Made by a program: the position numbers and the translations under genes
Shown: positions 1 to 64,000 of the stretch, piece after piece
Numbering within the stretch: position 1 is the first letter of the stretch
How the letters are laid out: every line of letters starts with the position of its first letter
DNA from: Nitrospira sp.
Lineage (GTDB): Bacteria; Nitrospirota; Nitrospiria; Nitrospirales; Nitrospiraceae
Reading direction: 5' to 3'
Length of the DNA: 64,000 bases
NCBI GenBank assembly: GCA_036984305.1
Contig: BQWY01000001.1
Coordinates: 3,803,501-3,867,500 of the forward strand
The notes under the pieces: generated by a model
The model's input: only the letters and a program-made list of their open reading frames with translations
Database searches by the model: none
Told to the model about the DNA's origin: nothing

Positions 1-2
1 AA

Positions 3-800
3 AGCCGCATGGCGCCCGAAATGACTCGCCTGATCGAGCGATATGGCGGACGGCCCCTCGTGGCCCCGGCGCTTCGCGAGATTCCGCTTAGAGACAACTC
101 CGCCGCACTACGGTTCGGCGTCCGCCTGGCCTCTCAAGGGGTCGACCTCCTCATCCTTCTCACGGGGGTCGGTACGACCGCCTTGTTCGACCTGCTGAAA
201 ACCCGGCACTCTTGGCCCGTCCTGGCCGAGGCGCTGAGCCACGTCACGTTGGTGGCCAGAGGACCAAAGCCTGTCGCGGCCTTGAGAGCGCTGGGCCTAC
301 GACCGGCGCTCGTCGTTCCGGAACCGAACACATGGGTCGATGTCGTCTCGACGCTCGACGAATACCGGCCCGTTAAAGGCTTGCGGGTCGCCATTCAGGA
401 GTACGGCGTCTCGAATCGCGAACTTCTGGAGGCCTTGCGGACACGTGGCGCGGACGTGTTCGCCGTTCCGATCTACCGATGGGCGATTCCTGAGAATCTC
501 GCGCCGTTGCGGCACGTACTCGACGAAGTCATCGCTGGGCACGTGAGTCTGATTCTGATCACCAATGCCGCCCAGGTCGATCACGTGATGCAGGTGCTGG
601 AAACCGACGGGAAGATCGATGCATTCCGAAACGCACTCACCCACGTAGGGGTCGCCTCCATCGGACCAACGGCAAGCGAACACTTGCGCAGCCTGGACTG
701 GCCCGTTGATCTGGAGCCATCACACCCGAAGATGGGCATATTAGTGAAGGAAGCAAGCGAACGAGCTCGGGCGCTCCTGATGAGGAAATCAGGGAGATAA
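3..800 (+). CDS. hemD: Uroporphyrinogen-III synthase (5' end outside window)
   Basis: HemD closes and isomerises hydroxymethylbilane to uroporphyrinogen III in cytoplasmic tetrapyrrole synthesis (heme, siroheme, B12). The visible protein has the HemD pattern: an early segment with Gly-Gly followed by the VAPALREIP strand, an ILLTGVGTTALFD segment in domain 1, and a later ILITNAAQVDHV segment with SIGPTASEHL near the C-terminus. The frame is open to the left edge with no stop. The first methionine (position 9) lies inside the family's N-terminal region, so the true start is upstream of the window and the gene is listed as partial. It is convergent with the formylglycine-enzyme-like gene, 78 bp away. 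The low sequence conservation of HemD is the main uncertainty. Confidence 0.85.
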   Translation, partial: SRMAPEMTRLIERYGGRPLVAPALREIPLRDNSAALRFGVRLASQGVDLLILLTGVGTTALFDLLKTRHSWPVLAEALSHVTLVARGPKPVAALRALGLRPALVVPEPNTWVDVVSTLDEYRPVKGLRVAIQEYGVSNRELLEALRTRGADVFAVPIYRWAIPENLAPLRHVLDEVIAGHVSLILITNAAQVDHVMQVLETDGKIDAFRNALTHVGVASIGPTASEHLRSLDWPVDLEPSHPKMGILVKEASERARALLMRKSGR

Positions 801-878
801 GGACCGCCTCCGCGGAACGCCCTCTCAGAAAATGGATGGACGTCTGTCACTCGCGGGGTTTCGAGGACGGAGGAAGAA

Positions 879-1796
879 TCAGCCCTGGGCGTCAGAGCCC
901 TTCTTGGCGTCCCGTGCGCAGCGGAAGCCAAGCCAGTTCATCGACGTGTCGGGGTCAGTCCCATTCCGTTGAGCGACGCGCACCGTGGGCGTACTGTCGA
1001 TCCAGCCGCCGCCTCGGAACGCCTTGTGTTTTCCATTTTCCGGACCTTCTGGATTCCGCGTCGGGCCGGTCTTGTAGTAATCCTTGTCATACCAATCTGA
1101 TACCCACTCGGCCACGTTGCCCGACATCTGAAAGGTCCCGTACGGACTGACCCCGTTCTCATACTTGTCCACGGAAATAATCGGTGGGTACAATAGCAAT
1201 CGCTCAGGCCGATCCCGAACCGGACCAGACAGGCCGCTTCGGCCAAAGTTGGACCTTGTCAGACCGGCGGACTGATTGCCCCACGGATAGATCCGCCCAT
1301 CTGTGCCGCGGGCGGCCTTTTCCCATTCAGCCTCCGTCGGCAAGCGCTTCCCCGCCCACCGGCAATAGGCATCGGCCTGCTCCCACGTCACATGCATGAT
1401 GGGGTGGCTGGCCATGGCTTCCTGGAAATTCCCTCCGTCAAATTTCCAATCCACCTGCGGTGGCAAATTGTGGGCCAAGACGTATTTCAAATACTGCACC
1501 GTGGTCACTTCGTACTTGTCGATCTCGAACGCGTCCAGATACACGCTGCGTTGAGGGAACTCTTGTTGGTACGCCAGCCGATCAGATTTGCGGTTGCTTC
1601 CCATGAGAAACTCTCCCGCGGGAATCAGAACCATTTCGTCATAGGCCGGCAGCTTCACACGCTCGGAAGCCAACTGTTTGCCTTCCTGCGTCCAGACCTG
1701 CTTCACGTCGCTGACGTCCATCGCCCAGACCACGCCCACCCCCCAAAGAATACATACTATCCCACTCCACCATCGCCGTCGTGCATCCTGCGTCAT
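879..1796 (-). CDS. Formylglycine-generating-enzyme-like (SUMF1-fold) exported protein
   Basis: The SUMF1/FGE-sulfatase fold is recognised by MVLIPAGEFLMGS, the EVTTVQYLKY segment, RLPTEAEWEKAARG, YPWGN, GNVAEWVSDWY and the terminal NWLGFRCAR. True formylglycine-generating enzymes carry two catalytic cysteines shortly before the final GFRCA motif. Here that stretch (GGWIDSTPTVRVAQRNG) has none, so sulfatase activation is unlikely and a structural or accessory role is more probable. The ATG at 1796 is preferred to an upstream frame extension because it has an AAGG Shine-Dalgarno sequence 7 nt upstream and gives a hydrophobic N-terminal signal or anchor. It lies 40 bp after the DUF4412/LolA-like gene and is probably co-transcribed with it. 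Confidence 0.8.
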   Translation of the reverse strand: MTQDARRRWWSGIVCILWGVGVVWAMDVSDVKQVWTQEGKQLASERVKLPAYDEMVLIPAGEFLMGSNRKSDRLAYQQEFPQRSVYLDAFEIDKYEVTTVQYLKYVLAHNLPPQVDWKFDGGNFQEAMASHPIMHVTWEQADAYCRWAGKRLPTEAEWEKAARGTDGRIYPWGNQSAGLTRSNFGRSGLSGPVRDRPERLLLYPPIISVDKYENGVSPYGTFQMSGNVAEWVSDWYDKDYYKTGPTRNPEGPENGKHKAFRGGGWIDSTPTVRVAQRNGTDPDTSMNWLGFRCARDAKKGSDAQG

Positions 1797-1836
1797 CGCT
1801 TGTCCTTGTCCTCTCCCAGCCGATCCCATGATTGGC

Positions 1837-2454
1837 TTACATGGGCCCGTCGCGACGTGGATCATCTCGCGGCGGTTGTCCGGTCTTGTTTTCGTCAAAC
1901 GTTTCCAACGGCTGAAAATTCACGGGCAACTGAAACAAGTAATCTGAGACTTTTCGCATTTTCAAATGGCGATATTCGACGATCCAACTCGCATCTTTCT
2001 TGGCGAGTTTTACGGGAAATCGGATATCGGTCGCGAGCCATTGATAGTATTGCTCCGTGCCTTCACCGGTCTGTACGGTCACTTCAAACAGGGTGGTCGG
2101 ATGCCCATCGAACACCTCCGTGCCAATTTCTTCCCGCTTGATTTCCCCTTCCATGTGCTCGTCAATTTTCGGCGCAATCGACGGATCATACGGCACCGTC
2201 TTGAAGTGTTTCATGCGGGAAAGCAACAACCACATCACCTGCTTATCCTTGCGCACGATGGTGACATTGACCGGCCCGATGTCGTTATGTTCCAAACGCC
2301 AGCGATCATCTCGATAATACATGATCGTGCGCCTGGTCTTTCCGTTGGTTTTGATGATCTGATCGGCGGTAAATTCGAGCGCGGACGCGACAGCAGGCGC
2401 CATGGGCAGGATGACCAGGAAGGCACACACCCATCTCGTGTTCATCACCGGCAT
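1837..2454 (-). CDS. Periplasmic DUF4412/LolA-like protein
   Basis: A 205-residue exported protein with a clear signal peptide (hydrophobic stretch at residues about 8-24 ending in Ala-Ser-Ala). The body is beta-rich and resembles DUF4412 or lipoprotein-carrier-like domains: a strand reporting on a treated substrate (IMYYRDDRWRLEH), a VMWLLLSRMKHFKTVPYD segment and a late YYQWLATDIRFPVKLAKKD segment. Such proteins bind hydrophobic ligands in the periplasm, but no specific function can be assigned. The C-terminal 15 residues are rich in Pro, Asp and Arg. It precedes the FGE-like gene in the same direction. An internal ATG at codon 4 is an alternative start. Confidence 0.6.
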   Translation of the reverse strand: MPVMNTRWVCAFLVILPMAPAVASALEFTADQIIKTNGKTRRTIMYYRDDRWRLEHNDIGPVNVTIVRKDKQVMWLLLSRMKHFKTVPYDPSIAPKIDEHMEGEIKREEIGTEVFDGHPTTLFEVTVQTGEGTEQYYQWLATDIRFPVKLAKKDASWIVEYRHLKMRKVSDYLFQLPVNFQPLETFDENKTGQPPRDDPRRDGPM

Positions 2455-2495
2455 CCTATCATACCGGAGCCTCAGGCCGCGCCTCTCGCCAATCG

Positions 2496-3509
2496 TCAGA
2501 CGAAGTCTCCGTCCGTGACGAGGATTCCAGAGCCGTTAATCGATCCGGCCTTGAGCGCCTGCAAGGCCTCGTTGGCCTGATCCAAACGGAATCGTACGGT
2601 CTGCGGTCGGATCGGAATGCGGGCGGCGACGTCCAGGAAGTCCATTCCATCCTGACGGGTATTGGCGGTCACACTACGAATGACCCGTTCGCCAAACACT
2701 TCCTCATCGTAGTTCAGCGACGGAATCGGGCTCATGTGGATGCCCGCCAGAGCCAACGTTCCTCCGCGATCCAACGCCCGTAGGGCCGGCGCGACCAACT
2801 CGCCGGCCGGCGCAAACATGATGGAGGCGTGCAGGAGATCCGGTGGCATCGCCGCGGCCTCTCCCGCCCATCTCGCCCCCATGTCCAACGCCATCCGTCG
2901 GTGTTCAGGCCGAAGCGAGCACACGTAGACCTCGCAGTCCCAGTGGCGAGCCACCTGTATCGCAAGATGGGCCGCGGCCCCGAAACCGTAAAGTCCGAGC
3001 CGTTGTCCCGGTCGAACGCCGCTGAGCCGCAGCGCTCGGTACCCGATAATGCCGGCGCACAGCAGCGGCGCCGCTTCCTCGTCCGAGAAGACCTCCGGAA
3101 TGGGATAGGCGAATTGTACAGGAGCCACAGCAACCGTGGCGTATCCGCCATCGTCGTCATAGCCGGTAAATCTTGCGCCGAGACAGAGGTTTTCTCGTCC
3201 GCTGTTGCAGAACCGACACCGCCGGCACGTCTCGCGGAGCCAGGCGATTCCAACGCGCGCTCCAATTCGGAGCGTAGAGGCGCCGGGCCCCAGCGCATCG
3301 ACTACCCCAACGATTTGGTGTCCAGGAATGAGGGGCGATTTTTTCGGTCTGAGCTCGCCCTCGATGACGTGAAGGTCTGTCCGGCACACGGCGCAGACCC
3401 GCACCCGTACCCGCACCTCACCGGGTCCAGGTTCGGGATCAGGTCGTTCGCAGAGTGACAGTGGCGCTGTACCGAGGTCGGCCGGCTTGCGGAACTGCAT
3501 GGCCTTCAT
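2496..3509 (-). CDS. Zinc-dependent alcohol dehydrogenase family protein
   Basis: A medium-chain dehydrogenase of about 337 residues. The zinc-binding N-terminal GroES-like domain shows CRTDLHVIEGE (catalytic zinc Cys) and PGHQIVG (His). The structural-zinc loop is CRRCRFCNSGRENLC, with all four cysteines present. The cofactor domain contains GLYGFGAAAHLAIQ, a Rossmann motif. The start was placed at the ATG at 3509 (MKAMQFRKP), the conserved beginning of this subfamily. The open frame continues upstream but would run into the YceI gene, and the added residues look non-coding. Substrate is unknown; similar enzymes act on primary alcohols or aldehydes. It is downstream of yceI in the same direction. 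Confidence 0.85.
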   Translation of the reverse strand: MKAMQFRKPADLGTAPLSLCERPDPEPGPGEVRVRVRVCAVCRTDLHVIEGELRPKKSPLIPGHQIVGVVDALGPGASTLRIGARVGIAWLRETCRRCRFCNSGRENLCLGARFTGYDDDGGYATVAVAPVQFAYPIPEVFSDEEAAPLLCAGIIGYRALRLSGVRPGQRLGLYGFGAAAHLAIQVARHWDCEVYVCSLRPEHRRMALDMGARWAGEAAAMPPDLLHASIMFAPAGELVAPALRALDRGGTLALAGIHMSPIPSLNYDEEVFGERVIRSVTANTRQDGMDFLDVAARIPIRPQTVRFRLDQANEALQALKAGSINGSGILVTDGDFV

Positions 3510-3591
3510 GATGAATGTCCAACGACCCGAGCCCGCTGTCTCGGGTCGCCGTGTCGACCCTGAGGAGCGAATTAGGATGAGCGCCGCCGGG

Positions 3592-4209
3592 CTACTTTTC
3601 CGGCTTGGCCTTGATGGCTTCGACTTCCAGGCGAATGTCGACTTCGTCGCCCACAATCAGTCCGCCGTTATCGAGTGTCTTGCTCCAATTCATGCCGAAG
3701 TCTTTGCGGTTGAGCTGACCACGTCCGGTGAAGCCTGCACGTACGTTCCCCCAGGGATCCTTGGTCGAACCGTTGAACGAGCCCACCAGGGTGATTTCCT
3801 TGGTCACACCGTGCAAGGTTAACTCTCCCCAGGCGGTAAATTCGTCACCGGTCTTCTTCACGCGTTTCAGCCTATAGATAACCGTGGGGTACCGTTCGAC
3901 GTCGAAAAAGTCCGCCGTCCTGAGGTGCGCATCACGCTTCTGATGGTTCGTATTCAGCGACGCGGCTTTGATGGTCGCTTCAATGGCTTTCACTTCCTTG
4001 GCGTCGGCATCCAAATCTACGAAACCGCTGTAATCCATAAACCGGCCTGTGGTCTTGGAGATCACCATGTGCTTGACTTGAAATTCGATGATCGAATGTT
4101 CCTGATCCACCAGATACCGAGCGGTTTCGGCGGACGCAACGGTCGCCCCGAACCACACCAACGCCACGAGCCCCCGTCCACACAGGGATGTAAGCCCACA
4201 TGCCGTCAT
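3592..4209 (-). CDS. YceI-family periplasmic lipid-binding protein
   Basis: YceI proteins are lipocalin-like periplasmic barrels that bind isoprenoid or amphiphilic ligands. Family features are YLVDQEHSIIEFQVKHM near the mature N-terminus, FFDVERYPTVIY, GELTLHGVTKEITL and the C-terminal NRKDFGMNWSKTLDNGG with VGDEVDIRLEVEA. An N-terminal signal peptide ends in Val-Ala-Ser-Ala. ATG at 4209 is chosen: an AAGGT element lies a few bases upstream and the signal peptide then begins correctly. A GTG at 4236 would overlap the preceding gene's stop and add nine non-hydrophobic residues. The gene follows the TonB-like gene closely, suggesting co-transcription. Confidence 0.9.
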   Translation of the reverse strand: MTACGLTSLCGRGLVALVWFGATVASAETARYLVDQEHSIIEFQVKHMVISKTTGRFMDYSGFVDLDADAKEVKAIEATIKAASLNTNHQKRDAHLRTADFFDVERYPTVIYRLKRVKKTGDEFTAWGELTLHGVTKEITLVGSFNGSTKDPWGNVRAGFTGRGQLNRKDFGMNWSKTLDNGGLIVGDEVDIRLEVEAIKAKPEK

Positions 4210-4232
4210 CCGCCGACCTTCTTTTGTGTTGA

Positions 4233-5282
4233 TCACTGTCCGACCGGCGAGGTGCGTCTGGATTCGTCGGTTGCTTTACCAGCTGACGAAGGCTTGGCCG
4301 TCACGCCAACTGATGCCGGTCCGGGTGGTTCCTGCACGACCACCGCGCGCTTGGCTCCGGTCCTCATTCGGACGTGGACGTCAACCACTTCTTCGCCGAC
4401 GGTATCCTTGAATGGAGGAAACGGGTGCGCCTGGACGATCGCTTGCAGGCCAGCCTCATCCACGTCACGGACACCGGACGTTCGCTCTACTTGAATCAAC
4501 TGCGCCTCTCCATTGGAGTGCATCCGAAAGGCAATGCGGACCGTTTCGCGGGCGGATTTCACGTTCTTGGCATAACGGACCTTTTGCCCCCAGCTCTGAC
4601 TGATCAGACGTGCAATCTCGGTCCAGTAGGCTTGTTGGCCGCGCACCTCGGGAAGCGGCTGCAGGTCCTCCTCGGCAATCAACGCATTGGCGACGGGCAT
4701 GACATCGGGCTGTATTTCATCTCCGAGAATGGTTGGAGGGCTGACCACGAGTTCGATGCGGGCATCAGCGTGTTCTCCATCTCCGGTGAACGAGTCGGCC
4801 GAGAGGTCCTGCTGCTCGTGCGCCATGGTGAGATAGGCCGTACGTCCGATTAGGCGCAGGAGTGTGCTGTTTCGCTCCTGCGCGACCGTAACACGGACCC
4901 ACAGCGCCTTGGGTCGAACCGAGGTGTAACCCAGTGGATGCGGCTTGATGACCGCCTGGGCTTTCCATTGCGTGGACCCTTCCATTCGTTGCATCGGGAC
5001 CATGATCTTGTCGATCGCCGGCCCCTCGACCACCGCGACGAGAGAGTGATCCGCCTCCCGACCATGCAGGACAATACCAAGCACCAACTCAGATCCGAAC
5101 GGAATCGTGCCCGTGACGGTATCATTCTCGAGCGTGAAGGAAAGCGAGCGAGGGACCAACGCTTTGCGCGCGCCGGACTTGCTTGGAGGGGGGGCGGCCG
5201 TCACCGGCGAGAGGGCCGCGAGCGACATAAGCGCCAGTATCAAGGCAACGCTGGTAACCGCACGTGACCCAAGGCGACACAT
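4233..5282 (-). CDS. Exported protein with TonB-like C-terminal domain
   Basis: The C-terminal third matches the TonB C-terminal / TonB-family fold: a helix leading into the SQSWGQKVRYAKNVKSA region, then VRIAFRMHSNGEAQLIQVER, TSGVRDVDEAGLQAIVQAHPFPPF and a final VDVHVRMRTG strand. The N-terminus has a signal or anchor (ALILALMSLAALSPVTA). The middle is a beta-rich domain of unknown type containing SLSFTLENDTVTGTIPFG. It lacks the long proline-rich linker of a classical TonB, so energy transduction to an outer-membrane receptor is not assured. The start is uncertain: ATG 5282 gives a good signal peptide; the frame can also begin at a GTG at 5363. Convergence or divergence with tdh: the two genes are divergent. 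Confidence 0.65.
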   Translation of the reverse strand: MCRLGSRAVTSVALILALMSLAALSPVTAAPPPSKSGARKALVPRSLSFTLENDTVTGTIPFGSELVLGIVLHGREADHSLVAVVEGPAIDKIMVPMQRMEGSTQWKAQAVIKPHPLGYTSVRPKALWVRVTVAQERNSTLLRLIGRTAYLTMAHEQQDLSADSFTGDGEHADARIELVVSPPTILGDEIQPDVMPVANALIAEEDLQPLPEVRGQQAYWTEIARLISQSWGQKVRYAKNVKSARETVRIAFRMHSNGEAQLIQVERTSGVRDVDEAGLQAIVQAHPFPPFKDTVGEEVVDVHVRMRTGAKRAVVVQEPPGPASVGVTAKPSSAGKATDESRRTSPVGQ

Positions 5283-5383
5283 AGATCTGTTGATCGTACT
5301 GTTCCCGTTGAGCCGATTCAACCCTCTCTGGCGAGAGCAGGAAGATCCTTCGCGTTCGCACACTTTTATGGGATAATATTTGC

Positions 5384-6418
5384 ATGCGAGCAGTCGGCAA
5401 ATTCTCGCCCGCGCCCGGACTCACACTCTCAACGACACCCACACCGGTCCCCGGGCCACATGAGGTAGTAGTCCGTGTGAAAGCCACCTCCATTTGTGGG
5501 ACGGACGCCCACATTTATAACTGGGATTCGTGGTCACAGAGCCGCATACACATCCCACGTATCATCGGACACGAGGTCTGCGGGGAAGTCGTGGAAATGG
5601 GTCGCAGGGTCACGCTCGTCGCCGTCGGAGATTTCATTGCCGCGGAGTCTCACCTGACCTGCGGGGAGTGTTTTCAGTGCCGGACCGGGCTGGCCCATGT
5701 CTGCAAGCATTACCGAATCTTGGGGGTGGATCTGGACGGCACCTATGCCGAATACGTGGCGCTGCCCGAGGACATTCTGTGGAAAACCGATCCCGGCCTG
5801 CCACCTCATCTTGCGTGCCTGCAAGAGCCGCTCGGCAACGCCGTGGATGCCGCCTTGGCCGAGGACCTGACCGGCCACACCGTCCTCATCACCGGGTGCG
5901 GACCGACCGGGCTCTTTGCGGCCGCCGTGGCCCGAACAGCCGGGGCCGCTACAATTATCGCCTCCGACGTGAGCGACTACCGGCTGAGTTTGGCAAAGCA
6001 ACTCGGTGCCGATCACGTCATCAATGCCCGTTCGGAGAGCACGGATCAGTTCAATGCCATCGTGAACGACATTACCAAAGGCGAAGGCGTGGACGCCTCA
6101 CTCGAGATGTCGGGGCATGCCGCAGCCGTGCACCAAGCATTTCACTCGGTCAAAAACGGCGGGCGTGTGACCCTGTTCGGCATTCCCAACGAACCTGTGA
6201 CCTTCGACCTGGCGAACGAGGTGATCTTCAAGGGCATCCGCGTGTACGGAATTACGGGCAGGAAGCTATTCAGCACCTGGTATCGCATTGCGGGGTTGTT
6301 CAAGGCCGGCCTTGACATCCGACCGGTCGTTACACACACCTTCCCATTGGCTGAGTTCGAACAAGGATTTGCATTGGTCAATTCTGGCAAGTGTGGCAAG
6401 GTCGTGCTCTTTCCGTGA
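5384..6418 (+). CDS. tdh: L-threonine 3-dehydrogenase
   Basis: Oxidises L-threonine to 2-amino-3-ketobutyrate with NAD+ in the cytoplasm; Kbl, encoded next, completes the conversion to glycine and acetyl-CoA. The 344-residue length matches Tdh. The sequence shows the family's SICGTDAHIYNWD motif with the catalytic-zinc Cys, GHEVCGEV (His-Glu), the structural-zinc loop CGECFQCRTGLAHVC, and the ITGCGPTGLFAAAVA cofactor motif. The C-terminal FPLAEFEQGFALVNSGKCGKVVL is typical. The ATG at 5384 has no evident Shine-Dalgarno sequence. A GATAAT element 6-11 bp upstream could be a -10 box of a leaderless or near-leaderless transcript, which is a weak inference. Confidence 0.93.
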   Translation: MRAVGKFSPAPGLTLSTTPTPVPGPHEVVVRVKATSICGTDAHIYNWDSWSQSRIHIPRIIGHEVCGEVVEMGRRVTLVAVGDFIAAESHLTCGECFQCRTGLAHVCKHYRILGVDLDGTYAEYVALPEDILWKTDPGLPPHLACLQEPLGNAVDAALAEDLTGHTVLITGCGPTGLFAAAVARTAGAATIIASDVSDYRLSLAKQLGADHVINARSESTDQFNAIVNDITKGEGVDASLEMSGHAAAVHQAFHSVKNGGRVTLFGIPNEPVTFDLANEVIFKGIRVYGITGRKLFSTWYRIAGLFKAGLDIRPVVTHTFPLAEFEQGFALVNSGKCGKVVLFP

Positions 6419-6515
6419 AGCGTCGCCGTCGGGGATTGCAACGGGGTGGGCGAGTTCCGAGCTTCGCACACGTCCACTGTCCCTCACCCCTTCACTCTTC
6501 AGCAACTGAATAGCC

Positions 6516-7718
6516 ATGGCCTACTCCAGCCTGAAAAAATCGATCGAAGCCCGCCTGGCGGAGATCCGTGCGGCGGGGCTCTACAAATACGAGCGCAAGA
6601 TCACCAGCCCCCAAGGGCCTGAAATTCGCGTGGCCCATGGACAGAGTCAGCGCGAGGTGCTCAACTTTTGTGCCAACAACTATTTGGGCCTCGCCAACCA
6701 TCCCGACGTGGTGGAAGCCGCCAAGACCGGGCTCGACCAGTACGGCTACGGCATGGCGTCGGTGCGCTTCATCTGCGGTACTCAGGATTTGCACGCACGG
6801 CTGGAGCAGGCACTGAGCGCCTTTCTTGGTACCGCCGATACGATCCTCTACAGTTCCTGCTTCGACGCCAACGGCGGGCTCTTCGAAACCCTACTGGATG
6901 AGAGGGACACCGTCATTAGCGACGCGTTGAATCATGCGAGCCTGATCGACGGCATACGCCTCTGCAAAGCCACGCGTCTACGCTATACCCACTCGGATAT
7001 GAAGGACTTGGAAGAGAAACTGCGCGAGTCGGCTTCCAGCCGTCTCCGTCTCATCGTCACGGACGGCGTGTTTTCAATGGATGGCGACCTGGCCCGGCTC
7101 GACCGAATCGTCGACTTGGCGGACCGCTACGATGCCGCCGTCGCGGTCGACGATAGCCATGCGACCGGCGTCTTGGGGGCGGGCGGTCGCGGCACCCCTG
7201 AACATTTTGGCGTCGCACACCGCGTCGATATCGTGACCAGCACGCTCGGTAAAGCGCTGGGCGGAGCCGCCGGGGGATTCACAACCGGGCACGCTGAGAT
7301 CGTCGAGGTTCTGCGTCAACGCTCTCGGCCTTACTTGTTTTCAAACGCCTTGCCGCCGGTCGTCGTCTCGGCCGCGTTACAGGCCGTGAAATTGGTGGCG
7401 CAAGGTGACACCCTACGAGCCCGGCTACACGAACACGCGGCGTTCTTTCGGAAAGCCCTCACACAACTCGGATTTACGCTCGTTCCCGGCGCACATCCGA
7501 TTGTTCCCGTCATGCTCGGCGACGCCGGACTCGCTGCACGAATGGCGGATCGACTGTTGCAGGAGGGCATTTACGTCGTGGGCTTCAGTTATCCCGTCGT
7601 CCCAAAGGGACAAGCCAGGATCCGGGTGCAGCTTTCGGCTGCGCACACTCGCCCTCAGTTGGAGCAGGCCGTCAACGCCTTTGCGCAGGTGGGACGGGAG
7701 TTGGGTGTGATTCGGTAG
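6516..7718 (+). CDS. kbl: 2-amino-3-ketobutyrate CoA ligase (glycine C-acetyltransferase)
   Basis: A PLP enzyme of the alpha-oxoamine synthase family that cleaves 2-amino-3-ketobutyrate with CoA to glycine and acetyl-CoA, second step of the threonine dehydrogenase route. It is 400 residues, near the 398 of the E. coli enzyme. Signature segments: [77 protein letters not shown], and [13 protein letters not shown] with the PLP-binding lysine. It lies 98 bp after tdh on the same strand, so a tdh-kbl transcription unit is likely. Convergent with mlaA downstream. Confidence 0.95.
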
Positions 7719-7823
7719 GTCAGCATGCGTTCCGTTCGCACACATTCACTCCCCAACGCCGCTTCCAACCTCCCACCACGCTGCTGGTTCGTTCGCTTTG
7801 ACCCATAAGCGAGGGGTGCCGCC

Positions 7824-8771
7824 CTACTCTTTAATCAACTTCACACGTTTCTGCAGATAGGCATTGCGAACGGCACTGTACAAATCCACGGTCGCCTCTT
7901 CGACGCCTTCGAACGATTCCAGATTCAGCGACCGCTCGTTGATGGTAAAGATGGACCGGGCCGTGATCTGCACAATAGTCGTCGTGGTGCGATTCTGGTG
8001 TGCCACGAGCGATGGGACGTTCTTAATTTCGATGATCGGAAAGACCAGCCAGTTGATCGGATTGAGGGCGATATCGACCACATACCCAGTGGCATCGCGA
8101 AGCGTAAACGGCGGAAGGAGAGGGAGAATGAGATATGGGCCAGGTGGCACTCCGTAGAACCCCAGCGTCTGCCCAAAATCCTCATCGGGCGTCAGCCAGT
8201 CCAACTGCTCGGCCACGTCGAAAAAGCCGGCCAAGCCCACAGTCGAATTCAACAGGAACCGACCTAATTCGGTTCCGGCTCCCTTGAGTTTCCCTTGGAA
8301 CACATTGTTCAAGAACCGGGGAGGAGCTTGGACGTTGCGAAAGAAGTTCTGGACTCCACGTTGCGCCGCATCAGGCATGACCCAATTGTATCCCTGCGCG
8401 ATCGGCTTGAGCGCATACTTGTCGATCTTTCGATTAACCTCGAACATCCAGGTATTGTAGGGCTCCCACGGATCATACTCCTCAACCGTATCGGCCTCTG
8501 TCGCGAATGGATCGAATAGTTCATCAGTGAAGGTCGGTGCCGGCGGGTCGGCATCAGATTCTGCGGAGGGTTGAGCAGCAATCAACTGGCCGGAATGGGG
8601 GGTGACGGGAGAGGTCGAACCGGATATCAACGGAGGTTCCAGTGAGGGGATCTCCATAACGGCTGCGCCCGCTCCCCGCGCACGGGGGGCATCTGCGCAC
8701 CCGCCAAGCATTATCCCCACCAACATGATGCCTATTGCACATATTCGAATGCTTCTGCATGACGGACGCAC
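7824..8771 (-). CDS. mlaA: MlaA-family outer-membrane lipoprotein (phospholipid retrograde transport)
   Basis: MlaA/VacJ sits in the outer membrane and removes mislocalised phospholipid from the outer leaflet for return by the Mla system. The lipobox is IMLGGC, followed by a Pro/Ser-rich linker of about 80 residues, longer than in E. coli. The MlaA core then follows: DPWEPYNTWMFEVNRKIDKY, FFRNVQAPPRFLNNVFQGK, GRFLLNSTVGLAGFFDVA, EDFGQTLGFYGVPPGPYLILP and the RDATGYVVDIALNP segment. The GTG at 8771 is chosen over the TTG at 8795 because an AAGGAGG element lies about 5 nt upstream of it. No other mla genes are nearby, so the partner transporter must be elsewhere. Confidence 0.9.
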   Translation of the reverse strand: MRPSCRSIRICAIGIMLVGIMLGGCADAPRARGAGAAVMEIPSLEPPLISGSTSPVTPHSGQLIAAQPSAESDADPPAPTFTDELFDPFATEADTVEEYDPWEPYNTWMFEVNRKIDKYALKPIAQGYNWVMPDAAQRGVQNFFRNVQAPPRFLNNVFQGKLKGAGTELGRFLLNSTVGLAGFFDVAEQLDWLTPDEDFGQTLGFYGVPPGPYLILPLLPPFTLRDATGYVVDIALNPINWLVFPIIEIKNVPSLVAHQNRTTTTIVQITARSIFTINERSLNLESFEGVEEATVDLYSAVRNAYLQKRVKLIKE

Positions 8772-9004
8772 GCCCCCTCCTTCGCATGTCTTCAAGTCGG
8801 TGCATTCACGATCCTATGCGATGCTAGAGAAATCTCCAAGCGAACTTTATCAAATGAATGAAGAAAGCTCAAAAGGACAGTTCATTACAATCTGTATTCG
8901 ATCGGGCATACTGCCGATTGGAGCGCATGGTCAATCCATCTTCCCTCACCTACAGGTGCAAGCAACCGGATGCCACCAAAATCTGAAGTGGGAGAATCCG
9001 GCAC

Positions 9005-9520
9005 CTATCGTCGGAGCGATCGCGTGCGCTCTAAGGCGGCAATGAGGGCGCTCACTTGCTCTTGATCGGTCTGAGGGAGGTCCAGGAACCGAATTTCCAT
9101 GCCTGGAAGAAACAACTGGCGCTCGGGCCGTTGTCGGACGCGCACCACGCGTCCTTTCGAGACGATTCGATGCTGAGGTTGGTCGGGTAGCGAAAACTCC
9201 ACCGACAGTTCAGTACCGACCGGAAGGGGCGTACCCGTTTCGAGAAAGAATCCGTTGCCTCCAAATTCAGCCGTCAACCCCTCGCCAGCTACTGTTCCGC
9301 CCGCACGGTAGCGAACCTTAAGTGCCAAGGGGATCATCGGACCATACTCGGTGCTCAGGCCCGAATCGGACTTACGAACGGCAAGATCGATCACCTGAGC
9401 CCACGTGACCGTACCTAATACCGTGCCATCCGTCGATACGACCGACAATGTCTCTTGTGTGGCATCTACCGCCAGTGCCGAACCCTGGTAGCCTTCGCTG
9501 AGCACTACAGGAAACTTCAT
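9005..9520 (-). CDS. PilZ-domain protein
   Basis: A 171-residue soluble protein. Residues about 62-165 have the PilZ fold pattern: ALKVRYRAGG, then GLTAEFGGNGFFLETGTPLPVGTELSVEFSLP, and a GRVVRVRQ strand followed by PGMEIRFLDLPQTDQEQVSALIA. PilZ domains commonly bind cyclic di-GMP through an RxxxR motif and a (D/N)xSxxG motif. Here the corresponding loop reads AEFGGNGFF and no clean RxxxR is seen, so this may be a non-binding or PlpA/TIGR02266-type variant. The N-terminal 60 residues are a separate small domain of unknown role (VSTDGTVLGTVTWAQVIDL). A TACAAT -10-like box lies only about 12 bp upstream of the ATG. Confidence 0.75.
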   Translation of the reverse strand: MKFPVVLSEGYQGSALAVDATQETLSVVSTDGTVLGTVTWAQVIDLAVRKSDSGLSTEYGPMIPLALKVRYRAGGTVAGEGLTAEFGGNGFFLETGTPLPVGTELSVEFSLPDQPQHRIVSKGRVVRVRQRPERQLFLPGMEIRFLDLPQTDQEQVSALIAALERTRSLRR

Positions 9521-9863
9521 AGGTCGCGAGGATTGTACATGGTTTTGTGAAAAACTTTAAGCATGAAACTGGACCGATAGAAAAATTCCAAACCCTAATA
9601 AATTGTGTGCATGCAAGAGTCGATCCATAGACAAATGACAATTTTCGTAATCATCCTCTTGTGCAGCTTACCAAAGGACTTACTGGATTGATACCGTGGC
9701 GGCCGGGGAAGCCCATTGATGAAAGGGGGCTCGGAATCGTGCACGTGTTGGATCGTCTTGGAACACTCCGGTGGAATGGGTCCAGAAAATCAGACCGCCA
9801 CTTTGACCTTCACTCAGTCAGTCTCCACCTCGCGAAGGCAAGCGTCACGGCCCTCTGCAGCCG
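9521..9863. other. Intergenic stretch without a supported gene
   Basis: 343 bp between the PilZ gene and the alpha/beta hydrolase gene. The first 130 bp next to pilZ are AT-rich relative to the surroundings and probably hold the pilZ promoter. The rest has only short frames with no Shine-Dalgarno sequence and no recognisable product. I see no repeat or RNA gene. Confidence 0.6.
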
Positions 9864-10646
9864 TCAACGAATTCCCAGCGTGCCAACGAACTCGTTGAGG
9901 CGTGCATAGTAGGTACGCCCCCCTACCCAGGGAAGGTCGTTGTGCCCTGCACCGTGGACCACATACCATTCCCTTCGTCCTTTGATGCCCTCGAAAACCG
10001 CGCGACCGAGCGAGAGGGGGATGATGTCGTCCTGATCACCGTGTATGACGAGTGTCGGAAGTGAAAGGTGTGGGAGCCGATCGACTAAACGGAACCGTGC
10101 TCCAAGGAGGAGGTGGACCGGTAGGCCCCAATAATGAATTTTGGCGACCGACTCGATGGATGGGAAAGTTGACTCCAGAATCAACCCACTCGCAGGGCGC
10201 TGGCTCGCGACTTCTCCCGCAACCACCCCTCCCAGCGACCGACCGAAGAGGACCACTCGCTCTGGACGGATCCGACGTCGAACGATCAAATAGTCAAACG
10301 CCGCGAGGGCGTCTTCATACAGTCCCGGTTCCGAAGGGTGACCCGGGCTTCGTCCGTACCCCCGATAATCGAACACCAAGACCGAAAGACCGAGTCCATG
10401 CAGGTCTCGCAGATTCTCCAGTCTATGGGTGAGGTTGCCGGCGTTTCCATGACACCACAGCACAACTGGCGCCCCACGTGAGGCTTCCACGAACCACCCG
10501 AATATCTGGCTCCCCGTGGGGGTACGGATCCAAACATCCTCCAATGGCAGACCGCTCGCTTTCCGCCAATCGCGTTCATCCCACGGATGCGGATGGTACA
10601 CAAACAAACCGTCTAGCAACGCACCATTCCTCCCAGCACGCTCCAA
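9864..10646 (-). CDS. Alpha/beta hydrolase (ABHD13/17-like serine hydrolase)
   Basis: A 260-residue alpha/beta-hydrolase. The oxyanion-hole motif WCHGNAGN, the YRGYGRSPGHP loop and the nucleophile elbow FGRSLGG (Ser) are all present. Asp is in IHGDQDDIIP and His in VVHGAGHNDL, giving a complete triad. Similar proteins are esterases or lipases of unknown substrate. It has no signal peptide and likely acts in the cytoplasm or at the inner membrane. The start is uncertain: the frame opens with TTG at 10646, and a second TTG eight codons later has GGGAGG upstream. It stands alone in its transcription unit. Confidence 0.85.
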   Translation of the reverse strand: MERAGRNGALLDGLFVYHPHPWDERDWRKASGLPLEDVWIRTPTGSQIFGWFVEASRGAPVVLWCHGNAGNLTHRLENLRDLHGLGLSVLVFDYRGYGRSPGHPSEPGLYEDALAAFDYLIVRRRIRPERVVLFGRSLGGVVAGEVASQRPASGLILESTFPSIESVAKIHYWGLPVHLLLGARFRLVDRLPHLSLPTLVIHGDQDDIIPLSLGRAVFEGIKGRREWYVVHGAGHNDLPWVGGRTYYARLNEFVGTLGIR

Positions 10647-10911
10647 GCCCCTGACTTGAATTGCAAAATGACGTGCACCGGCCTAGCCGCTTGCTACAAT
10701 CACGATCGCCCGTCTCGGCTGCGAAAGCTGCCCAAGCGGCCCAGGAAGAATACGTTCGGAAGCGACCGTCTCGCAAACCGCCTCCCGCCTCGAACGGGCC
10801 GTCCGAAGCTGCGCAGCCTCGCCCTGACTAACCCTGACAAGGCGTGACCGCCGGTCACCATCGTTCGACGCAGAGCATCGGTCGCATGGGCACCGTCCGA
10901 TGAGACGTCGA

Positions 10912-12855
10912 CTAATAGAACGCTTGGAATGTGAACAGCACATCGTTGTCGTGCTCGCGGTGATGGTATTCCATCCGAGCCACGAAATTTTGACTGATGG
11001 TATAGCGTTGCCCGACCATCCAACGCACATCGTCAGAGTGATCTCCCAGCGGATACTTTAGGTAGGTTGTCGTCGCCAATAATTTCCACCGCTCGGTCAC
11101 ATTCGCCAGAACTCCCACCGTCCCCCCACCTCCGACGCGATAGTTGTCCTCATAGGCTTTGCTGTAGTTGGCGTCGACTTCGGCCATGGCGAAGAATACC
11201 TCGCGCCGCAGCCACCTGGTTTCGAACGCAGCACCCATTCCTCCGTTCAGATTTCCGTTTGAACACAGCGCGCACCCTCCGTATTTGATCGTGTCCATGC
11301 CCACGGAAATCTTCCACGATGGCGCGTGGAACAGCGAATCCATAGGCGAAAGCGAAATGACGTTGGCCGGACTGAATCGCTCGATCCGAGCCTGACTCTC
11401 GTTGTGATAGTGCCGAATCGCCACATTGACGAGTTCAATCTGCGCGTCCGGTGTATAGCCCGGATCTGGATCCAGGAGATCATGGTAGGCTCCTCGAAAA
11501 TTGAACTCTTCAAAAGCCTGATCGTTGCGCCAGCCCGCTCCCACCCCCACACGCTGTGTTCCATGACCATAGTCCGGTCGTTGAGTGAACGGTTCGATCT
11601 CAAACTCCGGCGACCGCACCTTCAAGGCACTCCGTGCGCCAAGAATTGCCCGGTTGCGCTGCTTCCAGCTGTTGTCTTTTCCACCCAAGGCATCACTTCG
11701 AAGCAGGAGGTAGTCGGATACGGTATCCAGCACGAATGCTTGACGCTTTACCGGGAGCGCCTCAAACTCCGCGTCCTTCCCCAGGACAGGCTGCTCAATC
11801 AATCGACCCAACCATGCCCGTTCTTCACCGGACATCGCCTCACGCTTTCGCCGTACGACGGTGGACCGCGAGGGCCGATAACTGACCTCGCTGACCAACC
11901 CAGGTATCTCCATCAATACCCGTACCGTATCGGATGGGATCGTGTAAAAAGGGAAGCGATCGGTGAGGCGAAGCTGGGGATCCGCCACGTCAAGGAGCGA
12001 GAGGATGTGATACGAGCAGTTCTCTCCGAAAAAATAATAGTCGAATTCCGCATTGCCGAGCTCCCAGGCGTGCATCAAGAGCCTGCGGATCTGAGGAGGT
12101 GTGAAGGCAAGGCGATACTCCCATACGTCGCGGTGCTCGATATCTCGATACTCTTGCACCTTGAGGTAGTAGGGAACGGTGCTGAACAGGCCCTTGTAGC
12201 CACCAAAGATTCCCTTGATCGGATACTCAATGCCCGCATCCGGCGGCATATCGGCGGCGTAGTTGATCGTATAGGCGAGAATGCGCGTCTGTGGTGTTTG
12301 ACCGCGCTGATCGATCCGCAAAAAAGTGTGCCCGAACATAGAGGAGGGGTTGTTCATGAACCCAGCCGGGAAAATCATGCTGATCCCATCGGCGTCGAAT
12401 TCCGCGAACCATCGGTCGAACCGTGGGCATGGGATCGGCAGGAGCCGCGCGTCATCGAATTCCAGCTGATCCCTCAGCCAATGGTAGCGAGCCACGAAGG
12501 CGCATTGGGCCGGTTGCTTCGATTTACCGACGAGATCCTGGGAAAAAAAAGCGCGAAGGGTGGCCCCGAGTTCGGCTTCGGGGTTGGTTTTCCCCTCTGG
12601 CGACATGAAAAATCTTGGATCGTCCTGCAGGCTTTCATACCCGCCGGCCAGGGTCCGACGATAATGCAGAAGGTCCTGCCACTCGGGCGCGTCCGCGAGT
12701 TGAAGTGCACGCGCTCGCTCCGCGAGTTCATCCGCATAGGTGGCGCCGTCAGCGCGAACCTTGCTTGGAGTGCATAAAGCAAACAGGCCGACACCCAACA
12801 GACCGAGCAGAAAGAGTTGGCAACGATTCAGAAATCGCGTCCGGCGTGGGTTCAC
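10912..12855 (-). CDS. DUF4105 (Lnb N-terminal-like) exported protein
   Basis: About 647 residues with an N-terminal hydrophobic signal or anchor (LFLLGLLGVGLFALC). The DUF4105 core is recognised from RYHWLRDQLEF, the MIFPAGFMNNPSSMFGHTFLRID motif, FFGENCSYHILSLLDVADP and a C-terminal beta-rich region with alternating aromatic residues ending in the FTFQAFY segment. The last 200 residues look like an outer-membrane beta-barrel (even spacing of hydrophobic residues and terminal aromatic), so it may be surface anchored. DUF4105 resembles the Lnb lacto-N-biosidase N-terminal domain, but substrate is unknown. Start: GTG 12855 or TTG 12891; neither has a strong Shine-Dalgarno. It follows DUF3015, separated by a strong hairpin. 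Confidence 0.75.
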   Translation of the reverse strand: MNPRRTRFLNRCQLFLLGLLGVGLFALCTPSKVRADGATYADELAERARALQLADAPEWQDLLHYRRTLAGGYESLQDDPRFFMSPEGKTNPEAELGATLRAFFSQDLVGKSKQPAQCAFVARYHWLRDQLEFDDARLLPIPCPRFDRWFAEFDADGISMIFPAGFMNNPSSMFGHTFLRIDQRGQTPQTRILAYTINYAADMPPDAGIEYPIKGIFGGYKGLFSTVPYYLKVQEYRDIEHRDVWEYRLAFTPPQIRRLLMHAWELGNAEFDYYFFGENCSYHILSLLDVADPQLRLTDRFPFYTIPSDTVRVLMEIPGLVSEVSYRPSRSTVVRRKREAMSGEERAWLGRLIEQPVLGKDAEFEALPVKRQAFVLDTVSDYLLLRSDALGGKDNSWKQRNRAILGARSALKVRSPEFEIEPFTQRPDYGHGTQRVGVGAGWRNDQAFEEFNFRGAYHDLLDPDPGYTPDAQIELVNVAIRHYHNESQARIERFSPANVISLSPMDSLFHAPSWKISVGMDTIKYGGCALCSNGNLNGGMGAAFETRWLRREVFFAMAEVDANYSKAYEDNYRVGGGGTVGVLANVTERWKLLATTTYLKYPLGDHSDDVRWMVGQRYTISQNFVARMEYHHREHDNDVLFTFQAFY

Positions 12856-12891
12856 TACGATCGCGGTACGGGTACGGAAGGATGAGCACAA

Positions 12892-12929
12892 CCGCGAGGT
12901 CCCAGCTCCAGAGAGCCGGGACCTCGCGG
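12892..12929 (-). terminator. Perfect 12-bp hairpin between DUF3015 and DUF4105 genes
   Basis: Arms at 12892-12903 and 12918-12929 are exact reverse complements (CCGCGAGGTCCC), separated by a 14-base loop. It begins 12 bp after the DUF3015 stop. The sequence following the stem on the minus strand is only weakly T-rich, so it may act as an mRNA 3'-end stabiliser or a partial terminator and not a strong intrinsic terminator. Confidence 0.55.
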
Positions 12930-12940
12930 CGATAAAGAAC

Positions 12941-13453
12941 TTACTTCGTGACCACGGCCTTTGCCAATACCGGATGCCCGGATATGGCTTCGTTCAACGA
13001 GCGGACAAAGGCCTTGGGTGATTCTTCACCAGCCTGGACCAAAGAATTATAGCGCTCCTGCGTCATGACAAAGAACTCAGGATGGTGCTCCGCTGGCACC
13101 CCCATGAGCGTCGCCAAAGAGGCCAAGTGCTCGCCCTCGCCCTGAGCCATCTCCTGTGCGAGGCTATCGAAATTCACCCCTGCAAACATAGTATCCTTGA
13201 TTTCCGCCCACACCTGCCCGTCGTTGGTGCAGCCGGACGTGCCGCTGCTGATCCCGAAAGTCGTGCTCCCAAAGGTCCCATTCGTCGTCGCCATGAGTAC
13301 CTGAGGCGCAATATTCTTCTGATTCTTAAAGTCGCCCCATGCGAGCTTGCCGAGACCGCAGCCCGGACCTGTGTCTGGATTGGCGGCCAGCGCCATGCCG
13401 GTTTGAGACGCTACAAAGGCCACCGCGAGCGAGAGCAGTAGTGATTTCTTCAT
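12941..13453 (-). CDS. DUF3015 family exported protein
   Basis: 170 residues with a clean signal peptide (MKKSLLLSLAVAFVASQTGMALA). The mature part carries the DUF3015 pattern: GPGCGLGKLAWGD, APQVLMATTNGTFGSTTFGISSGTSGC, then an extended helical segment (FDSLAQEMAQGEGEHLASLATLMGV). The function of the family is unknown; it is common in Gram-negative environmental bacteria and periplasmic location is expected. Two conserved cysteines (GPGCGLG and SGC) could form a disulfide. The ATG has AAGGAGG upstream. A sigma-70-like promoter with a perfect TATAAT is about 55 bp upstream. Confidence 0.88.
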   Translation of the reverse strand: MKKSLLLSLAVAFVASQTGMALAANPDTGPGCGLGKLAWGDFKNQKNIAPQVLMATTNGTFGSTTFGISSGTSGCTNDGQVWAEIKDTMFAGVNFDSLAQEMAQGEGEHLASLATLMGVPAEHHPEFFVMTQERYNSLVQAGEESPKAFVRSLNEAISGHPVLAKAVVTK

Positions 13454-13507
13454 CCATTCCTCCTTATGGTTACTGGACTGGGACGTGTCGATGAATAGCT
13501 AACGGCG

Positions 13508-13536
13508 ATTATATCAAACAAGTTCGCTTATGAAAC
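13508..13536 (-). promoter_or_regulatory. Sigma-70-type promoter for the DUF3015 gene
   Basis: On the minus strand, TATAAT (13508-13513) is preceded by a 17-bp spacer and GTTTCA (13531-13536) as a weak -35. The predicted transcript start lies about 50 bp upstream of the DUF3015 start codon. Confidence 0.5.
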
Positions 13537-13615
13537 ATCGAAGTTACGGACTGTCTCGTATCGTCGGGATCTGTGGATAACTGGTGTCGCCGGAAATGCG
13601 GAGATGGGCTCTCGC

Positions 13616-14278
13616 TTAAAAGCTATATCCAAACCCTACGAGCGCATAGTTGGCTTTGAAGTCTAGGGCGAGCTGCGTCCAATGAAAGGTCGTCGCCAGA
13701 CGTTTGTACTCCATAAAGAGAAACACGTGCTCGTTCAGATGGGCCCTGATGCCCGCTAGGAACTGATAGCTCAATGCCGATGACCCTTCGAGCTCATGAT
13801 CGGGACGACCGGGAATGTTCGTACCCGTCAGCGCTCCGGTTGCCCAGCCGAGTCCCACTCCGGCATAAGGCGTCAGACGAGAACCCGGATACTGCACGAG
13901 GAGATTGGCCATGGTGGTGAAGACGGTGAGCGCCGAACTTCCCGTTTGCGTCATGCCTCCGGACGAAATGGGAAACTGGATTCGTCCGCTATGTCCCATT
14001 GATTCAAGCTCCAGTCCAACTGTCCTCTGCGTGATCGCGGGAAAGACGGCCACCTTCACTGCCAATCCGACCCCGGCGTGAATGGTTGTCGGGGAACGGG
14101 ATATGTTTTGGAAGACGGCGTCGTGATCCTCAGGAAAAGCTCCGACCACCCCCCCCGCAATATAGACGAGATCCTGCCGGGTGTCCGTACCCGAATAGCC
14201 TAAGCGCGGCAGGAAGAGACAGGCGACGGCAAGAGTCAACTTCAGAAAGAGCAGCGGGGGGCTAACGGTACGACTCAC
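13616..14278 (-). CDS. Outer-membrane beta-barrel protein
   Basis: About 220 residues, with a signal peptide (hydrophobic LFLKLTLAVACLFLP) and an eight-strand barrel-like body of alternating hydrophobic residues ending in a C-terminal aromatic (GFGYSF). Segments such as TPYAGVGLGWA and SYQFLAGIRAHLNEHVFLFMEYKR are typical of OmpW/opacity-type small porins. No ligand can be predicted. The frame opens at a TTG at 14314; a GTG at 14278 (VSRTVSPPL) gives a better signal peptide and was preferred, with an AGGG close upstream. It lies between the DUF3015 and TRL lipoprotein genes on the same strand. Confidence 0.7.
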   Translation of the reverse strand: MSRTVSPPLLFLKLTLAVACLFLPRLGYSGTDTRQDLVYIAGGVVGAFPEDHDAVFQNISRSPTTIHAGVGLAVKVAVFPAITQRTVGLELESMGHSGRIQFPISSGGMTQTGSSALTVFTTMANLLVQYPGSRLTPYAGVGLGWATGALTGTNIPGRPDHELEGSSALSYQFLAGIRAHLNEHVFLFMEYKRLATTFHWTQLALDFKANYALVGFGYSF

Positions 14279-14372
14279 ATCCCTCGCGCGGGACAGTGGA
14301 GACGAGGAGCCCAAGCTCCGGGCAAAGGGACTCGGTCGACTCGTCCCTTTGCCCGACTTGGTCGTGCAGGGA

Positions 14373-14690
14373 TCAGCTTCCCTTCACAATAGTGCAAAAC
14401 TCGGCGAAGATGCCGAGAATGTTCTTTGCGGTATAGTCGATGTGCGCCACATTGGTCACACCGCCGGCCGCTTTGGCAGCCGCAATGCTCATGTCGCCCG
14501 TCGCGACCCAGCCCAGGATGGTCGTTCCGCAGGCCTTCCCTTCTTTGGTCGCGGCCGCATTTGTGGTGGCGTAGTTGCCGAATTTCGTTTCATTGAAGAT
14601 GATGCCAACCAGAGGCGACGCGACCGGTTGACAGCCATAGAGACTCAACAAGCCAGCGGCCACTGCCGCCAGTACGAAATGTTTCTTCAT
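14373..14690 (-). CDS. TRL-like small lipoprotein, copy 1
   Basis: 105 residues with a lipobox (LLSLYGC) after a short signal peptide and a TRL-family core: GIIFNETKFGNYATTN, GKACGTTILGWVATGDMSI, and a C-terminal AKNILGIFAEFCTIVKG. The TRL-like family is named after a tRNA-associated locus protein; its function is unknown. The second copy immediately upstream differs at 13 of 105 positions (about 88 percent identity), so this is a recent tandem duplication. The ATG at 14690 replaces an upstream frame start because it opens the signal peptide; GGATCTC lies upstream. It probably shares the promoter at 15132-15160. Confidence 0.85.
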   Translation of the reverse strand: MKKHFVLAAVAAGLLSLYGCQPVASPLVGIIFNETKFGNYATTNAAATKEGKACGTTILGWVATGDMSIAAAKAAGGVTNVAHIDYTAKNILGIFAEFCTIVKGS

Positions 14691-14724
14691 GAGATCCCTC
14701 CACTCGTGTAATCTCTGCAAGAGG

Positions 14725-15042
14725 TTAGTTGCCTTTCACGATGGTGCAGAATTCGGCGAAGATCCCCAAGATATTCTTGGCGGAGTGGTCGATGTGCGAC
14801 ACGTTGGTGATCCCCCCGGCCGCTTTGGCCGCCGAGATACTCATGTCTCCGGTCGCGACCCAGCCCAGGATGGTCGTCCCGCAGGCCTTGCCTTCCTTGG
14901 TCATGGCCGCATTCGTAGTGGCGATATACCCGAACTTCGTTTCATTGAAGATGATACCGCCGAGCGGCGAGTGGACCGGCTGACAGCCATAGAGGCTGAG
15001 TAGACCGGCGGCCACCGCAGCAAGCACCAAGTGCTTCCTCAT
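14725..15042 (-). CDS. TRL-like small lipoprotein, copy 2
   Basis: 105 residues, the promoter-proximal member of a tandem pair. It has the same lipobox (LLSLYGC) and core (FNETKFGYIATTN, GKACGTTILGWVATGDMSISAAKAAGG). The substitutions relative to copy 1 are scattered and mostly conservative, consistent with two functional proteins. The start codon has AAGGGGG about 5 nt upstream, stronger than that of copy 1. It is expected to be tethered to a membrane by its lipidated cysteine. Function unknown. Confidence 0.87.
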   Translation of the reverse strand: MRKHLVLAAVAAGLLSLYGCQPVHSPLGGIIFNETKFGYIATTNAAMTKEGKACGTTILGWVATGDMSISAAKAAGGITNVSHIDHSAKNILGIFAEFCTIVKGN

Positions 15043-15131
15043 AGGACCCCCTTTGTGTGGTAAAAGTAAGAGAATTTCCTCAGGAGCATGATATGTGTCT
15101 CGTGAGGAGACCGGCCCCCGTTGACCGGCGG

Positions 15132-15160
15132 ACTATAGTAATTTCCCCAGTTTTTGTCAA
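15132..15160 (-). promoter_or_regulatory. Near-consensus sigma-70 promoter for the TRL lipoprotein pair
   Basis: On the minus strand TTGACA (15155-15160), an exact 17-bp spacer, and TATAGT (15132-15137). This is the best sigma-70 promoter in the window and implies strong constitutive expression, with a leader of about 80 nt before the lipoprotein start at 15042. Confidence 0.8.
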
Positions 15161-15229
15161 CCGAGTGCGCCCTATGGCGAGTCGAGATGATCCCAGGCGG
15201 GTTGCACTGGCGCCCGTGGTCCTGGACGA

Positions 15230-15748
15230 TCAGCATTCTCCCAGAAACACATGTTCGCTCTCGAGGTGAGCAGGGAACAGGCGGAGGAGACCCACGGTGC
15301 GGGGTAGCCGAAACCGCTTGGGCCCCGCCGAGCCGGGATTGAAAAGAAACGCGGTGCCCCGCCACGTGCTAAACGGCCGGTGCGTATGGCCAAACACACA
15401 AATATCCGGTCGCACGCGATCGAGATAGCGTGCCGCAGTCACATTGACTTCCTGGCCTTCGTAGACGACATGTCGGAGCGCAATCAACCGACCGGCCAGC
15501 TCGATGACGCGCTCGGCTGGAAAACCGCTTCGCGAAAATCCGTCGACATTGCCCGAGATCGCGGTGACTGGGGCAATCCGTTCGAGTTGCCGGATGACCT
15601 CACGGTCGCCGATGTCACCCGCATGAAGAATGTGAGTGACCCCCGCGAAGCACTGGAAGAGTTCAGGGTCGAACCGTCCATGCGTATCGGCGATCACCCC
15701 GATGCGTACCGGCGCGGACGCTTCGGCTTTTGGCGTTGTGATCTTCAT
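15230..15748 (-). CDS. YfcE-type metallophosphoesterase
   Basis: 172 residues, the usual length for small YfcE/MJ0936-type phosphodiesterases. Metal-binding motifs are in order: GVIADTHG (DxH), HAGDIGD, SGNVDG (GNxD), RHVVYEGQEV where the family normally has GH and FGHTHRPF (GHxH). A C-terminal LFNPGSAGPKRFRLPRTVGLLRL is characteristic. It likely hydrolyses phosphodiesters such as cyclic nucleotides. Start: the ATG at 15748 overlaps by ATGA the stop codon of the decayed M48 peptidase frame, indicating former translational coupling; this supports it over an upstream TTG. Confidence 0.88.
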   Translation of the reverse strand: MKITTPKAEASAPVRIGVIADTHGRFDPELFQCFAGVTHILHAGDIGDREVIRQLERIAPVTAISGNVDGFSRSGFPAERVIELAGRLIALRHVVYEGQEVNVTAARYLDRVRPDICVFGHTHRPFSTWRGTAFLFNPGSAGPKRFRLPRTVGLLRLFPAHLESEHVFLGEC

Positions 15749-16170
15749 TTGATGGTTGCTTGGACGCCTGCCCAATCGAAGAGGAACGGTTCGGGTGTCA
15801 GGGGCGGAAGTCTGGCAATCTCAAGCCTCAGTCGATCCGCGCGCCACTCACTCATCGGATGGCTCGACAAGAGCTCGATCTGTTGCGTATCGCGTTGGGC
15901 CAATCAATGGAAAAATGCGACCATGCCGTCCGGGGACACATTGGCGCGATAGAGCAGCCGCAGCCCCTCCACGTCGACTTCGGTTTCTTGATCTCGCCCG
16001 AGCTTGAGCGTCGCCAGTTGAACGCCAAGTTCTTTGATCAGTTTTGCGAACCTTATGCTCATTTCCCGTCAGAATCGTCACAACGGCGACCAGACCCAGC
16101 GTGTTGACCAACCGCGCCATGGCGTGGCGGTGCACCCGAAATGAATCGGAGCCTGAGGCAGATTCTACGC
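15745..16170 (-). pseudogene. Decayed M48-family metallopeptidase (C-terminal remnant)
   Basis: Reading the minus strand in more than one frame recovers an M48 peptidase C-terminal half. One frame gives HRHAMARLVNTLGLVAVV, typical of the segment after the HExxH zinc site. After a 1-bp frameshift near 16040-16060 the next frame gives LIKELGVQLATLKLGRDQE, TEVDVEGLRLLYRANV and PDGMVAFFH. It then has an in-frame TGA where the family has Arg (15903-15905 region), then LLSSHPMSEWRADRLRLEI to a TGA that overlaps the phosphoesterase ATG. The position of HEFGH shows small deletions (CATTTCGGG remains), and a TAG lies just upstream. So it has nonsense, frameshift and active-site loss. No complete product is possible. 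Confidence 0.7.
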
Positions 16171-16177
16171 GACCACA

Positions 16178-17740
16178 CTACCCCGCGACCCACCCGTACC
16201 AACGATGGCTCGGCCTAGGGCCCTCTTGGTAGTACGTCATCCGCAGACGGCGCAGATAGTCTCCGGGGACCGGCGAGCGCACCGCTTGCACATTCACTCC
16301 AAACAGTTTCGCTGCATTGAGGCCGAAGATCTTCGTCTTGACGTCACGGGTGAGCGCCTCATATCCGTGCGTCTCGATCAGTTGGTCCGGGATCAGGAAC
16401 CGGCGGAATGCTTCGATCTGCCATTGAGGGGTGCCGTACCAAATCGAATCCGTTCCCCAGAGCACGTGATCGGCTCCAAAGGAACGCACCAATTGGCCGA
16501 GCAAATGGGCACACATCACCGGATGAGTGATAACCAGCTGCGCAAAGCTGGACCCGATCTCCATATAGATGTTGTCGATCTTAGGCTCCGCATCCTTCAT
16601 CCGGCAGAACTCAGTAGTCCATGGAAGCTCTCCGGTCCCTGCGAAGTGCTCATCGATCCCACGGGACGTCTTCAATCCCGAGTGATAGACAAGAAAATCG
16701 AGATCTGGGAAATCCTTGGCCGCCCGGATCAGGTCCTTGGGATGGTTGTAGTCGGCCACGGGGCCAAGCGGCAGGCCTTTATGCACACAGATACGGTTCA
16801 CTCCAAGTTTCCGGGCTCGCTCGAGCATGGGATAGGCAATGCGCTCGTCATCCATCCACCAGCCCCGGTCGAATCCCTTTGGACAGGAACCCGTATAGCA
16901 TTTCCAGGCATCGATCTTGAGGGACGAGGCTTGCATGTCCATGAAATCGAGATCTGCCCGACCCAATTGCGGGGTAGCCAGGCCGTGCGCGAGCATGCGC
17001 TGAGAGCCGGCCACCCGGTTGACCTCGTCGCGAATGTGCGCCATTTCCTTCGGCGGCACCACAGCCTCTTGTGGGTAGGGACCGGGCGGCGTGCTGATGA
17101 GCCCAAGATCCGTTTCGCTGTCCAAAAAGATTTCCTTGATGAAGGTCTCCCAGGACAGATCGTGCATGGTGCCGGAATCCTGGGACAACGCCGGATTCCA
17201 CCCGGCCTCCCGAATTCGCTGACGGAGCTGCAACAGCGCCTCCTTGCTGACAGCACCCTTCCGTCGATTCTCCGTGCCGGTGGGATCGTACCCGGCCCCT
17301 ACGTAGTGAGTCTGGACGTCGAAGATGAAGAAGTCGTCTCCGCGCCGCTCGTCGAACGCCGCCGCCTCGGCCATCTCTACCGCAAGCACGTCGAACAGAC
17401 GCCCGAATACTGCGTTCATCGAGAGGAGCACCGCCACCGTACCACCGGTCGTGCGTAAGAACTCTCGGCGCGTGACCCCTTGCTTGGCACACACACGATC
17501 GGCCATAGCCAGCGCACCTTGCTCGACACGTCGCTGCGCGTTGGTTTGTGGGGCGGGAACAAATTCTTCGTTCGAGACAACCCGGGTGGGGAACGGCAAG
17601 GCGGTCTTGAGGCCTTGAACGAGACGGGAACGGCCGGGCCAGTTTGGAGGTCGGTGCACGGGCTTTCCCACCGAGGCGAGACGCGAATGATCGTGTTGAT
17701 TGTCTGTGAGAATAGGAAAGGGTGTCAAGCTGGCGACCAA
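16178..17740 (-). CDS. Tat-exported amidohydrolase-family protein
   Basis: An amidohydrolase (TIM-barrel) family protein. A twin-arginine signal TRREFLRTTGG is followed by a hydrophobic stretch, but it sits about 90 residues from the first possible start, with a conserved-looking pre-sequence (FPTRVVSNEEFVPAPQT). Barrel motifs include FLVYHSGL, NIYMEIGSSFAQL, HVLWGTDSIWYG (Asp) and KIFGLNAAKLFG. The first metal motif reads DVQTHYV: Gln replaces the first His of the usual HxH, so metal binding may differ. The start is uncertain: the frame opens with a TTG at 17740, and other GTG or TTG codons lie inside. It is followed by the M48 remnant. Confidence 0.75.
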   Translation of the reverse strand: MVASLTPFPILTDNQHDHSRLASVGKPVHRPPNWPGRSRLVQGLKTALPFPTRVVSNEEFVPAPQTNAQRRVEQGALAMADRVCAKQGVTRREFLRTTGGTVAVLLSMNAVFGRLFDVLAVEMAEAAAFDERRGDDFFIFDVQTHYVGAGYDPTGTENRRKGAVSKEALLQLRQRIREAGWNPALSQDSGTMHDLSWETFIKEIFLDSETDLGLISTPPGPYPQEAVVPPKEMAHIRDEVNRVAGSQRMLAHGLATPQLGRADLDFMDMQASSLKIDAWKCYTGSCPKGFDRGWWMDDERIAYPMLERARKLGVNRICVHKGLPLGPVADYNHPKDLIRAAKDFPDLDFLVYHSGLKTSRGIDEHFAGTGELPWTTEFCRMKDAEPKIDNIYMEIGSSFAQLVITHPVMCAHLLGQLVRSFGADHVLWGTDSIWYGTPQWQIEAFRRFLIPDQLIETHGYEALTRDVKTKIFGLNAAKLFGVNVQAVRSPVPGDYLRRLRMTYYQEGPRPSHRWYGWVAG

Positions 17741-17794
17741 CGCGAGTAGCCCATTTGGGTGCTCAGATGCGCCGCGCCGCGCTACCGGTGGGGA

Positions 17795-20700
17795 CTACTT
17801 CCGGGCCGTTGAAGTCGAAGGCCCAACGGATGCTCCACCCGAAACGAGTACGGGGATAGCGACAGACACGTCCAACCCCGGTGCCGCGTCGTCATCCTTC
17901 CCGTCCATGCCGATGCTATACAGGCGGCCGTTCGACACGCTCACCAACATGGGGAACCCACTAAACGGATCGTAAAAGTTCTGCCCTGCTTTTGCGACAC
18001 GCGATTTCACGTCGCCTGTGCCCTCCTGCGCCGTCTTCCGAAGCCAGATCTGCAGACTGACGAGCCGAAGCAACGCGTCCGCTTCGCGCACCTGCCCGAC
18101 GTAGCGCTCCCAAGCCGGTCCGGTCTGGACGTCGAGTAGATTGTTGATCGGATTGATCACATAGTCCAAAGTCGTTTGCGCAGGCGCATGGATACGAGCA
18201 TAGAGGTTAGGCGCCGTAAATTTGTCGCGTGACGTCTCCGAACTCTTGATGAGCGCATCGTAATAGTCCGCATAATCGTTCAGAAGGCGCTGCCGGGGTA
18301 CGGGCATGACAGCCACGCCCATGGCGTACCAGGAGCGATCGCCGACCTGCTCATTCTTCAGGTTTTGGTCGATCACTTTCTTTTGGACTTGAAACTGGCT
18401 CAGCATGGGCCAACGCATGGAGGCTTCCACCTGATCGAGCGGCACAACCGCTCTTGACAGGCGCGGAAGGTATTGCCCGTCCAGTTCGGGAGAGAGAAAC
18501 AGGCCGGACAACACGTGCGCATCGTCATTGATGGCGGCCACCGCCAGCATCTTGACGCTCAGGGACCGCGCCTTGCGTAGCACGGACCGCCAGTGATTGA
18601 GATCGGCTTCAACGCGATCGATTCCCGCATCCAGACCCTGCGCAAATCCCTCGGCCACGTGAAGCCGATGCAGATACAAGACTTGGCCGCAGTCCGGCGA
18701 ACTGAGCTGTCCGTAACCTGCATCCTCGAACGAACGACCGGCCCATTGGCGATACTGTCCGAGGCCGACGGACGACTCAGTCGCCCAGTCCCGTAAGGCC
18801 CCTGCTCTCCCCACAAAGACGGCTGACGGATTCGCCTCTCGGTACCAACTTCCCAGCGAACTGGCAGAGGGCGACCCCTTCTCCAATCTCGTCGATTGGA
18901 CGGACTCAAAACAAGCCTCGAGGCCGGGGACATCGCCAACGGTACCGTGCCTCGCCGCGCCGGCCTGAACGGGATCCTTCAGTTCCGAGGTCCCCATTCC
19001 GAGCAAGAGCGCATATCCGGACTGTTTGATGTCCCCGACGGGCTGTGGGACCGTCTCGTTCAGTTCCTGGAACAGTTTGTTGGGCTTTTCCTCCATTCCA
19101 AGCCACACCACACCGAACCCGCCGATTCCAAACACTCCCACCCCGACCGTCAACGCCGACAGGCTGATCGTCGCGATGGTAAGAGCATGCGCCGTGCTGA
19201 AACACGTCTGCGCAATCGAGAACACGCTCCATCCCATACGGCGAAGCATTCTGCCGACCTGTATCGCGGATTTTGGCTTGGAAATCGGAATGTCACGCTC
19301 ACGTGCGGAGGACGTCGGAGAGAGCCCAAGAGGCCTGCTCGATTCGGTAGATGGTGGAGAGAGCGGTGTCGTCGTTTCGGGCGTCGGCTGCATCGCCAAC
19401 GCTTTCGAAGTTTCCTGTGGAACCTGAGGCAGAGGAAGAACCAAAGGCTCTGCACTCGGAGATGGAGCAACCCCAGAAGGTTCTATCCACATCGGCTGGC
19501 TGACAGCCCTGCCAAGAAACTCGGGCGCCTCAGTACGGCGCGGCGCCTGCTTCCCCTTCTTCTTCTTGTCCTTTTTCCTCTTGACCGGCGGTTGAACGAC
19601 AGCGGGGGGAGCCGGTGTTTCTTCTTGCACCGGCCCGTCTGCGTGCTGCACTGCCTCTCGGGGGAGTTCCGTGTGCTCCTCGTCGAAGCGCACCGGTTCG
19701 ATGGATGTCTCTGTATCCTCTACAGCGGTCAAAATCGTGACCTCGGGTCCCACCTGTTCGTTCGCCAATGACACTATTGGCCCCGACGAAGCTACGGGAT
19801 CCTCAGTATGAACGCGAAGCTCGGGCTCAGGGTCTGAATCGAGTACGGGCTCTAGGGATGGAGTCTCGCTTTGAACCTCAGCCTGGTACTCTGCCTCACT
19901 CGGAGAGACCGTGTCGCGTTCCGGTGAACTATCTGCCGTCTCAGCTCCAAGAGTAACCTGGGCTGACACTTCCTCTACCTTTGGCAGTGCCACCACTGAA
20001 AGTTCCATGACACTGGGAGTCTCCAGCACTTGGGATTCAACTGTTGCAGCTGTGTCGACAGGCTCGGTTGGATCATCTGCGGCAACCGGTGGCTCACCAA
20101 ATGTGTGCTCCTCCGATACCGACTCGGACTCGGTATCCTTCTCCGCGCCGACACCCACAAGACGAAGCACCGCAGGGAGGAAAGAGAAACCGGACTTGGG
20201 CTTTCTCTCTCCCGGCTCCGCGACGGTTTCCTGAGCGGCCGGCTCGGGCGGCTGGACCGGAGAAGAATACGCAGGAGGGTCATCCGATACCAATGCCGAC
20301 GTTTCTGCCCAAGGCGCCGTATCGACCAGTGGGGCTTGTGTCTCTTCCTGCCGGACCGGTACGGGTTCGGTCGACACGTTCGACTCAGGCGGAACCTTGT
20401 GTGCGGTCTCCTGCTGAACGGGCTCTGCCTCAGCGGGCTTCGAATCCTTCAATGGACCGGCCGGGTCCTCTCGCATCACAGCGCGATCCAACAACGCCTG
20501 AATCGGCATCGGCTCGGGCGATGCACTTGGAGAGGTCTCGTCGCCGGAGGTTTCCCCGGAAGCAACATCGTACGCCTGAATTGGTATCTCCCGCCCTTTG
20601 GTGGCTGGATCTTTCAGGTCGGCCTGCTGGAGAATCGTCGAGATCAGTTGCGTGTTCACATCGTGAGTCGGAGGCGACTGGTGAATCGTGGGTTCCGACT

Positions 20701-22405
20701 TTTCCGGCACGACCCGAGTGTCGGCTGATGCCGCTTGAATCTCGTTGACAGACGGGACAACGCCTTTCAGTGCGTCTTTCGCTTCTGACTCCAGCCTCGG
20801 TTCTACCGTGGCCGTCTCGGCTATCGGCGCCTCGGGAGTCAGCGGTGCATGAACCGCCGTTTGCTCTGGTTCAGGGGATGAAATCTCGACATCAGTGTGA
20901 GGCACGAGGATCGACTGTTCCTCTACCTGCTCCCACGGCATCGGTACGGCAATCGCATTCGACTTGAGAGGAGGGCCCGCGACTGGAATTGGTGAAGGCT
21001 CGCCTTCCTGCAGGGACGCCCGTGGTCCGAGTTCAGTCGGCGACACCTCGATCGGCTGCTCTTCGATCTGCTCCCACGGCATCGGGGAGGCGATAGCGCG
21101 TCCGGCCTGCTGCTGGTGCAACTCGCCCGTCGTTGTCATCTCCACTGACGGTGACGGAGAATCCACCGGATGGAGCTGGGCAATGGACTCGGGAATGGTG
21201 ACTTCGTGGTGATCCGGTTCCGACTTCGGCGGCGGGTGCGGGTCGGTGGAGAACAACTTGGACAACACCTCTTGCCATCCGGAGGCTGTAGATGGCGCCG
21301 CCCCCAAGACTTCCGACTCTGCTGACGGAGACACCGCGAGATTCGTATCGGACTCCTTCGCGGCCTCATCGAAGTGAGACGACAGTACCGAATTGGTTTC
21401 GGCCGGATTAGGTTGGGACCTGTTGCCGGCGGCCCCATCCTCGAGCAAGGCGCTCGGGCCCTCGACCGCAACCGTCTCATTCGGTTCCGACGTGCTGTGT
21501 ATCGAGGTGCTGGGGTGGTCGAATACAGCAAGATCGCCATCTGATTCCGGCACCGGTTCCGTGGAGTCGACTGCCGCCGCGGGCAAAGGCGTCCCGGCCG
21601 ACTCAGCAGTCGCCGGTGTCTGCTCCCGCAGAGAATGGACATTTACCTCCTCCCCCTCGTCCTCCCAGGGAAGCCGGGCAGGCGTTGCGTGAGGGACCTC
21701 GACAGGCACGGCGTTGAAGGGCGGTATTTCGACCGTGCCGGATTCCGCGTGAGAAGCCAACGATGAGGAATCGGTCGATTCCCCCCCCCGCCAAGCCCGC
21801 TCGGGATCATGTGTCGACGTGGGCGCCCCTTTCCCCTGAGTCAGCAAGGCATCGAGTCGATACGCGGCGGGGCTATGCGGGGCAAGTTCGAGGATTTTTT
21901 GGTAGTTGTCTCGCGCTCGGTCAGGACGTTCGGGATCCGGATCCTCAACGAGAATTTCGATGGCTTTCGCATACTCCCTGGCCGCCGCATCCGGGTCACC
22001 CTTGATCTCAAGCACGGCTCCGAGTCGTTCAAGAAATGGCACACACCGGGGACCCGCCGCGAGATATTCTCGCAGCAGCGATTCGGCCAGCCAATAATCC
22101 TGTCGATCAATGGCCTCCTGCACCATGGTTTCGAACGCGGTCCGCGCGGTGACCAGGCTGCCGATCCGCAACTGGAGCGTGGCAAACAGACGTTTGGCTT
22201 CTTGATTATTGGGGTCGACGGTGAGGAGCTCTTTCAGGACGCCTGACGATCGGCCGTACTTTCCGGCATTCATCTGGGTGATGGCTTCTTCGAGCAGCGC
22301 CGACTTTCGATTCGCGGGTGCACCTGTCCCGGACGGGCGTTTCGACGCACGAGGGGCAGCCTTCTTATCAAGGCGAGAGAGGGATTTTTTGTCGGGTCGC
22401 ACCAT
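17795..22405 (-). CDS. Very large TPR / low-complexity transmembrane protein, function unknown
   Basis: 1,536 residues starting at an ATG at 22405. Residues 1-25 are Lys/Arg-rich. Residues about 30-190 form tetratricopeptide-like helical repeats (FETMVQEAIDRQDYWLAESL, FLERLGAVLEIKGDPDAAA and similar). Residues about 200-1020 are an acidic, Pro/Glu/Ser/Thr-rich low-complexity region with recurrent PMPWEQ(I/V)EEQ(P/S)I(E/L)V motifs. A Lys-rich KRKKDKKKKGKQAPR patch follows, then a single membrane span (ATISLSALTVGVGVFGIGGF). The last 400 residues form a globular domain that I do not recognise. The layout suggests an inner-membrane protein with a cytoplasmic TPR and disordered region and a periplasmic C-terminal domain. 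No catalytic motif is visible. Confidence 0.7.
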   Translation of the reverse strand: MVRPDKKSLSRLDKKAAPRASKRPSGTGAPANRKSALLEEAITQMNAGKYGRSSGVLKELLTVDPNNQEAKRLFATLQLRIGSLVTARTAFETMVQEAIDRQDYWLAESLLREYLAAGPRCVPFLERLGAVLEIKGDPDAAAREYAKAIEILVEDPDPERPDRARDNYQKILELAPHSPAAYRLDALLTQGKGAPTSTHDPERAWRGGESTDSSSLASHAESGTVEIPPFNAVPVEVPHATPARLPWEDEGEEVNVHSLREQTPATAESAGTPLPAAAVDSTEPVPESDGDLAVFDHPSTSIHSTSEPNETVAVEGPSALLEDGAAGNRSQPNPAETNSVLSSHFDEAAKESDTNLAVSPSAESEVLGAAPSTASGWQEVLSKLFSTDPHPPPKSEPDHHEVTIPESIAQLHPVDSPSPSVEMTTTGELHQQQAGRAIASPMPWEQIEEQPIEVSPTELGPRASLQEGEPSPIPVAGPPLKSNAIAVPMPWEQVEEQSILVPHTDVEISSPEPEQTAVHAPLTPEAPIAETATVEPRLESEAKDALKGVVPSVNEIQAASADTRVVPEKSEPTIHQSPPTHDVNTQLISTILQQADLKDPATKGREIPIQAYDVASGETSGDETSPSASPEPMPIQALLDRAVMREDPAGPLKDSKPAEAEPVQQETAHKVPPESNVSTEPVPVRQEETQAPLVDTAPWAETSALVSDDPPAYSSPVQPPEPAAQETVAEPGERKPKSGFSFLPAVLRLVGVGAEKDTESESVSEEHTFGEPPVAADDPTEPVDTAATVESQVLETPSVMELSVVALPKVEEVSAQVTLGAETADSSPERDTVSPSEAEYQAEVQSETPSLEPVLDSDPEPELRVHTEDPVASSGPIVSLANEQVGPEVTILTAVEDTETSIEPVRFDEEHTELPREAVQHADGPVQEETPAPPAVVQPPVKRKKDKKKKGKQAPRRTEAPEFLGRAVSQPMWIEPSGVAPSPSAEPLVLPLPQVPQETSKALAMQPTPETTTPLSPPSTESSRPLGLSPTSSARERDIPISKPKSAIQVGRMLRRMGWSVFSIAQTCFSTAHALTIATISLSALTVGVGVFGIGGFGVVWLGMEEKPNKLFQELNETVPQPVGDIKQSGYALLLGMGTSELKDPVQAGAARHGTVGDVPGLEACFESVQSTRLEKGSPSASSLGSWYREANPSAVFVGRAGALRDWATESSVGLGQYRQWAGRSFEDAGYGQLSSPDCGQVLYLHRLHVAEGFAQGLDAGIDRVEADLNHWRSVLRKARSLSVKMLAVAAINDDAHVLSGLFLSPELDGQYLPRLSRAVVPLDQVEASMRWPMLSQFQVQKKVIDQNLKNEQVGDRSWYAMGVAVMPVPRQRLLNDYADYYDALIKSSETSRDKFTAPNLYARIHAPAQTTLDYVINPINNLLDVQTGPAWERYVGQVREADALLRLVSLQIWLRKTAQEGTGDVKSRVAKAGQNFYDPFSGFPMLVSVSNGRLYSIGMDGKDDDAAPGLDVSVAIPVLVSGGASVGPSTSTARK

Positions 22406-22674
22406 ATAAATCTAGCAGATGGCGGCCAACCGTCATCTTTCGGCCGTCGACCGAGCCGACCGCGTTGACCGTCCCCCACAGAACCCTAAAAAACGTTCTT
22501 AACTGATTGAATTAACGTAACTTATACATGAGCCATCTGAATGCAGGCACCGCACCGATACGTCGCCGTCGGTCGGTTTCACGCTATCGTGACCTGCACC
22601 GACTGTGCCCTTGCAGTTACTGTAATACTCGTAGGTGGATTATGGTGGTCGAGATAGGGCGGGGGAACGGGGGT

Positions 22675-23121
22675 CTAGCGACTTAGAGGGTGTCGGCAGG
22701 AAATCGCCTCTTCCGGATCTCCAAGAAAGAACTTCGTGCCCACCTGGTAGACATAGCCGGATGGAAATCCCCCGGTGTCTCCATGCTCGTCATCACCGGC
22801 CTTGGCCAGCACCTTCCCGCAGCGAATGCAGTGCTGCACGCCTTCCCAGGATACGTCACCAGCCAGATGTTCCGTGGGGATCTCCTCGACCGGTTGGTCG
22901 AAATCTGGTTCGAGCACGATTGGCGTCGGTGTTGGAACCAGGATGCGGCGCACTTCGGTAATGAGGCGTCGCACGAGCGCCATGTCCTCCGTTTTGACGC
23001 CCTCCAGAACCAATACGAGCAGACCGAGCGCGCGGATTGGGTCACCCTTGGCTTCCAAGAGGAGCCGCTGCGCAAAGGCCTGAACGCGGGTCTGGATGTC
23101 TTGCTGATCCATCTTCGTCAT
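22675..23121 (-). CDS. Conserved-looking hypothetical cytoplasmic protein
   Basis: 149 residues from ATG 23121 (an in-frame ATG 9 bp later is an alternative). The N-terminal half is helical (RVQAFAQRLLLEAKGDPIRA, VKTEDMALVRRLITEVRRIL) and the C-terminal part contains HCIRCGKVL, a single CxxC of possible zinc-binding or redox type, and GYVYQVGTKFFLGDPEEA. The frame continues upstream without family-like sequence. No function is recognised. It lies between the giant membrane protein gene and the nuclease gene on the same strand, with gaps that could hold independent promoters. Confidence 0.55.
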   Translation of the reverse strand: MTKMDQQDIQTRVQAFAQRLLLEAKGDPIRALGLLVLVLEGVKTEDMALVRRLITEVRRILVPTPTPIVLEPDFDQPVEEIPTEHLAGDVSWEGVQHCIRCGKVLAKAGDDEHGDTGGFPSGYVYQVGTKFFLGDPEEAISCRHPLSR

Positions 23122-23362
23122 AAGGAAGTGTAGCACAGGAAAAAACACGGCCCGGGATGCCCTTACGGATCGAACGCATTGGACGCCCGGTCCCGTGCTG
23201 TGATCGATGAGGTACCAACGGCGGCTCCACAAGGTGGGCGGAGAATAGTTCATTCATGATGACAACGGGCCACCGCCGCTCCCGGACCGAGTACCGCCGG
23301 GAATCGTGGGCCATTGCGAGACGGTGCGGGTAGATTGCGTGTACGGGAGAGGAACGGGGCGG

Positions 23363-23863
23363 TTAACGAGTGCGGGACTTGGACGCCCGGTACACCCATG
23401 GTGCAACCGGGTTGGGGTCTGACCACAGACCACGCTTGGCGTAGCGCGCTTCGACTTCCGCAGCCTCGAGAGCTTCGTCGGAAGAGCCCGATGTGGTGCG
23501 CCAGGCGAGGCCCTCCTCTAGCAGTATATAGGCCACACTTCGTCCGCGTTCGATGATCATATCTGCCAAGACGGGACCTCTCGTACTTTTTCCGTAGGTC
23601 TTGACGCTCACGGTCCTACCGGACACCATGGCACGGACTGCCCGCTTGGCCTGTTTCCCATATGGCTGTCTCAGCTCCGGGCAATCGATGCCGCGCAAAC
23701 GGATTCGCTCGGTCCGTCCGTCATGCCGAATTTCGACAGTATCGCCGTCGATCACCCGTGAGACCTTACCATGGAATTCCCCTGCTTCAGCCCAGATGGC
23801 AGAAGCCGACAGCCATCCCATGAGACAGATCGCCGTGATGAGTAAGCGCCTGCGATGCATCAC
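23363..23863 (-). CDS. Secreted thermonuclease-family (SNase-like) nuclease
   Basis: 166 residues with a signal peptide (LLITAICLMGWLSASAIWA). The staphylococcal-nuclease fold shows VSRVIDGDTVEI with the calcium-binding Asp, RIRLRGIDCPEL with the catalytic Arg and Glu, GKQAKRAVRAMVSGRTV, and SVAYILLEEGLAW followed by AAEVEARYAKRGLW. All three usual catalytic positions appear present. The mature enzyme is expected in the periplasm or outside the cell, hydrolysing DNA or RNA. A non-standard ending PWVYRASKSRTR follows the core. Confidence 0.9.
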   Translation of the reverse strand: MMHRRRLLITAICLMGWLSASAIWAEAGEFHGKVSRVIDGDTVEIRHDGRTERIRLRGIDCPELRQPYGKQAKRAVRAMVSGRTVSVKTYGKSTRGPVLADMIIERGRSVAYILLEEGLAWRTTSGSSDEALEAAEVEARYAKRGLWSDPNPVAPWVYRASKSRTR

Positions 23864-24017
23864 TCAACTCTAGCACAGGTCTCAAGAATGACAATTCGAA
23901 GGCCAGGTTCGCGATCCCCGGTAGGGACGGTGGGCGGACGACTGGGAATTAGACGCGCGTCGCCAAGTCGGAGCCTTGCCTGCATGCACGGAATGGATGA
24001 TGGGAAGCTCGTCGCCG

Positions 24018-24869
24018 TTACCGAACGATCAGCGTCGAACAGCGGCTGTATTGCACCAGCTTCGTTGAAACACTTCCAAGGAGAAACCGTGCGATCACAC
24101 CTCGGCCTCGCGCCCCCGTCACGATGAGATCGCTTTTCCGTCGGTCGGCGAACTTGAGAATTTCGTCCGCAGGGTACCCGATCTTAAACACCGGTTCGAC
24201 GCGATAACCGGCTTCATTCAGCTTGGCTGCGGCCCGCTCGACCACCTCATGCCCGGCCTCCTTGAGTTCCGGATACCGGAGCAGCGGCATGGCATGAAGC
24301 ACGGCCACTTCACACGAGGCCGCCCCTCGATTCTCTGCACGGTAGTGACGCAGGAGGAACTGCAACGCCTTATCGGACGCTTTCGAGCCATCCGTGGCCA
24401 GCACGATTCTGCGGATGGTGCGGGGTGGCTCCTTCACGACCAATACCGGCCCGGCGGCATGCTGTACCACCTTGGTCGACACGCTGCCGAGCATGAACCG
24501 ATCGAGTGCATCGAGCCCGCGGCTGCCCAGGACCACCAACGTGCCCGCGGATTTGGCGTGCTCCAAGATCTTCGAGGCAGCGGAGCCGTGCTCGATGAGG
24601 ACTCGGCCCGCGGGCTTGGCCCCTGCCAAAAGACGCTTGGTTGCCTTTACAACGACACGGGCTTGGGCCTCAAGACGCGCCGTCTCCTGCTTGATAAACG
24701 GGGCATCCCACGCGGGCGCCGGCCTGGGGACCAATGGAGTGGCGAGGGCCGTCAGATCCACAACGTGCAAAGCGGTGATCCTCTCGGGCTTTCGGAGCGC
24801 GAGTCGGTTCGCCCACTCCACTGCCCATTGTCCGTATTTCGACCCATCCACAGCGATCACAATTTTCAT
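24018..24869 (-). CDS. Universal stress protein, two UspA domains
   Basis: 283 residues with two tandem UspA domains. Each carries the ATP-binding signature G-x2-G-x9-G(S): VLGSRGLDALDRFMLGSVS in domain 1 and TGARGRGVIARFLLGSVS in domain 2. Domain 1 opens with IVIAVDGSKYGQWAVEWA, domain 2 with RIVLATDGSKASDKALQFL. Such proteins are cytoplasmic and support survival under stress; binding of ATP is predicted for both domains. It is the first of four universal stress protein genes within 6 kb. The start has AGGAAC upstream. No sigma-54 site was found in front of this copy. Confidence 0.93.
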   Translation of the reverse strand: MKIVIAVDGSKYGQWAVEWANRLALRKPERITALHVVDLTALATPLVPRPAPAWDAPFIKQETARLEAQARVVVKATKRLLAGAKPAGRVLIEHGSAASKILEHAKSAGTLVVLGSRGLDALDRFMLGSVSTKVVQHAAGPVLVVKEPPRTIRRIVLATDGSKASDKALQFLLRHYRAENRGAASCEVAVLHAMPLLRYPELKEAGHEVVERAAAKLNEAGYRVEPVFKIGYPADEILKFADRRKSDLIVTGARGRGVIARFLLGSVSTKLVQYSRCSTLIVR

Positions 24870-25081
24870 ATCGTTCCTCGAGTGTTGTCGTACCGCGCTA
24901 TAAAAGCTGGATTCGCCGCTCGGTTCATGGGACTTGGTAGATCCAGGTTACCGACGCTCCCCGGCCAACCGGTACAACTGCGGGCATCCCGGATCGTGCG
25001 TTTCAGACTCGCCTACATACTCATCCGCCTCGGATGGTTCAATCAAAGACAGCGTCGTGGCAGGGTTCCGAGGCCGGGGTC

Positions 25082-26458
25082 TTACGCCCCGCTCTCCGCC
25101 AGCCCGACGTGCGACCGCAGCTTGTCATAGTCGAAGGCGGCTTGTCCCGTTCGGAGCAGGCCGAGATCGCTGCCTTCCAGCTTTCGAATCAGATCGATGA
25201 CGTCCTGGCGAGTGCTCGTGGTCGCTGCAGCATGCCGCGGCGTCTGCCCTCGCAACGCAGGCGAGGCCGTATCCGCCCAGTCCAAGTACGCGCTTTCCAA
25301 AAACGAGCGCAACAGGGCGCGTTCCTCTTCCCGCGTCACGAGTACCTCATATCGATCCGTCTTGGCAAGGTCCTCCTCCTTGATGGGGCGAATCGGCGGA
25401 TCCATGGCTTCCTTCCGGAATCGAAGCGCATAGCCGAATGTGGATGCTAGCGAATGCTTGATGTCTTCGAGACGCTCCGCCGAGTCGCATTCGACCAACA
25501 GGAGGAAGGGAGTCACCGTCAGACGCGTCACGACCGATGGCGTGCAATACAACCACGTGTGGCATTCAACCGACGGTATTCGGGCGGTCGGACGAGACGC
25601 TCCTTCGGGTTCTTGGGAAAACCCCTTGAGCTCCCCCACTCCTTCACACAGGAATCGCGGTTGGTCGTGGTCATACATGGCGAGGGCGTACAGAAACGGC
25701 CCGCCCTGCGGCGCCAGATACCGAATATCGTTCACCGCCTCGACAAGAGCGTCGAATCGGGCTTGCGCAAAGTTCCACAATAGAACATGTCCATACCGCT
25801 TGGTGAATTCGCCCCACTCGCCCATTCCGAATGCACCGGACTGCACCTCGACCGCTCGCCGGTACTCTTGCGTGGTGTCGAATAATGCCGCTCCGTCGGA
25901 CGCGGAGAGCACCAGCGCGCATCCGGCTACAATACGGCTCGCCTCATTCGTCCCGTCTGGTGGGCGGATCAATCGTGTCAAGAGAATGTCGCCTACCGCA
26001 AGGTGTCGCAGCCCCTGCTCTCCCTCCACGAAGACGCGGCGATCCTCCCCGAGCGATCGAAGCGTCAGCACGACGCGATCCTCGATCCACTCCTCCTTCA
26101 CCACCTCCACGAGATCCATCGATGAATGTTTAAGCGGATCGAGCCACCGGCGTTCATCCTCGGGAATATGTTCCGTGACAACGTCCCGCAGTTGCTCGAT
26201 CAAGGAGAGCTGTCCATCCTCGGGATAGAAGTCGGCAATAACGTACAAATTGGCGAGTTCGACTTCGTAGGGGAGAGGTGCCAACGGGGCCGGCGTTCCG
26301 CTCTCCACGTATGGCCGCAGGGCGCGGCTCAAGCCGATCTGACGTTGAGCTGCAAACAGTGGCTCCCCCGCCAGCGTCTGCAAGCGTGCCAAGACCGCCG
26401 TCAATGCGGCCGGCATCGGATACCACAATCCCGCGTCCCGCTCACTCCCGAGTTTCAT
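25082..26458 (-). CDS. Hypothetical protein in the stress island
   Basis: About 458 residues; function not recognised. The start was placed at the ATG at 26458 (MKLGSERDAGLWYPMPAAL); the open frame extends 32 codons upstream. Recurrent features: YEVELANLYVIADFYPEDGQ, a beta-rich middle (VVLTLRSLGEDRRVFVEGE), GDILLTRLIRPPDG and a C-terminal charged helix (YEVLVTREEERALLRSFLES). No signal peptide, membrane span or known catalytic motif is evident. It lies 169 bp downstream of a universal stress protein gene on the same strand and may belong to that operon. Confidence 0.55.
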   Translation of the reverse strand: MKLGSERDAGLWYPMPAALTAVLARLQTLAGEPLFAAQRQIGLSRALRPYVESGTPAPLAPLPYEVELANLYVIADFYPEDGQLSLIEQLRDVVTEHIPEDERRWLDPLKHSSMDLVEVVKEEWIEDRVVLTLRSLGEDRRVFVEGEQGLRHLAVGDILLTRLIRPPDGTNEASRIVAGCALVLSASDGAALFDTTQEYRRAVEVQSGAFGMGEWGEFTKRYGHVLLWNFAQARFDALVEAVNDIRYLAPQGGPFLYALAMYDHDQPRFLCEGVGELKGFSQEPEGASRPTARIPSVECHTWLYCTPSVVTRLTVTPFLLLVECDSAERLEDIKHSLASTFGYALRFRKEAMDPPIRPIKEEDLAKTDRYEVLVTREEERALLRSFLESAYLDWADTASPALRGQTPRHAAATTSTRQDVIDLIRKLEGSDLGLLRTGQAAFDYDKLRSHVGLAESGA

Positions 26459-26627
26459 GAATCCCGTCCATTTCCACCCGGGCGAGGGATGAAATGGTGC
26501 GTGGTACCTGTCGGCATGATCATACTGCTCCAACGAGTCGATGTGAGCGAACAACGCACTTTCTCGACAGCGTACTCCGGCTGTCGTCGTCCATCCTTCA
26601 ACCAGCTGCCCGAGCGGAGGGTTTTAT

Positions 26628-27581
26628 TCATCGTTTTGTGCCGACCTTCTCGGATGTCTGGAATTTCGGGCTTCGCACCGCAAACACGGGACATTTCGCG
26701 TGACGCGCCACCGCTTCCGCCACGCTGCCGAACCGGAAGTGAGACCATCCGCGCCGCCCGTGCGTCCCAATCACGAGCGCATCGCTCCGTCTCTCGACGG
26801 CCACTCTCGGGATGACGTCAGCCGGGAGGCCGGGCAGGATCTCCTGATGGGCCGTCAATCCCCGCCGCTTGAACGCCTCGACAAGCCCGCTCATTGAGCG
26901 CTCGACGTCTGCCCGCAAGGCAGCGCCGGTCAATGCGTGACTGAGCGTGAAATCCAACCCATAGGCCACTGGTTCGACGACGTGAAGCAAGGTCAGCGTA
27001 CTTCCGAAACGTTCGCCGAGTTGAGCGGCATATTCCACGGCCTCCAACGAGCACTCGCTGAAATCGACTGCAACCAGCAGTTCATCGAAGGCCCTCGAAG
27101 GACTGAAGAGTCCCATCTGGGTCGGGATGCCGCTTCTCACCGTCACAACCGGGCACGGCGCCGTGCGTAGTACACGCTCCGCTGTGCTCCCAATGAGCAC
27201 GTGGTCCAACCCGGTCCGGCCGTGCGTTCCGAGGACGATGAGGTCGGCGTGCTCGGATGCAGCCAGGGCAACAATCTCCTGGCTGGGTGCTCCGATGGGC
27301 TCGTGTGGAACGACCGTCACGTGAACCGCCCTCGCCTCCCGCTCAACGGCGGCGATCAGGTCGCGGACTTCGCGGCGCCGATCCTCGAGGTACAACTGAT
27401 TGACCCGATATTCAAGATCGCGCCAGGACTCGAACTCCAACACCGCCACCACATGCAGCACCGCGTGAAATCGTTGCGCTAAGGTGAGAGCCAATTCCTG
27501 CGCCGGCTTGGCGGAGGCCGATCCGTCCGTCGCCAACAGGATGCTCGTCAGCAGTGCGCGCCCGGACAGATCTTCCGTCAT
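26628..27581 (-). CDS. Universal stress protein, two UspA domains
   Basis: 317 residues with two UspA domains, both with intact ATP-binding signatures (VLGTHGRTGLDHVLIGS and VIGTHGRRGWSHFRFGS). Domain 1 begins ILLATDGSASAKPAQELAL; domain 2 ELLVAVDFSECSLEAVEYAAQ. It sits downstream of the cupredoxin gene on the same strand, separated by about 130 bp, so it is probably the third gene of the unit driven by the -24/-12 site at 28694-28709. Role: cytoplasmic ATP-binding stress protein; target not predictable. Confidence 0.92.
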   Translation of the reverse strand: MTEDLSGRALLTSILLATDGSASAKPAQELALTLAQRFHAVLHVVAVLEFESWRDLEYRVNQLYLEDRRREVRDLIAAVEREARAVHVTVVPHEPIGAPSQEIVALAASEHADLIVLGTHGRTGLDHVLIGSTAERVLRTAPCPVVTVRSGIPTQMGLFSPSRAFDELLVAVDFSECSLEAVEYAAQLGERFGSTLTLLHVVEPVAYGLDFTLSHALTGAALRADVERSMSGLVEAFKRRGLTAHQEILPGLPADVIPRVAVERRSDALVIGTHGRRGWSHFRFGSVAEAVARHAKCPVFAVRSPKFQTSEKVGTKR

Positions 27582-27710
27582 CCTAGTCCTCGATCAGCAC
27601 ACGAGAATGGCCGCCCATCCGGACGGCGCCGTCCACAGGGCTTCCGCCGTAGACGACATACGCATCCGTGCGAGCCGAACCCACATGCCCCGTCCGGGTC
27701 CCCATGCCAT

Positions 27711-28160
27711 TTACACAGCCCCGACCGACATGAGGAGAATCTCTCCCTTCATATTTGGGTGAATCGAGCACTTGAATTGGTATTCCCCCGGCCGGTGCAA
27801 GGTGAAGCGTACGGTGACCTGCTTACCTCCGTCGAGAAACACTCCGCCGACCGTCTTCCCGTATGCGACCACGCCGCCATGCTCGACATGGGTCAGCGTA
27901 TCCTCGAAAATCATGGATCCGAAATCGTGACGAATCTTGTCCTCGTTCCTCACGTTGATTCGGATGGGGACATTCAACGCGAGCGGAATTTGCTTCGTGA
28001 CAAACATGCTATCCTTGATCGTCACCTCCATCACCTGTTCGCTTTGCGCATCCAGCGGGCTGACCCACCACACAGCGATGAGCAGAAGGCTGCCGCAACC
28101 AAAGACTGCGGCCCCGCGACCATATCGAAGAATCCGCCCCTCCATCCCCTTCATCGTCAT
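27711..28160 (-). CDS. Cupredoxin-domain protein (predicted type 1 copper site)
   Basis: 149 residues with an N-terminal membrane anchor or signal (VFGCGSLLLIAVWWVSPLDA). The cupredoxin fold ends with the copper ligand loop CSIHPNMKGEI (Cys, His, Met), and the first His ligand is in DKIRHDFGS. The set His-Cys-His-Met is complete for a type 1 blue-copper site. Likely a periplasmic electron carrier or copper-binding protein. It sits between two universal stress protein genes (12 bp after one), so it is probably co-expressed with them. The frame opens at ATG 28160; ATGs at codons 3 and 6 are alternatives. Confidence 0.82.
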   Translation of the reverse strand: MTMKGMEGRILRYGRGAAVFGCGSLLLIAVWWVSPLDAQSEQVMEVTIKDSMFVTKQIPLALNVPIRINVRNEDKIRHDFGSMIFEDTLTHVEHGGVVAYGKTVGGVFLDGGKQVTVRFTLHRPGEYQFKCSIHPNMKGEILLMSVGAV

Positions 28161-28172
28161 CGCTCCTTCCTT

Positions 28173-28661
28173 TTACGCCGGTCGCGGCACGGCTCGCGCC
28201 GCCAGCGGAACGGTCAGTACCGGACACCCCGCGGTTCTCACCACCTTTTCAGCCGTACTCCCGAAGAAGATCTTATCTACATGGCCCACCGTGCCTCCGT
28301 AACTACCCATCACCACCAACCCCACCTTCTCCGCACGTGCTAACTTGGCAATCTCGACAAACGGCACGCCTTCCGCAAGCACGCGTCGGATCGATACACC
28401 CTTCGCCTCTTCCAATTCGAGGAATTGACGAGCATGGAGCCGCGCGTGATGACGGAGCCGCTTGATCTGGCCTCGCTCCTCCGATGGAGTCGCGAGCCCC
28501 GCCCGGTTTAACGCGTCCAATGCGCCCCGATCGATGACGTGCAGCAGCAGCACTTCGGAGTGATAGACACGAGCCATGGACAACCCGAGACGCAACGCTT
28601 CCTCGGAGCACGCCGAAAAGTCGACCGGGACGAGAATTCGTTCAAACACGCGCTCTGTCAT
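28173..28661 (-). CDS. Universal stress protein, single UspA domain
   Basis: 162 residues. The domain opens RILVPVDFSACSEEALRLGLS and carries VVMGSYGGTVGHVDKIFFGSTAEKVV. The spacing between the two glycine elements (11 residues) is longer than the usual 9, a possible change in nucleotide binding. The ATG at 28661 is chosen over an ATG at 28679 and the longer frame because a GAGGGG element lies just upstream and the predicted -24/-12 promoter would start transcription about 20 nt before it. First gene of a probable USP-cupredoxin-USP unit. Confidence 0.88.
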   Translation of the reverse strand: MTERVFERILVPVDFSACSEEALRLGLSMARVYHSEVLLLHVIDRGALDALNRAGLATPSEERGQIKRLRHHARLHARQFLELEEAKGVSIRRVLAEGVPFVEIAKLARAEKVGLVVMGSYGGTVGHVDKIFFGSTAEKVVRTAGCPVLTVPLAARAVPRPA

Positions 28662-28693
28662 CGCCCCTCGCCGTTCCATACCTCCGGCCAATG

Positions 28694-28709
28694 AGCAAAC
28701 AGGATGCCA
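28694..28709 (-). promoter_or_regulatory. Sigma-54 (-24/-12) promoter of the USP-cupredoxin unit
   Basis: Minus strand reads TGGCATCCTGTTTGCT: GG, exactly 10 bases, GC, with flanking TGGCA and TTGCT. This matches the RpoN consensus at all usual core positions. The expected start is about 12 nt downstream of the GC, leaving a short leader before the USP start at 28661. Confidence 0.65.
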
Positions 28710-28945
28710 TCGCACGCATTCGGCACACGTATGAATTCCACTGTGCACGGTCCATTTCACACGACTGGACAAACCACCGATCGTGGTGGGTGGTGTCCTG
28801 CTACAGCCTGGCGAGGAACGGCTGTCGCAATTTGCAACAGCAGGTCACTCTCTTCAGGCTCAGGATCCAAGTTGACGGCCCTCAACCCGGCTCCCATAGC
28901 ACCCTATCCGTGCCGAAGAGCAATCGCTCACAAGCCCGTCTACAG

Positions 28946-28961
28946 GGGCACTTGTTTTGCT
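28946..28961 (+). promoter_or_regulatory. Sigma-54 (-24/-12) promoter of the 31-residue peptide / USP unit
   Basis: GGGCACTTGTTTTGCT contains GG, 10 bases, GC, with GGCAC and TTGCT. The expected start lies about 4 nt ahead of the GGAGGAG Shine-Dalgarno sequence and about 14 nt before the ATG at 28986, a tight but consistent spacing. Confidence 0.6.
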
Positions 28962-28985
28962 CCTTGGATTGCAGCGGAGGAGCCG

Positions 28986-29081
28986 ATGAGCAGAACGCAT
29001 TGGTGGTTGATTGGAGCGATCACCGTCGCGGTCGCGATTGTACTGTACCTCGTGCTGTTCTGCCCGACCGAATGTCACTGA
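28986..29081 (+). CDS. 31-residue single-span membrane peptide
   Basis: A small frame with a strong GGAGGAG Shine-Dalgarno sequence 3 nt upstream of the ATG. The product begins MSRTHWW, runs through one hydrophobic span (LIGAITVAVAIVLYLVLF) and ends CPTECH. The two C-terminal cysteines and the terminal His follow the membrane span, so they may face the periplasm and bind metal or form a disulfide. It is followed by a universal stress protein gene 63 bp downstream on the same strand and probably shares its sigma-54 promoter. Too small for homology-based naming; coding status rests on the ribosome site, hydrophobicity and context. Confidence 0.6.
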   Translation: MSRTHWWLIGAITVAVAIVLYLVLFCPTECH

Positions 29082-29144
29082 GCCAGAGGAGCACGTTGCG
29101 GCCAAGGCAAAGGGATGGACGCAGGTATGGATCAAGGGTGAGCG

Positions 29145-30008
29145 ATGCGAATACTCGTGGCCGTAGATGGGTCGAATTATGCGTACCATGCGGTGCAAGC
29201 CTTGGCACAGCTGGCCCGAGCCGAACAGGTCGCCCTGGTCCATGTTGTCGACGTGCCCGTTCCCGCCTACCCGACGATGATGCCCGAGGTCGCGGGGGAC
29301 CTGTACGCTCGCGCGAAAACCTCAATGGCGGAGCAGGGGAACGACGTGCTTCGGCAGATGCAAGCCGCTTTACCACTGGACACCGGCCCATGCCAGGCAC
29401 GAATTGAATTTGGGCATCCCGCTGACGTCCTCCTCGCCATTGCGCAGGACACCGGCAGCCATCTCATCGTCATGGGGTCGAGAGGCCTGAGTCCAGTGAA
29501 GGAACTGCTTCTCGGAAGCGTGTCCCACCGTGTCGTAGCCCATGCCCCCTGTTCGATCTTGACGATCAATGGCCCCCTTCACTCCATTCGGCACGTTCTG
29601 TTGGCGGTTGAAGAACGGAAGGACGCTGACAAGGCGCTGTCGTTCTTGGCGGCCACCCCATTCCGCACGCGACCGAAGGTCACCTGTCTGACAGTCCTGC
29701 CGTTTTCACCGTTACCATGGCCGGCTGGCGCCGTGATGAGCAAGGAGACGGAGCGGATTCTCGTCGATCAGGGTCGGCAATTCGTGGAGGATGTGGCAAG
29801 ACGATTGGGGGAGCAGGGCTATCTCGCGGTCGCGAAAACGGCCGTGGGCGCCCCTTCCGCTGTCATTCTAGACGAAGCGCGCAAGGCCGCACCAGAACTC
29901 TTGATCGTCGGAACGAAGGGACGACAGGGCGTCGCCCGCTTTGTGCTGGGCAGCGTGTCGCATACCCTGCTCCATCAGACGCCCTGCCCGGTGGTCGTGG
30001 TTCGGTAG
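29145..30008 (+). CDS. Universal stress protein, two UspA domains
   Basis: 287 residues with two UspA domains. ATP-binding signatures are VMGSRGLSPVKELLLGSVSH and VGTKGRQGVARFVLGSVSH. The N-terminus is MRILVAVDGSNYAYHAVQAL. An AAGGGTG lies a few bases before the ATG. It is transcribed divergently from the USP-cupredoxin unit and lies downstream of the 31-residue membrane peptide, together forming a second stress unit that is probably sigma-54 dependent. Convergent with the kinase-like gene downstream. Confidence 0.92.
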   Translation: MRILVAVDGSNYAYHAVQALAQLARAEQVALVHVVDVPVPAYPTMMPEVAGDLYARAKTSMAEQGNDVLRQMQAALPLDTGPCQARIEFGHPADVLLAIAQDTGSHLIVMGSRGLSPVKELLLGSVSHRVVAHAPCSILTINGPLHSIRHVLLAVEERKDADKALSFLAATPFRTRPKVTCLTVLPFSPLPWPAGAVMSKETERILVDQGRQFVEDVARRLGEQGYLAVAKTAVGAPSAVILDEARKAAPELLIVGTKGRQGVARFVLGSVSHTLLHQTPCPVVVVR

Positions 30009-30043
30009 TGAGACTCTCCCATTTTACCCTGACGTCTCGCGCT

Positions 30044-31132
30044 TCACGACTGACAGTACTGGTTGACCTCGGCCGGGTCAAAACGGTCTACCGACAGCAC
30101 GTTGCAAATGAAGTTGAAGAGCTTGCGCCGAACTCCGACCGTGAGATGGGGGTACCACAGCGGGCTCGCGATGACGAGTCCACGAAACGCAAAGAATGGG
30201 GCGGTGGCCTCAAGGACGCCCTGATCCCGGCTCGATTCCAGATACGTTTCCCAGAACTGCCGAAACAACACCTCGAACGGTCCCTTCAAGGTGCCCCAGC
30301 GGCGAAGTGAAAAGAAGAGATAATTAATGCTCATGGAGGTGACGTCGTCAGCCGGTTCCCCCCATTCTCCGCGGGAACGATCCAACAATGAGAATTCCGT
30401 TCCCGTTTTGAACAGCACGTTCCACGGATGAAAGTCCCCGTGTACCTGGCTGAGGCGTCCGGTTCGATTGCGCAGTCGCCACCGCCACCGGTTGCAGTCC
30501 TCCTCGATCGTGCGCAGTAACGCGGTATCGATGAAGCCGAACCGATCGGGGTAACTGTCAGTCAGCCCCATGATGCATTCGCCATGACCGATCAGTTCGC
30601 GGATCCGACGCCGGTAGAGATCGGGGTCCTTGCGCTTGGTCCCGTGGATGGTGGCCAGGTATCCGGCAAGCGCCCTGGCTCGCTTGCGATCCCGTGGCAG
30701 AAGCCGACTGCCTTGCATGAGCCGCTCGAAGTCACGATGGTAGCTCTCCCCCTGGACCCATTCCGTGAGGACAAAAAACTCCTTGGCTGGAGCGACGGAG
30801 AACAACCGGCCCGAAGTCGTAAAGGCACCGACATCCAGCGCTTTAATATGGCGAGGCAATCGACCGTAGGAATCGTAATCCCAGAGCATGGCCTGCGCGC
30901 GATCGGCAGGGTGCTCGTGGCCGAACGGACCCGGGCTCATAGTTTCGAGCACAAAGCTGCGCGGTCGTCCCTTGATTCGGCAGAGCAGCCGAATCGGCTT
31001 TCCATACCCGAACCCCTTGAGGGTCGATTGGGAGGACTCCTGGCCGATCCGCCCATATGAAAGCAGTTCGGATCCGGGACCGAACTGCCGAATCAGGTAG
31101 TCGGCGAGCATCTTCTTCGACAAAGCAGGCAT
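30044..31132 (-). CDS. Phosphotransferase (APH/kinase-like fold) protein
   Basis: 362 residues of the aminoglycoside-phosphotransferase/choline-kinase superfamily. The catalytic loop is VHGDFHPWNVLF (HGDxxxxN, with Asp and Asn), followed by SLLDRSRGEWGEPADDVTSM, where the metal-binding Asp sits in LLDRSR. An N-terminal lobe strand FVLETMSPGPFGHEHPADRAQ precedes. It phosphorylates an unknown small molecule or sugar; this is not evidence of antibiotic resistance. It is transcribed toward the USP gene and divergently from the HPF-CSD operon. A weak GG-N10-GC site 15 bp upstream was judged too close to the start to count. Confidence 0.8.
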   Translation of the reverse strand: MPALSKKMLADYLIRQFGPGSELLSYGRIGQESSQSTLKGFGYGKPIRLLCRIKGRPRSFVLETMSPGPFGHEHPADRAQAMLWDYDSYGRLPRHIKALDVGAFTTSGRLFSVAPAKEFFVLTEWVQGESYHRDFERLMQGSRLLPRDRKRARALAGYLATIHGTKRKDPDLYRRRIRELIGHGECIMGLTDSYPDRFGFIDTALLRTIEEDCNRWRWRLRNRTGRLSQVHGDFHPWNVLFKTGTEFSLLDRSRGEWGEPADDVTSMSINYLFFSLRRWGTLKGPFEVLFRQFWETYLESSRDQGVLEATAPFFAFRGLVIASPLWYPHLTVGVRRKLFNFICNVLSVDRFDPAEVNQYCQS

Positions 31133-31350
31133 CGTGGCATCAAGTACGCAAATCGCATTCCCGCAGCATGGCCAGCTCTCGACCCCAGGGCCCTATGCCT
31201 GGCGCATTGGGCTTCAGGGAAGCGCACCTGAATGGGGAGAAATGCACCACATTGGGAGTTCGTTCCAACCAACCCACCGCACCAGTGTGCCAGGAACGGT
31301 ACGTGCCGCTGGGTTTAGGCCAGACCGACCGCCGAGCCGGAACTGCTTGT

Positions 31351-31366
31351 AGGCATATCCCTTGCT
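31351..31366 (+). promoter_or_regulatory. Sigma-54 (-24/-12) promoter of the HPF-CSD/Lon operon
   Basis: AGGCATATCCCTTGCT contains GG, 10 bases, GC, with GGCA and TTGCT. The expected transcript start is about 31377, giving a leader of about 53 nt before the fusion protein's ATG at 31430. Confidence 0.55.
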
Positions 31367-31429
31367 GTACGCAAAGGGTGGAGCCTGAGAGGAATGGGCA
31401 GTGAACCGGCACCGGGAGGGCAGGACACA

Positions 31430-31972
31430 ATGGACCTGGAGATTCAGAGCCGCAACGTCGCCATGACGCCCAGATGGAAAGCAGAAATCGAGCAACGGAT
31501 GGGCGAATTGCATCGAGTGCACGAGAAGATTACTCACGCCCGTGTGACACTCACCAAAAATCGTCATCATAAGCAATTCAAGAATGTCGCCGAGGCAGTC
31601 GTCGTCGTGACCTTTCCAGGGCGGCAGGTCCTCATCGCTCGAAAGGAACACAAGACCTTCGAGGAGGCCATCCGGGCGTCCTTCGACGCCATCAACACGG
31701 AAATCGACAAATTCCGAGACAAACGAGCGAGGAAGACGTTCGACACCGCTCCAATCCCTACACTCCGCGGCGTGATCAGTAAAGTGTTTCCACGGAAAGG
31801 ATACGGATTCATCTTGCCGGAGGGCGGAGGCGAAGTCTATTTTCACAAACACGCCCTGCACGGTCTCACGTTCGAGGACGTGAAGGACGGCGCCGATGTC
31901 GTCTTCAACGTCGAGCCGGGAGAGAAAGGACTCCAGGCTACGACGGTCAACCCCGCACCGACCGTGAAGTAG
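31430..31972 (+). CDS. Ribosome hibernation factor fused to a cold-shock domain
   Basis: 180 residues. Residues 1-105 are an S30AE/HPF-RaiA domain (LEIQSRNVAMTPRWKAEIEQ, KITHARVTLTKNRHHKQFKN, VVVVTFPGRQVLIARKEHKT, EEAIRASFDAINTEIDKFR). Residues about 113-175 are a cold-shock domain (RGVISKVFPRKGYGFILPE with RNP1 KGYGFI, VYFHKHAL as RNP2). HPF inhibits translation by binding the ribosome in stationary phase; the CSD binds RNA. The short linker (KTFDTAPIPTL) suggests a single chain with both activities. The start ATG has an AGGA upstream. It is 1 bp from the Lon-like gene, so they are almost certainly co-transcribed. Confidence 0.88.
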   Translation: MDLEIQSRNVAMTPRWKAEIEQRMGELHRVHEKITHARVTLTKNRHHKQFKNVAEAVVVVTFPGRQVLIARKEHKTFEEAIRASFDAINTEIDKFRDKRARKTFDTAPIPTLRGVISKVFPRKGYGFILPEGGGEVYFHKHALHGLTFEDVKDGADVVFNVEPGEKGLQATTVNPAPTVK

Positions 31973-31973
31973 C

Positions 31974-34466
31974 ATGGCTATGGATGCCGGGAACAAGTTC
32001 GCATTGCCGATTACAGCACTGGTGCCCACCATCGACCCTGATCAATTGGGTTTTTCCGACACGAGCGAGTTGGAGCCGCTCGAAGATCCCATCGGCCAGG
32101 AACGCGCCGTTGAAGCGTTGGAATTCGGTCTGCACATGCCGAACCCGGGATTTCATATCTTTGTCGCTGGACCGACCGGCACCGGGAAGGGCTCGCTCGT
32201 TCGCCGCATGGTGCAACACTTGGCTCGATCCGCCCCAACGGCGCCCGATTGGTGTTACGTGAACAACTTCCTAGATCCGTCCCAGCCGATTCCATTGTCG
32301 TTCTCCGCCGGCCAGGGCCGCGGCTTTCAACAGGCCATGGAGACCTGTGTTCAAACTCTGCGTCGTGACATTCCCGCCATGTTCGAAGGCAAGCCGTATC
32401 TGGATGCGCGGGCAAAGATCTCCGAAGAAACGAGCGCACAGAAAAAGGCACTCTTTCACGAACTCCACGAATTCGGTCGGAAACGCGGATTCGGGTTCGA
32501 GGAATTGCCAATGGGATTCGGGATCGTTCCGTTGAAGGAAGGCCGGCGAATGACCGACGAGGAACTCGAACAATTATCCCAGGGGGAACATGAGGCCATC
32601 GACACGCAGCGGAAAGATTTGGAGAATGAAATCCGAGAATTTCAGGTCCGCATTCACGCGCTCGATCATGAAGCGGAACGTCGCCACCTCGACCTCGATC
32701 GTCAGGTCGCGACGAGAGTGCTTGGAGACCGGTTGGAGCCTCTTCGACAGACCTACGTGGAGATGAGCGAAGTCTGCGCCTATCTCGATCATGTGCGAAC
32801 GGACATCATCGAGCATTACAAGGACTTCCTGCCGCACGAAAAGTCGCCCTTGACCATGGTGGGGTTTGAGGCCGGAGCGCCGAAGCCTAGCCTGACCCGC
32901 TACCGGGTCAATCTATTGGTGGAACATCGGCCGGACGGCGGTGCCCCGGTCGTTGACGAGACGCATCCCACCTATACCAATCTGGTCGGCAAGATCGAAC
33001 GCAAGGCCCATCTCGGGGTCCTTTATACCGATTTTACGGAGATCAAGGCCGGGGCGTTATTGCTCGCCAGTGGGGGTTACTTGATCCTGGACGCCCTGGA
33101 CGTCTTACGTCAGCCGTTCGCCTGGGATGCATTGAAGCGCGCGCTGAAGAGCTGTGAGCTGAAAATCGAAGATGCCGGCGACTTCTTTGGATTTTCCACC
33201 ATCGGCCTGAAGCCTCGGCCCATCCCTGTGAATGTCAAAGTCATCCTAGTCGGGCCACCGGCGTTGTACCAGTTACTCCAAATTTACGAGGCAGACTTCC
33301 GCAAGATCTTCAAGGTAAAGGCCGATTTCGACGTCGACGTGAGGCGCGATGAGCGACTCGATCGCCAGTACGCGCAATTCATCTCCCGTGTCTGTCGTGA
33401 CGAGCGCCTTCCGCCTTTTGGCAAGGATGCCGTGGCCGAAGTGCTCCGTGAAGCCTTTCGGATGGCGGAGCGTCGGGATCGTCTCTCGCTGCGCTTCAGC
33501 CTCATCGGCGATTTGGTGCGCGAAGCGGCCTTCTGCGCACGCCGTGCCAATCGGCCGGTCGTCTCTCGCTCAGATGTTGAAACGGCGGTGGCCCAAAAAC
33601 GCCGCCGGTCCGACATACTCGAGCACTGGGTGCAGGACGAGATTCGAGAGGGCACCTTGATGGTGGACCTGAGCGGGACCGTCGTGGGCCAGGTCAATGG
33701 GCTCTCCGTGCACGTGCTCGGCGACTACGCGTTCGGCAGGCCGTGCCGGATCACCGCGCGTACCTTCATCGGAACCAAAGGCGTTATTGACATCCAACGT
33801 GAGGCGGAGCTGGCCGGGTCTATCCACAGCAAGGGAGTCTTGACTTTGGCTGGCTTTCTCGCTGGGCAATTCGCCGGCACCCATCCGTTCGCCCTAAGTA
33901 GCACGCTGACTTTCGAGCAAACCTACTCCGAGGTGGAGGGCGACAGCGCGGCCGCCGCCGAGCTGATCGCGATCTTGTCGAGTCTGGCCAACGCTCCCGT
34001 ACGGCAGAACTTGGCCATTACCGGATCGATCAATCAATTGGGCGAGATCCAACCCATCGGGGGAGTCAACGAGAAGATCGAGGGATTCTACGAATCCTGC
34101 TCGCGTCGCGGCTTCACAGGCGATCAAGGCGTGATCATCCCCGCGCGCAACATGAAGCATTTGGCGCTCAAACGGGAGGTCGTCGATGCCGTCGCCGCAG
34201 GTCACTTTTCGATCTACGGCGTCAATACGGTTGAGGAGGCGATTGAGCTAATGACCGGGATCCCTGCCGGCGAGTGCGACGAAAACGGACACTTTGCCGA
34301 ACAAACGCTGTACCAACGGGTGGACCTTCGTCTCGAAGACATGGCCGACGTGGTTGCCGAGTGGAGCCAACCGATAGAGGCCGAAGCCCCCGAATCCGCC
34401 TCGCACGACAAGGCAACCATCGTGGGCACGAAGCGGCTGAGCCGGGTGCGTCCACCCCGATCATAA
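31974..34466 (+). CDS. Lon-like ATP-dependent serine protease (AAA_32 / LonB-type)
   Basis: 830 residues. An AAA+ module opens with AGPTGTGKGSL (Walker A, residues 65-75) and contains a long coiled-coil insertion (residues about 145-280). The C-terminal protease domain has the Ser-Lys dyad: Ser658 in VEGDSAAAAELIA and Lys701 in IGGVNEKIEGF, spaced 43 residues as in E. coli Lon. This class lacks the N-terminal substrate domain of LonA and resembles the soluble Lon-like proteases of many Gram-negative bacteria. It degrades misfolded or regulatory proteins with ATP. It directly follows the HPF-CSD gene and precedes the zinc-ribbon gene. Confidence 0.92.
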   Translation: MAMDAGNKFALPITALVPTIDPDQLGFSDTSELEPLEDPIGQERAVEALEFGLHMPNPGFHIFVAGPTGTGKGSLVRRMVQHLARSAPTAPDWCYVNNFLDPSQPIPLSFSAGQGRGFQQAMETCVQTLRRDIPAMFEGKPYLDARAKISEETSAQKKALFHELHEFGRKRGFGFEELPMGFGIVPLKEGRRMTDEELEQLSQGEHEAIDTQRKDLENEIREFQVRIHALDHEAERRHLDLDRQVATRVLGDRLEPLRQTYVEMSEVCAYLDHVRTDIIEHYKDFLPHEKSPLTMVGFEAGAPKPSLTRYRVNLLVEHRPDGGAPVVDETHPTYTNLVGKIERKAHLGVLYTDFTEIKAGALLLASGGYLILDALDVLRQPFAWDALKRALKSCELKIEDAGDFFGFSTIGLKPRPIPVNVKVILVGPPALYQLLQIYEADFRKIFKVKADFDVDVRRDERLDRQYAQFISRVCRDERLPPFGKDAVAEVLREAFRMAERRDRLSLRFSLIGDLVREAAFCARRANRPVVSRSDVETAVAQKRRRSDILEHWVQDEIREGTLMVDLSGTVVGQVNGLSVHVLGDYAFGRPCRITARTFIGTKGVIDIQREAELAGSIHSKGVLTLAGFLAGQFAGTHPFALSSTLTFEQTYSEVEGDSAAAAELIAILSSLANAPVRQNLAITGSINQLGEIQPIGGVNEKIEGFYESCSRRGFTGDQGVIIPARNMKHLALKREVVDAVAAGHFSIYGVNTVEEAIELMTGIPAGECDENGHFAEQTLYQRVDLRLEDMADVVAEWSQPIEAEAPESASHDKATIVGTKRLSRVRPPRS

Positions 34467-34478
34467 GAGAGGCGTGAC

Positions 34479-34643
34479 ATGCCGATGTACGATTTCAAAT
34501 GTCTCGATTGTGGGAAGGAATCGCTGGTGCCTCTGACGTTGAAGGAGCACGGAGCCAAAAGTGCCCGTTGCCCGCACTGCGGCAGCGCACGCATGGAGCA
34601 AGTCATCACCTCCTTCGTCGCGCATACGGACAAGAAAAGCTAA
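34479..34643 (+). CDS. FmdB-family zinc-ribbon protein
   Basis: 54 residues: MPMYDFKCLDCGKES, then ARCPHCGSARMEQVITSF. The four cysteines (CLDC and CPHC) form the FmdB/putative regulatory zinc ribbon. The start lies 12 bp after the Lon-like stop; GAGAGG is upstream. Zinc ribbons of this type are thought to bind nucleic acid or protein; no more precise role can be given. Position suggests it is in the HPF-Lon-PncAB operon. Confidence 0.8.
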   Translation: MPMYDFKCLDCGKESLVPLTLKEHGAKSARCPHCGSARMEQVITSFVAHTDKKS

Positions 34644-34667
34644 CCGCCCGAAAGCAGGATTGCGCGC

Positions 34668-35288
34668 GTGAAGCGAGCCGACCCCATGGCTGTGACCCAA
34701 TCAGCCAGCATCACAATTCGGCCAGACGACGCGCTCGTCCTGGCCGACATCCAAAACGATTTTCTACCAGGAGGCTCCCTCGCGGTGCCGCGCAGCGACA
34801 CGATCATCCCGCGTGTCCGCCTCTACCTCACGCGATTTCTCTCCGTACCGGCTCCGATCTTTCTCACGCGAGACTGGCACCCGCGCCACCACTGCTCGTT
34901 CAGAGCCCAGGGGGGACCATGGCCGGAGCACTGCGTGGCGGAAACCCGGGGCGCAGCGCCTCCTGAGGATTTATGGATTCCCGACGCCGCGGTGATCGTG
35001 CATAAGGCCACACGCGTCGACCAGGAGGTCTACTCCGCATTCCAGGGCACTCACCTCAACGAGCAACTGAAGGCTGTCGGCGCGCGCAGGCTGTTCATCG
35101 GCGGGCTGGCCACCGAATACTGCGTCCTCAATTCGGTCCGGGACGCGCGACGCCTCCGGTATCCCGTCTATCTCCTCATGGATGCGATCGGGGCCATCGA
35201 TCGAAATCCCGGTGACGGTCTCGCCGCCGAACGCGAGATGATCGAACTCGGGGCCGTGCCAATTCGATTCGAGGATCTCACGACATGA
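34668..35288 (+). CDS. pncA: Nicotinamidase
   Basis: A 206-residue isochorismatase-fold enzyme that hydrolyses nicotinamide to nicotinate. The catalytic triad is visible: Asp in ADIQNDFLPGG, Lys in VIVHKATRVDQEVYSAF and Cys in GLATEYCVLNSV. The metal-binding segment TRDWHPRHHCSF is also present. The GTG at 34668 has AGGAT 8 nt upstream and is preferred; an ATG at 34686 is the alternative. It overlaps the nicotinate phosphoribosyltransferase start by ATGA, so both products are coupled in NAD salvage. Confidence 0.92.
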   Translation: MKRADPMAVTQSASITIRPDDALVLADIQNDFLPGGSLAVPRSDTIIPRVRLYLTRFLSVPAPIFLTRDWHPRHHCSFRAQGGPWPEHCVAETRGAAPPEDLWIPDAAVIVHKATRVDQEVYSAFQGTHLNEQLKAVGARRLFIGGLATEYCVLNSVRDARRLRYPVYLLMDAIGAIDRNPGDGLAAEREMIELGAVPIRFEDLTT

Positions 35289-36622
35289 CGATCGGCACCA
35301 GTATCCTCTTAACCGACCTCTACGAACTCACCATGGCTCAGGTGTATGTGGAGCAGGAGATGCTGGCGACGGCGGTCTTCGAGTTCTTCATTCGCAAGCT
35401 TCCTTCCCATCGCGGTTTTCTGATGACAGCGGGGCTGGAGCAGGTCATCGAATTCCTCGAAACCCTCCGCTTCACCGAGGACGAACTTACATGGTTGGAG
35501 GGCACGGGCCGATTCTCCAAGCGATTCCTGGACTATGCCGAAGGGCTTCGCTTTTCGGGCGACGTCGATGGCGTGCCGGAAGGGACCGTTGTCTTCCCAC
35601 ATGAACCGATCCTTCGCATCACGGCACCGCTGCCCCAGGCCCAGCTGGTCGAAACTCGAGTGATGAACCTGCTCCATTTTCAAACGCTCGTCGCATCGAA
35701 GGCGGCCCGCTCGGTGCTCGTCGCCGCGGGTAAACCACTCATCGATTTTGGCTTGCGGCGCGCGCACGGCGCGGAGGCGGGTCTCTTGGCCGCTCGAGCC
35801 AGCTATCTGGCCGGATTCTCCGGCACCGCGACGGTACTGGCAGGACAACAATTCGGCATCCCGATCTACGGCACCATGGCGCATTCCTACGTGCAGGCGC
35901 ACCGGGACGAACGTGACGCCCTTGCGCATTTCGCAGAAGCGCAACCGGAGCAGAGCGTGCTCCTGATCGACACCTACGATACGGAGGCAGGAGCGCGGAA
36001 AGTCGTCGAACTGGCAGCCATCTTGAACCCTCGGGGAATCTCCATCCGGGGAGTGCGCTTGGACAGCGGCGATCTGGCTGAACACGCCCATCGTGTCCGC
36101 CGTATCCTCGACGAGGGCGGCCTTCGACATACGCAGATCCTGGCCAGCGGCAATCTGGACGAATATCGGGTGCAGAGCCTGGTATTAGGTAATGCGCCGA
36201 TCGACAGCTTCGCCGTCGGCACTGCGATGACCACGTCCTCCGACGCCCCGGCGCTCGACTGTGCCTATAAGTTGCAAGAGTACGACGGGCGCCCATGCCG
36301 GAAACGATCCGAAGGCAAGGCGACCTGGCCCGGACGCAAACAGCTGTACCGGCGCTATGACGCCGATGGATTCATGGCGGGGGACACCGTCACGCTCCTC
36401 GATGCGCCACCGCCAGACGGAACGCCGCTGTTGCTCCCCATCATGCGAGGCGGCCGTCGGCTCCGATCCAACGGGCCACTCTCGGACCTGCGTCGGCACG
36501 CCGCCACTCAACTCGCCGCGCTACCCGTTGGGCTTAGGCATCTCCACAGCCCAGTCTCGTACCGCGTGGAAATCGCGGACCCGATTCGTTCACTGGCGCA
36601 ATTAGTCGACGCGTCCGCATAA
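35285..36622 (+). CDS. pncB: Nicotinate phosphoribosyltransferase
   Basis: 445 residues. Converts nicotinate and PRPP to nicotinate mononucleotide with ATP. Signature segments are TDLYELTMAQVY at the N-terminus, FEFFIRKLPSHRGFLMTAGLEQ, DFGLRRAHGAEAGLLAARASYLAGFSGTAT region and IYGTMAHSYVQAHRDERDA, then LIDTYDTEAGARKV and RLDSGDLAEHAHRVR. A phosphate-binding ASGNLDEYRVQSL is also seen. It is translationally coupled to pncA by a 4-bp overlap. Together with the upstream genes it suggests NAD recovery in the same programme as ribosome hibernation. Confidence 0.93.
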   Translation: MTIGTSILLTDLYELTMAQVYVEQEMLATAVFEFFIRKLPSHRGFLMTAGLEQVIEFLETLRFTEDELTWLEGTGRFSKRFLDYAEGLRFSGDVDGVPEGTVVFPHEPILRITAPLPQAQLVETRVMNLLHFQTLVASKAARSVLVAAGKPLIDFGLRRAHGAEAGLLAARASYLAGFSGTATVLAGQQFGIPIYGTMAHSYVQAHRDERDALAHFAEAQPEQSVLLIDTYDTEAGARKVVELAAILNPRGISIRGVRLDSGDLAEHAHRVRRILDEGGLRHTQILASGNLDEYRVQSLVLGNAPIDSFAVGTAMTTSSDAPALDCAYKLQEYDGRPCRKRSEGKATWPGRKQLYRRYDADGFMAGDTVTLLDAPPPDGTPLLLPIMRGGRRLRSNGPLSDLRRHAATQLAALPVGLRHLHSPVSYRVEIADPIRSLAQLVDASA

Positions 36623-36713
36623 TCGGATCAGGATGCACCAAAATGGGCGCCACTGCACGCCGGCACTAGCCCGTGTTGGAAGACAGCGTCCGAACCGACC
36701 AATCAGTCGATCA

Positions 36714-37667
36714 CTACGTCGCCAGCTTGAAAGCCCATCGCGACGCGTCGCGCCGATTCTGTGCCAGAGCCTTGGCTTCTCTGGCATGCGCGGCCGCGAT
36801 GAGTCCTGCCAGATAGATTCCTCCCAAGATGGCAAGGGCAACCACGAGCAGACCGATTGAAATGCCAGGCGATGCGGTCGAACGGGCGACCGCAAATGAC
36901 TCTTCCGACGTCGGCGGCGCGACGACTCGTGGTTCACTGCCAGAGCCTGCCATCAGATCGCTACGCCGCGCGGCCAGGGTCAAGCTGGCGAGTCGATATT
37001 GGCCCGCTGGCCTCGCGTCCTCCCAGGAATGTTGGGCCGTCGCCATCCCGACGAGGGCCGAACCCAGCCGCTCCTGAATCATGCCGGCTCGCATCGAGTA
37101 GTCTTGGGTTGCTTGCACAATCCGCCGACCAAGCATCACCTGCCACGTCGAGGTAAACTCGTCGTCAAGCCGCTGTCCGAAATCTTCCACCGCGCTGATC
37201 ATGCGGACGTTGAACATGCCCTCATCGCCCCCCCGCGCGATCGCGCCGGTCCGCATTCCGCGCTGGGTGAAGTTCACGATTGCACGCCCCATGACTGCCT
37301 GCACCCGGGCGGCGTGGTCGGCCGCCATCGCTCCGGCTTCACGCATGACGCCTCCGAATGGCCCTCCGCGGATCGATTCCAGTTCGTGGTGGGCCAGCGA
37401 CGCACGCACAAACTCACGCGAGGAATCAGCGACGTTCTGATCGCGAAGAAACGCTTGCCTGGCCTGATCGACCACTGCCTGACCGATCAGTGGTTGGAGC
37501 GCTTGGCGATCGCCCATCACTTCAAATGCCTGCGTGCCGACGACCGGTGAAGGCGGCGCCCCCTCCAAGATTCCTGTTGCGGCCAGGAAGAAGACCACCG
37601 CTCCAAACATGATGGCACACATACCGACGCCGACTACAATATCCAGGATGTTGAATCGCTGTGTCAT
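36714..37667 (-). CDS. Two-span membrane protein of unknown function
   Basis: 317 residues with an N-terminal span (ILDIVVGVGMCAIMFGAVVFFLAATGIL) and a C-terminal span (ISIGLLVVALAILGGIYLAGLIAAA), separated by about 225 residues of Ala- and Arg-rich helix (DHAARVQAVMGRAIVNFTQ, QRLDDEFTSTWQVMLGRRIVQATQ). Such hairpin-like topology suggests a coiled periplasmic or cytoplasmic domain between two anchors. No conserved motif is recognised. ATG at 37667 has GGAGG upstream; the preceding small frame overlaps its start by ATGA. Probably the last gene of the catabolic operon, although it seems functionally unrelated. Confidence 0.6.
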   Translation of the reverse strand: MTQRFNILDIVVGVGMCAIMFGAVVFFLAATGILEGAPPSPVVGTQAFEVMGDRQALQPLIGQAVVDQARQAFLRDQNVADSSREFVRASLAHHELESIRGGPFGGVMREAGAMAADHAARVQAVMGRAIVNFTQRGMRTGAIARGGDEGMFNVRMISAVEDFGQRLDDEFTSTWQVMLGRRIVQATQDYSMRAGMIQERLGSALVGMATAQHSWEDARPAGQYRLASLTLAARRSDLMAGSGSEPRVVAPPTSEESFAVARSTASPGISIGLLVVALAILGGIYLAGLIAAAHAREAKALAQNRRDASRWAFKLAT

Positions 37668-37975
37668 AGTTTCCTCCATTCTCCAGACCTCATGACACCA
37701 CGCAGAAGCACGCCGCCTCCCGTGCGCAAACCGGCGACTGCGAATCGGGCGACGGAAGGCGGACGAAACGTCATCTGAACTTGAACGTCCTTCAGTTGAC
37801 GACGCATTACATCGCTCCGTGGATCACACATAAAGGCAACACCCGTACGCGCATCCAGCATGAAGACCCGCAGTGCAGGGATACCCACCCAGGAGGTTCG
37901 CGTCGTAAGAACGCCGATCCGGCTGATCGGAACACGGCGGCGGACCGCTTGATCCTTTCCGCCCGTACAGCCCAT
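37664..37975 (-). CDS. Small hypothetical protein between acyl-CoA dehydrogenase and membrane protein genes
   Basis: 103 residues with no recognised family. The frame begins 6 bp after the acyl-CoA dehydrogenase stop and ends overlapping the next start by ATGA, both typical of a co-translated small gene. It is rich in Arg, Val and Gly (FMLDARTGVAFMCDPRS, FAVAGLRTGGGVLLRG). Its coding status rests only on spacing, so confidence is limited. Confidence 0.4.
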   Translation of the reverse strand: MGCTGGKDQAVRRRVPISRIGVLTTRTSWVGIPALRVFMLDARTGVAFMCDPRSDVMRRQLKDVQVQMTFRPPSVARFAVAGLRTGGGVLLRGVMRSGEWRKL

Positions 37976-37981
37976 TCTCGC

Positions 37982-39955
37982 TTAGTCGTGCGTGTGTGTC
38001 GCCATGCTCCGCACATCGGCAGACTCCGTTGATTTAGAGATCGAATCTTGTGACGGACCCCTGGGACGGTAATCTTGCAACCGACGGCGAATGATCCCTT
38101 CCGAGAGCCCAGGATAGTAGCCGTTGAGCGCATGCGTCCCAACCTGAGCCGTGAGCCTGTCCCTGGGCTGCCGGAATTCTCTCAAGGCCTCCTCGACCCG
38201 CTGTTTCGCATGTCGACAAAACGTTTCCACCAGTTCCCACACCGCCATCCTCCCCTCCAGCCGCGCACACCGCTCACCATGGAGCGCCACGGCGGCCATA
38301 GCTAGCAGGTCTTCCGTCACGGCCTCGAGTCGGTTGTGGATGCGTTGTTCGTCGCGGAACGAGACCCGGAACCGTAACATGGCGTATAACGCCAGCCGCG
38401 CGAGACGGCGACTCGTGTGCTCAATGTATGTCAAGTGCGGACGGACGTGGGGATGCTGAAACTCTCGTCGCGGCGGGATGCGCTTCCTTCGCCATTGACG
38501 AAGATACCACGGGAGATAAAACCCCAGGTCCTTGGCCGCCTGGTGTAGTCGTTGACGCGTGCTGAGATCGTCCCGGTCGTACGCCTTGGCACGCTCCAGA
38601 TGATGCGCGAGTCCCTCGCGAACAACAAACGGCCGGAGGATATCGGTCGCGCCCTCCCCGATGCGGTACATTTCCGCGTCTCGGACCAGTTGTTCGATCC
38701 CAAAAGCCGGTTCGCCGCGCGCCTTCTTGGATTCCGCCGTCTCGTAGCCCAGCCCACCGAAAAGAATCTGAGCGTCCCGCACGAAACGGATCGTTTCCTC
38801 GGAACAGAACATCTTGACGGTCGCGGCTTCGATGCGAAGGTCGTAGCGGTGCTGATCCGCCAAGCGCCAGACTAACGTGGCGAGCGCCTCCATCGCATAG
38901 AGATGGCTCGCCATCCGTCCGATTCGAATTTGCTGCGTCTGACGCTCGGCCAAGGGCTTCTGGAACGTCAGGCGCGTGTTGGCGTGGTCGAGCGCAGGCT
39001 GCCAGGCCTGCTTGGCCATGCCAAGGCAAATGGCCGGAATGCTGATCCCTCTTCCCACGTTCAGGATCGTCAGGGCATATTTGAGTCCCTTCCCGATCTG
39101 ACCGATGACGTCCTCCACCGGAATCCGCACGTTCGTCAGGGTCAGGTGAGCATTTTCGATTCCACGACATCCCTCGAATTGACAACGCTGACGAATCGCC
39201 ACGCCCGAGGTGGCCATGTCCAAAATAAACGTTGAGTGCACCCGATCATCCGCTCCGCGCCCGCGGACAACGGGCATCCATTCGAGTATACCCTCGCGTT
39301 CCGCACGACGGGCCGGCACACGCGCGACCAGCGTGATATACCGGGCGATGGGCCCGTTCGTGCACCAGAGCTTTTCTCCGTTGACGAGGAAATGGCGGCC
39401 CGAAGAGTCCAGGACCGCTTCCGTGCGCACATTGGCGGCATCGGACCCCGTGGCGGGCTCCGTCAACGCAAAGGCGGAGATCGCCTCTCGCGCCACCAAC
39501 GGAAGGTACTTCCGCTTCTGCGCTTCGTTGCCAAACAGCAGCAGCGGCATGGCAATGCCGATGGATTGAGGCACCGCTACGGTCAGGGCGAGAATATTGC
39601 TCCAACTCGCAATGAGCGTCAGGACTCGTCCATAGGTCGTGTACGAAAAACCGAGGCCGCCGTATTCTTTCGGAATCTTCATGCCGAACACGCCGAGCGC
39701 AAACAAACCGCGAAGCACGCGCTCGGGAATCTTCGCCGTCCGCTCGATCTCTTCTGCATCGACTTCGCGCAGCAGAAAGTGTTGGACCTCTCCGCAAAAC
39801 GCGTCGCCCGCGGTTTTGTCCTCCTGAGATTCCGGCGTGGGCAACAACAGCTCGAGGTCCACCCGGCCGTCGTAGAGGCCGGCCATGAAACTGAGTCCCG
39901 TGAAATGCTCGCGGGCCTCTTCGATCCGCTCGAATCCTTTCAGGAGGCTGCTCAT
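37982..39955 (-). CDS. Acyl-CoA dehydrogenase with C-terminal extension
   Basis: 657 residues. The acyl-CoA dehydrogenase core (about residues 85-440) shows PKEYGGLGFSYTTYGRVL, ISAFALTEPATGSDAANVRT, NGEKLWCTNGPIARYITLVA, AHLTLTNVRIPVEDVIGQIG, and IGRMASHLYAMEALATLVWR. The catalytic Glu region reads YRIGEGATDILRPFV, with Glu in the equivalent place to the FEGTND motif of VLCAD-type enzymes. A helical C-terminal extension of about 190 residues follows. ATG at 39955 is chosen for its GGAGGGAGGAG; an upstream extension of 176 residues is out of family. In context it is a candidate for the butyryl-CoA or isovaleryl-CoA oxidation step; substrate not proven. Confidence 0.85.
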   Translation of the reverse strand: MSSLLKGFERIEEAREHFTGLSFMAGLYDGRVDLELLLPTPESQEDKTAGDAFCGEVQHFLLREVDAEEIERTAKIPERVLRGLFALGVFGMKIPKEYGGLGFSYTTYGRVLTLIASWSNILALTVAVPQSIGIAMPLLLFGNEAQKRKYLPLVAREAISAFALTEPATGSDAANVRTEAVLDSSGRHFLVNGEKLWCTNGPIARYITLVARVPARRAEREGILEWMPVVRGRGADDRVHSTFILDMATSGVAIRQRCQFEGCRGIENAHLTLTNVRIPVEDVIGQIGKGLKYALTILNVGRGISIPAICLGMAKQAWQPALDHANTRLTFQKPLAERQTQQIRIGRMASHLYAMEALATLVWRLADQHRYDLRIEAATVKMFCSEETIRFVRDAQILFGGLGYETAESKKARGEPAFGIEQLVRDAEMYRIGEGATDILRPFVVREGLAHHLERAKAYDRDDLSTRQRLHQAAKDLGFYLPWYLRQWRRKRIPPRREFQHPHVRPHLTYIEHTSRRLARLALYAMLRFRVSFRDEQRIHNRLEAVTEDLLAMAAVALHGERCARLEGRMAVWELVETFCRHAKQRVEEALREFRQPRDRLTAQVGTHALNGYYPGLSEGIIRRRLQDYRPRGPSQDSISKSTESADVRSMATHTHD

Positions 39956-39975
39956 GTCTCCTCCCTCCCCCCGCC

Positions 39976-41697
39976 TCAGCTCGAATCCCTGAACTGGATG
40001 TCCCGATACGCGTGCAGCCGTGCCGCCAGTTGTGCCTTTAGTTCGAGCCGCTTGGGCTTTCCTGTTGAGGTGTACGGAATCTCCCGCCCCATGACGAGGA
40101 CTTTGGGTCGCTTCGAAAACGGCAATCTGGTCCGGCAATGGGCCGCAAGATCCCCCTCCGTCGGCGGTGCGTCCGCATCCTTCGGCACGATGTAGGCGGC
40201 GATTTCCTCGCCGTAGTATCGATGCTCGAACGGGACGGCCATGGCGAACTGCACGCCGGGGTGACTCCGCAGGGCGTCGTCGATTTCCAGCGGCGAGATA
40301 TTGACGCCTCCTCGGATAATCAGCTCTTTCAGCCGGCCGGAAATAAAAAAGAACGACCGACCTCGTGCGTCGGCCAGATAGAACCCTTCGTCGCCTGATC
40401 GAAACCAGCCGCATTCGAAGGCCGCCGCATTCGCATCCTCCCGCTTCAGATACCCGGCACAGACGGTCGCGCCCCGTATGCAAATTTCTCCCCGCTCGCG
40501 TTCCGGCAGTTGGGTTCCGTCCTCGTTGAGAATCGTCATCAGGTTGTGTCGCAGGGGAATGCCGATCGACGGAAACTCATGGTCCATGAGCCACCGGCGA
40601 TGCTCATCGGGCGAGAGCGAGTGAGGCAGAAAGCACGCGTAACAGGTGGTTTCCGACAGCCCGTACCCGTGATAGATCGGCAGATGAAATCGATCGTCGA
40701 ACCGCGCGACCGTATCCTTGAGGAGCGGGCCGGCTCCGCAAATGAAGCCGTCGAATGCTTCCAGCCGGTTTCGGACCCCGTCGTCCTTGGCATCCAGGAG
40801 AAATTCGAGCAGCGTGGGCACCACGCTCACGCACGTCACACGTTCCTCCTGGACTCGAGTCCAGAAATCGCCGGTCCTGAACCGCCGGTTCAGCACGGTG
40901 CTGCCTTTACAGTAGAACGGCGTGACCAGCGTCACCACGATGCCGTTCACGTGATGAATGGGCAGCACGCACATCAACCGAGACATGGCGCTGAATCCAT
41001 GCCAGACCGCGATGGCGTCCGCGTCCACAAGGAGATTGCCGGCGGTGAGGATCACGCCTTTCGGAGGGCCGGTCGTGCCAGAGGTATAGATAATCAGCGC
41101 CACATCATCCAGTCGGGTGGCCTGGAGCCGGGGTCGGGCGGGAATCGCAGCCCCGTTTCGAAGACCATTGCGCTCGGGCTCCTTGCATTCAAGAAAGCCA
41201 TGGTCTCCCACTGCGACCACCTCGCGCAAGGACGGCAGGCCATCCTGTAGGCTCACGATCTCCTCGTACCACTCCTGCCAGCACAAGACGGCCGCCACCT
41301 CTGAATGTTGCAAGATGTAGCGCTTCCGTTCCGTCGGTTCTTCGACGTTGATGGGCACCACCGCAATCCCCATGGTCCAGGCCGCAAAATAGACGATGAC
41401 CGTCAGATCGTGATTGAACAACACCGTCGCCAGCCGGTCGCCTCGGTTGAGACCGAGGCGGTCATGGAGGAAGCTCACAACCCGCTCCACGACAACGCCG
41501 AATTCACCGTACGTGTACACGCGCCGCACCACTCGACACTCGTCGTAAAAGGAGAGGAACGTCCGGTGGACGAGCGCACGGTCGTAGACTCGCGCCTTGA
41601 AAAATTCGGCAAACGACGCCCACGGCAGTTCCCACGAAGGCACTACCGTCTCGCGCGCTTGCGCGATTCGTGCTTCAACGTCGGTCAAGAGGCTCAT
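39976..41697 (-). CDS. Acyl-CoA synthetase (AMP-forming)
   Basis: 573 residues of the ANL superfamily. Adenylate-forming motifs: IIYTSGTTGPPKGVILT, IYHGYGLSETTC, GWFRSGDEGFY and GRLKELIIRGGVNISPLEI, with the catalytic lysine in YTSTGKPKRLE. The N-terminal region is unlike a fatty-acid ligase of long chains. Together with methylcitrate-cycle genes and acyl-CoA dehydrogenase next to it, a short-chain acyl-CoA ligase, possibly propionyl-CoA or branched-chain, is likely. It overlaps the 3' end of the citrate synthase-like gene by 23 bp. Confidence 0.85.
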   Translation of the reverse strand: MSLLTDVEARIAQARETVVPSWELPWASFAEFFKARVYDRALVHRTFLSFYDECRVVRRVYTYGEFGVVVERVVSFLHDRLGLNRGDRLATVLFNHDLTVIVYFAAWTMGIAVVPINVEEPTERKRYILQHSEVAAVLCWQEWYEEIVSLQDGLPSLREVVAVGDHGFLECKEPERNGLRNGAAIPARPRLQATRLDDVALIIYTSGTTGPPKGVILTAGNLLVDADAIAVWHGFSAMSRLMCVLPIHHVNGIVVTLVTPFYCKGSTVLNRRFRTGDFWTRVQEERVTCVSVVPTLLEFLLDAKDDGVRNRLEAFDGFICGAGPLLKDTVARFDDRFHLPIYHGYGLSETTCYACFLPHSLSPDEHRRWLMDHEFPSIGIPLRHNLMTILNEDGTQLPERERGEICIRGATVCAGYLKREDANAAAFECGWFRSGDEGFYLADARGRSFFFISGRLKELIIRGGVNISPLEIDDALRSHPGVQFAMAVPFEHRYYGEEIAAYIVPKDADAPPTEGDLAAHCRTRLPFSKRPKVLVMGREIPYTSTGKPKRLELKAQLAARLHAYRDIQFRDSS

Positions 41698-42838
41698 ACG
41701 CTCGAGGTGGCGGCCCGATGTACCGGGCGCGCGGCCTGATCAGACGATTGTGGTCCTGCTGCTCGATCACGTGCGCGCACCAGCCGGTGATCCGCGAACA
41801 CACGAACAACGGCGTATACAGGTCCCGGGGAATTCCCATCACCAAATAGGCCACGCCCGTGTAAAAATCGAGGTTTGGAGACAGGCCCTTCTCCTCCTGC
41901 ATCATTCGGTCGACGATGGTCGCGATCTCGTACCATCGGGGCTCACCGCACACTCGGCTCAGTCGTTCGGCATGCTGTTGGATGATGACGGAACGAGCGT
42001 CGCCCTGTCGCAGGACCCGGTGCCCGAATCCCATGACGCGTCGCTTCTGCGCCAACGCGTCGCGCACCCAAGAGGCCGCGCGATCCGGCTTCCCGATGTC
42101 GATCAGCATCGCGGCCACGGCTTCATTGGCTCCGCCGTGCAGTGGCCCTTTCAGCGCCGCCACGGCCGCCGTGATCGCCCCGTGCAGATCGGTCAACGTG
42201 GACGCCGCCACTCGTGCGGAAAACGTGGAGGCGTTGAACTCATGCTCCGCATACAGAATGAGTGAGACGTTCAGCACCCGCGCCATGGCATCGGCCCGCG
42301 CGTCTCCGGCCCGACCCGTCACCAGCCGCAGCAAATTCTGTGCGAACGTATTGGCGGGATCCGGCCGGATCACCGGCGCACGGCGCACTCGATGATGCGC
42401 CTCCGCGACCAGCAGCGGAATCTGCGCCATCAATCGAATGGACTTGCGTAGATTGGCGTCGTGCGAACTGTCCTGCGCGTCGGAATCGTTCAGTCCCAGA
42501 CACGAAATCCCGGTTCGCAGCACGTCCATCGGATGCATGGCATCGCGTACGCCGTCCAGCATCTGCTCGACCTGTTCCGGCAACACTCGAAGACCGGCCA
42601 CAATCGCGCAGAAGTCGTCGAGTTCCTTTCGACTGGGGAGATGACCGTGCAAGAGGAGATACGCGACCTCTTCGAAGCTGCTCCACTGAGCCAAGTCGCC
42701 TATCGCGTACCCGCAATACCGCAGTCCCGCGGTCCCCTCGTCCACCTGGCACAAGGCCGACTCACCGGCGATGACTCCCTCCAATCCGGGACTGTATCCC
42801 GCTTCCGTTGCCGCGCCCACGTGCGTCGTCGGGTTCAT
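41675..42838 (-). CDS. prpC: Citrate synthase family, probable 2-methylcitrate synthase
   Basis: 387 residues. Catalytic residues of the citrate synthase family are visible: His in LHGGANEAVA, His in MGFGHRVLRQGDARS and Asp in LSPNLDFYTGVAYLVMGIP. The N-terminal GLEGVIAGESALCQVDEGTAGLRYCGYAI and the IPRDLYTPLFVCSRITGW segment fit the short citrate/2-methylcitrate synthases. The neighbours PrpB and PrpD favour propionyl-CoA plus oxaloacetate as substrates; acetyl-CoA use cannot be excluded. The start (ATG 42838) overlaps the prpB stop by ATGA. Confidence 0.82.
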   Translation of the reverse strand: MNPTTHVGAATEAGYSPGLEGVIAGESALCQVDEGTAGLRYCGYAIGDLAQWSSFEEVAYLLLHGHLPSRKELDDFCAIVAGLRVLPEQVEQMLDGVRDAMHPMDVLRTGISCLGLNDSDAQDSSHDANLRKSIRLMAQIPLLVAEAHHRVRRAPVIRPDPANTFAQNLLRLVTGRAGDARADAMARVLNVSLILYAEHEFNASTFSARVAASTLTDLHGAITAAVAALKGPLHGGANEAVAAMLIDIGKPDRAASWVRDALAQKRRVMGFGHRVLRQGDARSVIIQQHAERLSRVCGEPRWYEIATIVDRMMQEEKGLSPNLDFYTGVAYLVMGIPRDLYTPLFVCSRITGWCAHVIEQQDHNRLIRPRARYIGPPPRAYEPLDRR

Positions 42839-43725
42839 GGCACCTCCGATTCGCCTTTCGTCTCCTGCTCGTACCGGAGCAGGTCGTAGAGTTCGGCTCG
42901 GGTCATCATCCGGTCGAGCCAATCCTGCTGCGATCCACATCGCCTCAGCTCGACCAGCAACTTCTCGATCGCCCTGGTGGCGATCCGCAAGGCCGTGACC
43001 GGGAAAAGGACACCGCGATAACCCAGTTCCCCAAATTGCTGAACGGTCAGGTACGGCGTCTTCCCGAATTCCGTCATGTTGGCGATCAGGGGAATGGTCA
43101 CGCCGTGCTCCTGCATGGCGGCCGAAAAGCGGCGAAACTCTTCGGCGGATTCCAACGCCTCCGGGAATAACGCATCCGCTCCCGCCTTCGCGTAGACCAA
43201 GGCTCGTCCCACCGCAGAGTCCAGCCCTTCCGCGCCTCGTGCGTCCGTCCGCGCCACGATCACGAACTCCCGCCGGGCCCTGGACTCGGTCGCCGCTTCG
43301 ATCTTTTCCACCATGTCACGAGCCGGAATCACGCGCTTCCCGGACAAATGACCGCATTTCTTCGCCCCCTCTTGATCTTCGATCTGCATCCCCGCCAGTC
43401 CTGCATCCTCGAAGGCCCGGACAGCCTCCCTCACTGTATTCGGTGGCCCATAGCCGGTATCCGCGTCGACGATGGTCGGAATGGACACGGCCTTGGCAAT
43501 CGTAGCCGCGTCGCCGAGCATCTGGGACAAGGACAACCGACCGATGTCGGGCATGCCCCGGCAGGCCGAGACCGCCGCTCCCGATACGTAGACGGCTTCG
43601 TAGCCAGCCCGTTCGATCTGCATGGCGGTGAGCGCGTTGTACGCACCGGGGATTGCGACCGTGCATGCGTCCAGCATCTGGCGCAGGCGGCCCGCACGTG
43701 ACAGCATCGTGTCCCGAGAGGTCAT
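42835..43725 (-). CDS. prpB: 2-methylisocitrate lyase
   Basis: 296 residues. Cleaves 2-methylisocitrate to pyruvate and succinate, the last step of the methylcitrate cycle. Motifs: AIPGAYNALTAMQIERAGY, VDADTGYGPPNTVREAV, the catalytic loop IEDQEGAKKCGHLSGK (nucleophilic Cys in KKCGH), VARTDARGAEGLDSAVGRA and PLIANMTEFGKTPYL. Its start overlaps the prpD stop by ATGA and its stop overlaps the methylcitrate synthase start by ATGA, so these three are one translational unit. ATG 43725 is preferred over a longer frame for that reason. Confidence 0.93.
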   Translation of the reverse strand: MTSRDTMLSRAGRLRQMLDACTVAIPGAYNALTAMQIERAGYEAVYVSGAAVSACRGMPDIGRLSLSQMLGDAATIAKAVSIPTIVDADTGYGPPNTVREAVRAFEDAGLAGMQIEDQEGAKKCGHLSGKRVIPARDMVEKIEAATESRARREFVIVARTDARGAEGLDSAVGRALVYAKAGADALFPEALESAEEFRRFSAAMQEHGVTIPLIANMTEFGKTPYLTVQQFGELGYRGVLFPVTALRIATRAIEKLLVELRRCGSQQDWLDRMMTRAELYDLLRYEQETKGESEVP

Positions 43726-45119
43726 TGTGTTCGCGCCCGCATCAAGGGCATGACCGCCTTGATGTCCTTGCATCGTTCCAGCGTCCAGACGGATTCCAAC
43801 AGCTTCTCGATTTTGGCTCGCTCGACTCGCCCTGCGACCAAGCGTCGGAACTTGGCCTCCACATCGCGATCGGACATGGGATGACGAGGATGCCCCAGCG
43901 GAAGATCGACCTGCTTTGCGTAGGATCGTCCCGACAACGTCCTACCGGTCACTCTGGTCGGCATGGCTGCCGGATAGCGATCTGCAAACTCCGGTTGACG
44001 GACCACTCGTACCTTCTTCATCAATTGGATCACCGCGGAGGCCCGAAGCCGCTCCGCGCTGAACGAGTGCTCGGTCATACGACCGTCGAGCAGCGCCCTC
44101 GCCACGCAGTAGGGCAAGCTGTGGTCCGCCGTCTCCCGCGTAGCCGGATGCCATTTTTCGGGATCGCGCCCGATGATCTCGATGGCCACGTCATAGCTTC
44201 CGATCTCGACATCGGACAACTGCTCGACCGCGCGGGCCCCCTCCGCGTGATGGAGGTCCTCTCGGAGGGCCAACGCCGCCTCCACCGCGGTTTGCGCGTG
44301 GTATTCCACCGGGAAATGCTTGATATAAGTATCCAGAATCTTGAAGCCGGCCGGTGCTGCTCCGACCGCGGGCTCTCCCCCCAGTGCGGGAAGGTCGAAA
44401 GCCCCGGAGACGAGTTTCATGAAGCCCTTTTCGCCCTCGAATAATGGGCCCGGCCCCGTCATCCCGCGCTGGGCCAGGAGCGCTGCAAACAGGCCGTTAC
44501 GCGCGGCGTTGGCAAATGCGCAGGCCTTCCACATCGATAACTCGCCAACCCTGGTCTGCCGAAGTGCCACATTGGCCACTCCGGCCAGATTGACGGCCTG
44601 CATGGCCTGGGTATCGGACAACCGCATCACTTTGGCTACAGCCAGAGCCGACGACAACGGCCCGTATGTGACATGGTCCCACCCTCGCGGCCGGAGTGCT
44701 GCTGCATCGCACAGCCGACATTGAATCTCATAGGCCAAGACGATGGAGAGAATCACCCGTTTGCCTGTCGCATGAGCCACTTCTCCCGCGGCAAGAATGG
44801 CGGGAATATTGTCGGACGGATGTGCAGGCTCCTTCGAGAGATAGGTGTCGTTGAAATCGAGGTATCGCACCAACGCCCCGTTGGCGAAGGCCGCGAGGTC
44901 CGGCGTTGTCTTGTGAGCCGTGCCCCACACCGTTGCACCGCCGGGGACACGCACGAACTGGGCGACCTTGCGCGCAATCCGGCAAGGAAGAGCACTCCAC
45001 GCGCCGAAGGCGCAACCCAGACTATCGAGTATCCGGCGCTTGACCTCGTGAACGACCTCCCCGGGAAGATCGTCGTAACAAAGGGAGTCGGTGTATCTGG
45101 CCAGGCGTTCCGCCAACAT
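43722..45119 (-). CDS. prpD: 2-methylcitrate dehydratase (MmgE/PrpD family)
   Basis: 465 residues, close to the family's usual length. Dehydrates 2-methylcitrate to 2-methylaconitate. Segments: VKRRILDSLGCAFGAW, ALVRYLDFNDTYLSKEPAHPSDN split around the DFND motif, AAGEVAHATGKRVILSIVLAYE, and WKACAFANAARNGLFAALLAQRG. A KHFPVEYHAQ motif follows, with GHPRHPMSDRDVEAKFRRL near the end, both typical. ATG 45119 follows a GTG at 45122. It is the first gene of the prpDBC block, downstream of a heptad-repeat gap, and lies on the same strand as an enoyl-CoA hydratase. Confidence 0.92.
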   Translation of the reverse strand: MLAERLARYTDSLCYDDLPGEVVHEVKRRILDSLGCAFGAWSALPCRIARKVAQFVRVPGGATVWGTAHKTTPDLAAFANGALVRYLDFNDTYLSKEPAHPSDNIPAILAAGEVAHATGKRVILSIVLAYEIQCRLCDAAALRPRGWDHVTYGPLSSALAVAKVMRLSDTQAMQAVNLAGVANVALRQTRVGELSMWKACAFANAARNGLFAALLAQRGMTGPGPLFEGEKGFMKLVSGAFDLPALGGEPAVGAAPAGFKILDTYIKHFPVEYHAQTAVEAALALREDLHHAEGARAVEQLSDVEIGSYDVAIEIIGRDPEKWHPATRETADHSLPYCVARALLDGRMTEHSFSAERLRASAVIQLMKKVRVVRQPEFADRYPAAMPTRVTGRTLSGRSYAKQVDLPLGHPRHPMSDRDVEAKFRRLVAGRVERAKIEKLLESVWTLERCKDIKAVMPLMRARTQ

Positions 45120-45141
45120 CACGACCTCGCTTTGGGGACCG

Positions 45142-45275
45142 TCACTTGTCAGTTGTCAGTCGTCATTCGTCACGCGCTGAGGCGATTCTGTATCGGTATC
45201 GTGCATGTCTCCTCAGCGCCACCATTGATCAATGACGTGTGACGATGCCGGCTCTATTCCGCTGACGATTGACGC
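45142..45275. repeat. Paired 7-bp repeat arrays in the prpD / crotonase gap
   Basis: Left array at 45142-45174: TTGTCAG TTGTCAG TCGTCAT TCGTCAC, a clear 7-bp period. Right array at about 45231-45275 has the inverse units, such as CTGACGA TTGACGC and AATGACG. The two arrays face each other and could pair as a loose stem. Confidence 0.75.
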
Positions 45276-45281
45276 TTCGTC

Positions 45282-46061
45282 TCACGCTTCCGTCTGCGCC
45301 AGCCTGGGTTCCCGCTTCTCGATGAAGGCACGCGTCGCCTCTTTTTTGTCAGCCGTCGTGCACAACTGGCCGAACAACTCGGCCTCGCGGGCCAGGCCTT
45401 CGGCCAACGGGATATCCAGTCCGCCGCGGATGGCATGGAGTGCCGCACCAATCGCCTGCGTGCCTCGAGTGGCCAAGCGATTCGCCAACGCCTCCGCCTC
45501 GTGCAACAGCGCATCCGCAGGGACCACTCTGGACACCAGACCCAGCCGCATCGCGTCTTCGGCCGTGACGCTTTCACCCGTGAGGATCATTTCGGCCGCA
45601 CAGGATGGACCGACGATACGCGGCAATCGTTGCGTGCCGCCGAATCCCGGGATGAGCCCGAGATTGATTTCCGGCAATCCCAACGTCGCCCCGGCCGCGG
45701 CGATCCTGATATGGCACGCAAGGGCCAACTCGAGCCCTCCGCCCACACAGGCGCCGTTGATCGCGGCCACGACCGGCTTATCCGACCGCTCGAACCGATT
45801 GAACAGCGCTTGACCTCGCACGGAAAAGTCCGCGCCGGCATGCATGGAGTTGAGGTGTGTCAACTCATGAATATCCGCGCCGGCGCAAAAGAAGCGGCCC
45901 GATCCGGTCAGCAGCACGACGCGCACGTAGTCATTTTCCTCCACCAAGATCAGGCTTTCCTCGAGTTCCCTGAGCACGGTCCGGTTCAGCGCGTTGGCCG
46001 GTGGATTGTGAATCGTAATGCGCGCAACATGATGCGAAATTGTCAGTGGTTGATGGGACAT
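45282..46061 (-). CDS. Enoyl-CoA hydratase/isomerase (crotonase family)
   Basis: About 259 residues. Crotonase motifs: SGRFFCAGADIHELTH, AAINGACVGGGLELALACHIRIAA, GLPEINLGLIPGFGGTQRLPRIVG. The two Glu positions of hydratases correspond to ELALACHI (GGGLELAL) and GLPEINLGL, so hydratase activity is plausible. ATG at 46061 has GGAGGACA a few bases upstream. It could carry the crotonyl-CoA hydration of the butyryl-CoA arm or isoleucine's tiglyl-CoA. It follows the MeaB-like gene by 136 bp and precedes prpD. Confidence 0.88.
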   Translation of the reverse strand: MSHQPLTISHHVARITIHNPPANALNRTVLRELEESLILVEENDYVRVVLLTGSGRFFCAGADIHELTHLNSMHAGADFSVRGQALFNRFERSDKPVVAAINGACVGGGLELALACHIRIAAAGATLGLPEINLGLIPGFGGTQRLPRIVGPSCAAEMILTGESVTAEDAMRLGLVSRVVPADALLHEAEALANRLATRGTQAIGAALHAIRGGLDIPLAEGLAREAELFGQLCTTADKKEATRAFIEKREPRLAQTEA

Positions 46062-46197
46062 GCTGTCCTCCATACGTCCTTCGTGTAGTCCGCCGGCTCA
46101 GCGAGTGCGACCCGTCTTCATGGTCGGCGGCAGAGCTTCCATTGGATTGCTCTCGCTCCCTCCCGTCTTGATGCACATCCGATCAGCATCACCCTTG

Positions 46198-46995
46198 TCA
46201 GGCTCGCGCCGACGTTCGACCGTTCGGATAGGCATCGGCGCAACTCGTCGCACAGCGGCGGCCAAGATCCTGCATCCGTTCGTGCTCCGCTATCGCAGCG
46301 ATGAGCTCGGCTACTCCCTCGCCCTTCGCGGCCACGGTGCGCAGCACGTGGGGATGCCAGGCTTGCAGATCCCGGAGCGTCGAGTCGGCTCCCTCATAGT
46401 CTCCCTTATTGACGACGATGATATCGGCCACCTCCAGGAGTCCCGCCTTCATCGCCTGGATGTCGTCTCCGAGCCCGGGTGCCACGATCGCGATCACAGC
46501 GTGGGCCATACCCCTGATCTCGACCTCGTTCTGTCCGACGCCCACCGTCTCGATCAGGATGACTTCGTACCCTGCGGCCTCGAGCACCACCGCGGCATCC
46601 CGCGTCGAGGGAGCCAAGCCGCCCCGATGGCCGCGCGTGCCCATGCTCCGAATGAACACGCTTCGGTCTCCGGCATGCCGCTGCATTCTCACGCGGTCAC
46701 CCAGCACGGCGCCGCCGGTCAGGGGGCTGCTGACGTCGATGGCCAGCACGCCGACCTTCTTGCCGAGACGCCGATACGCCGCGATCAGTTGATCGATCAG
46801 CGTGCTTTTCCCCGTCCCGGGATAACCCGTGACGCCGATGGCGGATGCCCGTTCGGGTCCCGGACCCAATCGCCTCAGCACCGCCACTCCATCGGAGTCC
46901 TCACGTTCCAGCAGCGTCATCAGGCGAGATACCGCCTGAATGTCGCCGGCTTGGACCCGCTGGATGAGCGACGTCGCATCGATCGTCGGATGCAT
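46198..46995 (-). CDS. meaB: MeaB-type GTPase, chaperone of acyl-CoA mutase
   Basis: 265 residues. P-loop: GVTGYPGTGKSTLI. Further motifs are AIDVSSPLTGGAVLGDRVRMQ (switch region), ETVGVGQNEVEI and VVNKGDYEGAD (NKxD specificity). MeaB/MeaI proteins load and protect coenzyme B12 on methylmalonyl- or isobutyryl-CoA mutases. The protein is shorter than the roughly 330 residues usual for MeaB and appears to lack part of the C-terminal dimerisation arm. It is five genes from the mutase large subunit gene in the same cluster, consistent with a dedicated chaperone. Confidence 0.88.
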   Translation of the reverse strand: MHPTIDATSLIQRVQAGDIQAVSRLMTLLEREDSDGVAVLRRLGPGPERASAIGVTGYPGTGKSTLIDQLIAAYRRLGKKVGVLAIDVSSPLTGGAVLGDRVRMQRHAGDRSVFIRSMGTRGHRGGLAPSTRDAAVVLEAAGYEVILIETVGVGQNEVEIRGMAHAVIAIVAPGLGDDIQAMKAGLLEVADIIVVNKGDYEGADSTLRDLQAWHPHVLRTVAAKGEGVAELIAAIAEHERMQDLGRRCATSCADAYPNGRTSARA

Positions 46996-47009
46996 GCGAA
47001 TCTCCGATC

Positions 47010-47996
47010 CTAGCCACGAAGGACCGCTTCCGAACTCACGGAGTCCATGCCTTCCACTTGGGCCAACCGAGATCGGCTACGGCCGCCCAACACGCGGTGA
47101 ATGGATTCCACGGCGTAGATCATCTTCACTTCGTCGACGGCCACCTGTGCGCCGCTGGCTTTCAGGGCATAGACGACATCCTCGGTGGCGACATTACCGG
47201 TCGCGCCCGGCGCGTACGGACAGCCTCCCAGACCACCGGCGGCGCAGTCGAACGCGTCGATGTCATATTCCCACCAAGCGGTCAGCACGTTGGCGACCGC
47301 CATCCCATAGGTGTCGTGAAAATGGAGTGCGAGCCGTGCCGGAGGAAGTTGCGGCCGTACCACATCCAAAAGTCTGCGAACATCGGCGGGGGACGCTTTA
47401 CCGACCGTGTCGCCCAGCGAAATTTCGTCGACGCCCAGATCGAGCAATCGCTTGGTGACGTCGGCCACCTGAGTCGGCGCAATCCGGCCTTCGTATGGGC
47501 AGTAGATCGCGGTCGATATGTACCCACGCACGCCCAGGCCGTCGCGCTTGGCCCCGGCCACCACCGGGCGGAATCGGACACACGACTCCGAGATCGTCGC
47601 ATTGATGTTGCGCCGCGTGAAGGTCTCGGAAGCGGCGGTGAACACCGCGATCTTCTGGGCCGCAGCCGCCCTCGCCCGTTCGAGACCCCTTTCGTTAGGC
47701 ACCAGCGCCGAATAGATGACGCCGGGGACTCGCTCGATCCTGCGGAACACGTCATCGCTATCCCCCAGTTGCGGGACCGCCGTGGGTGACACGAAGGAAC
47801 CGGCCTCGATCTCGGTGACACCCGTTCTGGACAAGGCGTTGACGAAGGTCACCTTCTTGTCGGTCGACATGATCGTCGTTTCGTTCTGCAGGCCATCCCT
47901 CGGGCCGACCTCGATGATGCGGACCGGTGCCCTGCGCATGCGGCTCATGCCCTCATCATGAGAACGGCTCGTATCCATGGACGTGCCAGTTTCCAT
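47010..47996 (-). CDS. liuE: Hydroxymethylglutaryl-CoA lyase
   Basis: 328 residues. Cleaves HMG-CoA to acetoacetate and acetyl-CoA, the last step of leucine degradation. Key motifs: IIEVGPRDGLQNE (Arg, Asp), ALHFHDTYGMAVAN (His pair), and the signature AAGGLGGCPYAPGATGNVAT with the catalytic Cys. ATG 47996 has GGAGAG upstream; further upstream codons are out of family. It directly follows the methylglutaconyl-CoA hydratase gene by 13 bp and precedes meaB by 14 bp. Confidence 0.93.
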   Translation of the reverse strand: METGTSMDTSRSHDEGMSRMRRAPVRIIEVGPRDGLQNETTIMSTDKKVTFVNALSRTGVTEIEAGSFVSPTAVPQLGDSDDVFRRIERVPGVIYSALVPNERGLERARAAAAQKIAVFTAASETFTRRNINATISESCVRFRPVVAGAKRDGLGVRGYISTAIYCPYEGRIAPTQVADVTKRLLDLGVDEISLGDTVGKASPADVRRLLDVVRPQLPPARLALHFHDTYGMAVANVLTAWWEYDIDAFDCAAGGLGGCPYAPGATGNVATEDVVYALKASGAQVAVDEVKMIYAVESIHRVLGGRSRSRLAQVEGMDSVSSEAVLRG

Positions 47997-48009
47997 ATCT
48001 CTCCGTGAT

Positions 48010-48810
48010 CTATCCAGCCACCCGCCGCACCGCCCACTCGGGGGTGCGCTTCGCCAAAAACGCGTCGAGCCCCTCCCGGGCTTGTGTCGACAGTCTGGCC
48101 TCTGCGTTGGCCTCCACGCACAGAGGCCCATGCTCTGTTTCCGGCGACTGGAGGATCTTTCGAAGCAGCGCCTTCGTGCGTCGCAACGCCTCGGGAGAGA
48201 GCCGGACCACCGCGTCGATCAATTCGTCCATCCGCTTGTCCAGCGCCTCCCGCTGCACGACATCGTGAATGATATTGAAGTGCCGCGCCGTCGACGCCGA
48301 AAACGTCTCACCGGTCAGAGCATAGCGACGCATGAACGACTCACCGGCCTTTCGGACGACGAACGGGGCGATCACCGCCGGAACCAGGCCGAGCCGTGCT
48401 TCGCTGAGCCCAAAGGTCGCGCCCTGGTCCGCAACGGCGACGTCGCACACCACGAGCAGGCCGACGCCGCCTCCGTAGGCCGGTCCCTCCACCCGACCGA
48501 TCACGGGACACGGACATGCATCAATGGCTCGATACATGGCATTGAGACACTCTGCATCGTCCCTCGCCTGCTGCGGAGCAATCGAACCGTCTGCAGCCAT
48601 CCACTCCAAGTCCGCGCCGGAGCAAAATACGTCTCCCACTCCGCCCAGCACCGCGCATCTGACGCGCTCGTCATGACTCAGGTCGTCGAATATCCGGCGC
48701 AACTCAAGGACCATCGGCCGGTGGAACGCGTTGCGGCGCTCCGGCCTGTTCAAGAAGACCCGCGCCACGTCCCCCCGTCGATCAACCCGTATGATGGCCG
48801 AGTCGCCCAT
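48010..48810 (-). CDS. liuC: Enoyl-CoA hydratase, probable 3-methylglutaconyl-CoA hydratase
   Basis: 266 residues of the crotonase family. Motifs: RRNAFHRPMVLELRR, GVGDVFCSGADLEWMA, PVIGRVEGPAYGGGVGLLVVCD. The AYGGGVGLLVVCDVAVA region resembles the AUH/LiuC branch, and its position between methylcrotonyl-CoA carboxylase beta and HMG-CoA lyase fits the leucine pathway exactly. It hydrates 3-methylglutaconyl-CoA to HMG-CoA. The start is ATG 48810, 21 bp after the carboxylase beta stop. Confidence 0.85.
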   Translation of the reverse strand: MGDSAIIRVDRRGDVARVFLNRPERRNAFHRPMVLELRRIFDDLSHDERVRCAVLGGVGDVFCSGADLEWMAADGSIAPQQARDDAECLNAMYRAIDACPCPVIGRVEGPAYGGGVGLLVVCDVAVADQGATFGLSEARLGLVPAVIAPFVVRKAGESFMRRYALTGETFSASTARHFNIIHDVVQREALDKRMDELIDAVVRLSPEALRRTKALLRKILQSPETEHGPLCVEANAEARLSTQAREGLDAFLAKRTPEWAVRRVAG

Positions 48811-48831
48811 GAGTCACTCCCGTCCCGCTGG

Positions 48832-50442
48832 TTACATCCTGAAGACCGGCGGATGCGATGCCCGCGTCGGGGCCAAGGCCGCGACGGTGAGGCAGAGGCC
48901 GAGCACCCGCCGAGTGTCGACGGGATCGAGGATCCCATCATCCCAGAGGCGGGCCGTGCCGACATACGGACTCTCCTCCAGTTCGTACTGCCGGCGAGTC
49001 GATTCCGCGATACGATCCCGCTCGTGATCCGACAAGGTTTTGCGATCCCGCTCGAGTTGTTGTTGTTTGACGGTCACCAACACCTGGGACGCTTGTTGCG
49101 CGCCCATGACCGAGATCCGCGCCGTCGGCCAAGCGAACAGGAAACGCGGTCCATACGCGCGGCCGCACATCGCATAATTTCCCGCTCCGTGCGAGGCGCC
49201 GATGATCACCGTGAACTTCGGTACGTCGGCGGTCGCCACGGCCTGCACCATCTTCGCGCCGTCCTTGATGATCCCACGCGCCTCGTAGTCCTTTCCCACC
49301 ATGAACCCGGTGATGTTCTGCAGGAAGATGAGCGGGATGCGCCGTTGGGCGCAGAGCTGCACGAAATGGGAGCCCTTCAATGCCGCCTCGGAAAACAGCA
49401 CGCCGTTGTTCGCCACGATTCCCACGAGGTATCCCATCAAGTGCGCGAACCCGCAGACCAACGTGGTCCCATAGCGAGTCTTGAATTCCTGAAAGCGGCT
49501 TCCGTCCACCAGTCGCGCGATGATTTCTCGTACGTCAAACGTCTGTCGCGGGTTGCTGGGAATTACGCCATACAGTTCGCCGGCCGGATAACGCGGTTCC
49601 TCGATGACCGCACCGGACCGCCGTGGCGGCTTCCGACCGAGCGTGGCCACAATGCTCCGGCTGATCTCCAGCGCATCCCGGTCATCTTCGGCCAGGTGAT
49701 CGCTCACCCCGGAGAGCCTCGTGTGCAGATCGCCGCCCCCCAGCGCCTCCGGGGTGACCTCTTCTCCGGTGGCGGCTTTCACCAAAGGAGGGCCTGCCAA
49801 ATAAATGGTTCCCGTGCCCTTCACGATCACGTTTTCATCGCACATCGCCGGAACGTAGGCGCCCCCGGCGGTGCACATGCCCATCACGACCGCGATTTGC
49901 GGGATGCCCGCCGCCGACATTCGAGCCTGGTTGTAGAAAATGCGCCCGAAGTGGTCGCGGTCGGCGAAGACCTCGGCCTGCATGGGCAGAAACACCCCGC
50001 CGGAATCGACGAGGTAGATCGCGGGCAAACGATTCTCGAAGGCGATGTCTTGAGCCCGCAAATGCTTCTTGACGGTCGCAGGGAAATAGGTGCCCCCTTT
50101 GACTGTCGCGTCGTTGGCGGTCACGACACAGGCATGGCCGGCGACATATCCGACCCCGGTGATGAGGCCCGCTCCGGGCACCCCATTGTCGTACAGGCCG
50201 AAGGCGGCGAGCGGGCTCAGCTCGAGCCACGAGGAGTCCCGATCCAAAAGCAAGGCGATCCGCTCCCGGGCTGTGAGCTTGCCTCGTCTCTTGTGTAAGG
50301 CTGTCGCATCCGCAGGGCCCCCGGCCTGGACCTCGGCAAGATGCTTCCTGAGATCGGCTATCAGGCTTTCATTGTGCCGGTGGCGGCCACGGTATTCCTC
50401 GGACTTTGTGTCCACAGCTGTGCTCAGCACGCGCATCGACAT
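48832..50442 (-). CDS. liuB: Methylcrotonyl-CoA carboxylase beta subunit (carboxyltransferase)
   Basis: 536 residues of the biotin-dependent carboxyltransferase family. Segments: [37 protein letters not shown]-like ([17 protein letters not shown]), [20 protein letters not shown] and [11 protein letters not shown]. The pattern matches methylcrotonyl-CoA more than propionyl-CoA carboxylase beta subunits, and the next two genes are leucine enzymes. The biotin-carboxylase alpha subunit is not encoded in the window, so it must be supplied from elsewhere. ATG 50442 overlaps the B12-subunit stop by 1 bp. Confidence 0.88.
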
Positions 50443-50864
50443 TACCTGTGCTCCTGGTGCATCGGCACTCCGAGCCCCCGGACGAAATTCACGATCTCCT
50501 GCATCGGCGTTCCCGGCCTGAAGAGCATGCGTACGCCGGCGGCTTTGAGCCGAGGCACGTCCTGATCCGGGATAATGCCGCCGCCGAACAGCGAAATATC
50601 CTCGGCGCCCCGCTCACGCAGCAGCTCAAGGACGCGAGGGAAGAGGGTATTGTGCGCGCCGGAGTGAATGCTGAGCCCGATGGCCTGGACGTCCTCTTGG
50701 AGCGCCGTCTCCACGATCTGATCGGGCGTCTGGTGAAGTCCCGTATAAATGACTTCCACACCCGCATCGCGCAACGCCCGGGCGACGAGCTTGATCCCCC
50801 GATCGTGCCCGTCCAATCCCACCTTTCCGACCAGGACCCGAATTGGAGCCGCCGTCACGACCAT
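50442..50864 (-). CDS. icmB: Coenzyme-B12-binding subunit of acyl-CoA mutase (IcmB-like)
   Basis: 140 residues, a stand-alone B12-binding domain. The cobalamin motif GLDGHDRG (DxHxxG, His axial ligand) is at residues about 17-24, followed by [40 protein letters not shown] and [14 protein letters not shown]. The separate large and small subunits match isobutyryl-CoA mutase (IcmA/IcmB) and some archaeal methylmalonyl-CoA mutases. The choice of isobutyryl-CoA rests on the large subunit residues. It overlaps the carboxylase start by 1 bp and the MBL gene end by 10 bp. Confidence 0.85.
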
Positions 50865-51703
50865 ACCTTCACCTCCTCAAGGACGTACTCTCCACCGGTA
50901 CCCATCTTGACGTAGCCCCCCTGCACCACAGGATCATGCTCAAAGATGAGCAACCAATGCTCCTCACAAGCTCGGTCCAGGACCCACCGCTTTGTCTCGA
51001 GTGTCTGAATCGGGTCGAGGTCGTATCCCATGATGAAAGGCAATGGCAGGTGCGAGACGGTCGGAATCAAGTCGCCTAAAAAAAACGCGACCCGCCCTTC
51101 CGACTCGATTTTGACACTCTGATGACAGCGCGTATGACCGGCCGTCACGACGGCAGTTACCCCCGGCACCAATTCCGTATCCCCGTGCAGGAACTCCCAC
51201 TGCTTCTCGTTCGAGAGAGGGATGAAGTTATCGCGACGGTAACTGGCCCTCGTCCGCTCGTTCGCCTGCGCCGCGTCCTTGTATTCCTCGTGCTGAACCA
51301 CGTAGGCCGCCCTGGGAAACGCGGCGTTCAGGGTGCCGTCCCTGTCCAAGGCGGTATTCCCGCCTGCATGGTCGAAGTGCAGATGCGTGTTGATCACCAT
51401 ATGAATGTCGCTCGGACGTAGGCCGTAGTGACGAAGTGATTCCGAAAGCGTCGGTGTCCGATCGACCGCGAACCTGCTTTTGAACTTGGCGTCGTCCTTC
51501 TCGCCCAGACCGGTATCCACAAGGATGTTCCTTCCATGCGCTTGGACGAGCAAGCAGGTGAGGCTCAGGGGAATGCGGTTCCGATCATCCGCCGTGCAGC
51601 ACTGCTCCCACACAACTTTTGGGACCACTCCGAACATGGCTCCGCCATCCAGCCGAAAGCGACCGTCCGTGACGGGATAGATGTCAAAGGCCCCGAGTTT
51701 CAT
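50855..51703 (-). CDS. MBL-fold metallo-hydrolase
   Basis: 282 residues. Metallo-beta-lactamase fold with the motif [13 protein letters not shown] (HxHxDH), [11 protein letters not shown] and FFLGDLIP. It resembles AHL lactonase/quorum-quenching or thioesterase-like hydrolases, but nothing in the sequence fixes the substrate. It is embedded between the mutase large subunit and B12 subunit, so it could repair or hydrolyse an acyl-CoA or lactone intermediate; this is speculative. ATG 51703. Confidence 0.85.
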
Positions 51704-51709
51704 TGGCCC

Positions 51710-51853
51710 TCGTCATTGGTCATCGGTCATTCGTCGCTCGGAAGGTTGCATCGTTTATCGAATGCGACCCGCCACTGTGGGAGAAACAATTCTGCCGCCG
51801 AAATTCCATTCTCCATGCCGACACACATGACGATGACGCTTGACGATCGACGT
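51710..51853. repeat. Paired 7-bp repeat arrays in the MBL / mutase gap
   Basis: Left array 51710-51737: TCGTCAT TGGTCAT CGGTCAT TCGTCGC. Right array about 51828-51853: GATGACG CTTGACG ATCGACG. Opposing orientation, about 90 bp apart. Confidence 0.75.
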
Positions 51854-51866
51854 TATGTAGCACTCA

Positions 51867-53462
51867 TCACAACACCACCGGTTCCCGGTATGTTCCAAAA
51901 ACCTCCTTCAGCGCAGCGCAGATCTCCCCCAATGTCGCCTGGGCCTGAACCGCCTCAATCACAGAGGGTATGACGTTGTCGTTGCATGAGGCGGCCGCTT
52001 GTAGCGCATCCAATGCACCGGCCGTTTTGTGGGAATCGCGCGCCTGCCGCAGGTCTGAGAGCCGCCCACGCTGCTCCTGCTCCACCTCCTGTCCAATCCT
52101 CAAGATGGGGATGGAACTCTGCTCGCACTCCACGTAATCGGTGACTCCGACGATCGATCGCGCCTTTCTCTCCAGTTCCCGCTGATAGCGCTCTGAGGCG
52201 TCGAGAATTTCACGTTGCGGATAGCCGCGTTCGATGGCGCGCACCATTCCTCCCATCTCATCGAGCTTGCGGAAGTAGTCGCGCGCGGCCTCCTCGAGTT
52301 GATTGGTCAAGGTCTCGATGAAGAACGAACCGCCCAATGGGTCCACCGTATCGACCACCTCGCTCTCGGCGGCGATCACCTGTTGAGTTCTCAAGGCGAG
52401 CTTCACGGTGTCTTCGGTGGGCAAGGCCAAGGTTTCATCCATCGAATTGGTATGCAGGGACTGAGTCCCACCAAGGACCGCAGCGAGCGCCTGGAGCGTC
52501 GTCCGCACGACGTTGTTCATCGGTTGTTGGGCGGTGAGCGAGCAGCCGGCTGTCTGCGCGTGGCACCGGAGTTGGAGGGAGCGGGGATTGCTCGGATGAT
52601 ATCGCCGCTCCATCTCTCTGGCCCAGAGCCGGCGGGCGGCGCGAAATTTGGCGATCTCCTCGAAAAAATCGTTATGCACGTTGAAAAAGAAGGATAGCTG
52701 CGGTGCGAAGTCATCCACGTCGAGCCCGGCCTTCACGGCCTCGGCGACGTAGGTGAGTCCGTCATACAAAGTAAAGGCCAACTCCTGCACCGCCGTGGAG
52801 CCGGCTTCCCGGATGTGGTATCCGCTGATGCTGATGGGATGCCACTTGGGAAGTCGAGCGGAGCAATAGGCGATCGTGTCGACGATCATCCTGAGGTGCG
52901 GGTCCGGAGGGAACAGCCACTCTTTCTGGGCGATATATTCCTTCAGGATGTCGTTCTGAATCGTACCCCCGAGTCGGTCGAGCGCAATCCCCCGCTTCTC
53001 CGCCACCGCCAGATACATGGCGAAGATCACAACGGCCGGACCGTTGATCGTCATCGAGGTGGTGACCTGATCGAGCGGGATTCCCTCGAACAGCCGCTCC
53101 ATGTCGGCCATCGAGGAAATCGCGACCCCGCAGTGCCCGACTTCGCCTTGCGCCCTCGGATCGTCCGAATCGAGCCCCATGAGGGTGGGGAGATCGAACG
53201 CCACGCTTAGGCCCGTCTGGCCGTGCGCCAGCAAATATTTGAACCGACTGTTCGTATCCTCTGCGGAGCCAAAGCCGGCGAATTGCCGCATGGTCCAGAG
53301 CCGGCCGCGATACATGGTGGGATGGATACCGCGCGTGTATGGGAATGACCCGGGGAGACCGAGGTCATCCTCTACGGTCCACCCCTTGAGATGGTCAGGG
53401 GTGTACAGGCGATCGATGCCGATGCCCGAGAGTGAGGCGAACTGGGATTTGCGTTCATCCAT
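51867..53462 (-). CDS. icmA: Acyl-CoA mutase large subunit, isobutyryl-CoA mutase type
   Basis: 531 residues, the substrate-binding barrel without a B12 domain. The core [31 protein letters not shown] and [18 protein letters not shown] are present. Two residues decide substrate in this family. Methylmalonyl-CoA mutase has Tyr89 and Arg207; isobutyryl-CoA mutase has Phe80 and Gln198. Here the equivalents are Phe61 (in RQFAGFGSA) and Gln179 (in EYIAQKEW), with the same spacing of 118. The likely reaction is isobutyryl-CoA to n-butyryl-CoA. It is flanked by hbd and the MBL gene; the small subunit and MeaB-like chaperone are close by. Confidence 0.88.
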
Positions 53463-53502
53463 GACGCATGTCCTTCCCCGCCGGGACGGTCGCGTCAGCG
53501 CA

Positions 53503-54390
53503 TCACACGCTCACATTCACAACCGGCCGTTCGTCATAGACATAAAACCCGCGGCCGGTCTTCCGGCCGAGCCAACCCGCCTCGACGTACTTGCGCAGGA
53601 GCGGGCAGGGGCGAAACTTCGGATCCCCCAGTCCTTGATGCAATACCTGGCAAATCGCGAGCACCGTATCCAGTCCGATGCGGTCTGCCAGAGCCAGGGG
53701 CCCCACCGGGTGATGCGTGCCTTCCACCATCGCCACGTCGATGGACTCCGCCGTCGCCACACCGGCGTCCAGAGCGAACACGGCCTCGTTGATCATGGGG
53801 ATCAACACCCGATTGACGATGAAGCCAGGGACATCCTTGCAGACGACCGGCGTTTTCCCAAGCCGGTGCACGACGTCGAGTGCAAGCTCCAGGGTATGCT
53901 CGGATGTGTCGATACCCCGCACCACTTCGACCAACCGCATCACCGGCACCGGATTCATGAAGTGGATTCCCACGACCCGCTCCGGTCCGTCCGAGGCCTT
54001 CGCCAAACTTGCAATCGAGATCGAGGACGTATTGCTGGCCAGGATCGCCGATGATCCGCAGACCTGGCCGAGGCGTGCAAAGAGTTCTTGTTTCATCTGC
54101 ACATCCTCGGGGATGGCTTCGATGACAACCTGTGCATCGCGGAGCTGCTCCAATCGGCGGGTGGGGCGAATATTGGCCAGCACAGCCTCTGCCTGATCCG
54201 CTCGCAGCGCACCCTTCTCCACCGCCTTCGTCACTCCAACGCTGATTTTCCTGATCGCCTCTCGGAGGGCTTGCTCGGTCACATCGACCAGCAGCACTTT
54301 CCAGCCTGCTGCGGCACACACGTGAACGATGCCACTCCCCATCTGCCCCGCGCCCACAATCCCGATTGTCTTGATGTCGTCGATGGTCAT
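53503..54390 (-). CDS. hbd: 3-hydroxybutyryl-CoA dehydrogenase
   Basis: 295 residues. NAD-binding [20 protein letters not shown], the [19 protein letters not shown] segment, [18 protein letters not shown] with the catalytic His, and [28 protein letters not shown] with [13 protein letters not shown]. It oxidises (S)-3-hydroxybutyryl-CoA to acetoacetyl-CoA. Located between the mutase and thiolase genes, exactly where the butyryl-CoA oxidation route needs it. ATG 54390 preferred; longer frames contain heptad-repeat sequence. Confidence 0.93.
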
Positions 54391-54400
54391 TGCGATCTCT

Positions 54401-54470
54401 TCGTCAACCGCCATTCGCCATTGGTCATTCGTCTGGGAGCATCGTCTTTCTTGCTTGACGATTGACGATG
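54401..54470. repeat. Paired 7-bp repeat arrays in the hbd / thiolase gap
   Basis: Left array 54401-54435: TCGTCAA CCGCCAT TCGCCAT TGGTCAT TCGTCTG. Right array about 54453-54470: TTGACGA TTGACGA. Opposing orientation. Confidence 0.7.
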
Positions 54471-54472
54471 CT

Positions 54473-55657
54473 CTAGCGTTCCACGACCACCGCCAAGGCT
54501 TCGCCGCCCCCGATACAGAGGCTTGCGAGCCCCCGACGAGCCCCGCGCGCTTCCATGGCATGCAGCAGGGTCGTGAGGATCCGCGCCCCGGTCGCGCCGA
54601 TGGGATGGCCCAGCGCCACGGCGCCGCCCTTCACGTTGACCTTTTTTGAATCCAGGCCCAATTCACGATTGATTGCCAATGACACCGCGGCGAAGGCCTC
54701 GTTGATCTCGAATACATCGATGTCCGCGATCGACAAATCCGCTTGCTTGAGCACCTTGCGAATGGCCTCGACCGGCGCAATGGTAAACCATTCGGGGGCG
54801 AGCGCGGCTCCCGCATACCCGACGATGCGCGCCAGAGGCCGTATGCCGAGCACCCTCGCTTCGTCCTCCGCCATCAACACCAAGGCCGCCGCCCCATCGT
54901 TGCAGGACGGCGAATTCCCGACGGTCAGTACCCCGTCCGTCTTGAAGACCGGTTTGAGCGAACGGATCCCCGCTAGGTCGACACGGTTGGGTTCCTCGTC
55001 GTCCGTCACGATGAGTGACTTCCCTTTCCGTTGGGGCACCTTCACCGGCACGATCTCCTCCCGAAACGCTCCGCTGGCGATCGCCTCGCGCGCGCGGGCG
55101 TAGCTCTCAAGTGCGAAATCGTCCAGCTCCTCGCGCGTCAATTTATATTTCGCCGCACAGAGTTCTCCGCCGCTGCCCATGTGGAAATCGTTATAGACGT
55201 CCCACAAACCGTCTTTGATCAGGCTGTCCGTCAACTCACCATGGCCCAGACGGTACCCCTGTCGTGCTTTGTCGAGGAGGTACGGGGCGCGCGTCATATT
55301 CTCCATGCCGCCCGCGACAATGACACGGGCTTCTCCAAGGGTGATCGCGCGTGCCGCCATCATGACGGTGTAGAGACTCGAGCCGCACACTTTGTTGACC
55401 GTCACAGCTCCGACCGAGTGCGGAATCCCCGCGCCAATGGAGGCTTGGCGGGCCGGCGCCTGCCCCAAGCCGGCGCTCAGCACGCACCCCATGTACACCG
55501 CGTCGACACGATCGACCGGCACCTCGATCCGTTTCAACGCCTCACCGATAGCCAGACTGCCGAGCGTCGTAGCCGCGGTCGAGCTGAACACCCCATGAAA
55601 GCTGCCCATGGGGGTGCGCACCGCACTGACAATGACGGGGTTCTGTCGATTACTCAC
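54473..55657 (-). CDS. atoB: Acetyl-CoA C-acetyltransferase (thiolase)
   Basis: 394 residues, the normal length for thiolase II. Nucleophilic Cys in [19 protein letters not shown], substrate loop [18 protein letters not shown] (Glu), [19 protein letters not shown] (His) and the terminal [18 protein letters not shown] (Cys acid-base). It converts acetoacetyl-CoA with CoA to two acetyl-CoA. The start is a GTG at 55657 overlapping the E2 stop by GTGA, with GGAGAAA upstream. It closes the proposed butyrate route and also consumes acetoacetyl-CoA from other pathways. Confidence 0.95.
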
Positions 55658-56784
55658 AAGAGTTTCTCCCACTCGCTCTGTTCCAGATACCCTTTCGCCT
55701 TCGCCATGAACTGATCGGCGGTCGCTCCGTCGAGCACCCGATGATCGAACGAGAGACTCAAGTAACACATGGGCCTGATCGCGATGGCGTCGTGGATCAC
55801 GACCGCCCGCTTTTGGACCGCACCCACACCGAGAATGGCGGCTTGCGGTTGATTGATGATCGGCGTGCTGAAGAGGCTGCCGAATCCCCCGTGGTTCGTG
55901 ATCGTGAAGGTGCCCCCTTGGACCTCGTCCGGTTCCAACTGCTTCTTCCTCGCACGATTGGCAAGATCTCCGATTTCCTTGGCGATCTGTGCCAGCCCCT
56001 TTCGATCGGCCTGCCGGAGGACGGGCACCAGCAGACCATCGTCGAGTGCCACGGCGATCCCCATATCGATGTCCTGCTTGATGACGATTCCGGCGTCGGT
56101 CCAGCAGGAATTGAGCACTGGAACGTCCAGCAGCGCCCGCGCGACCGCACTGACGACGAACGGCGGGAAGGTCAACTCCCGGCCTTCCCGGAAACGGACG
56201 ATGCCGGAGAAGTCGGCTTCAAAAAACGTGGCGACATGGGCCGCCGAACGCCGGCTGGACACCATCCGCTCCGCGATGGTCTTTCGCATCTGCGTAAGGG
56301 GGACGATGCGCTCTCCTTTCGGCGTGGCTGGCGCACTCGCAATCGTTTCCATGGCACCGACAAACTCCAGCACATCCTTTTTCGTGACCCGCCCTCCGTC
56401 TCCGCTTCCCGTCACTTTGGACAGGTCCACCCCATGCTCCTTGGCCAAGCGGCGGACCGCGGGCGAAAAGTGTTCTCCGGTTCCGGACGACTGCTCGACC
56501 GGCTTCACGACCACCCCGCCGACACGATTCACGACGCCCGCCGACGGCTGGCTGTCAAGCCTGGCCAGCAAAGTGCCGACCGGCACCGTATCGCCTTGGG
56601 GCACGAGAATTTCGGTCAACGTTCCCGTCGCAGGAGCCGGAATTTCGAGTGCGACCTTGTCCGTCTCGACCTCGAGCAGCGGCTGGTCCTTCTCGATCGT
56701 ATCGCCCAGGGCGATCAGCCATGTGACCACCGTTCCCTCGGCGATGCTTTCACCCAGCTGAGGCATGAGGATATCGGTCGCCAC
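55654..56784 (-). CDS. 2-oxoacid dehydrogenase E2 (dihydrolipoamide acyltransferase)
   Basis: 376 residues. One lipoyl domain (LLEVETDKVALEIPA with the lipoylated Lys), a peripheral-subunit-binding domain (FSPAVRRLAKEHGVDL, SGDGGRVTKKDVLEF) and the catalytic acyltransferase domain ending in LSFDHRVLDGATADQFM (His). The start GTG at 56784 has GAGGG upstream; a TTG at 56805 is the alternative. With E1alpha and E1beta upstream it makes a branched-chain or related 2-oxoacid dehydrogenase. E3 is missing from the window and is probably shared with other complexes. Confidence 0.9.
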   Translation of the reverse strand: MATDILMPQLGESIAEGTVVTWLIALGDTIEKDQPLLEVETDKVALEIPAPATGTLTEILVPQGDTVPVGTLLARLDSQPSAGVVNRVGGVVVKPVEQSSGTGEHFSPAVRRLAKEHGVDLSKVTGSGDGGRVTKKDVLEFVGAMETIASAPATPKGERIVPLTQMRKTIAERMVSSRRSAAHVATFFEADFSGIVRFREGRELTFPPFVVSAVARALLDVPVLNSCWTDAGIVIKQDIDMGIAVALDDGLLVPVLRQADRKGLAQIAKEIGDLANRARKKQLEPDEVQGGTFTITNHGGFGSLFSTPIINQPQAAILGVGAVQKRAVVIHDAIAIRPMCYLSLSFDHRVLDGATADQFMAKAKGYLEQSEWEKLL

Positions 56785-56798
56785 GGAACCCTCGCTAT

Positions 56799-56884
56799 GC
56801 GTCAAGCGTCATAGGTCAATCGTGAAGAGGAGGCCAGGTGAACGATGCACCGGTTCAAGCAATTGACCATTGACGAATGACCCT
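56799..56884. repeat. Paired 7-bp repeat arrays in the E2 / E1beta gap
   Basis: Left array about 56799-56826: GCGTCAA GCGTCAT AGGTCAA TCGTGAA. Right array about 56862-56884: ATTGACC ATTGACG AATGACC. Opposing orientation. Confidence 0.7.
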
Positions 56885-56887
56885 CTG

Positions 56888-57880
56888 TCAGTACGCGGCC
56901 AATTTCCTTGCGGCCTCAATCACGTCGCTCGCCTTCGGGAGGAAAAATTCTTCGAGCGGCGTGCTGAATGGCACCGGGGTATCCGGCGGGGCAATTCGCA
57001 TGACCGGACCGTCCAGATGGTCAAAACAGTCCTCAGTAAGCCGCGCCGCAATTTCGGCCCCAATGCCCCCTGTTTTGTTGTCCTCGTGCAGAATGATGGC
57101 CTTGCTGGTCTTCCGCACCGAGGCGTAGATCGCATCCGTATCGAGCGGTATCAGCGTCCGAAGATCCAGCACCTCCAATTCAATCCCCTCCTGGCTCAGC
57201 GTCTCGGCCGCTTCGAGCGCGAGATGCAACATCGCCCCATAGGTGATGAGAGAGATATCGGTGCCGGGCCGCTTCACCTCGGCCTTTCCGATCGGCACGA
57301 CCGCGTCACCTTCCGGAAGCACGGCCTTGATTCGTCGATACAGGTACTTGTGCTCGAAGTAGAGAACCGGGTTGGGATCGCGAATGGCCGCCTTCAACAG
57401 CCCCTTGGCATCGTAGGGCGTGGCCGGAGCAACGATCTTGAGACCCGGCGAATGAAAGAACCACCCCTCGGGGCACTCGGAGTGGAAGGGCCCTCCGTGT
57501 ACCCCGCCCCCAAAGGGCGCCCGTATGACGATCGGCACGGCCGCTCCCCATCGATAGTGGTTTTTGGCCGCCACTTCGGTGATCTGATCGAAGGCGCACG
57601 AGATGAAGTCCGCGAACTGCATTTCGACCACCGGACGCATCCCCATCATGGCCGCCCCGATCGCCGCACCCACGAATCCGGATTCCGCCAGCGGCGTATC
57701 CAGCACTCGCCACTCGCCGTATTTCTGGAGAAAGCCTTCGGTAATTTTGAAGGCCCCTCCGTATTGGCCGATGTCTTCCCCCAGGAGAAACACACGTTCG
57801 TCTCTCGCCATCTCCTCGTCCAACGCCTGCGAGATCGCCTCCAGATAACTCACCTCGGCTCGGGCCGTCGCCACGGTCAT
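56888..57880 (-). CDS. 2-oxoacid dehydrogenase E1 beta subunit, branched-chain type
   Basis: 330 residues. Transketolase-like pyrimidine domain: LGEDIGQYGGAFKITEGF, RVLDTPLAESGFVGAAIGAAMMG, MQFADFISCAFDQI, HGGPFHSECPEGWFFHSPG and YFEHKYLYRRIK. The SECPEGWFFHSPG pattern is closer to 2-oxoisovalerate than to pyruvate dehydrogenase beta subunits. It works with E1alpha to decarboxylate branched-chain 2-oxoacids onto E2. It overlaps E1alpha by ATGA. Confidence 0.9.
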   Translation of the reverse strand: MTVATARAEVSYLEAISQALDEEMARDERVFLLGEDIGQYGGAFKITEGFLQKYGEWRVLDTPLAESGFVGAAIGAAMMGMRPVVEMQFADFISCAFDQITEVAAKNHYRWGAAVPIVIRAPFGGGVHGGPFHSECPEGWFFHSPGLKIVAPATPYDAKGLLKAAIRDPNPVLYFEHKYLYRRIKAVLPEGDAVVPIGKAEVKRPGTDISLITYGAMLHLALEAAETLSQEGIELEVLDLRTLIPLDTDAIYASVRKTSKAIILHEDNKTGGIGAEIAARLTEDCFDHLDGPVMRIAPPDTPVPFSTPLEEFFLPKASDVIEAARKLAAY

Positions 57881-58878
57881 GGTCCCACCTCATCCTCGGT
57901 TGCGAAGACGCCCTCCAAGACTTCGGGGCCGTCCGGCAGCGGGCTCTGTTCCGCAAATTCCACTCCCGCGTCAATTTCCTTCTTCGCGCGTTCCCCGACC
58001 TCCTGAAAATACGCATCCTCGCCGTATTGGAGCTGTCGCAGCAGCGCCTCTGCCTTGAGAATCGGATCTTTCTTCGTCCACTCTTCCAATAATTCGCGAG
58101 GGACATACTTCGCGGGATCATGCTCGGAATGGCCGTGCATCCGCATGGTCTTGAATTCGAGGAAGGTCGGCCCTTCTCCCGCCCGGGCCTTCGCGATGGC
58201 GCGCTTCGATGCGAGGTACACGGCCGCCACATCGTTGCCATCCGCGATCTCGCCCGGCATGCCGTAGGCCTTGGCCCGCTCGACGACATCCGCGATCGCC
58301 ATTTGGTACCGCAACGGCGTCGAATAGGCGTACTGGTTGTTGTTACAGAAGATGACGACCGGGAGCTTTCGCACCGCGGCCAAATTCATGGCCTCGTGGA
58401 AATCGCCCCGGCTGGTGCCTCCATCGCCGGTTCCCGCGAAGACGACCCGTGATTCGCCACGGATCTTGAAGGCCAGCGCGGCACCCGCGGCGACGGGGAG
58501 GTTGTCGGCCAAATGACTGACGAATCCGATGACGCCACGCTTCAAGTCTCCCATGTGGACGTTGCCGTCCTTACCCTTGGTCGGGCCCGCACGCTTGCCG
58601 AGGTACTGCGCGATGATCTCGCCGGGTGAGAATCCGCGGATGAGGAATGCCCCGATGTCGCGATGGAAGGGCGCGACCACATCGTGAGGTTCGAGCGCGG
58701 ACGCGTACCCGACCGCGATCGCTTCCATTCCGTGGCTGGTGTAGACACCGCCGACGATCCGTCCTTGCCGGTACAGCGCCGTGATTCGATCCTCCAGGCT
58801 GCGCGTGAGCCGGAGGTGGTAGTACATCTGGAGCAGGTCGCTGCGCTTGATGCCCCTCACGTCGGCGGATGGGTCCAT
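57877..58878 (-). CDS. 2-oxoacid dehydrogenase E1 alpha subunit, branched-chain type
   Basis: 333 residues. Thiamine-diphosphate motif: VVFAGTGDGGTSRGDFHEAM with FCNNNQYAYSTPL ending the site. Other features: VGGVYTSHGMEAIAVGYAS, RDIGAFLIRGFSPGEI and FLEFKTMRMHGHSEHDP, which carries a phosphorylatable-type loop of branched-chain E1 enzymes. ATG 58878 has AGGAGG upstream; it is preferred to a longer frame with out-of-family residues. It starts the E1alpha-E1beta-E2 block. Confidence 0.9.
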   Translation of the reverse strand: MDPSADVRGIKRSDLLQMYYHLRLTRSLEDRITALYRQGRIVGGVYTSHGMEAIAVGYASALEPHDVVAPFHRDIGAFLIRGFSPGEIIAQYLGKRAGPTKGKDGNVHMGDLKRGVIGFVSHLADNLPVAAGAALAFKIRGESRVVFAGTGDGGTSRGDFHEAMNLAAVRKLPVVIFCNNNQYAYSTPLRYQMAIADVVERAKAYGMPGEIADGNDVAAVYLASKRAIAKARAGEGPTFLEFKTMRMHGHSEHDPAKYVPRELLEEWTKKDPILKAEALLRQLQYGEDAYFQEVGERAKKEIDAGVEFAEQSPLPDGPEVLEGVFATEDEVGP

Positions 58879-58956
58879 ACATGGCCTCCTCGAGTGAGAC
58901 AGCGGGCGAAGGCGAGGCGCGTTCCGCGCGACCCGCCTCGCCAATCGCCTAGGTGT

Positions 58957-59721
58957 CTACAGCTCCGGCATGTCTCTCCACGACAACAACGGTACCTGGG
59001 TCCGGCAAAGAGGGCACTCGGCCGGTTCCCATTGAGGCATCTCCAAATCCGTGCAGAAGTAGAACGGGAACTGCTCGGTAAGCTGGCCCATGAGCGGGAA
59101 CTGCCCGCTGTCCCTCCTGGCGAACACCATCATCCCGGAGAGCGTGCCTCCGTGATCGGTGATCACTTTTCCCAGTTTGCTGACGCACATGCCTCGGGTC
59201 GTGACGTCGTTGAACGACAGGAACCGCTCCCCCGTTCTGATCGCCCCTACCGGAATCTCTGTTCCGATCTTTCCCGTCTCCGAATGAAATGGTGTCGCCA
59301 CCAACCGCAGCCGCATTCGGTCGTACAGTAAATCGACCACGCGTTCGGCAAGCACGTAGGCATCCGACCTGGTAGTCACGATCCCGACCAGGCCGGTCTC
59401 ACAAAATGTTCGAAACACCCAGTCGGCCAAATCGCGCGCGATCACGGTGATGAATTGCGAGGTCCGCGCGATCGACTCGAAGCGGAGATACGTCGCGGTA
59501 TGATGCCCGGACACGACTTCGACGTGGGTATCGAAAAACACGGAACGCGAAGCCCGGAGGATCCGGTGAATGTCCCAGGACGACAGCTTCGTAAACGGCA
59601 CATCCCTGATGATGCGCTCGAGCGCGGTATCGATCTCCTCGCTCTCATAGAGGCGGCGATGTCGATCGATGAGCGCCTGCAGGGCGTGTTCGGACGATCG
59701 AACGGTGGCCGGGAACGTCAT
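58957..59721 (-). CDS. Phosphoribosyltransferase-like protein with C-terminal zinc-type cysteines
   Basis: 254 residues. A type I PRTase-like core is suggested by FLSFNDVTTRGMCVSKLGK, in the place of the PRPP-binding loop, and VIARDLADWVF, TTRSDAYVLAERVVDLL earlier. The usual two acidic residues of the PRPP motif appear as Asn-Asp. A terminal AECPLCRTQVPLLSW supplies a CxxC. It ends 78 bp before E1alpha and overlaps the FAH start by ATGA, so it is firmly within the tyrosine and branched-chain operon although its role there is not obvious. Orotate phosphoribosyltransferase-like function is unlikely in this context. Confidence 0.55.
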   Translation of the reverse strand: MTFPATVRSSEHALQALIDRHRRLYESEEIDTALERIIRDVPFTKLSSWDIHRILRASRSVFFDTHVEVVSGHHTATYLRFESIARTSQFITVIARDLADWVFRTFCETGLVGIVTTRSDAYVLAERVVDLLYDRMRLRLVATPFHSETGKIGTEIPVGAIRTGERFLSFNDVTTRGMCVSKLGKVITDHGGTLSGMMVFARRDSGQFPLMGQLTEQFPFYFCTDLEMPQWEPAECPLCRTQVPLLSWRDMPEL

Positions 59722-60710
59722 GACGACGGCTCCTTGGCGGCGATCCGTGTGCGTAATATGCCGATGGGTTGAATCTCCAATTCCACGACGTCGCCCGGTT
59801 GTAGATATCGATCGAGTTCCAATCCACAGCCACCCCCGACCGTACCCGAACCCAGGAGATCCCCTGGATAGATCGTTTCACCCCGGGACACGTGCTCGAT
59901 CATCTGCTCAAATGACCAATGAATCGTGCCGAACCGACCCTCCGACCATACTTCACCGTTGACACGGGCGATCATCCGTAGCGCGGCCAAATCCTGAACC
60001 TCATCCGGAGTCACGAGGGATGGACCGATGGCCGTGGCGAAATCTTTTCCCTTCGCCGGACCGAGCCGGCAGGCCATCTCTTGAAACTGAACGTCTCTCG
60101 CACTGAAGTCGTTCATGATGGTGTAGCCGGCGATATACTGCCCGGCATCGCGTTCGGCGATATCCATTCCCTTGCGTCCGATGACGCACGCCAGTTCCAA
60201 TTCGTAATCCAGTTTCGCGGTATTCAGCGGCCAGCGAAGGTCTTGGTCGGGTCCGATGATCGTCCGGTGATTCCCCTTGTAATACACCGGCGCCTTGTAC
60301 CATTCGGGTGGAATGGGTTGCCCGCGCCGCTTGGATGTCGCGGCAATATGGTCTTCGAACGCGATAAAATCCCGAAGCGCGGGTGGATTCACAAGCGGAG
60401 CCGTCATCATGATGTGCTCGCGGTCGTACAGGACCGTCTCCCCGCCAGGACCCGTCACGGTGCCGCCCAAGCGTTTCGCATGATCGAAACCGCGGCGGGC
60501 GGCGGCCATTGCGGAAGGTCCTCCCTCCAAAAACTCCAGCATCGAGGGCGGCACCTGCGCAGTGGCCAGCCGATACGGCTGGGGCTCACTCTGATCGGCC
60601 AGCCATCGTGTATAGGCCATATTCAGGTCGATCACGACACGATCTTGCAGCGCACCGATCCGGGTAAAGGTGCCGACGGGCGTGCGGACGTGAAAGCTGA
60701 CGAGCTTCAT
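59718..60710 (-). CDS. Fumarylacetoacetate hydrolase family protein
   Basis: 330 residues of the FAH fold. Motifs: AFEDHIAAT (His), YYKGNHRTIIGP, LDYELELACVIGRKG (acidic metal ligands), GYTIMNDFSARDVQFQEM (Asp ligand), PGDLLGSGTVGGGCGLE. The combination with homogentisate dioxygenase immediately upstream fits fumarylacetoacetase (FahA) activity, hydrolysing fumarylacetoacetate or maleylacetoacetate to fumarate and acetoacetate. Maleylacetoacetate isomerase is not in the window. It overlaps hmgA by ATGA at the 5' end. Confidence 0.88.
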   Translation of the reverse strand: MKLVSFHVRTPVGTFTRIGALQDRVVIDLNMAYTRWLADQSEPQPYRLATAQVPPSMLEFLEGGPSAMAAARRGFDHAKRLGGTVTGPGGETVLYDREHIMMTAPLVNPPALRDFIAFEDHIAATSKRRGQPIPPEWYKAPVYYKGNHRTIIGPDQDLRWPLNTAKLDYELELACVIGRKGMDIAERDAGQYIAGYTIMNDFSARDVQFQEMACRLGPAKGKDFATAIGPSLVTPDEVQDLAALRMIARVNGEVWSEGRFGTIHWSFEQMIEHVSRGETIYPGDLLGSGTVGGGCGLELDRYLQPGDVVELEIQPIGILRTRIAAKEPSS

Positions 60711-61822
60711 GGTCGGCTCCAGCTCAGCGCGTAGTCTTTCAACTCGACGGACTCCAATTCCGGCATGACTCGGAAGGGGCTTCGGGATTCGATCATGACG
60801 GCCACCTCATCGGTCCGATCTTTGCCGTCGCTGGCCTTGACGGCCTGGGGTTGGGGTCCATGATGAACCCCTTGGGGATGGAGGGTCAGCATGCCCGCAT
60901 CGATTCCGGCGCGGCTGAAAAAATTTCCGCTGTGATAGAAGAGCACTTCATCGTAATCCATGTTGCGATGATAAAACGGGACACGAAGGGCGCTGGGATC
61001 GCTTTCGAGAGGTCTTGGCGCAAAGGTCGAAATAAGCAGACCCCCGGCTTGGAACGTGGTGTGCACACTGGGCGGCAGGTGATAGCGAGCGCTGGTCACG
61101 GGACGAAAATCGCGCACATTCAACTTCGCGACCCAGAGGTCCCCTTTCCACCCCATCACGTCCATGGGATAAAAGGGATAGTAGACGCGCGTGTATTCAT
61201 CACCGTGTTTGATGCGCACTTCCCATTCAGTCCGACCACTTCCATCTTGTGGCATGTCGGCGAGCGTCGGCACGCCGAGCACGCCTGGATCGAATAGGGC
61301 ATGATGACCCAGCAGCCCTCGATCAGGTAACTCCACAGGGACGGGCGTCTCGACGATCAGAAAGAGACAGGGGCCTTGGTCCGCGTCGACATGAACCCGA
61401 TAGGTGGTCCCCTTTGGGACCACGATGTAGTCGCCTGGCTCGTAACTCAGGTACCCGTAGTCTGTTTCGAATCCCCCCCGCCCACGATGCACGAAGACAA
61501 TCTCGTCGCCGTCCGCGTTGCGCACGAAATGCGGCATCGTGGCCGACCGGCGCGAAAGGAACACGCGGGCGTCCACGCTCGAAAGCATGGCCACCGCCCT
61601 CCCGTCCGATGCGCGGAAGTCCGCTGAGGAGAATTGCTCGCACGCAAACGCCCGAGGGCGCAAGGGGCCTTCGATTCTGGTCCAACCGGTCGGGGGATGA
61701 CGACGATACAGGTGTGAGGAAGGCCCGCTGAATCCTCGACGGCCATGTTCCTCCTCATGCAAGCCGTCTGGAATACCCACATGGGCCTGGCTGGGCGCCG
61801 TGCCTTGCTTCACCAAGTACAT
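60707..61822 (-). CDS. hmgA: Homogentisate 1,2-dioxygenase
   Basis: 371 residues; shorter than the roughly 430 of proteobacterial HmgA, more like the compact branch. Cupin metal residues are found in FYHRNMDYDEVLFYHSGNF and LHPQGVHHGPQP (His-His region). N-terminal MYLVKQGTAPSQAHVGIPDG and RRHPPTGWTRIEGPL fit the family. It opens homogentisate to maleylacetoacetate using O2 and Fe(II). ATG 61822 follows the HPPD-like gene by about 39 bp and is probably co-transcribed. Oxygen dependence implies an aerobic lifestyle. Confidence 0.9.
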   Translation of the reverse strand: MYLVKQGTAPSQAHVGIPDGLHEEEHGRRGFSGPSSHLYRRHPPTGWTRIEGPLRPRAFACEQFSSADFRASDGRAVAMLSSVDARVFLSRRSATMPHFVRNADGDEIVFVHRGRGGFETDYGYLSYEPGDYIVVPKGTTYRVHVDADQGPCLFLIVETPVPVELPDRGLLGHHALFDPGVLGVPTLADMPQDGSGRTEWEVRIKHGDEYTRVYYPFYPMDVMGWKGDLWVAKLNVRDFRPVTSARYHLPPSVHTTFQAGGLLISTFAPRPLESDPSALRVPFYHRNMDYDEVLFYHSGNFFSRAGIDAGMLTLHPQGVHHGPQPQAVKASDGKDRTDEVAVMIESRSPFRVMPELESVELKDYALSWSRP

Positions 61823-61861
61823 GACGAGCCTCCTCTGACGCTTCGAGCGCGATGCGACGGC

Positions 61862-62458
61862 TTACGAGGCTACCGTGTGCGGCTTGGAGGGAGCCTCATC
61901 GAATGGGAGCGGGAGCGTGTCATAGTCGACAATAGTCTGATCAACACCCCCGAGCTGATCTCGCTCGATGTCCTTGTACAGCGACTCGACCGTCGTCCGC
62001 ACAAAGGTTTTGGACTGCTCGGAGCCGTGTTGCCGCTGCGTCAGTTCAAGGAAGATGCCGCAGCCCGGGAATAAGGGATAGGTGAAGCGTTGTTTCAGCG
62101 GGCCGAATCCATCCCGCCCATCCTTGAGGCTTCCGCTGAACCGCACCCCGTGGGCTTCCCATTCGTGACACACAGCCTCGATATCATCGACCTCGATCGC
62201 GATATGCTGCACGCCTTCGCCATACCGATCGATGAATTCTGAGATTTGGGATTTGACGGCCTTGTTGCGCCCCTGCATCAGTGCGATCTTGGCGTCGCCG
62301 CGCTGGACGACCACCGTGTCCATGCTCGACTTATCACTGCCAACGTCCCGCGCGGACCATACCACCTCAAACCCCAACACCTTGGTGAAGAGCACTTCGG
62401 CCGCATCCAGGTTTTTGACACAGAGGGTGACGTGATCGATACCCGTTGCCTCATTCAT
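61862..62458 (-). CDS. Single-domain VOC protein, 4-hydroxyphenylpyruvate dioxygenase-like
   Basis: 198 residues with a single glyoxalase/VOC fold. The three metal ligands are His in GIDHVTLCVKNL, His in GEGVQHIAIEVDDIEAV and Glu in CGIFLELTQR; the last two segments match the C-terminal catalytic half of HPPD. Normal HPPD has two VOC domains (about 350 residues). As first gene before hmgA and fah it should supply homogentisate from 4-hydroxyphenylpyruvate, but the size leaves methylmalonyl-CoA epimerase or glyoxalase roles open. ATG 62458 has GGAGG upstream. Confidence 0.75.
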   Translation of the reverse strand: MNEATGIDHVTLCVKNLDAAEVLFTKVLGFEVVWSARDVGSDKSSMDTVVVQRGDAKIALMQGRNKAVKSQISEFIDRYGEGVQHIAIEVDDIEAVCHEWEAHGVRFSGSLKDGRDGFGPLKQRFTYPLFPGCGIFLELTQRQHGSEQSKTFVRTTVESLYKDIERDQLGGVDQTIVDYDTLPLPFDEAPSKPHTVAS

Positions 62459-62533
62459 GACGTTCCCTCCCATCAGATATTTCGAGGGGCCATCAGGCTC
62501 ATTGCGCCGCTCAACCGAGGGTGACACACATAG

Positions 62534-62561
62534 CCTATAACATATTTATTGCATCATTCAA
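62534..62561 (-). promoter_or_regulatory. Promoter of the catabolic cluster (minus strand)
   Basis: TTGAAT (62556-62561), a 16-bp spacer and TATAGG (62534-62539) on the minus strand, within the most AT-rich stretch of the window, 76-104 bp upstream of the HPPD-like start. Interleaved with the divergent promoter at 62549-62576. Confidence 0.45.
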
Positions 62562-62576
62562 TATATTTTCTATATT
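62549..62576 (+). promoter_or_regulatory. Promoter of the CADD-like gene (plus strand)
   Basis: TTGCAT (62549-62554), 16-bp spacer and TATATT (62571-62576). It overlaps the minus-strand promoter, so shared control of both directions is possible. About 158 bp before the ATG of the CADD-like gene. Confidence 0.45.
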
Positions 62577-62733
62577 ATCTAGTATCGTTCGATGAATCAG
62601 ATGACGGTCCATCGCTTTTGCGTCAGCCTCGCCCACGGATGAGCCGCATGATACAGATTCTCAATCACCGAGACGCCGGCGGCCTGCCGTGACAGTGAGG
62701 ATGGCGGAATCCGCGCGGGAGTGGAGGTGCATC

Positions 62734-63471
62734 ATGTCCTTCTACGATCACATGCGCGCGTCGGTCCTTCAGCATGGAGCGATCAACAATTCCTATCTCA
62801 CACGTTTTCGATCCGGTTCCCTCACCGACAGCGAGTTGCGCGAGTTCGCCATCGAGTTCTACAGTTTCACTCGCTTTTTCCCGCGCATCCTCGTCGCGCA
62901 ACTCGTCAACACGGAGGATGAGGCCGTCGCCGCTGAATTGACCAAGGTCCTGTACTCGGAGCTGGGCGACGGCCACGTCACACGACGCCACGAGCTGCTG
63001 TATCGAGACTTTCTCCGCTCCATCGAGATCAGCGTGCACGAGGCGATGACCCGGCCTATGCGTCCCTCGACCCGCGTCTACATTGAAGGCATGGAGCACC
63101 TCTACGGCGGCGGAAACCATGCCATGGCCGTCGGCGCGTCATTCGGACTGGAAAACATGGCCATTACAATGTGGGATCACCTGATACCCGGTCTCAGGAG
63201 CCTACGGGCTCGCCGATTTCCCACGATGGACATGACCTATTTTACGTTCCACCGCGAGTTGGAACAGGGTCATGAGGAGGCCATGAAAAATGCCGTACAC
63301 GCCATGCACGGCGAGCCTGGGACTGAGGGGCTCTCGTTCCAGGACAAGCAGGACTTCGAACGCGGCATGGTGGCGGTGTTGAATGATCTGGAAAGATTCT
63401 GGATGGGCCTTGAGCCGAATTCTTCCCGGGTCGACCGTGCTCAGAAGGTCTGGCTCTCCTCCGCGCCGTGA
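62734..63471 (+). CDS. CADD-like heme-oxygenase-fold diiron protein
   Basis: 245 residues of the TenA/PqqC-like, heme-oxygenase-like diiron oxidase fold. Iron ligands: Glu and His in YSELGDGHVTRRHELL, Glu in FGLENMAITMWDHL, and the HxxxExxH motif FHRELEQGHEEAM (Glu replaces the common Asp). CADD of Chlamydia and a Nitrosomonas homologue make the p-aminobenzoate of folate from tyrosine. Aromatic residues FYSFTRFFPR near the N-terminus could be the substrate source. It is divergent from tyrosine catabolism. ATG 62734 has GGAGG 7 nt upstream. pABA synthesis is inference. Confidence 0.75.
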   Translation: MSFYDHMRASVLQHGAINNSYLTRFRSGSLTDSELREFAIEFYSFTRFFPRILVAQLVNTEDEAVAAELTKVLYSELGDGHVTRRHELLYRDFLRSIEISVHEAMTRPMRPSTRVYIEGMEHLYGGGNHAMAVGASFGLENMAITMWDHLIPGLRSLRARRFPTMDMTYFTFHRELEQGHEEAMKNAVHAMHGEPGTEGLSFQDKQDFERGMVAVLNDLERFWMGLEPNSSRVDRAQKVWLSSAP

Positions 63472-63563
63472 ACGAGATTGACAGCCGGACGCCGACACAA
63501 GTCGAACAGGGCATCGGGATTGAGGACCACCGCGCACAGCACGCCTAACCGCAGGGAGAGACA

Positions 63564-64000
63564 ATGTTTGAGACGGCACGGTACCTGGAGGAAGTGAAGA
63601 GACGCTACAACCTGACGAGTGACTATGCCCTGGCCGCCAAGCTGGGAATCGCCCAACCGGAAGCGAATCTAATTCGTCGCGGCCTCAAGGTTCCGAAGCC
63701 GGAACTGTGCATCAAGGTTGCGACGTTGCTCGACAAAAACCCCGTCGAACTGCTGCTCATCGCGCAGAAAGATAAAGCACCGGCTCGGGCCAAGGAGTAT
63801 TGGAAACTGGCACTGACCGCAGTCGATGTCATGTTGCACGTCCCGAAGCACCCCCGCTACCTTCCGAGAAAAGTCGAATCGATCGGTCGTGAACTGCGGC
63901 AGTTTGAGGCTCAAACACTGACCTATGAGGGGGCGGCGGCCAATGCCGAGGCCGTCCGTCTCATGGAAACGGCCGAGCGGACCGTCGACGCCATGATGGA
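63564..64000 (+). CDS. HTH-domain protein (3' end outside window)
   Basis: Starts at ATG 63564 with AGGGAGAG upstream; runs off the right edge after 145 residues. Residues 1-60 look like a Cro/C1-type helix-turn-helix (ARYLEEVKRRYNLTSDYALA, AAKLGIAQPEANLI, GLKVPKPELCIKVATLLDKN). A second helical part (KEYWKLALTAVDVMLHV) and a charged linker (EAVRLMETAERTVDAMM) follow. It is 92 bp downstream of the CADD-like gene on the same strand. A regulator of phage-repressor ancestry is likely, but the C-terminal sensor or effector domain is unseen. Confidence 0.6.
   Translation, partial: MFETARYLEEVKRRYNLTSDYALAAKLGIAQPEANLIRRGLKVPKPELCIKVATLLDKNPVELLLIAQKDKAPARAKEYWKLALTAVDVMLHVPKHPRYLPRKVESIGRELRQFEAQTLTYEGAAANAEAVRLMETAERTVDAMM

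Follow-up and report, generated by a model that had tools for sequence, protein, structure and literature searches.

A block of stress genes of the studied Nitrospira genome, encoding universal stress proteins (USPs), a ribosome hibernation factor, and a protease, is predicted to be transcribed from paired σ54 promoters that are activated through a common, conserved two-dyad enhancer of ~52 bp. The enhancers were overlooked by the original prediction. We assign a probability of about 0.88 to the reading that the promoters, the enhancers, their fixed geometry and conservation, the regulon members, and rpoN are as described below, as judged from sequence comparison. The window, i.e., the whole stretch of 64,000 nt that was analyzed, corresponds to C1:3803501-3867500 of the 4.35-Mb genome, and includes the following features of the island:

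27711..28160, minus: cupredoxin-like protein, second gene of the USPc operon (Pfam Cupredoxin_1, E 8e-13)
28173..28661, minus: universal stress protein USPc (Pfam Usp, E 1.9e-28)
28694..28709, minus: predicted σ54 promoter 1, TGGCATCCTGTTTGCT, serving USP-cupredoxin
28788..28840, no strand: enhancer E1 between promoters 1 and 2, dyads 28788-28806 and 28822-28840, spacer 15
28946..28961, plus: predicted σ54 promoter 2, GGGCACTTGTTTTGCT, serving the small peptide and the tandem USP
28986..29081, plus: 31-aa membrane peptide ending FCPTECH, conserved
29145..30008, plus: tandem USP (Pfam Usp, two stretches, E 2.5e-52)
30044..31132, minus: APH-type phosphotransferase, divergent from hpf and kept beside it (Pfam APH, E 2.2e-10)
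31147..31162, minus: probable fourth σ54 site, GGGAATGCGATTTGCG, weak, facing the phosphotransferase gene
31199..31250, no strand: enhancer E2 upstream of hpf, dyads 31199-31217 and 31232-31250, spacer 14
31351..31366, plus: predicted σ54 promoter 3, AGGCATATCCCTTGCT, serving HPF-CSD and LonB
31430..31972, plus: HPF-CSD fusion of ribosome hibernation factor and cold-shock domains (Pfam Ribosomal_S30AE, E 2e-13; CSD, E 2.8e-12)
31974..34466, plus: LonB-like protease (Pfam AAA_32, E 4.4e-50; Lon_C, E 3.2e-9)

The three GG-N10-GC sites of the original prediction were found in the window sequence exactly at the positions and on the strands given for them. They were scored against the consensus TGGCAYRN4TTGCW, which has 11 specified letters plus W and places the GG and GC pairs 10 bp apart. 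Of these letters, 10 are matched by site 1, 9 by site 2, and 10 by site 3 (1, 2, and 1 mismatches), and the GG and GC pairs with the 10-bp spacing are present in the TGGCAYR-N4-TTGCW context at each of them. The end of the GC pair is separated from the ATG by 34 nt at site 1 (USP, 28661), 26 nt at site 2 (small peptide, 28986), and 65 nt at site 3 (HPF-CSD, 31430). The stress genes behind the sites had been correctly named as well, namely USP and cupredoxin, the small peptide and the tandem USP, and HPF-CSD with the LonB-like protease. The fourth site is regarded as only probable, since it is weak and lies very near the annotated start of the phosphotransferase gene.

The strict form of the motif, GGCAYN5TTGCT, has three matches in the window versus 0.20 expected, all of them inside the stress island, and none of 100 dinucleotide shuffles of the window contained three or more. 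Genome-wide counts were obtained by pattern searches with backwards-pattern controls and yielded 49 strict sites versus 20 for the pattern read backwards, so that 3 of the 49 are packed into 2.7 kb. The loose consensus (up to two mismatches) is not enriched in the window (26 matches versus 22.2 expected from shuffles), and its count, being at the shuffle level, was dropped as a proof; thus, the earlier claim that chance predicts well under one site per 64 kb is valid for the strict form only. The possibility that the three sites match the loose consensus only by chance and that the genes use ordinary σ70-type promoters agrees with this shuffle-level count, but we consider it extremely improbable: strict matches exceed chance ~15-fold, the sites are kept at orthologous positions with a geometry tied to conserved enhancers, and the conservation data thereby already contradict it.

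Some of the other strict sites of the genome precede pilin-like, flagellar rod/hook-like, and cytochrome c genes, which are plausible σ54 targets (translations judged by eye). Two similar genes located 3.3 kb apart (C1:1826688 and C1:1829993; L063 and L064) have identical strict sites, GGCATGTGACTTGCT.

Conservation was assessed in Nitrospira and Nitrospirae MAGs from public records, with a family set of 98 genomes; all counts refer to genomes that are related to each other, and some entries repeat a genome. Sixteen HPF-CSD loci of the Nitrospira type were taken, and 14 of the 15 with upstream DNA have a σ54 site upstream of hpf. The USP-cupredoxin/USP arrangement is syntenic in four loci, each of which has a divergent σ54 pair at this place. 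USPc itself was found in 75 of the 98 family genomes, and a σ54 site is located within 500 bp upstream of it in 66 of 74 distinct regions, usually 44-90 nt ahead of the gene start. The enhancer is located farther upstream in at least several of the other eight regions, as if an extra gene intervened. In many relatives (L032:2734-2924, and the same place in L030, L035-L042, and L044), a variable leader lies between the σ54 site and the start of hpf. In it, TCTGGT-like repeats precede their complement; the leader is absent in the window genome and has a predicted fold of -63 kcal/mol (z -4.3) in L032.

The enhancers E1 and E2 are one type of element, formed by two 19-bp dyads CTGNNGC-N5-GCNNCAG located 14-15 nt apart. 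A search for bEBP sites 80-150 bp upstream had been proposed as a check of the promoters, and conserved enhancer-type dyads were indeed found 78, 105, and 100 bp from σ54 sites 1, 2, and 3, respectively. The E1 core between the divergent USP promoters, TGCTACAG-N14-CTGTAGCA, is common to relatives: it occurs with at most one mismatch in 57 of the 98 family genomes, usually once, whereas the backwards control gave no matches. Among the 70 E1 entries read (one a repeat), 69 have an outward σ54 site within 450 bp of the dyad and 55 have two or more; in total, 126 sites around E1 point outward versus 1 inward, and the flanks 600-1400 bp away contain 34. The E2 block upstream of hpf, GCATTGRGCTTCA-N15-MTGRGGARAAATGC, is unlike E1 in appearance; it was found in 50 of the 98 genomes, one in each, with a control of 0, and has one match in the window versus 0.01 expected. 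Of the 45 entries read, in which some genomes are represented twice, 43 have a σ54 site following E2 on the hpf side, mostly at a distance of 95-107 bp, and a phosphotransferase-facing site, often TGGAACRTGAYTTGC-like, is located on the other side in 27 of the 45.

The strong half-sites are the inner ones in E1 and the outer ones in E2. In the outer halves of E1, C14 and C17 are nearly fixed (121/128 and 127/128), and these positions were not used for selection. E1 of the window has a weak outer half and the 15-nt spacer, and E2 of the window has three mismatches to the unified rule given below. Two other assignments were abandoned. One took E2 to belong to the phosphotransferase gene, as its promoter or leader; against this, the distance of E2 to the σ54 site of hpf is kept, and its two-dyad layout is like that of E1. 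The other concerned the palindrome noticed first, CTGTYGCAANTTGCRACAG, which has a single copy in the genome and therefore alone is no regulon motif; relatives show that it is a half of the two-dyad element.

After E1 and E2 had been seen, a unified rule was drawn up that comprises two CTGNNGC-N5-GCNNCAG dyads with a spacer of 14 (52 bp, up to three mismatches). The family-wide search with this rule identified 431 sites versus 154 in reversed sequence (paired test p 2e-12). Twenty new sites, corresponding to neither E1 nor E2, were read; 15 of them have an outward σ54 site within 300 bp and none an inward one (p 3.9e-14), and 14 of 16 distances between dyad and σ54 site fall between 67 and 82 bp. 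The outward orientation at the new sites is an independent test of the enhancer model.

The genome contains seven enhancer sites versus two in the reversed control, and six of the seven are located at 3.83-3.98 Mb; a finer scan of 284 kb revealed further, weaker sites. Enhancers and USP genes cluster in ~150 kb (C1 3.83-3.98 Mb, from the window end to L317), making the stress island wider than the window. The genes next downstream of these enhancers, as members of the predicted regulon, are:

3871990, weak enhancer: USP
3889094: APS kinase, with a P-type cation ATPase farther off
3902065: 101-aa protein, then Hsp20
3915176: DksA/TraR zinc-finger protein
3940464: SoxA/TsdA-type cytochrome c
3949103, weak enhancer: cytochrome c
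3962940: operon with a pyridine-nucleotide-disulphide oxidoreductase
3974546: PEP synthase-like enzyme
3976953: phosphofructokinase

In relatives, E1-type sites precede genes for pyruvate:ferredoxin oxidoreductase, FBPase, dodecin, hemerythrin, and FtsH. The common theme of the targets would be survival with little oxygen or energy.

The proposed mechanism is as follows. RpoN-polymerase would wait at the GG-N10-GC sites before USP-cupredoxin, peptide-USP, and HPF-CSD-LonB, and probably before the phosphotransferase gene too. One activator of the NtrC family would bind the 52-53 bp enhancer as tandem dimers, [CTGNNGC-N5-GCNNCAG]-N13..15-[same], and, being seated between divergent promoters, would open both of them through DNA looping. 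The same enhancer would serve the larger regulon over ~150 kb of the chromosome, a design kept across the family, and the output would be low-oxygen or low-energy survival by means of ribosome hibernation, proteolysis, USPs, and altered electron and carbon flow. A further-reaching reading, to which we give roughly even odds, is that σ54 and one heme- or PAS-coupled NtrC-type activator operate a family-wide master survival regulon in the role that FNR/Anr, DosR, or RpoS have in other phyla; ribosome hibernation, proteases, USPs, electron carriers, and central-carbon enzymes would then be switched on jointly via divergent promoter pairs with one common two-dyad enhancer.

A search of the genome for rpoN, which had been named as a check, revealed one intact gene (a 537-codon frame with the RpoN box ARRTVAKYR and a DNA-binding domain with E 2.9e-58). 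The genome encodes 23 full σ54 activator domains, none of them inside the window. Together with the conservation of the sites and the enhancer dyads, these data support the proposal that RpoN and an enhancer-binding protein control the island, which stays a prediction from sequence. The lone activator within 20-kb stretches around the enhancers, L186, was set aside; it is an L025 ortholog with a long membrane N-terminus, and its distance is 25 kb to the USP enhancer and 6 kb to another, second one.

The slightly favored candidate for the enhancer binder is L009, an NtrC-type response regulator (C1:4017145-4018569, minus), whose kinase may report oxygen or redox state. Its neighbor L022 is an orphan PAS-type activator with a cysteine-bearing PAS-like N-terminus (C1:4012237-4013652). 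The two genes lie a few kb apart and occur together in 29 of the 30 loci read. An enhancer with a σ54 site was found within 14 of these 30 loci, whereas reversed sequence gave 1 of 30. It is usually located 500-750 bp ahead of L022 and in some cases immediately ahead of L009, which suggests that the pair regulates itself; the L022 operon of the studied genome has only weak 4-mismatch enhancer candidates, none with a fitting σ54 site. The recognition helix of L009, LGIDRKTLYRKL, is invariant in 29, but its loop reads GAFTDA or GSFTDA, not GAFTGA, which counts against it.

Protoglobin domains are encoded beside L022 in five genomes of five genera. Two of these proteins were read and are histidine kinases (Pfam E about 1e-42) beside the NtrC/PAS activator pair (L326:1464-2714 and L329:274-1563); one of them matches the globin structure 5ohe, which comes from a globin-coupled histidine kinase, with E 2.5e-15. 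No protoglobin was found in the studied genome, where the kinase carries PAS domains instead, and oxygen sensing is therefore less certain here.

The promoters and enhancers may also stand with L022 as the activator, sensing redox directly, and with L009 only driving the L022 operon or acting elsewhere. The L022 type occurs in 85 of the 98 genomes, has the canonical GAFTGA loop in 19 of 21, and commonly has the enhancer before its gene; moreover, L022 tends to be missing where the enhancer is missing (p 1.2e-6; 0.004 when only genomes of at least 90% completeness are counted). The phylogenetic profile is only weakly informative, since the L022 N-terminus is present in that many genomes, and the draft genome G018 has E1 and USPc but no L022 match. 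L022 is also less conserved across the loci (mostly 55-62% identity) than L009 (72-82%), and we regard its assignment as unlikely. Somewhat less likely still is that another of the 23 activators reads the enhancers and that the signal is, e.g., nitrite or carbon starvation or nitrogen status rather than oxygen. Four small relatives in which the enhancer is retained have five or six activators in common with the studied genome, L006, L011, and L013 being among these, and central-carbon enzymes are among the targets, both of which would suit such a reading; on the other hand, many genomes have enhancers at the L009/L022 locus, as self-regulation predicts, and no such link was found for the other activators, which were examined less evenly.

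The closest known system is NmpRSTU of Myxococcus xanthus. The NtrC-like NmpR binds pairs of GCGCA-N5-TGCGC at σ54 promoters, 14-15 bp apart in 5 of 7 bound promoters; its regulon includes USP, cbb3 oxidase, and hemerythrin genes, a protoglobin kinase stands on top, and the tested promoter rose under hypoxia (PMC11841059). The systems share an NtrC-like response regulator (here a candidate), σ54 promoters, and dyad pairs ~14-15 bp apart (PMC11841059, PMC6211767), as well as self-regulation (here apparent) and regulons in which a USP, hemerythrin, a P-type ATPase, and respiratory genes occur. A protoglobin kinase, which stands at the top of the Nmp system, is encoded beside the candidate pair in relatives from five genera and was not found in the studied genome. 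The paired-dyad layout upstream of σ54 sites was thus found, with 19-mers spaced by 14 (15 in E1 of the window). The binding sequence differs, however: the consensus here is CTGNNGCA-N3-(T/G)GCNNCAG-like, with a GC-N5-GC core that is two bp shorter and has CTG/CAG arms, and since the NmpR sequence was not found, the present system is not classed as NmpR, though working alike. Further differences are that the enhancers serve divergent pairs, that hpf, LonB, Hsp20, and central-carbon enzymes are among the targets, and that the kinase in the studied genome has PAS domains.

The σ54 regulome of Desulfovibrio vulgaris, for which promoters and activator sites were rebuilt comparatively, has similar -24 and -12 elements, tGGcacg and tTGCt, whereas a word search of that paper found no USP or ribosome-related target (PMC4641369). 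The DosR regulon of mycobacteria and the Anr-controlled USPs of Pseudomonas are likewise USP-rich survival regulons for hypoxia or energy stress. The DosR and Anr regulons use σ70-type promoters and not σ54 with remote enhancers.

Much of nitrite oxidation is carried out by Nitrospira-type bacteria, which have to survive both starvation and low oxygen. A full-text search of the literature collection used here for Nitrospira together with σ54 and universal stress protein found nothing, and the family appears to have a single, previously undescribed survival switch with low oxygen or low energy as the probable trigger. The predicted regulon is now concrete and testable, as the enhancer is defined by its exact sequence and is accompanied by its promoters, a few candidate activators, and a probable type of sensor; ribosome hibernation (hpf) is putatively placed under σ54 in this lineage, and the enhancer motif lets the regulon be read from related genomes.

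The 31-aa membrane peptide of the island, MSRTHWWLIGAITVAVAIVLYLVLFCPTECH, has 40 variants among 42 related loci, in which W, GA, Y, and the terminal CPT(E/D)C(H/Q) are nearly invariant; next to the cupredoxin operon, it may take part in chemistry of metals or thiols.
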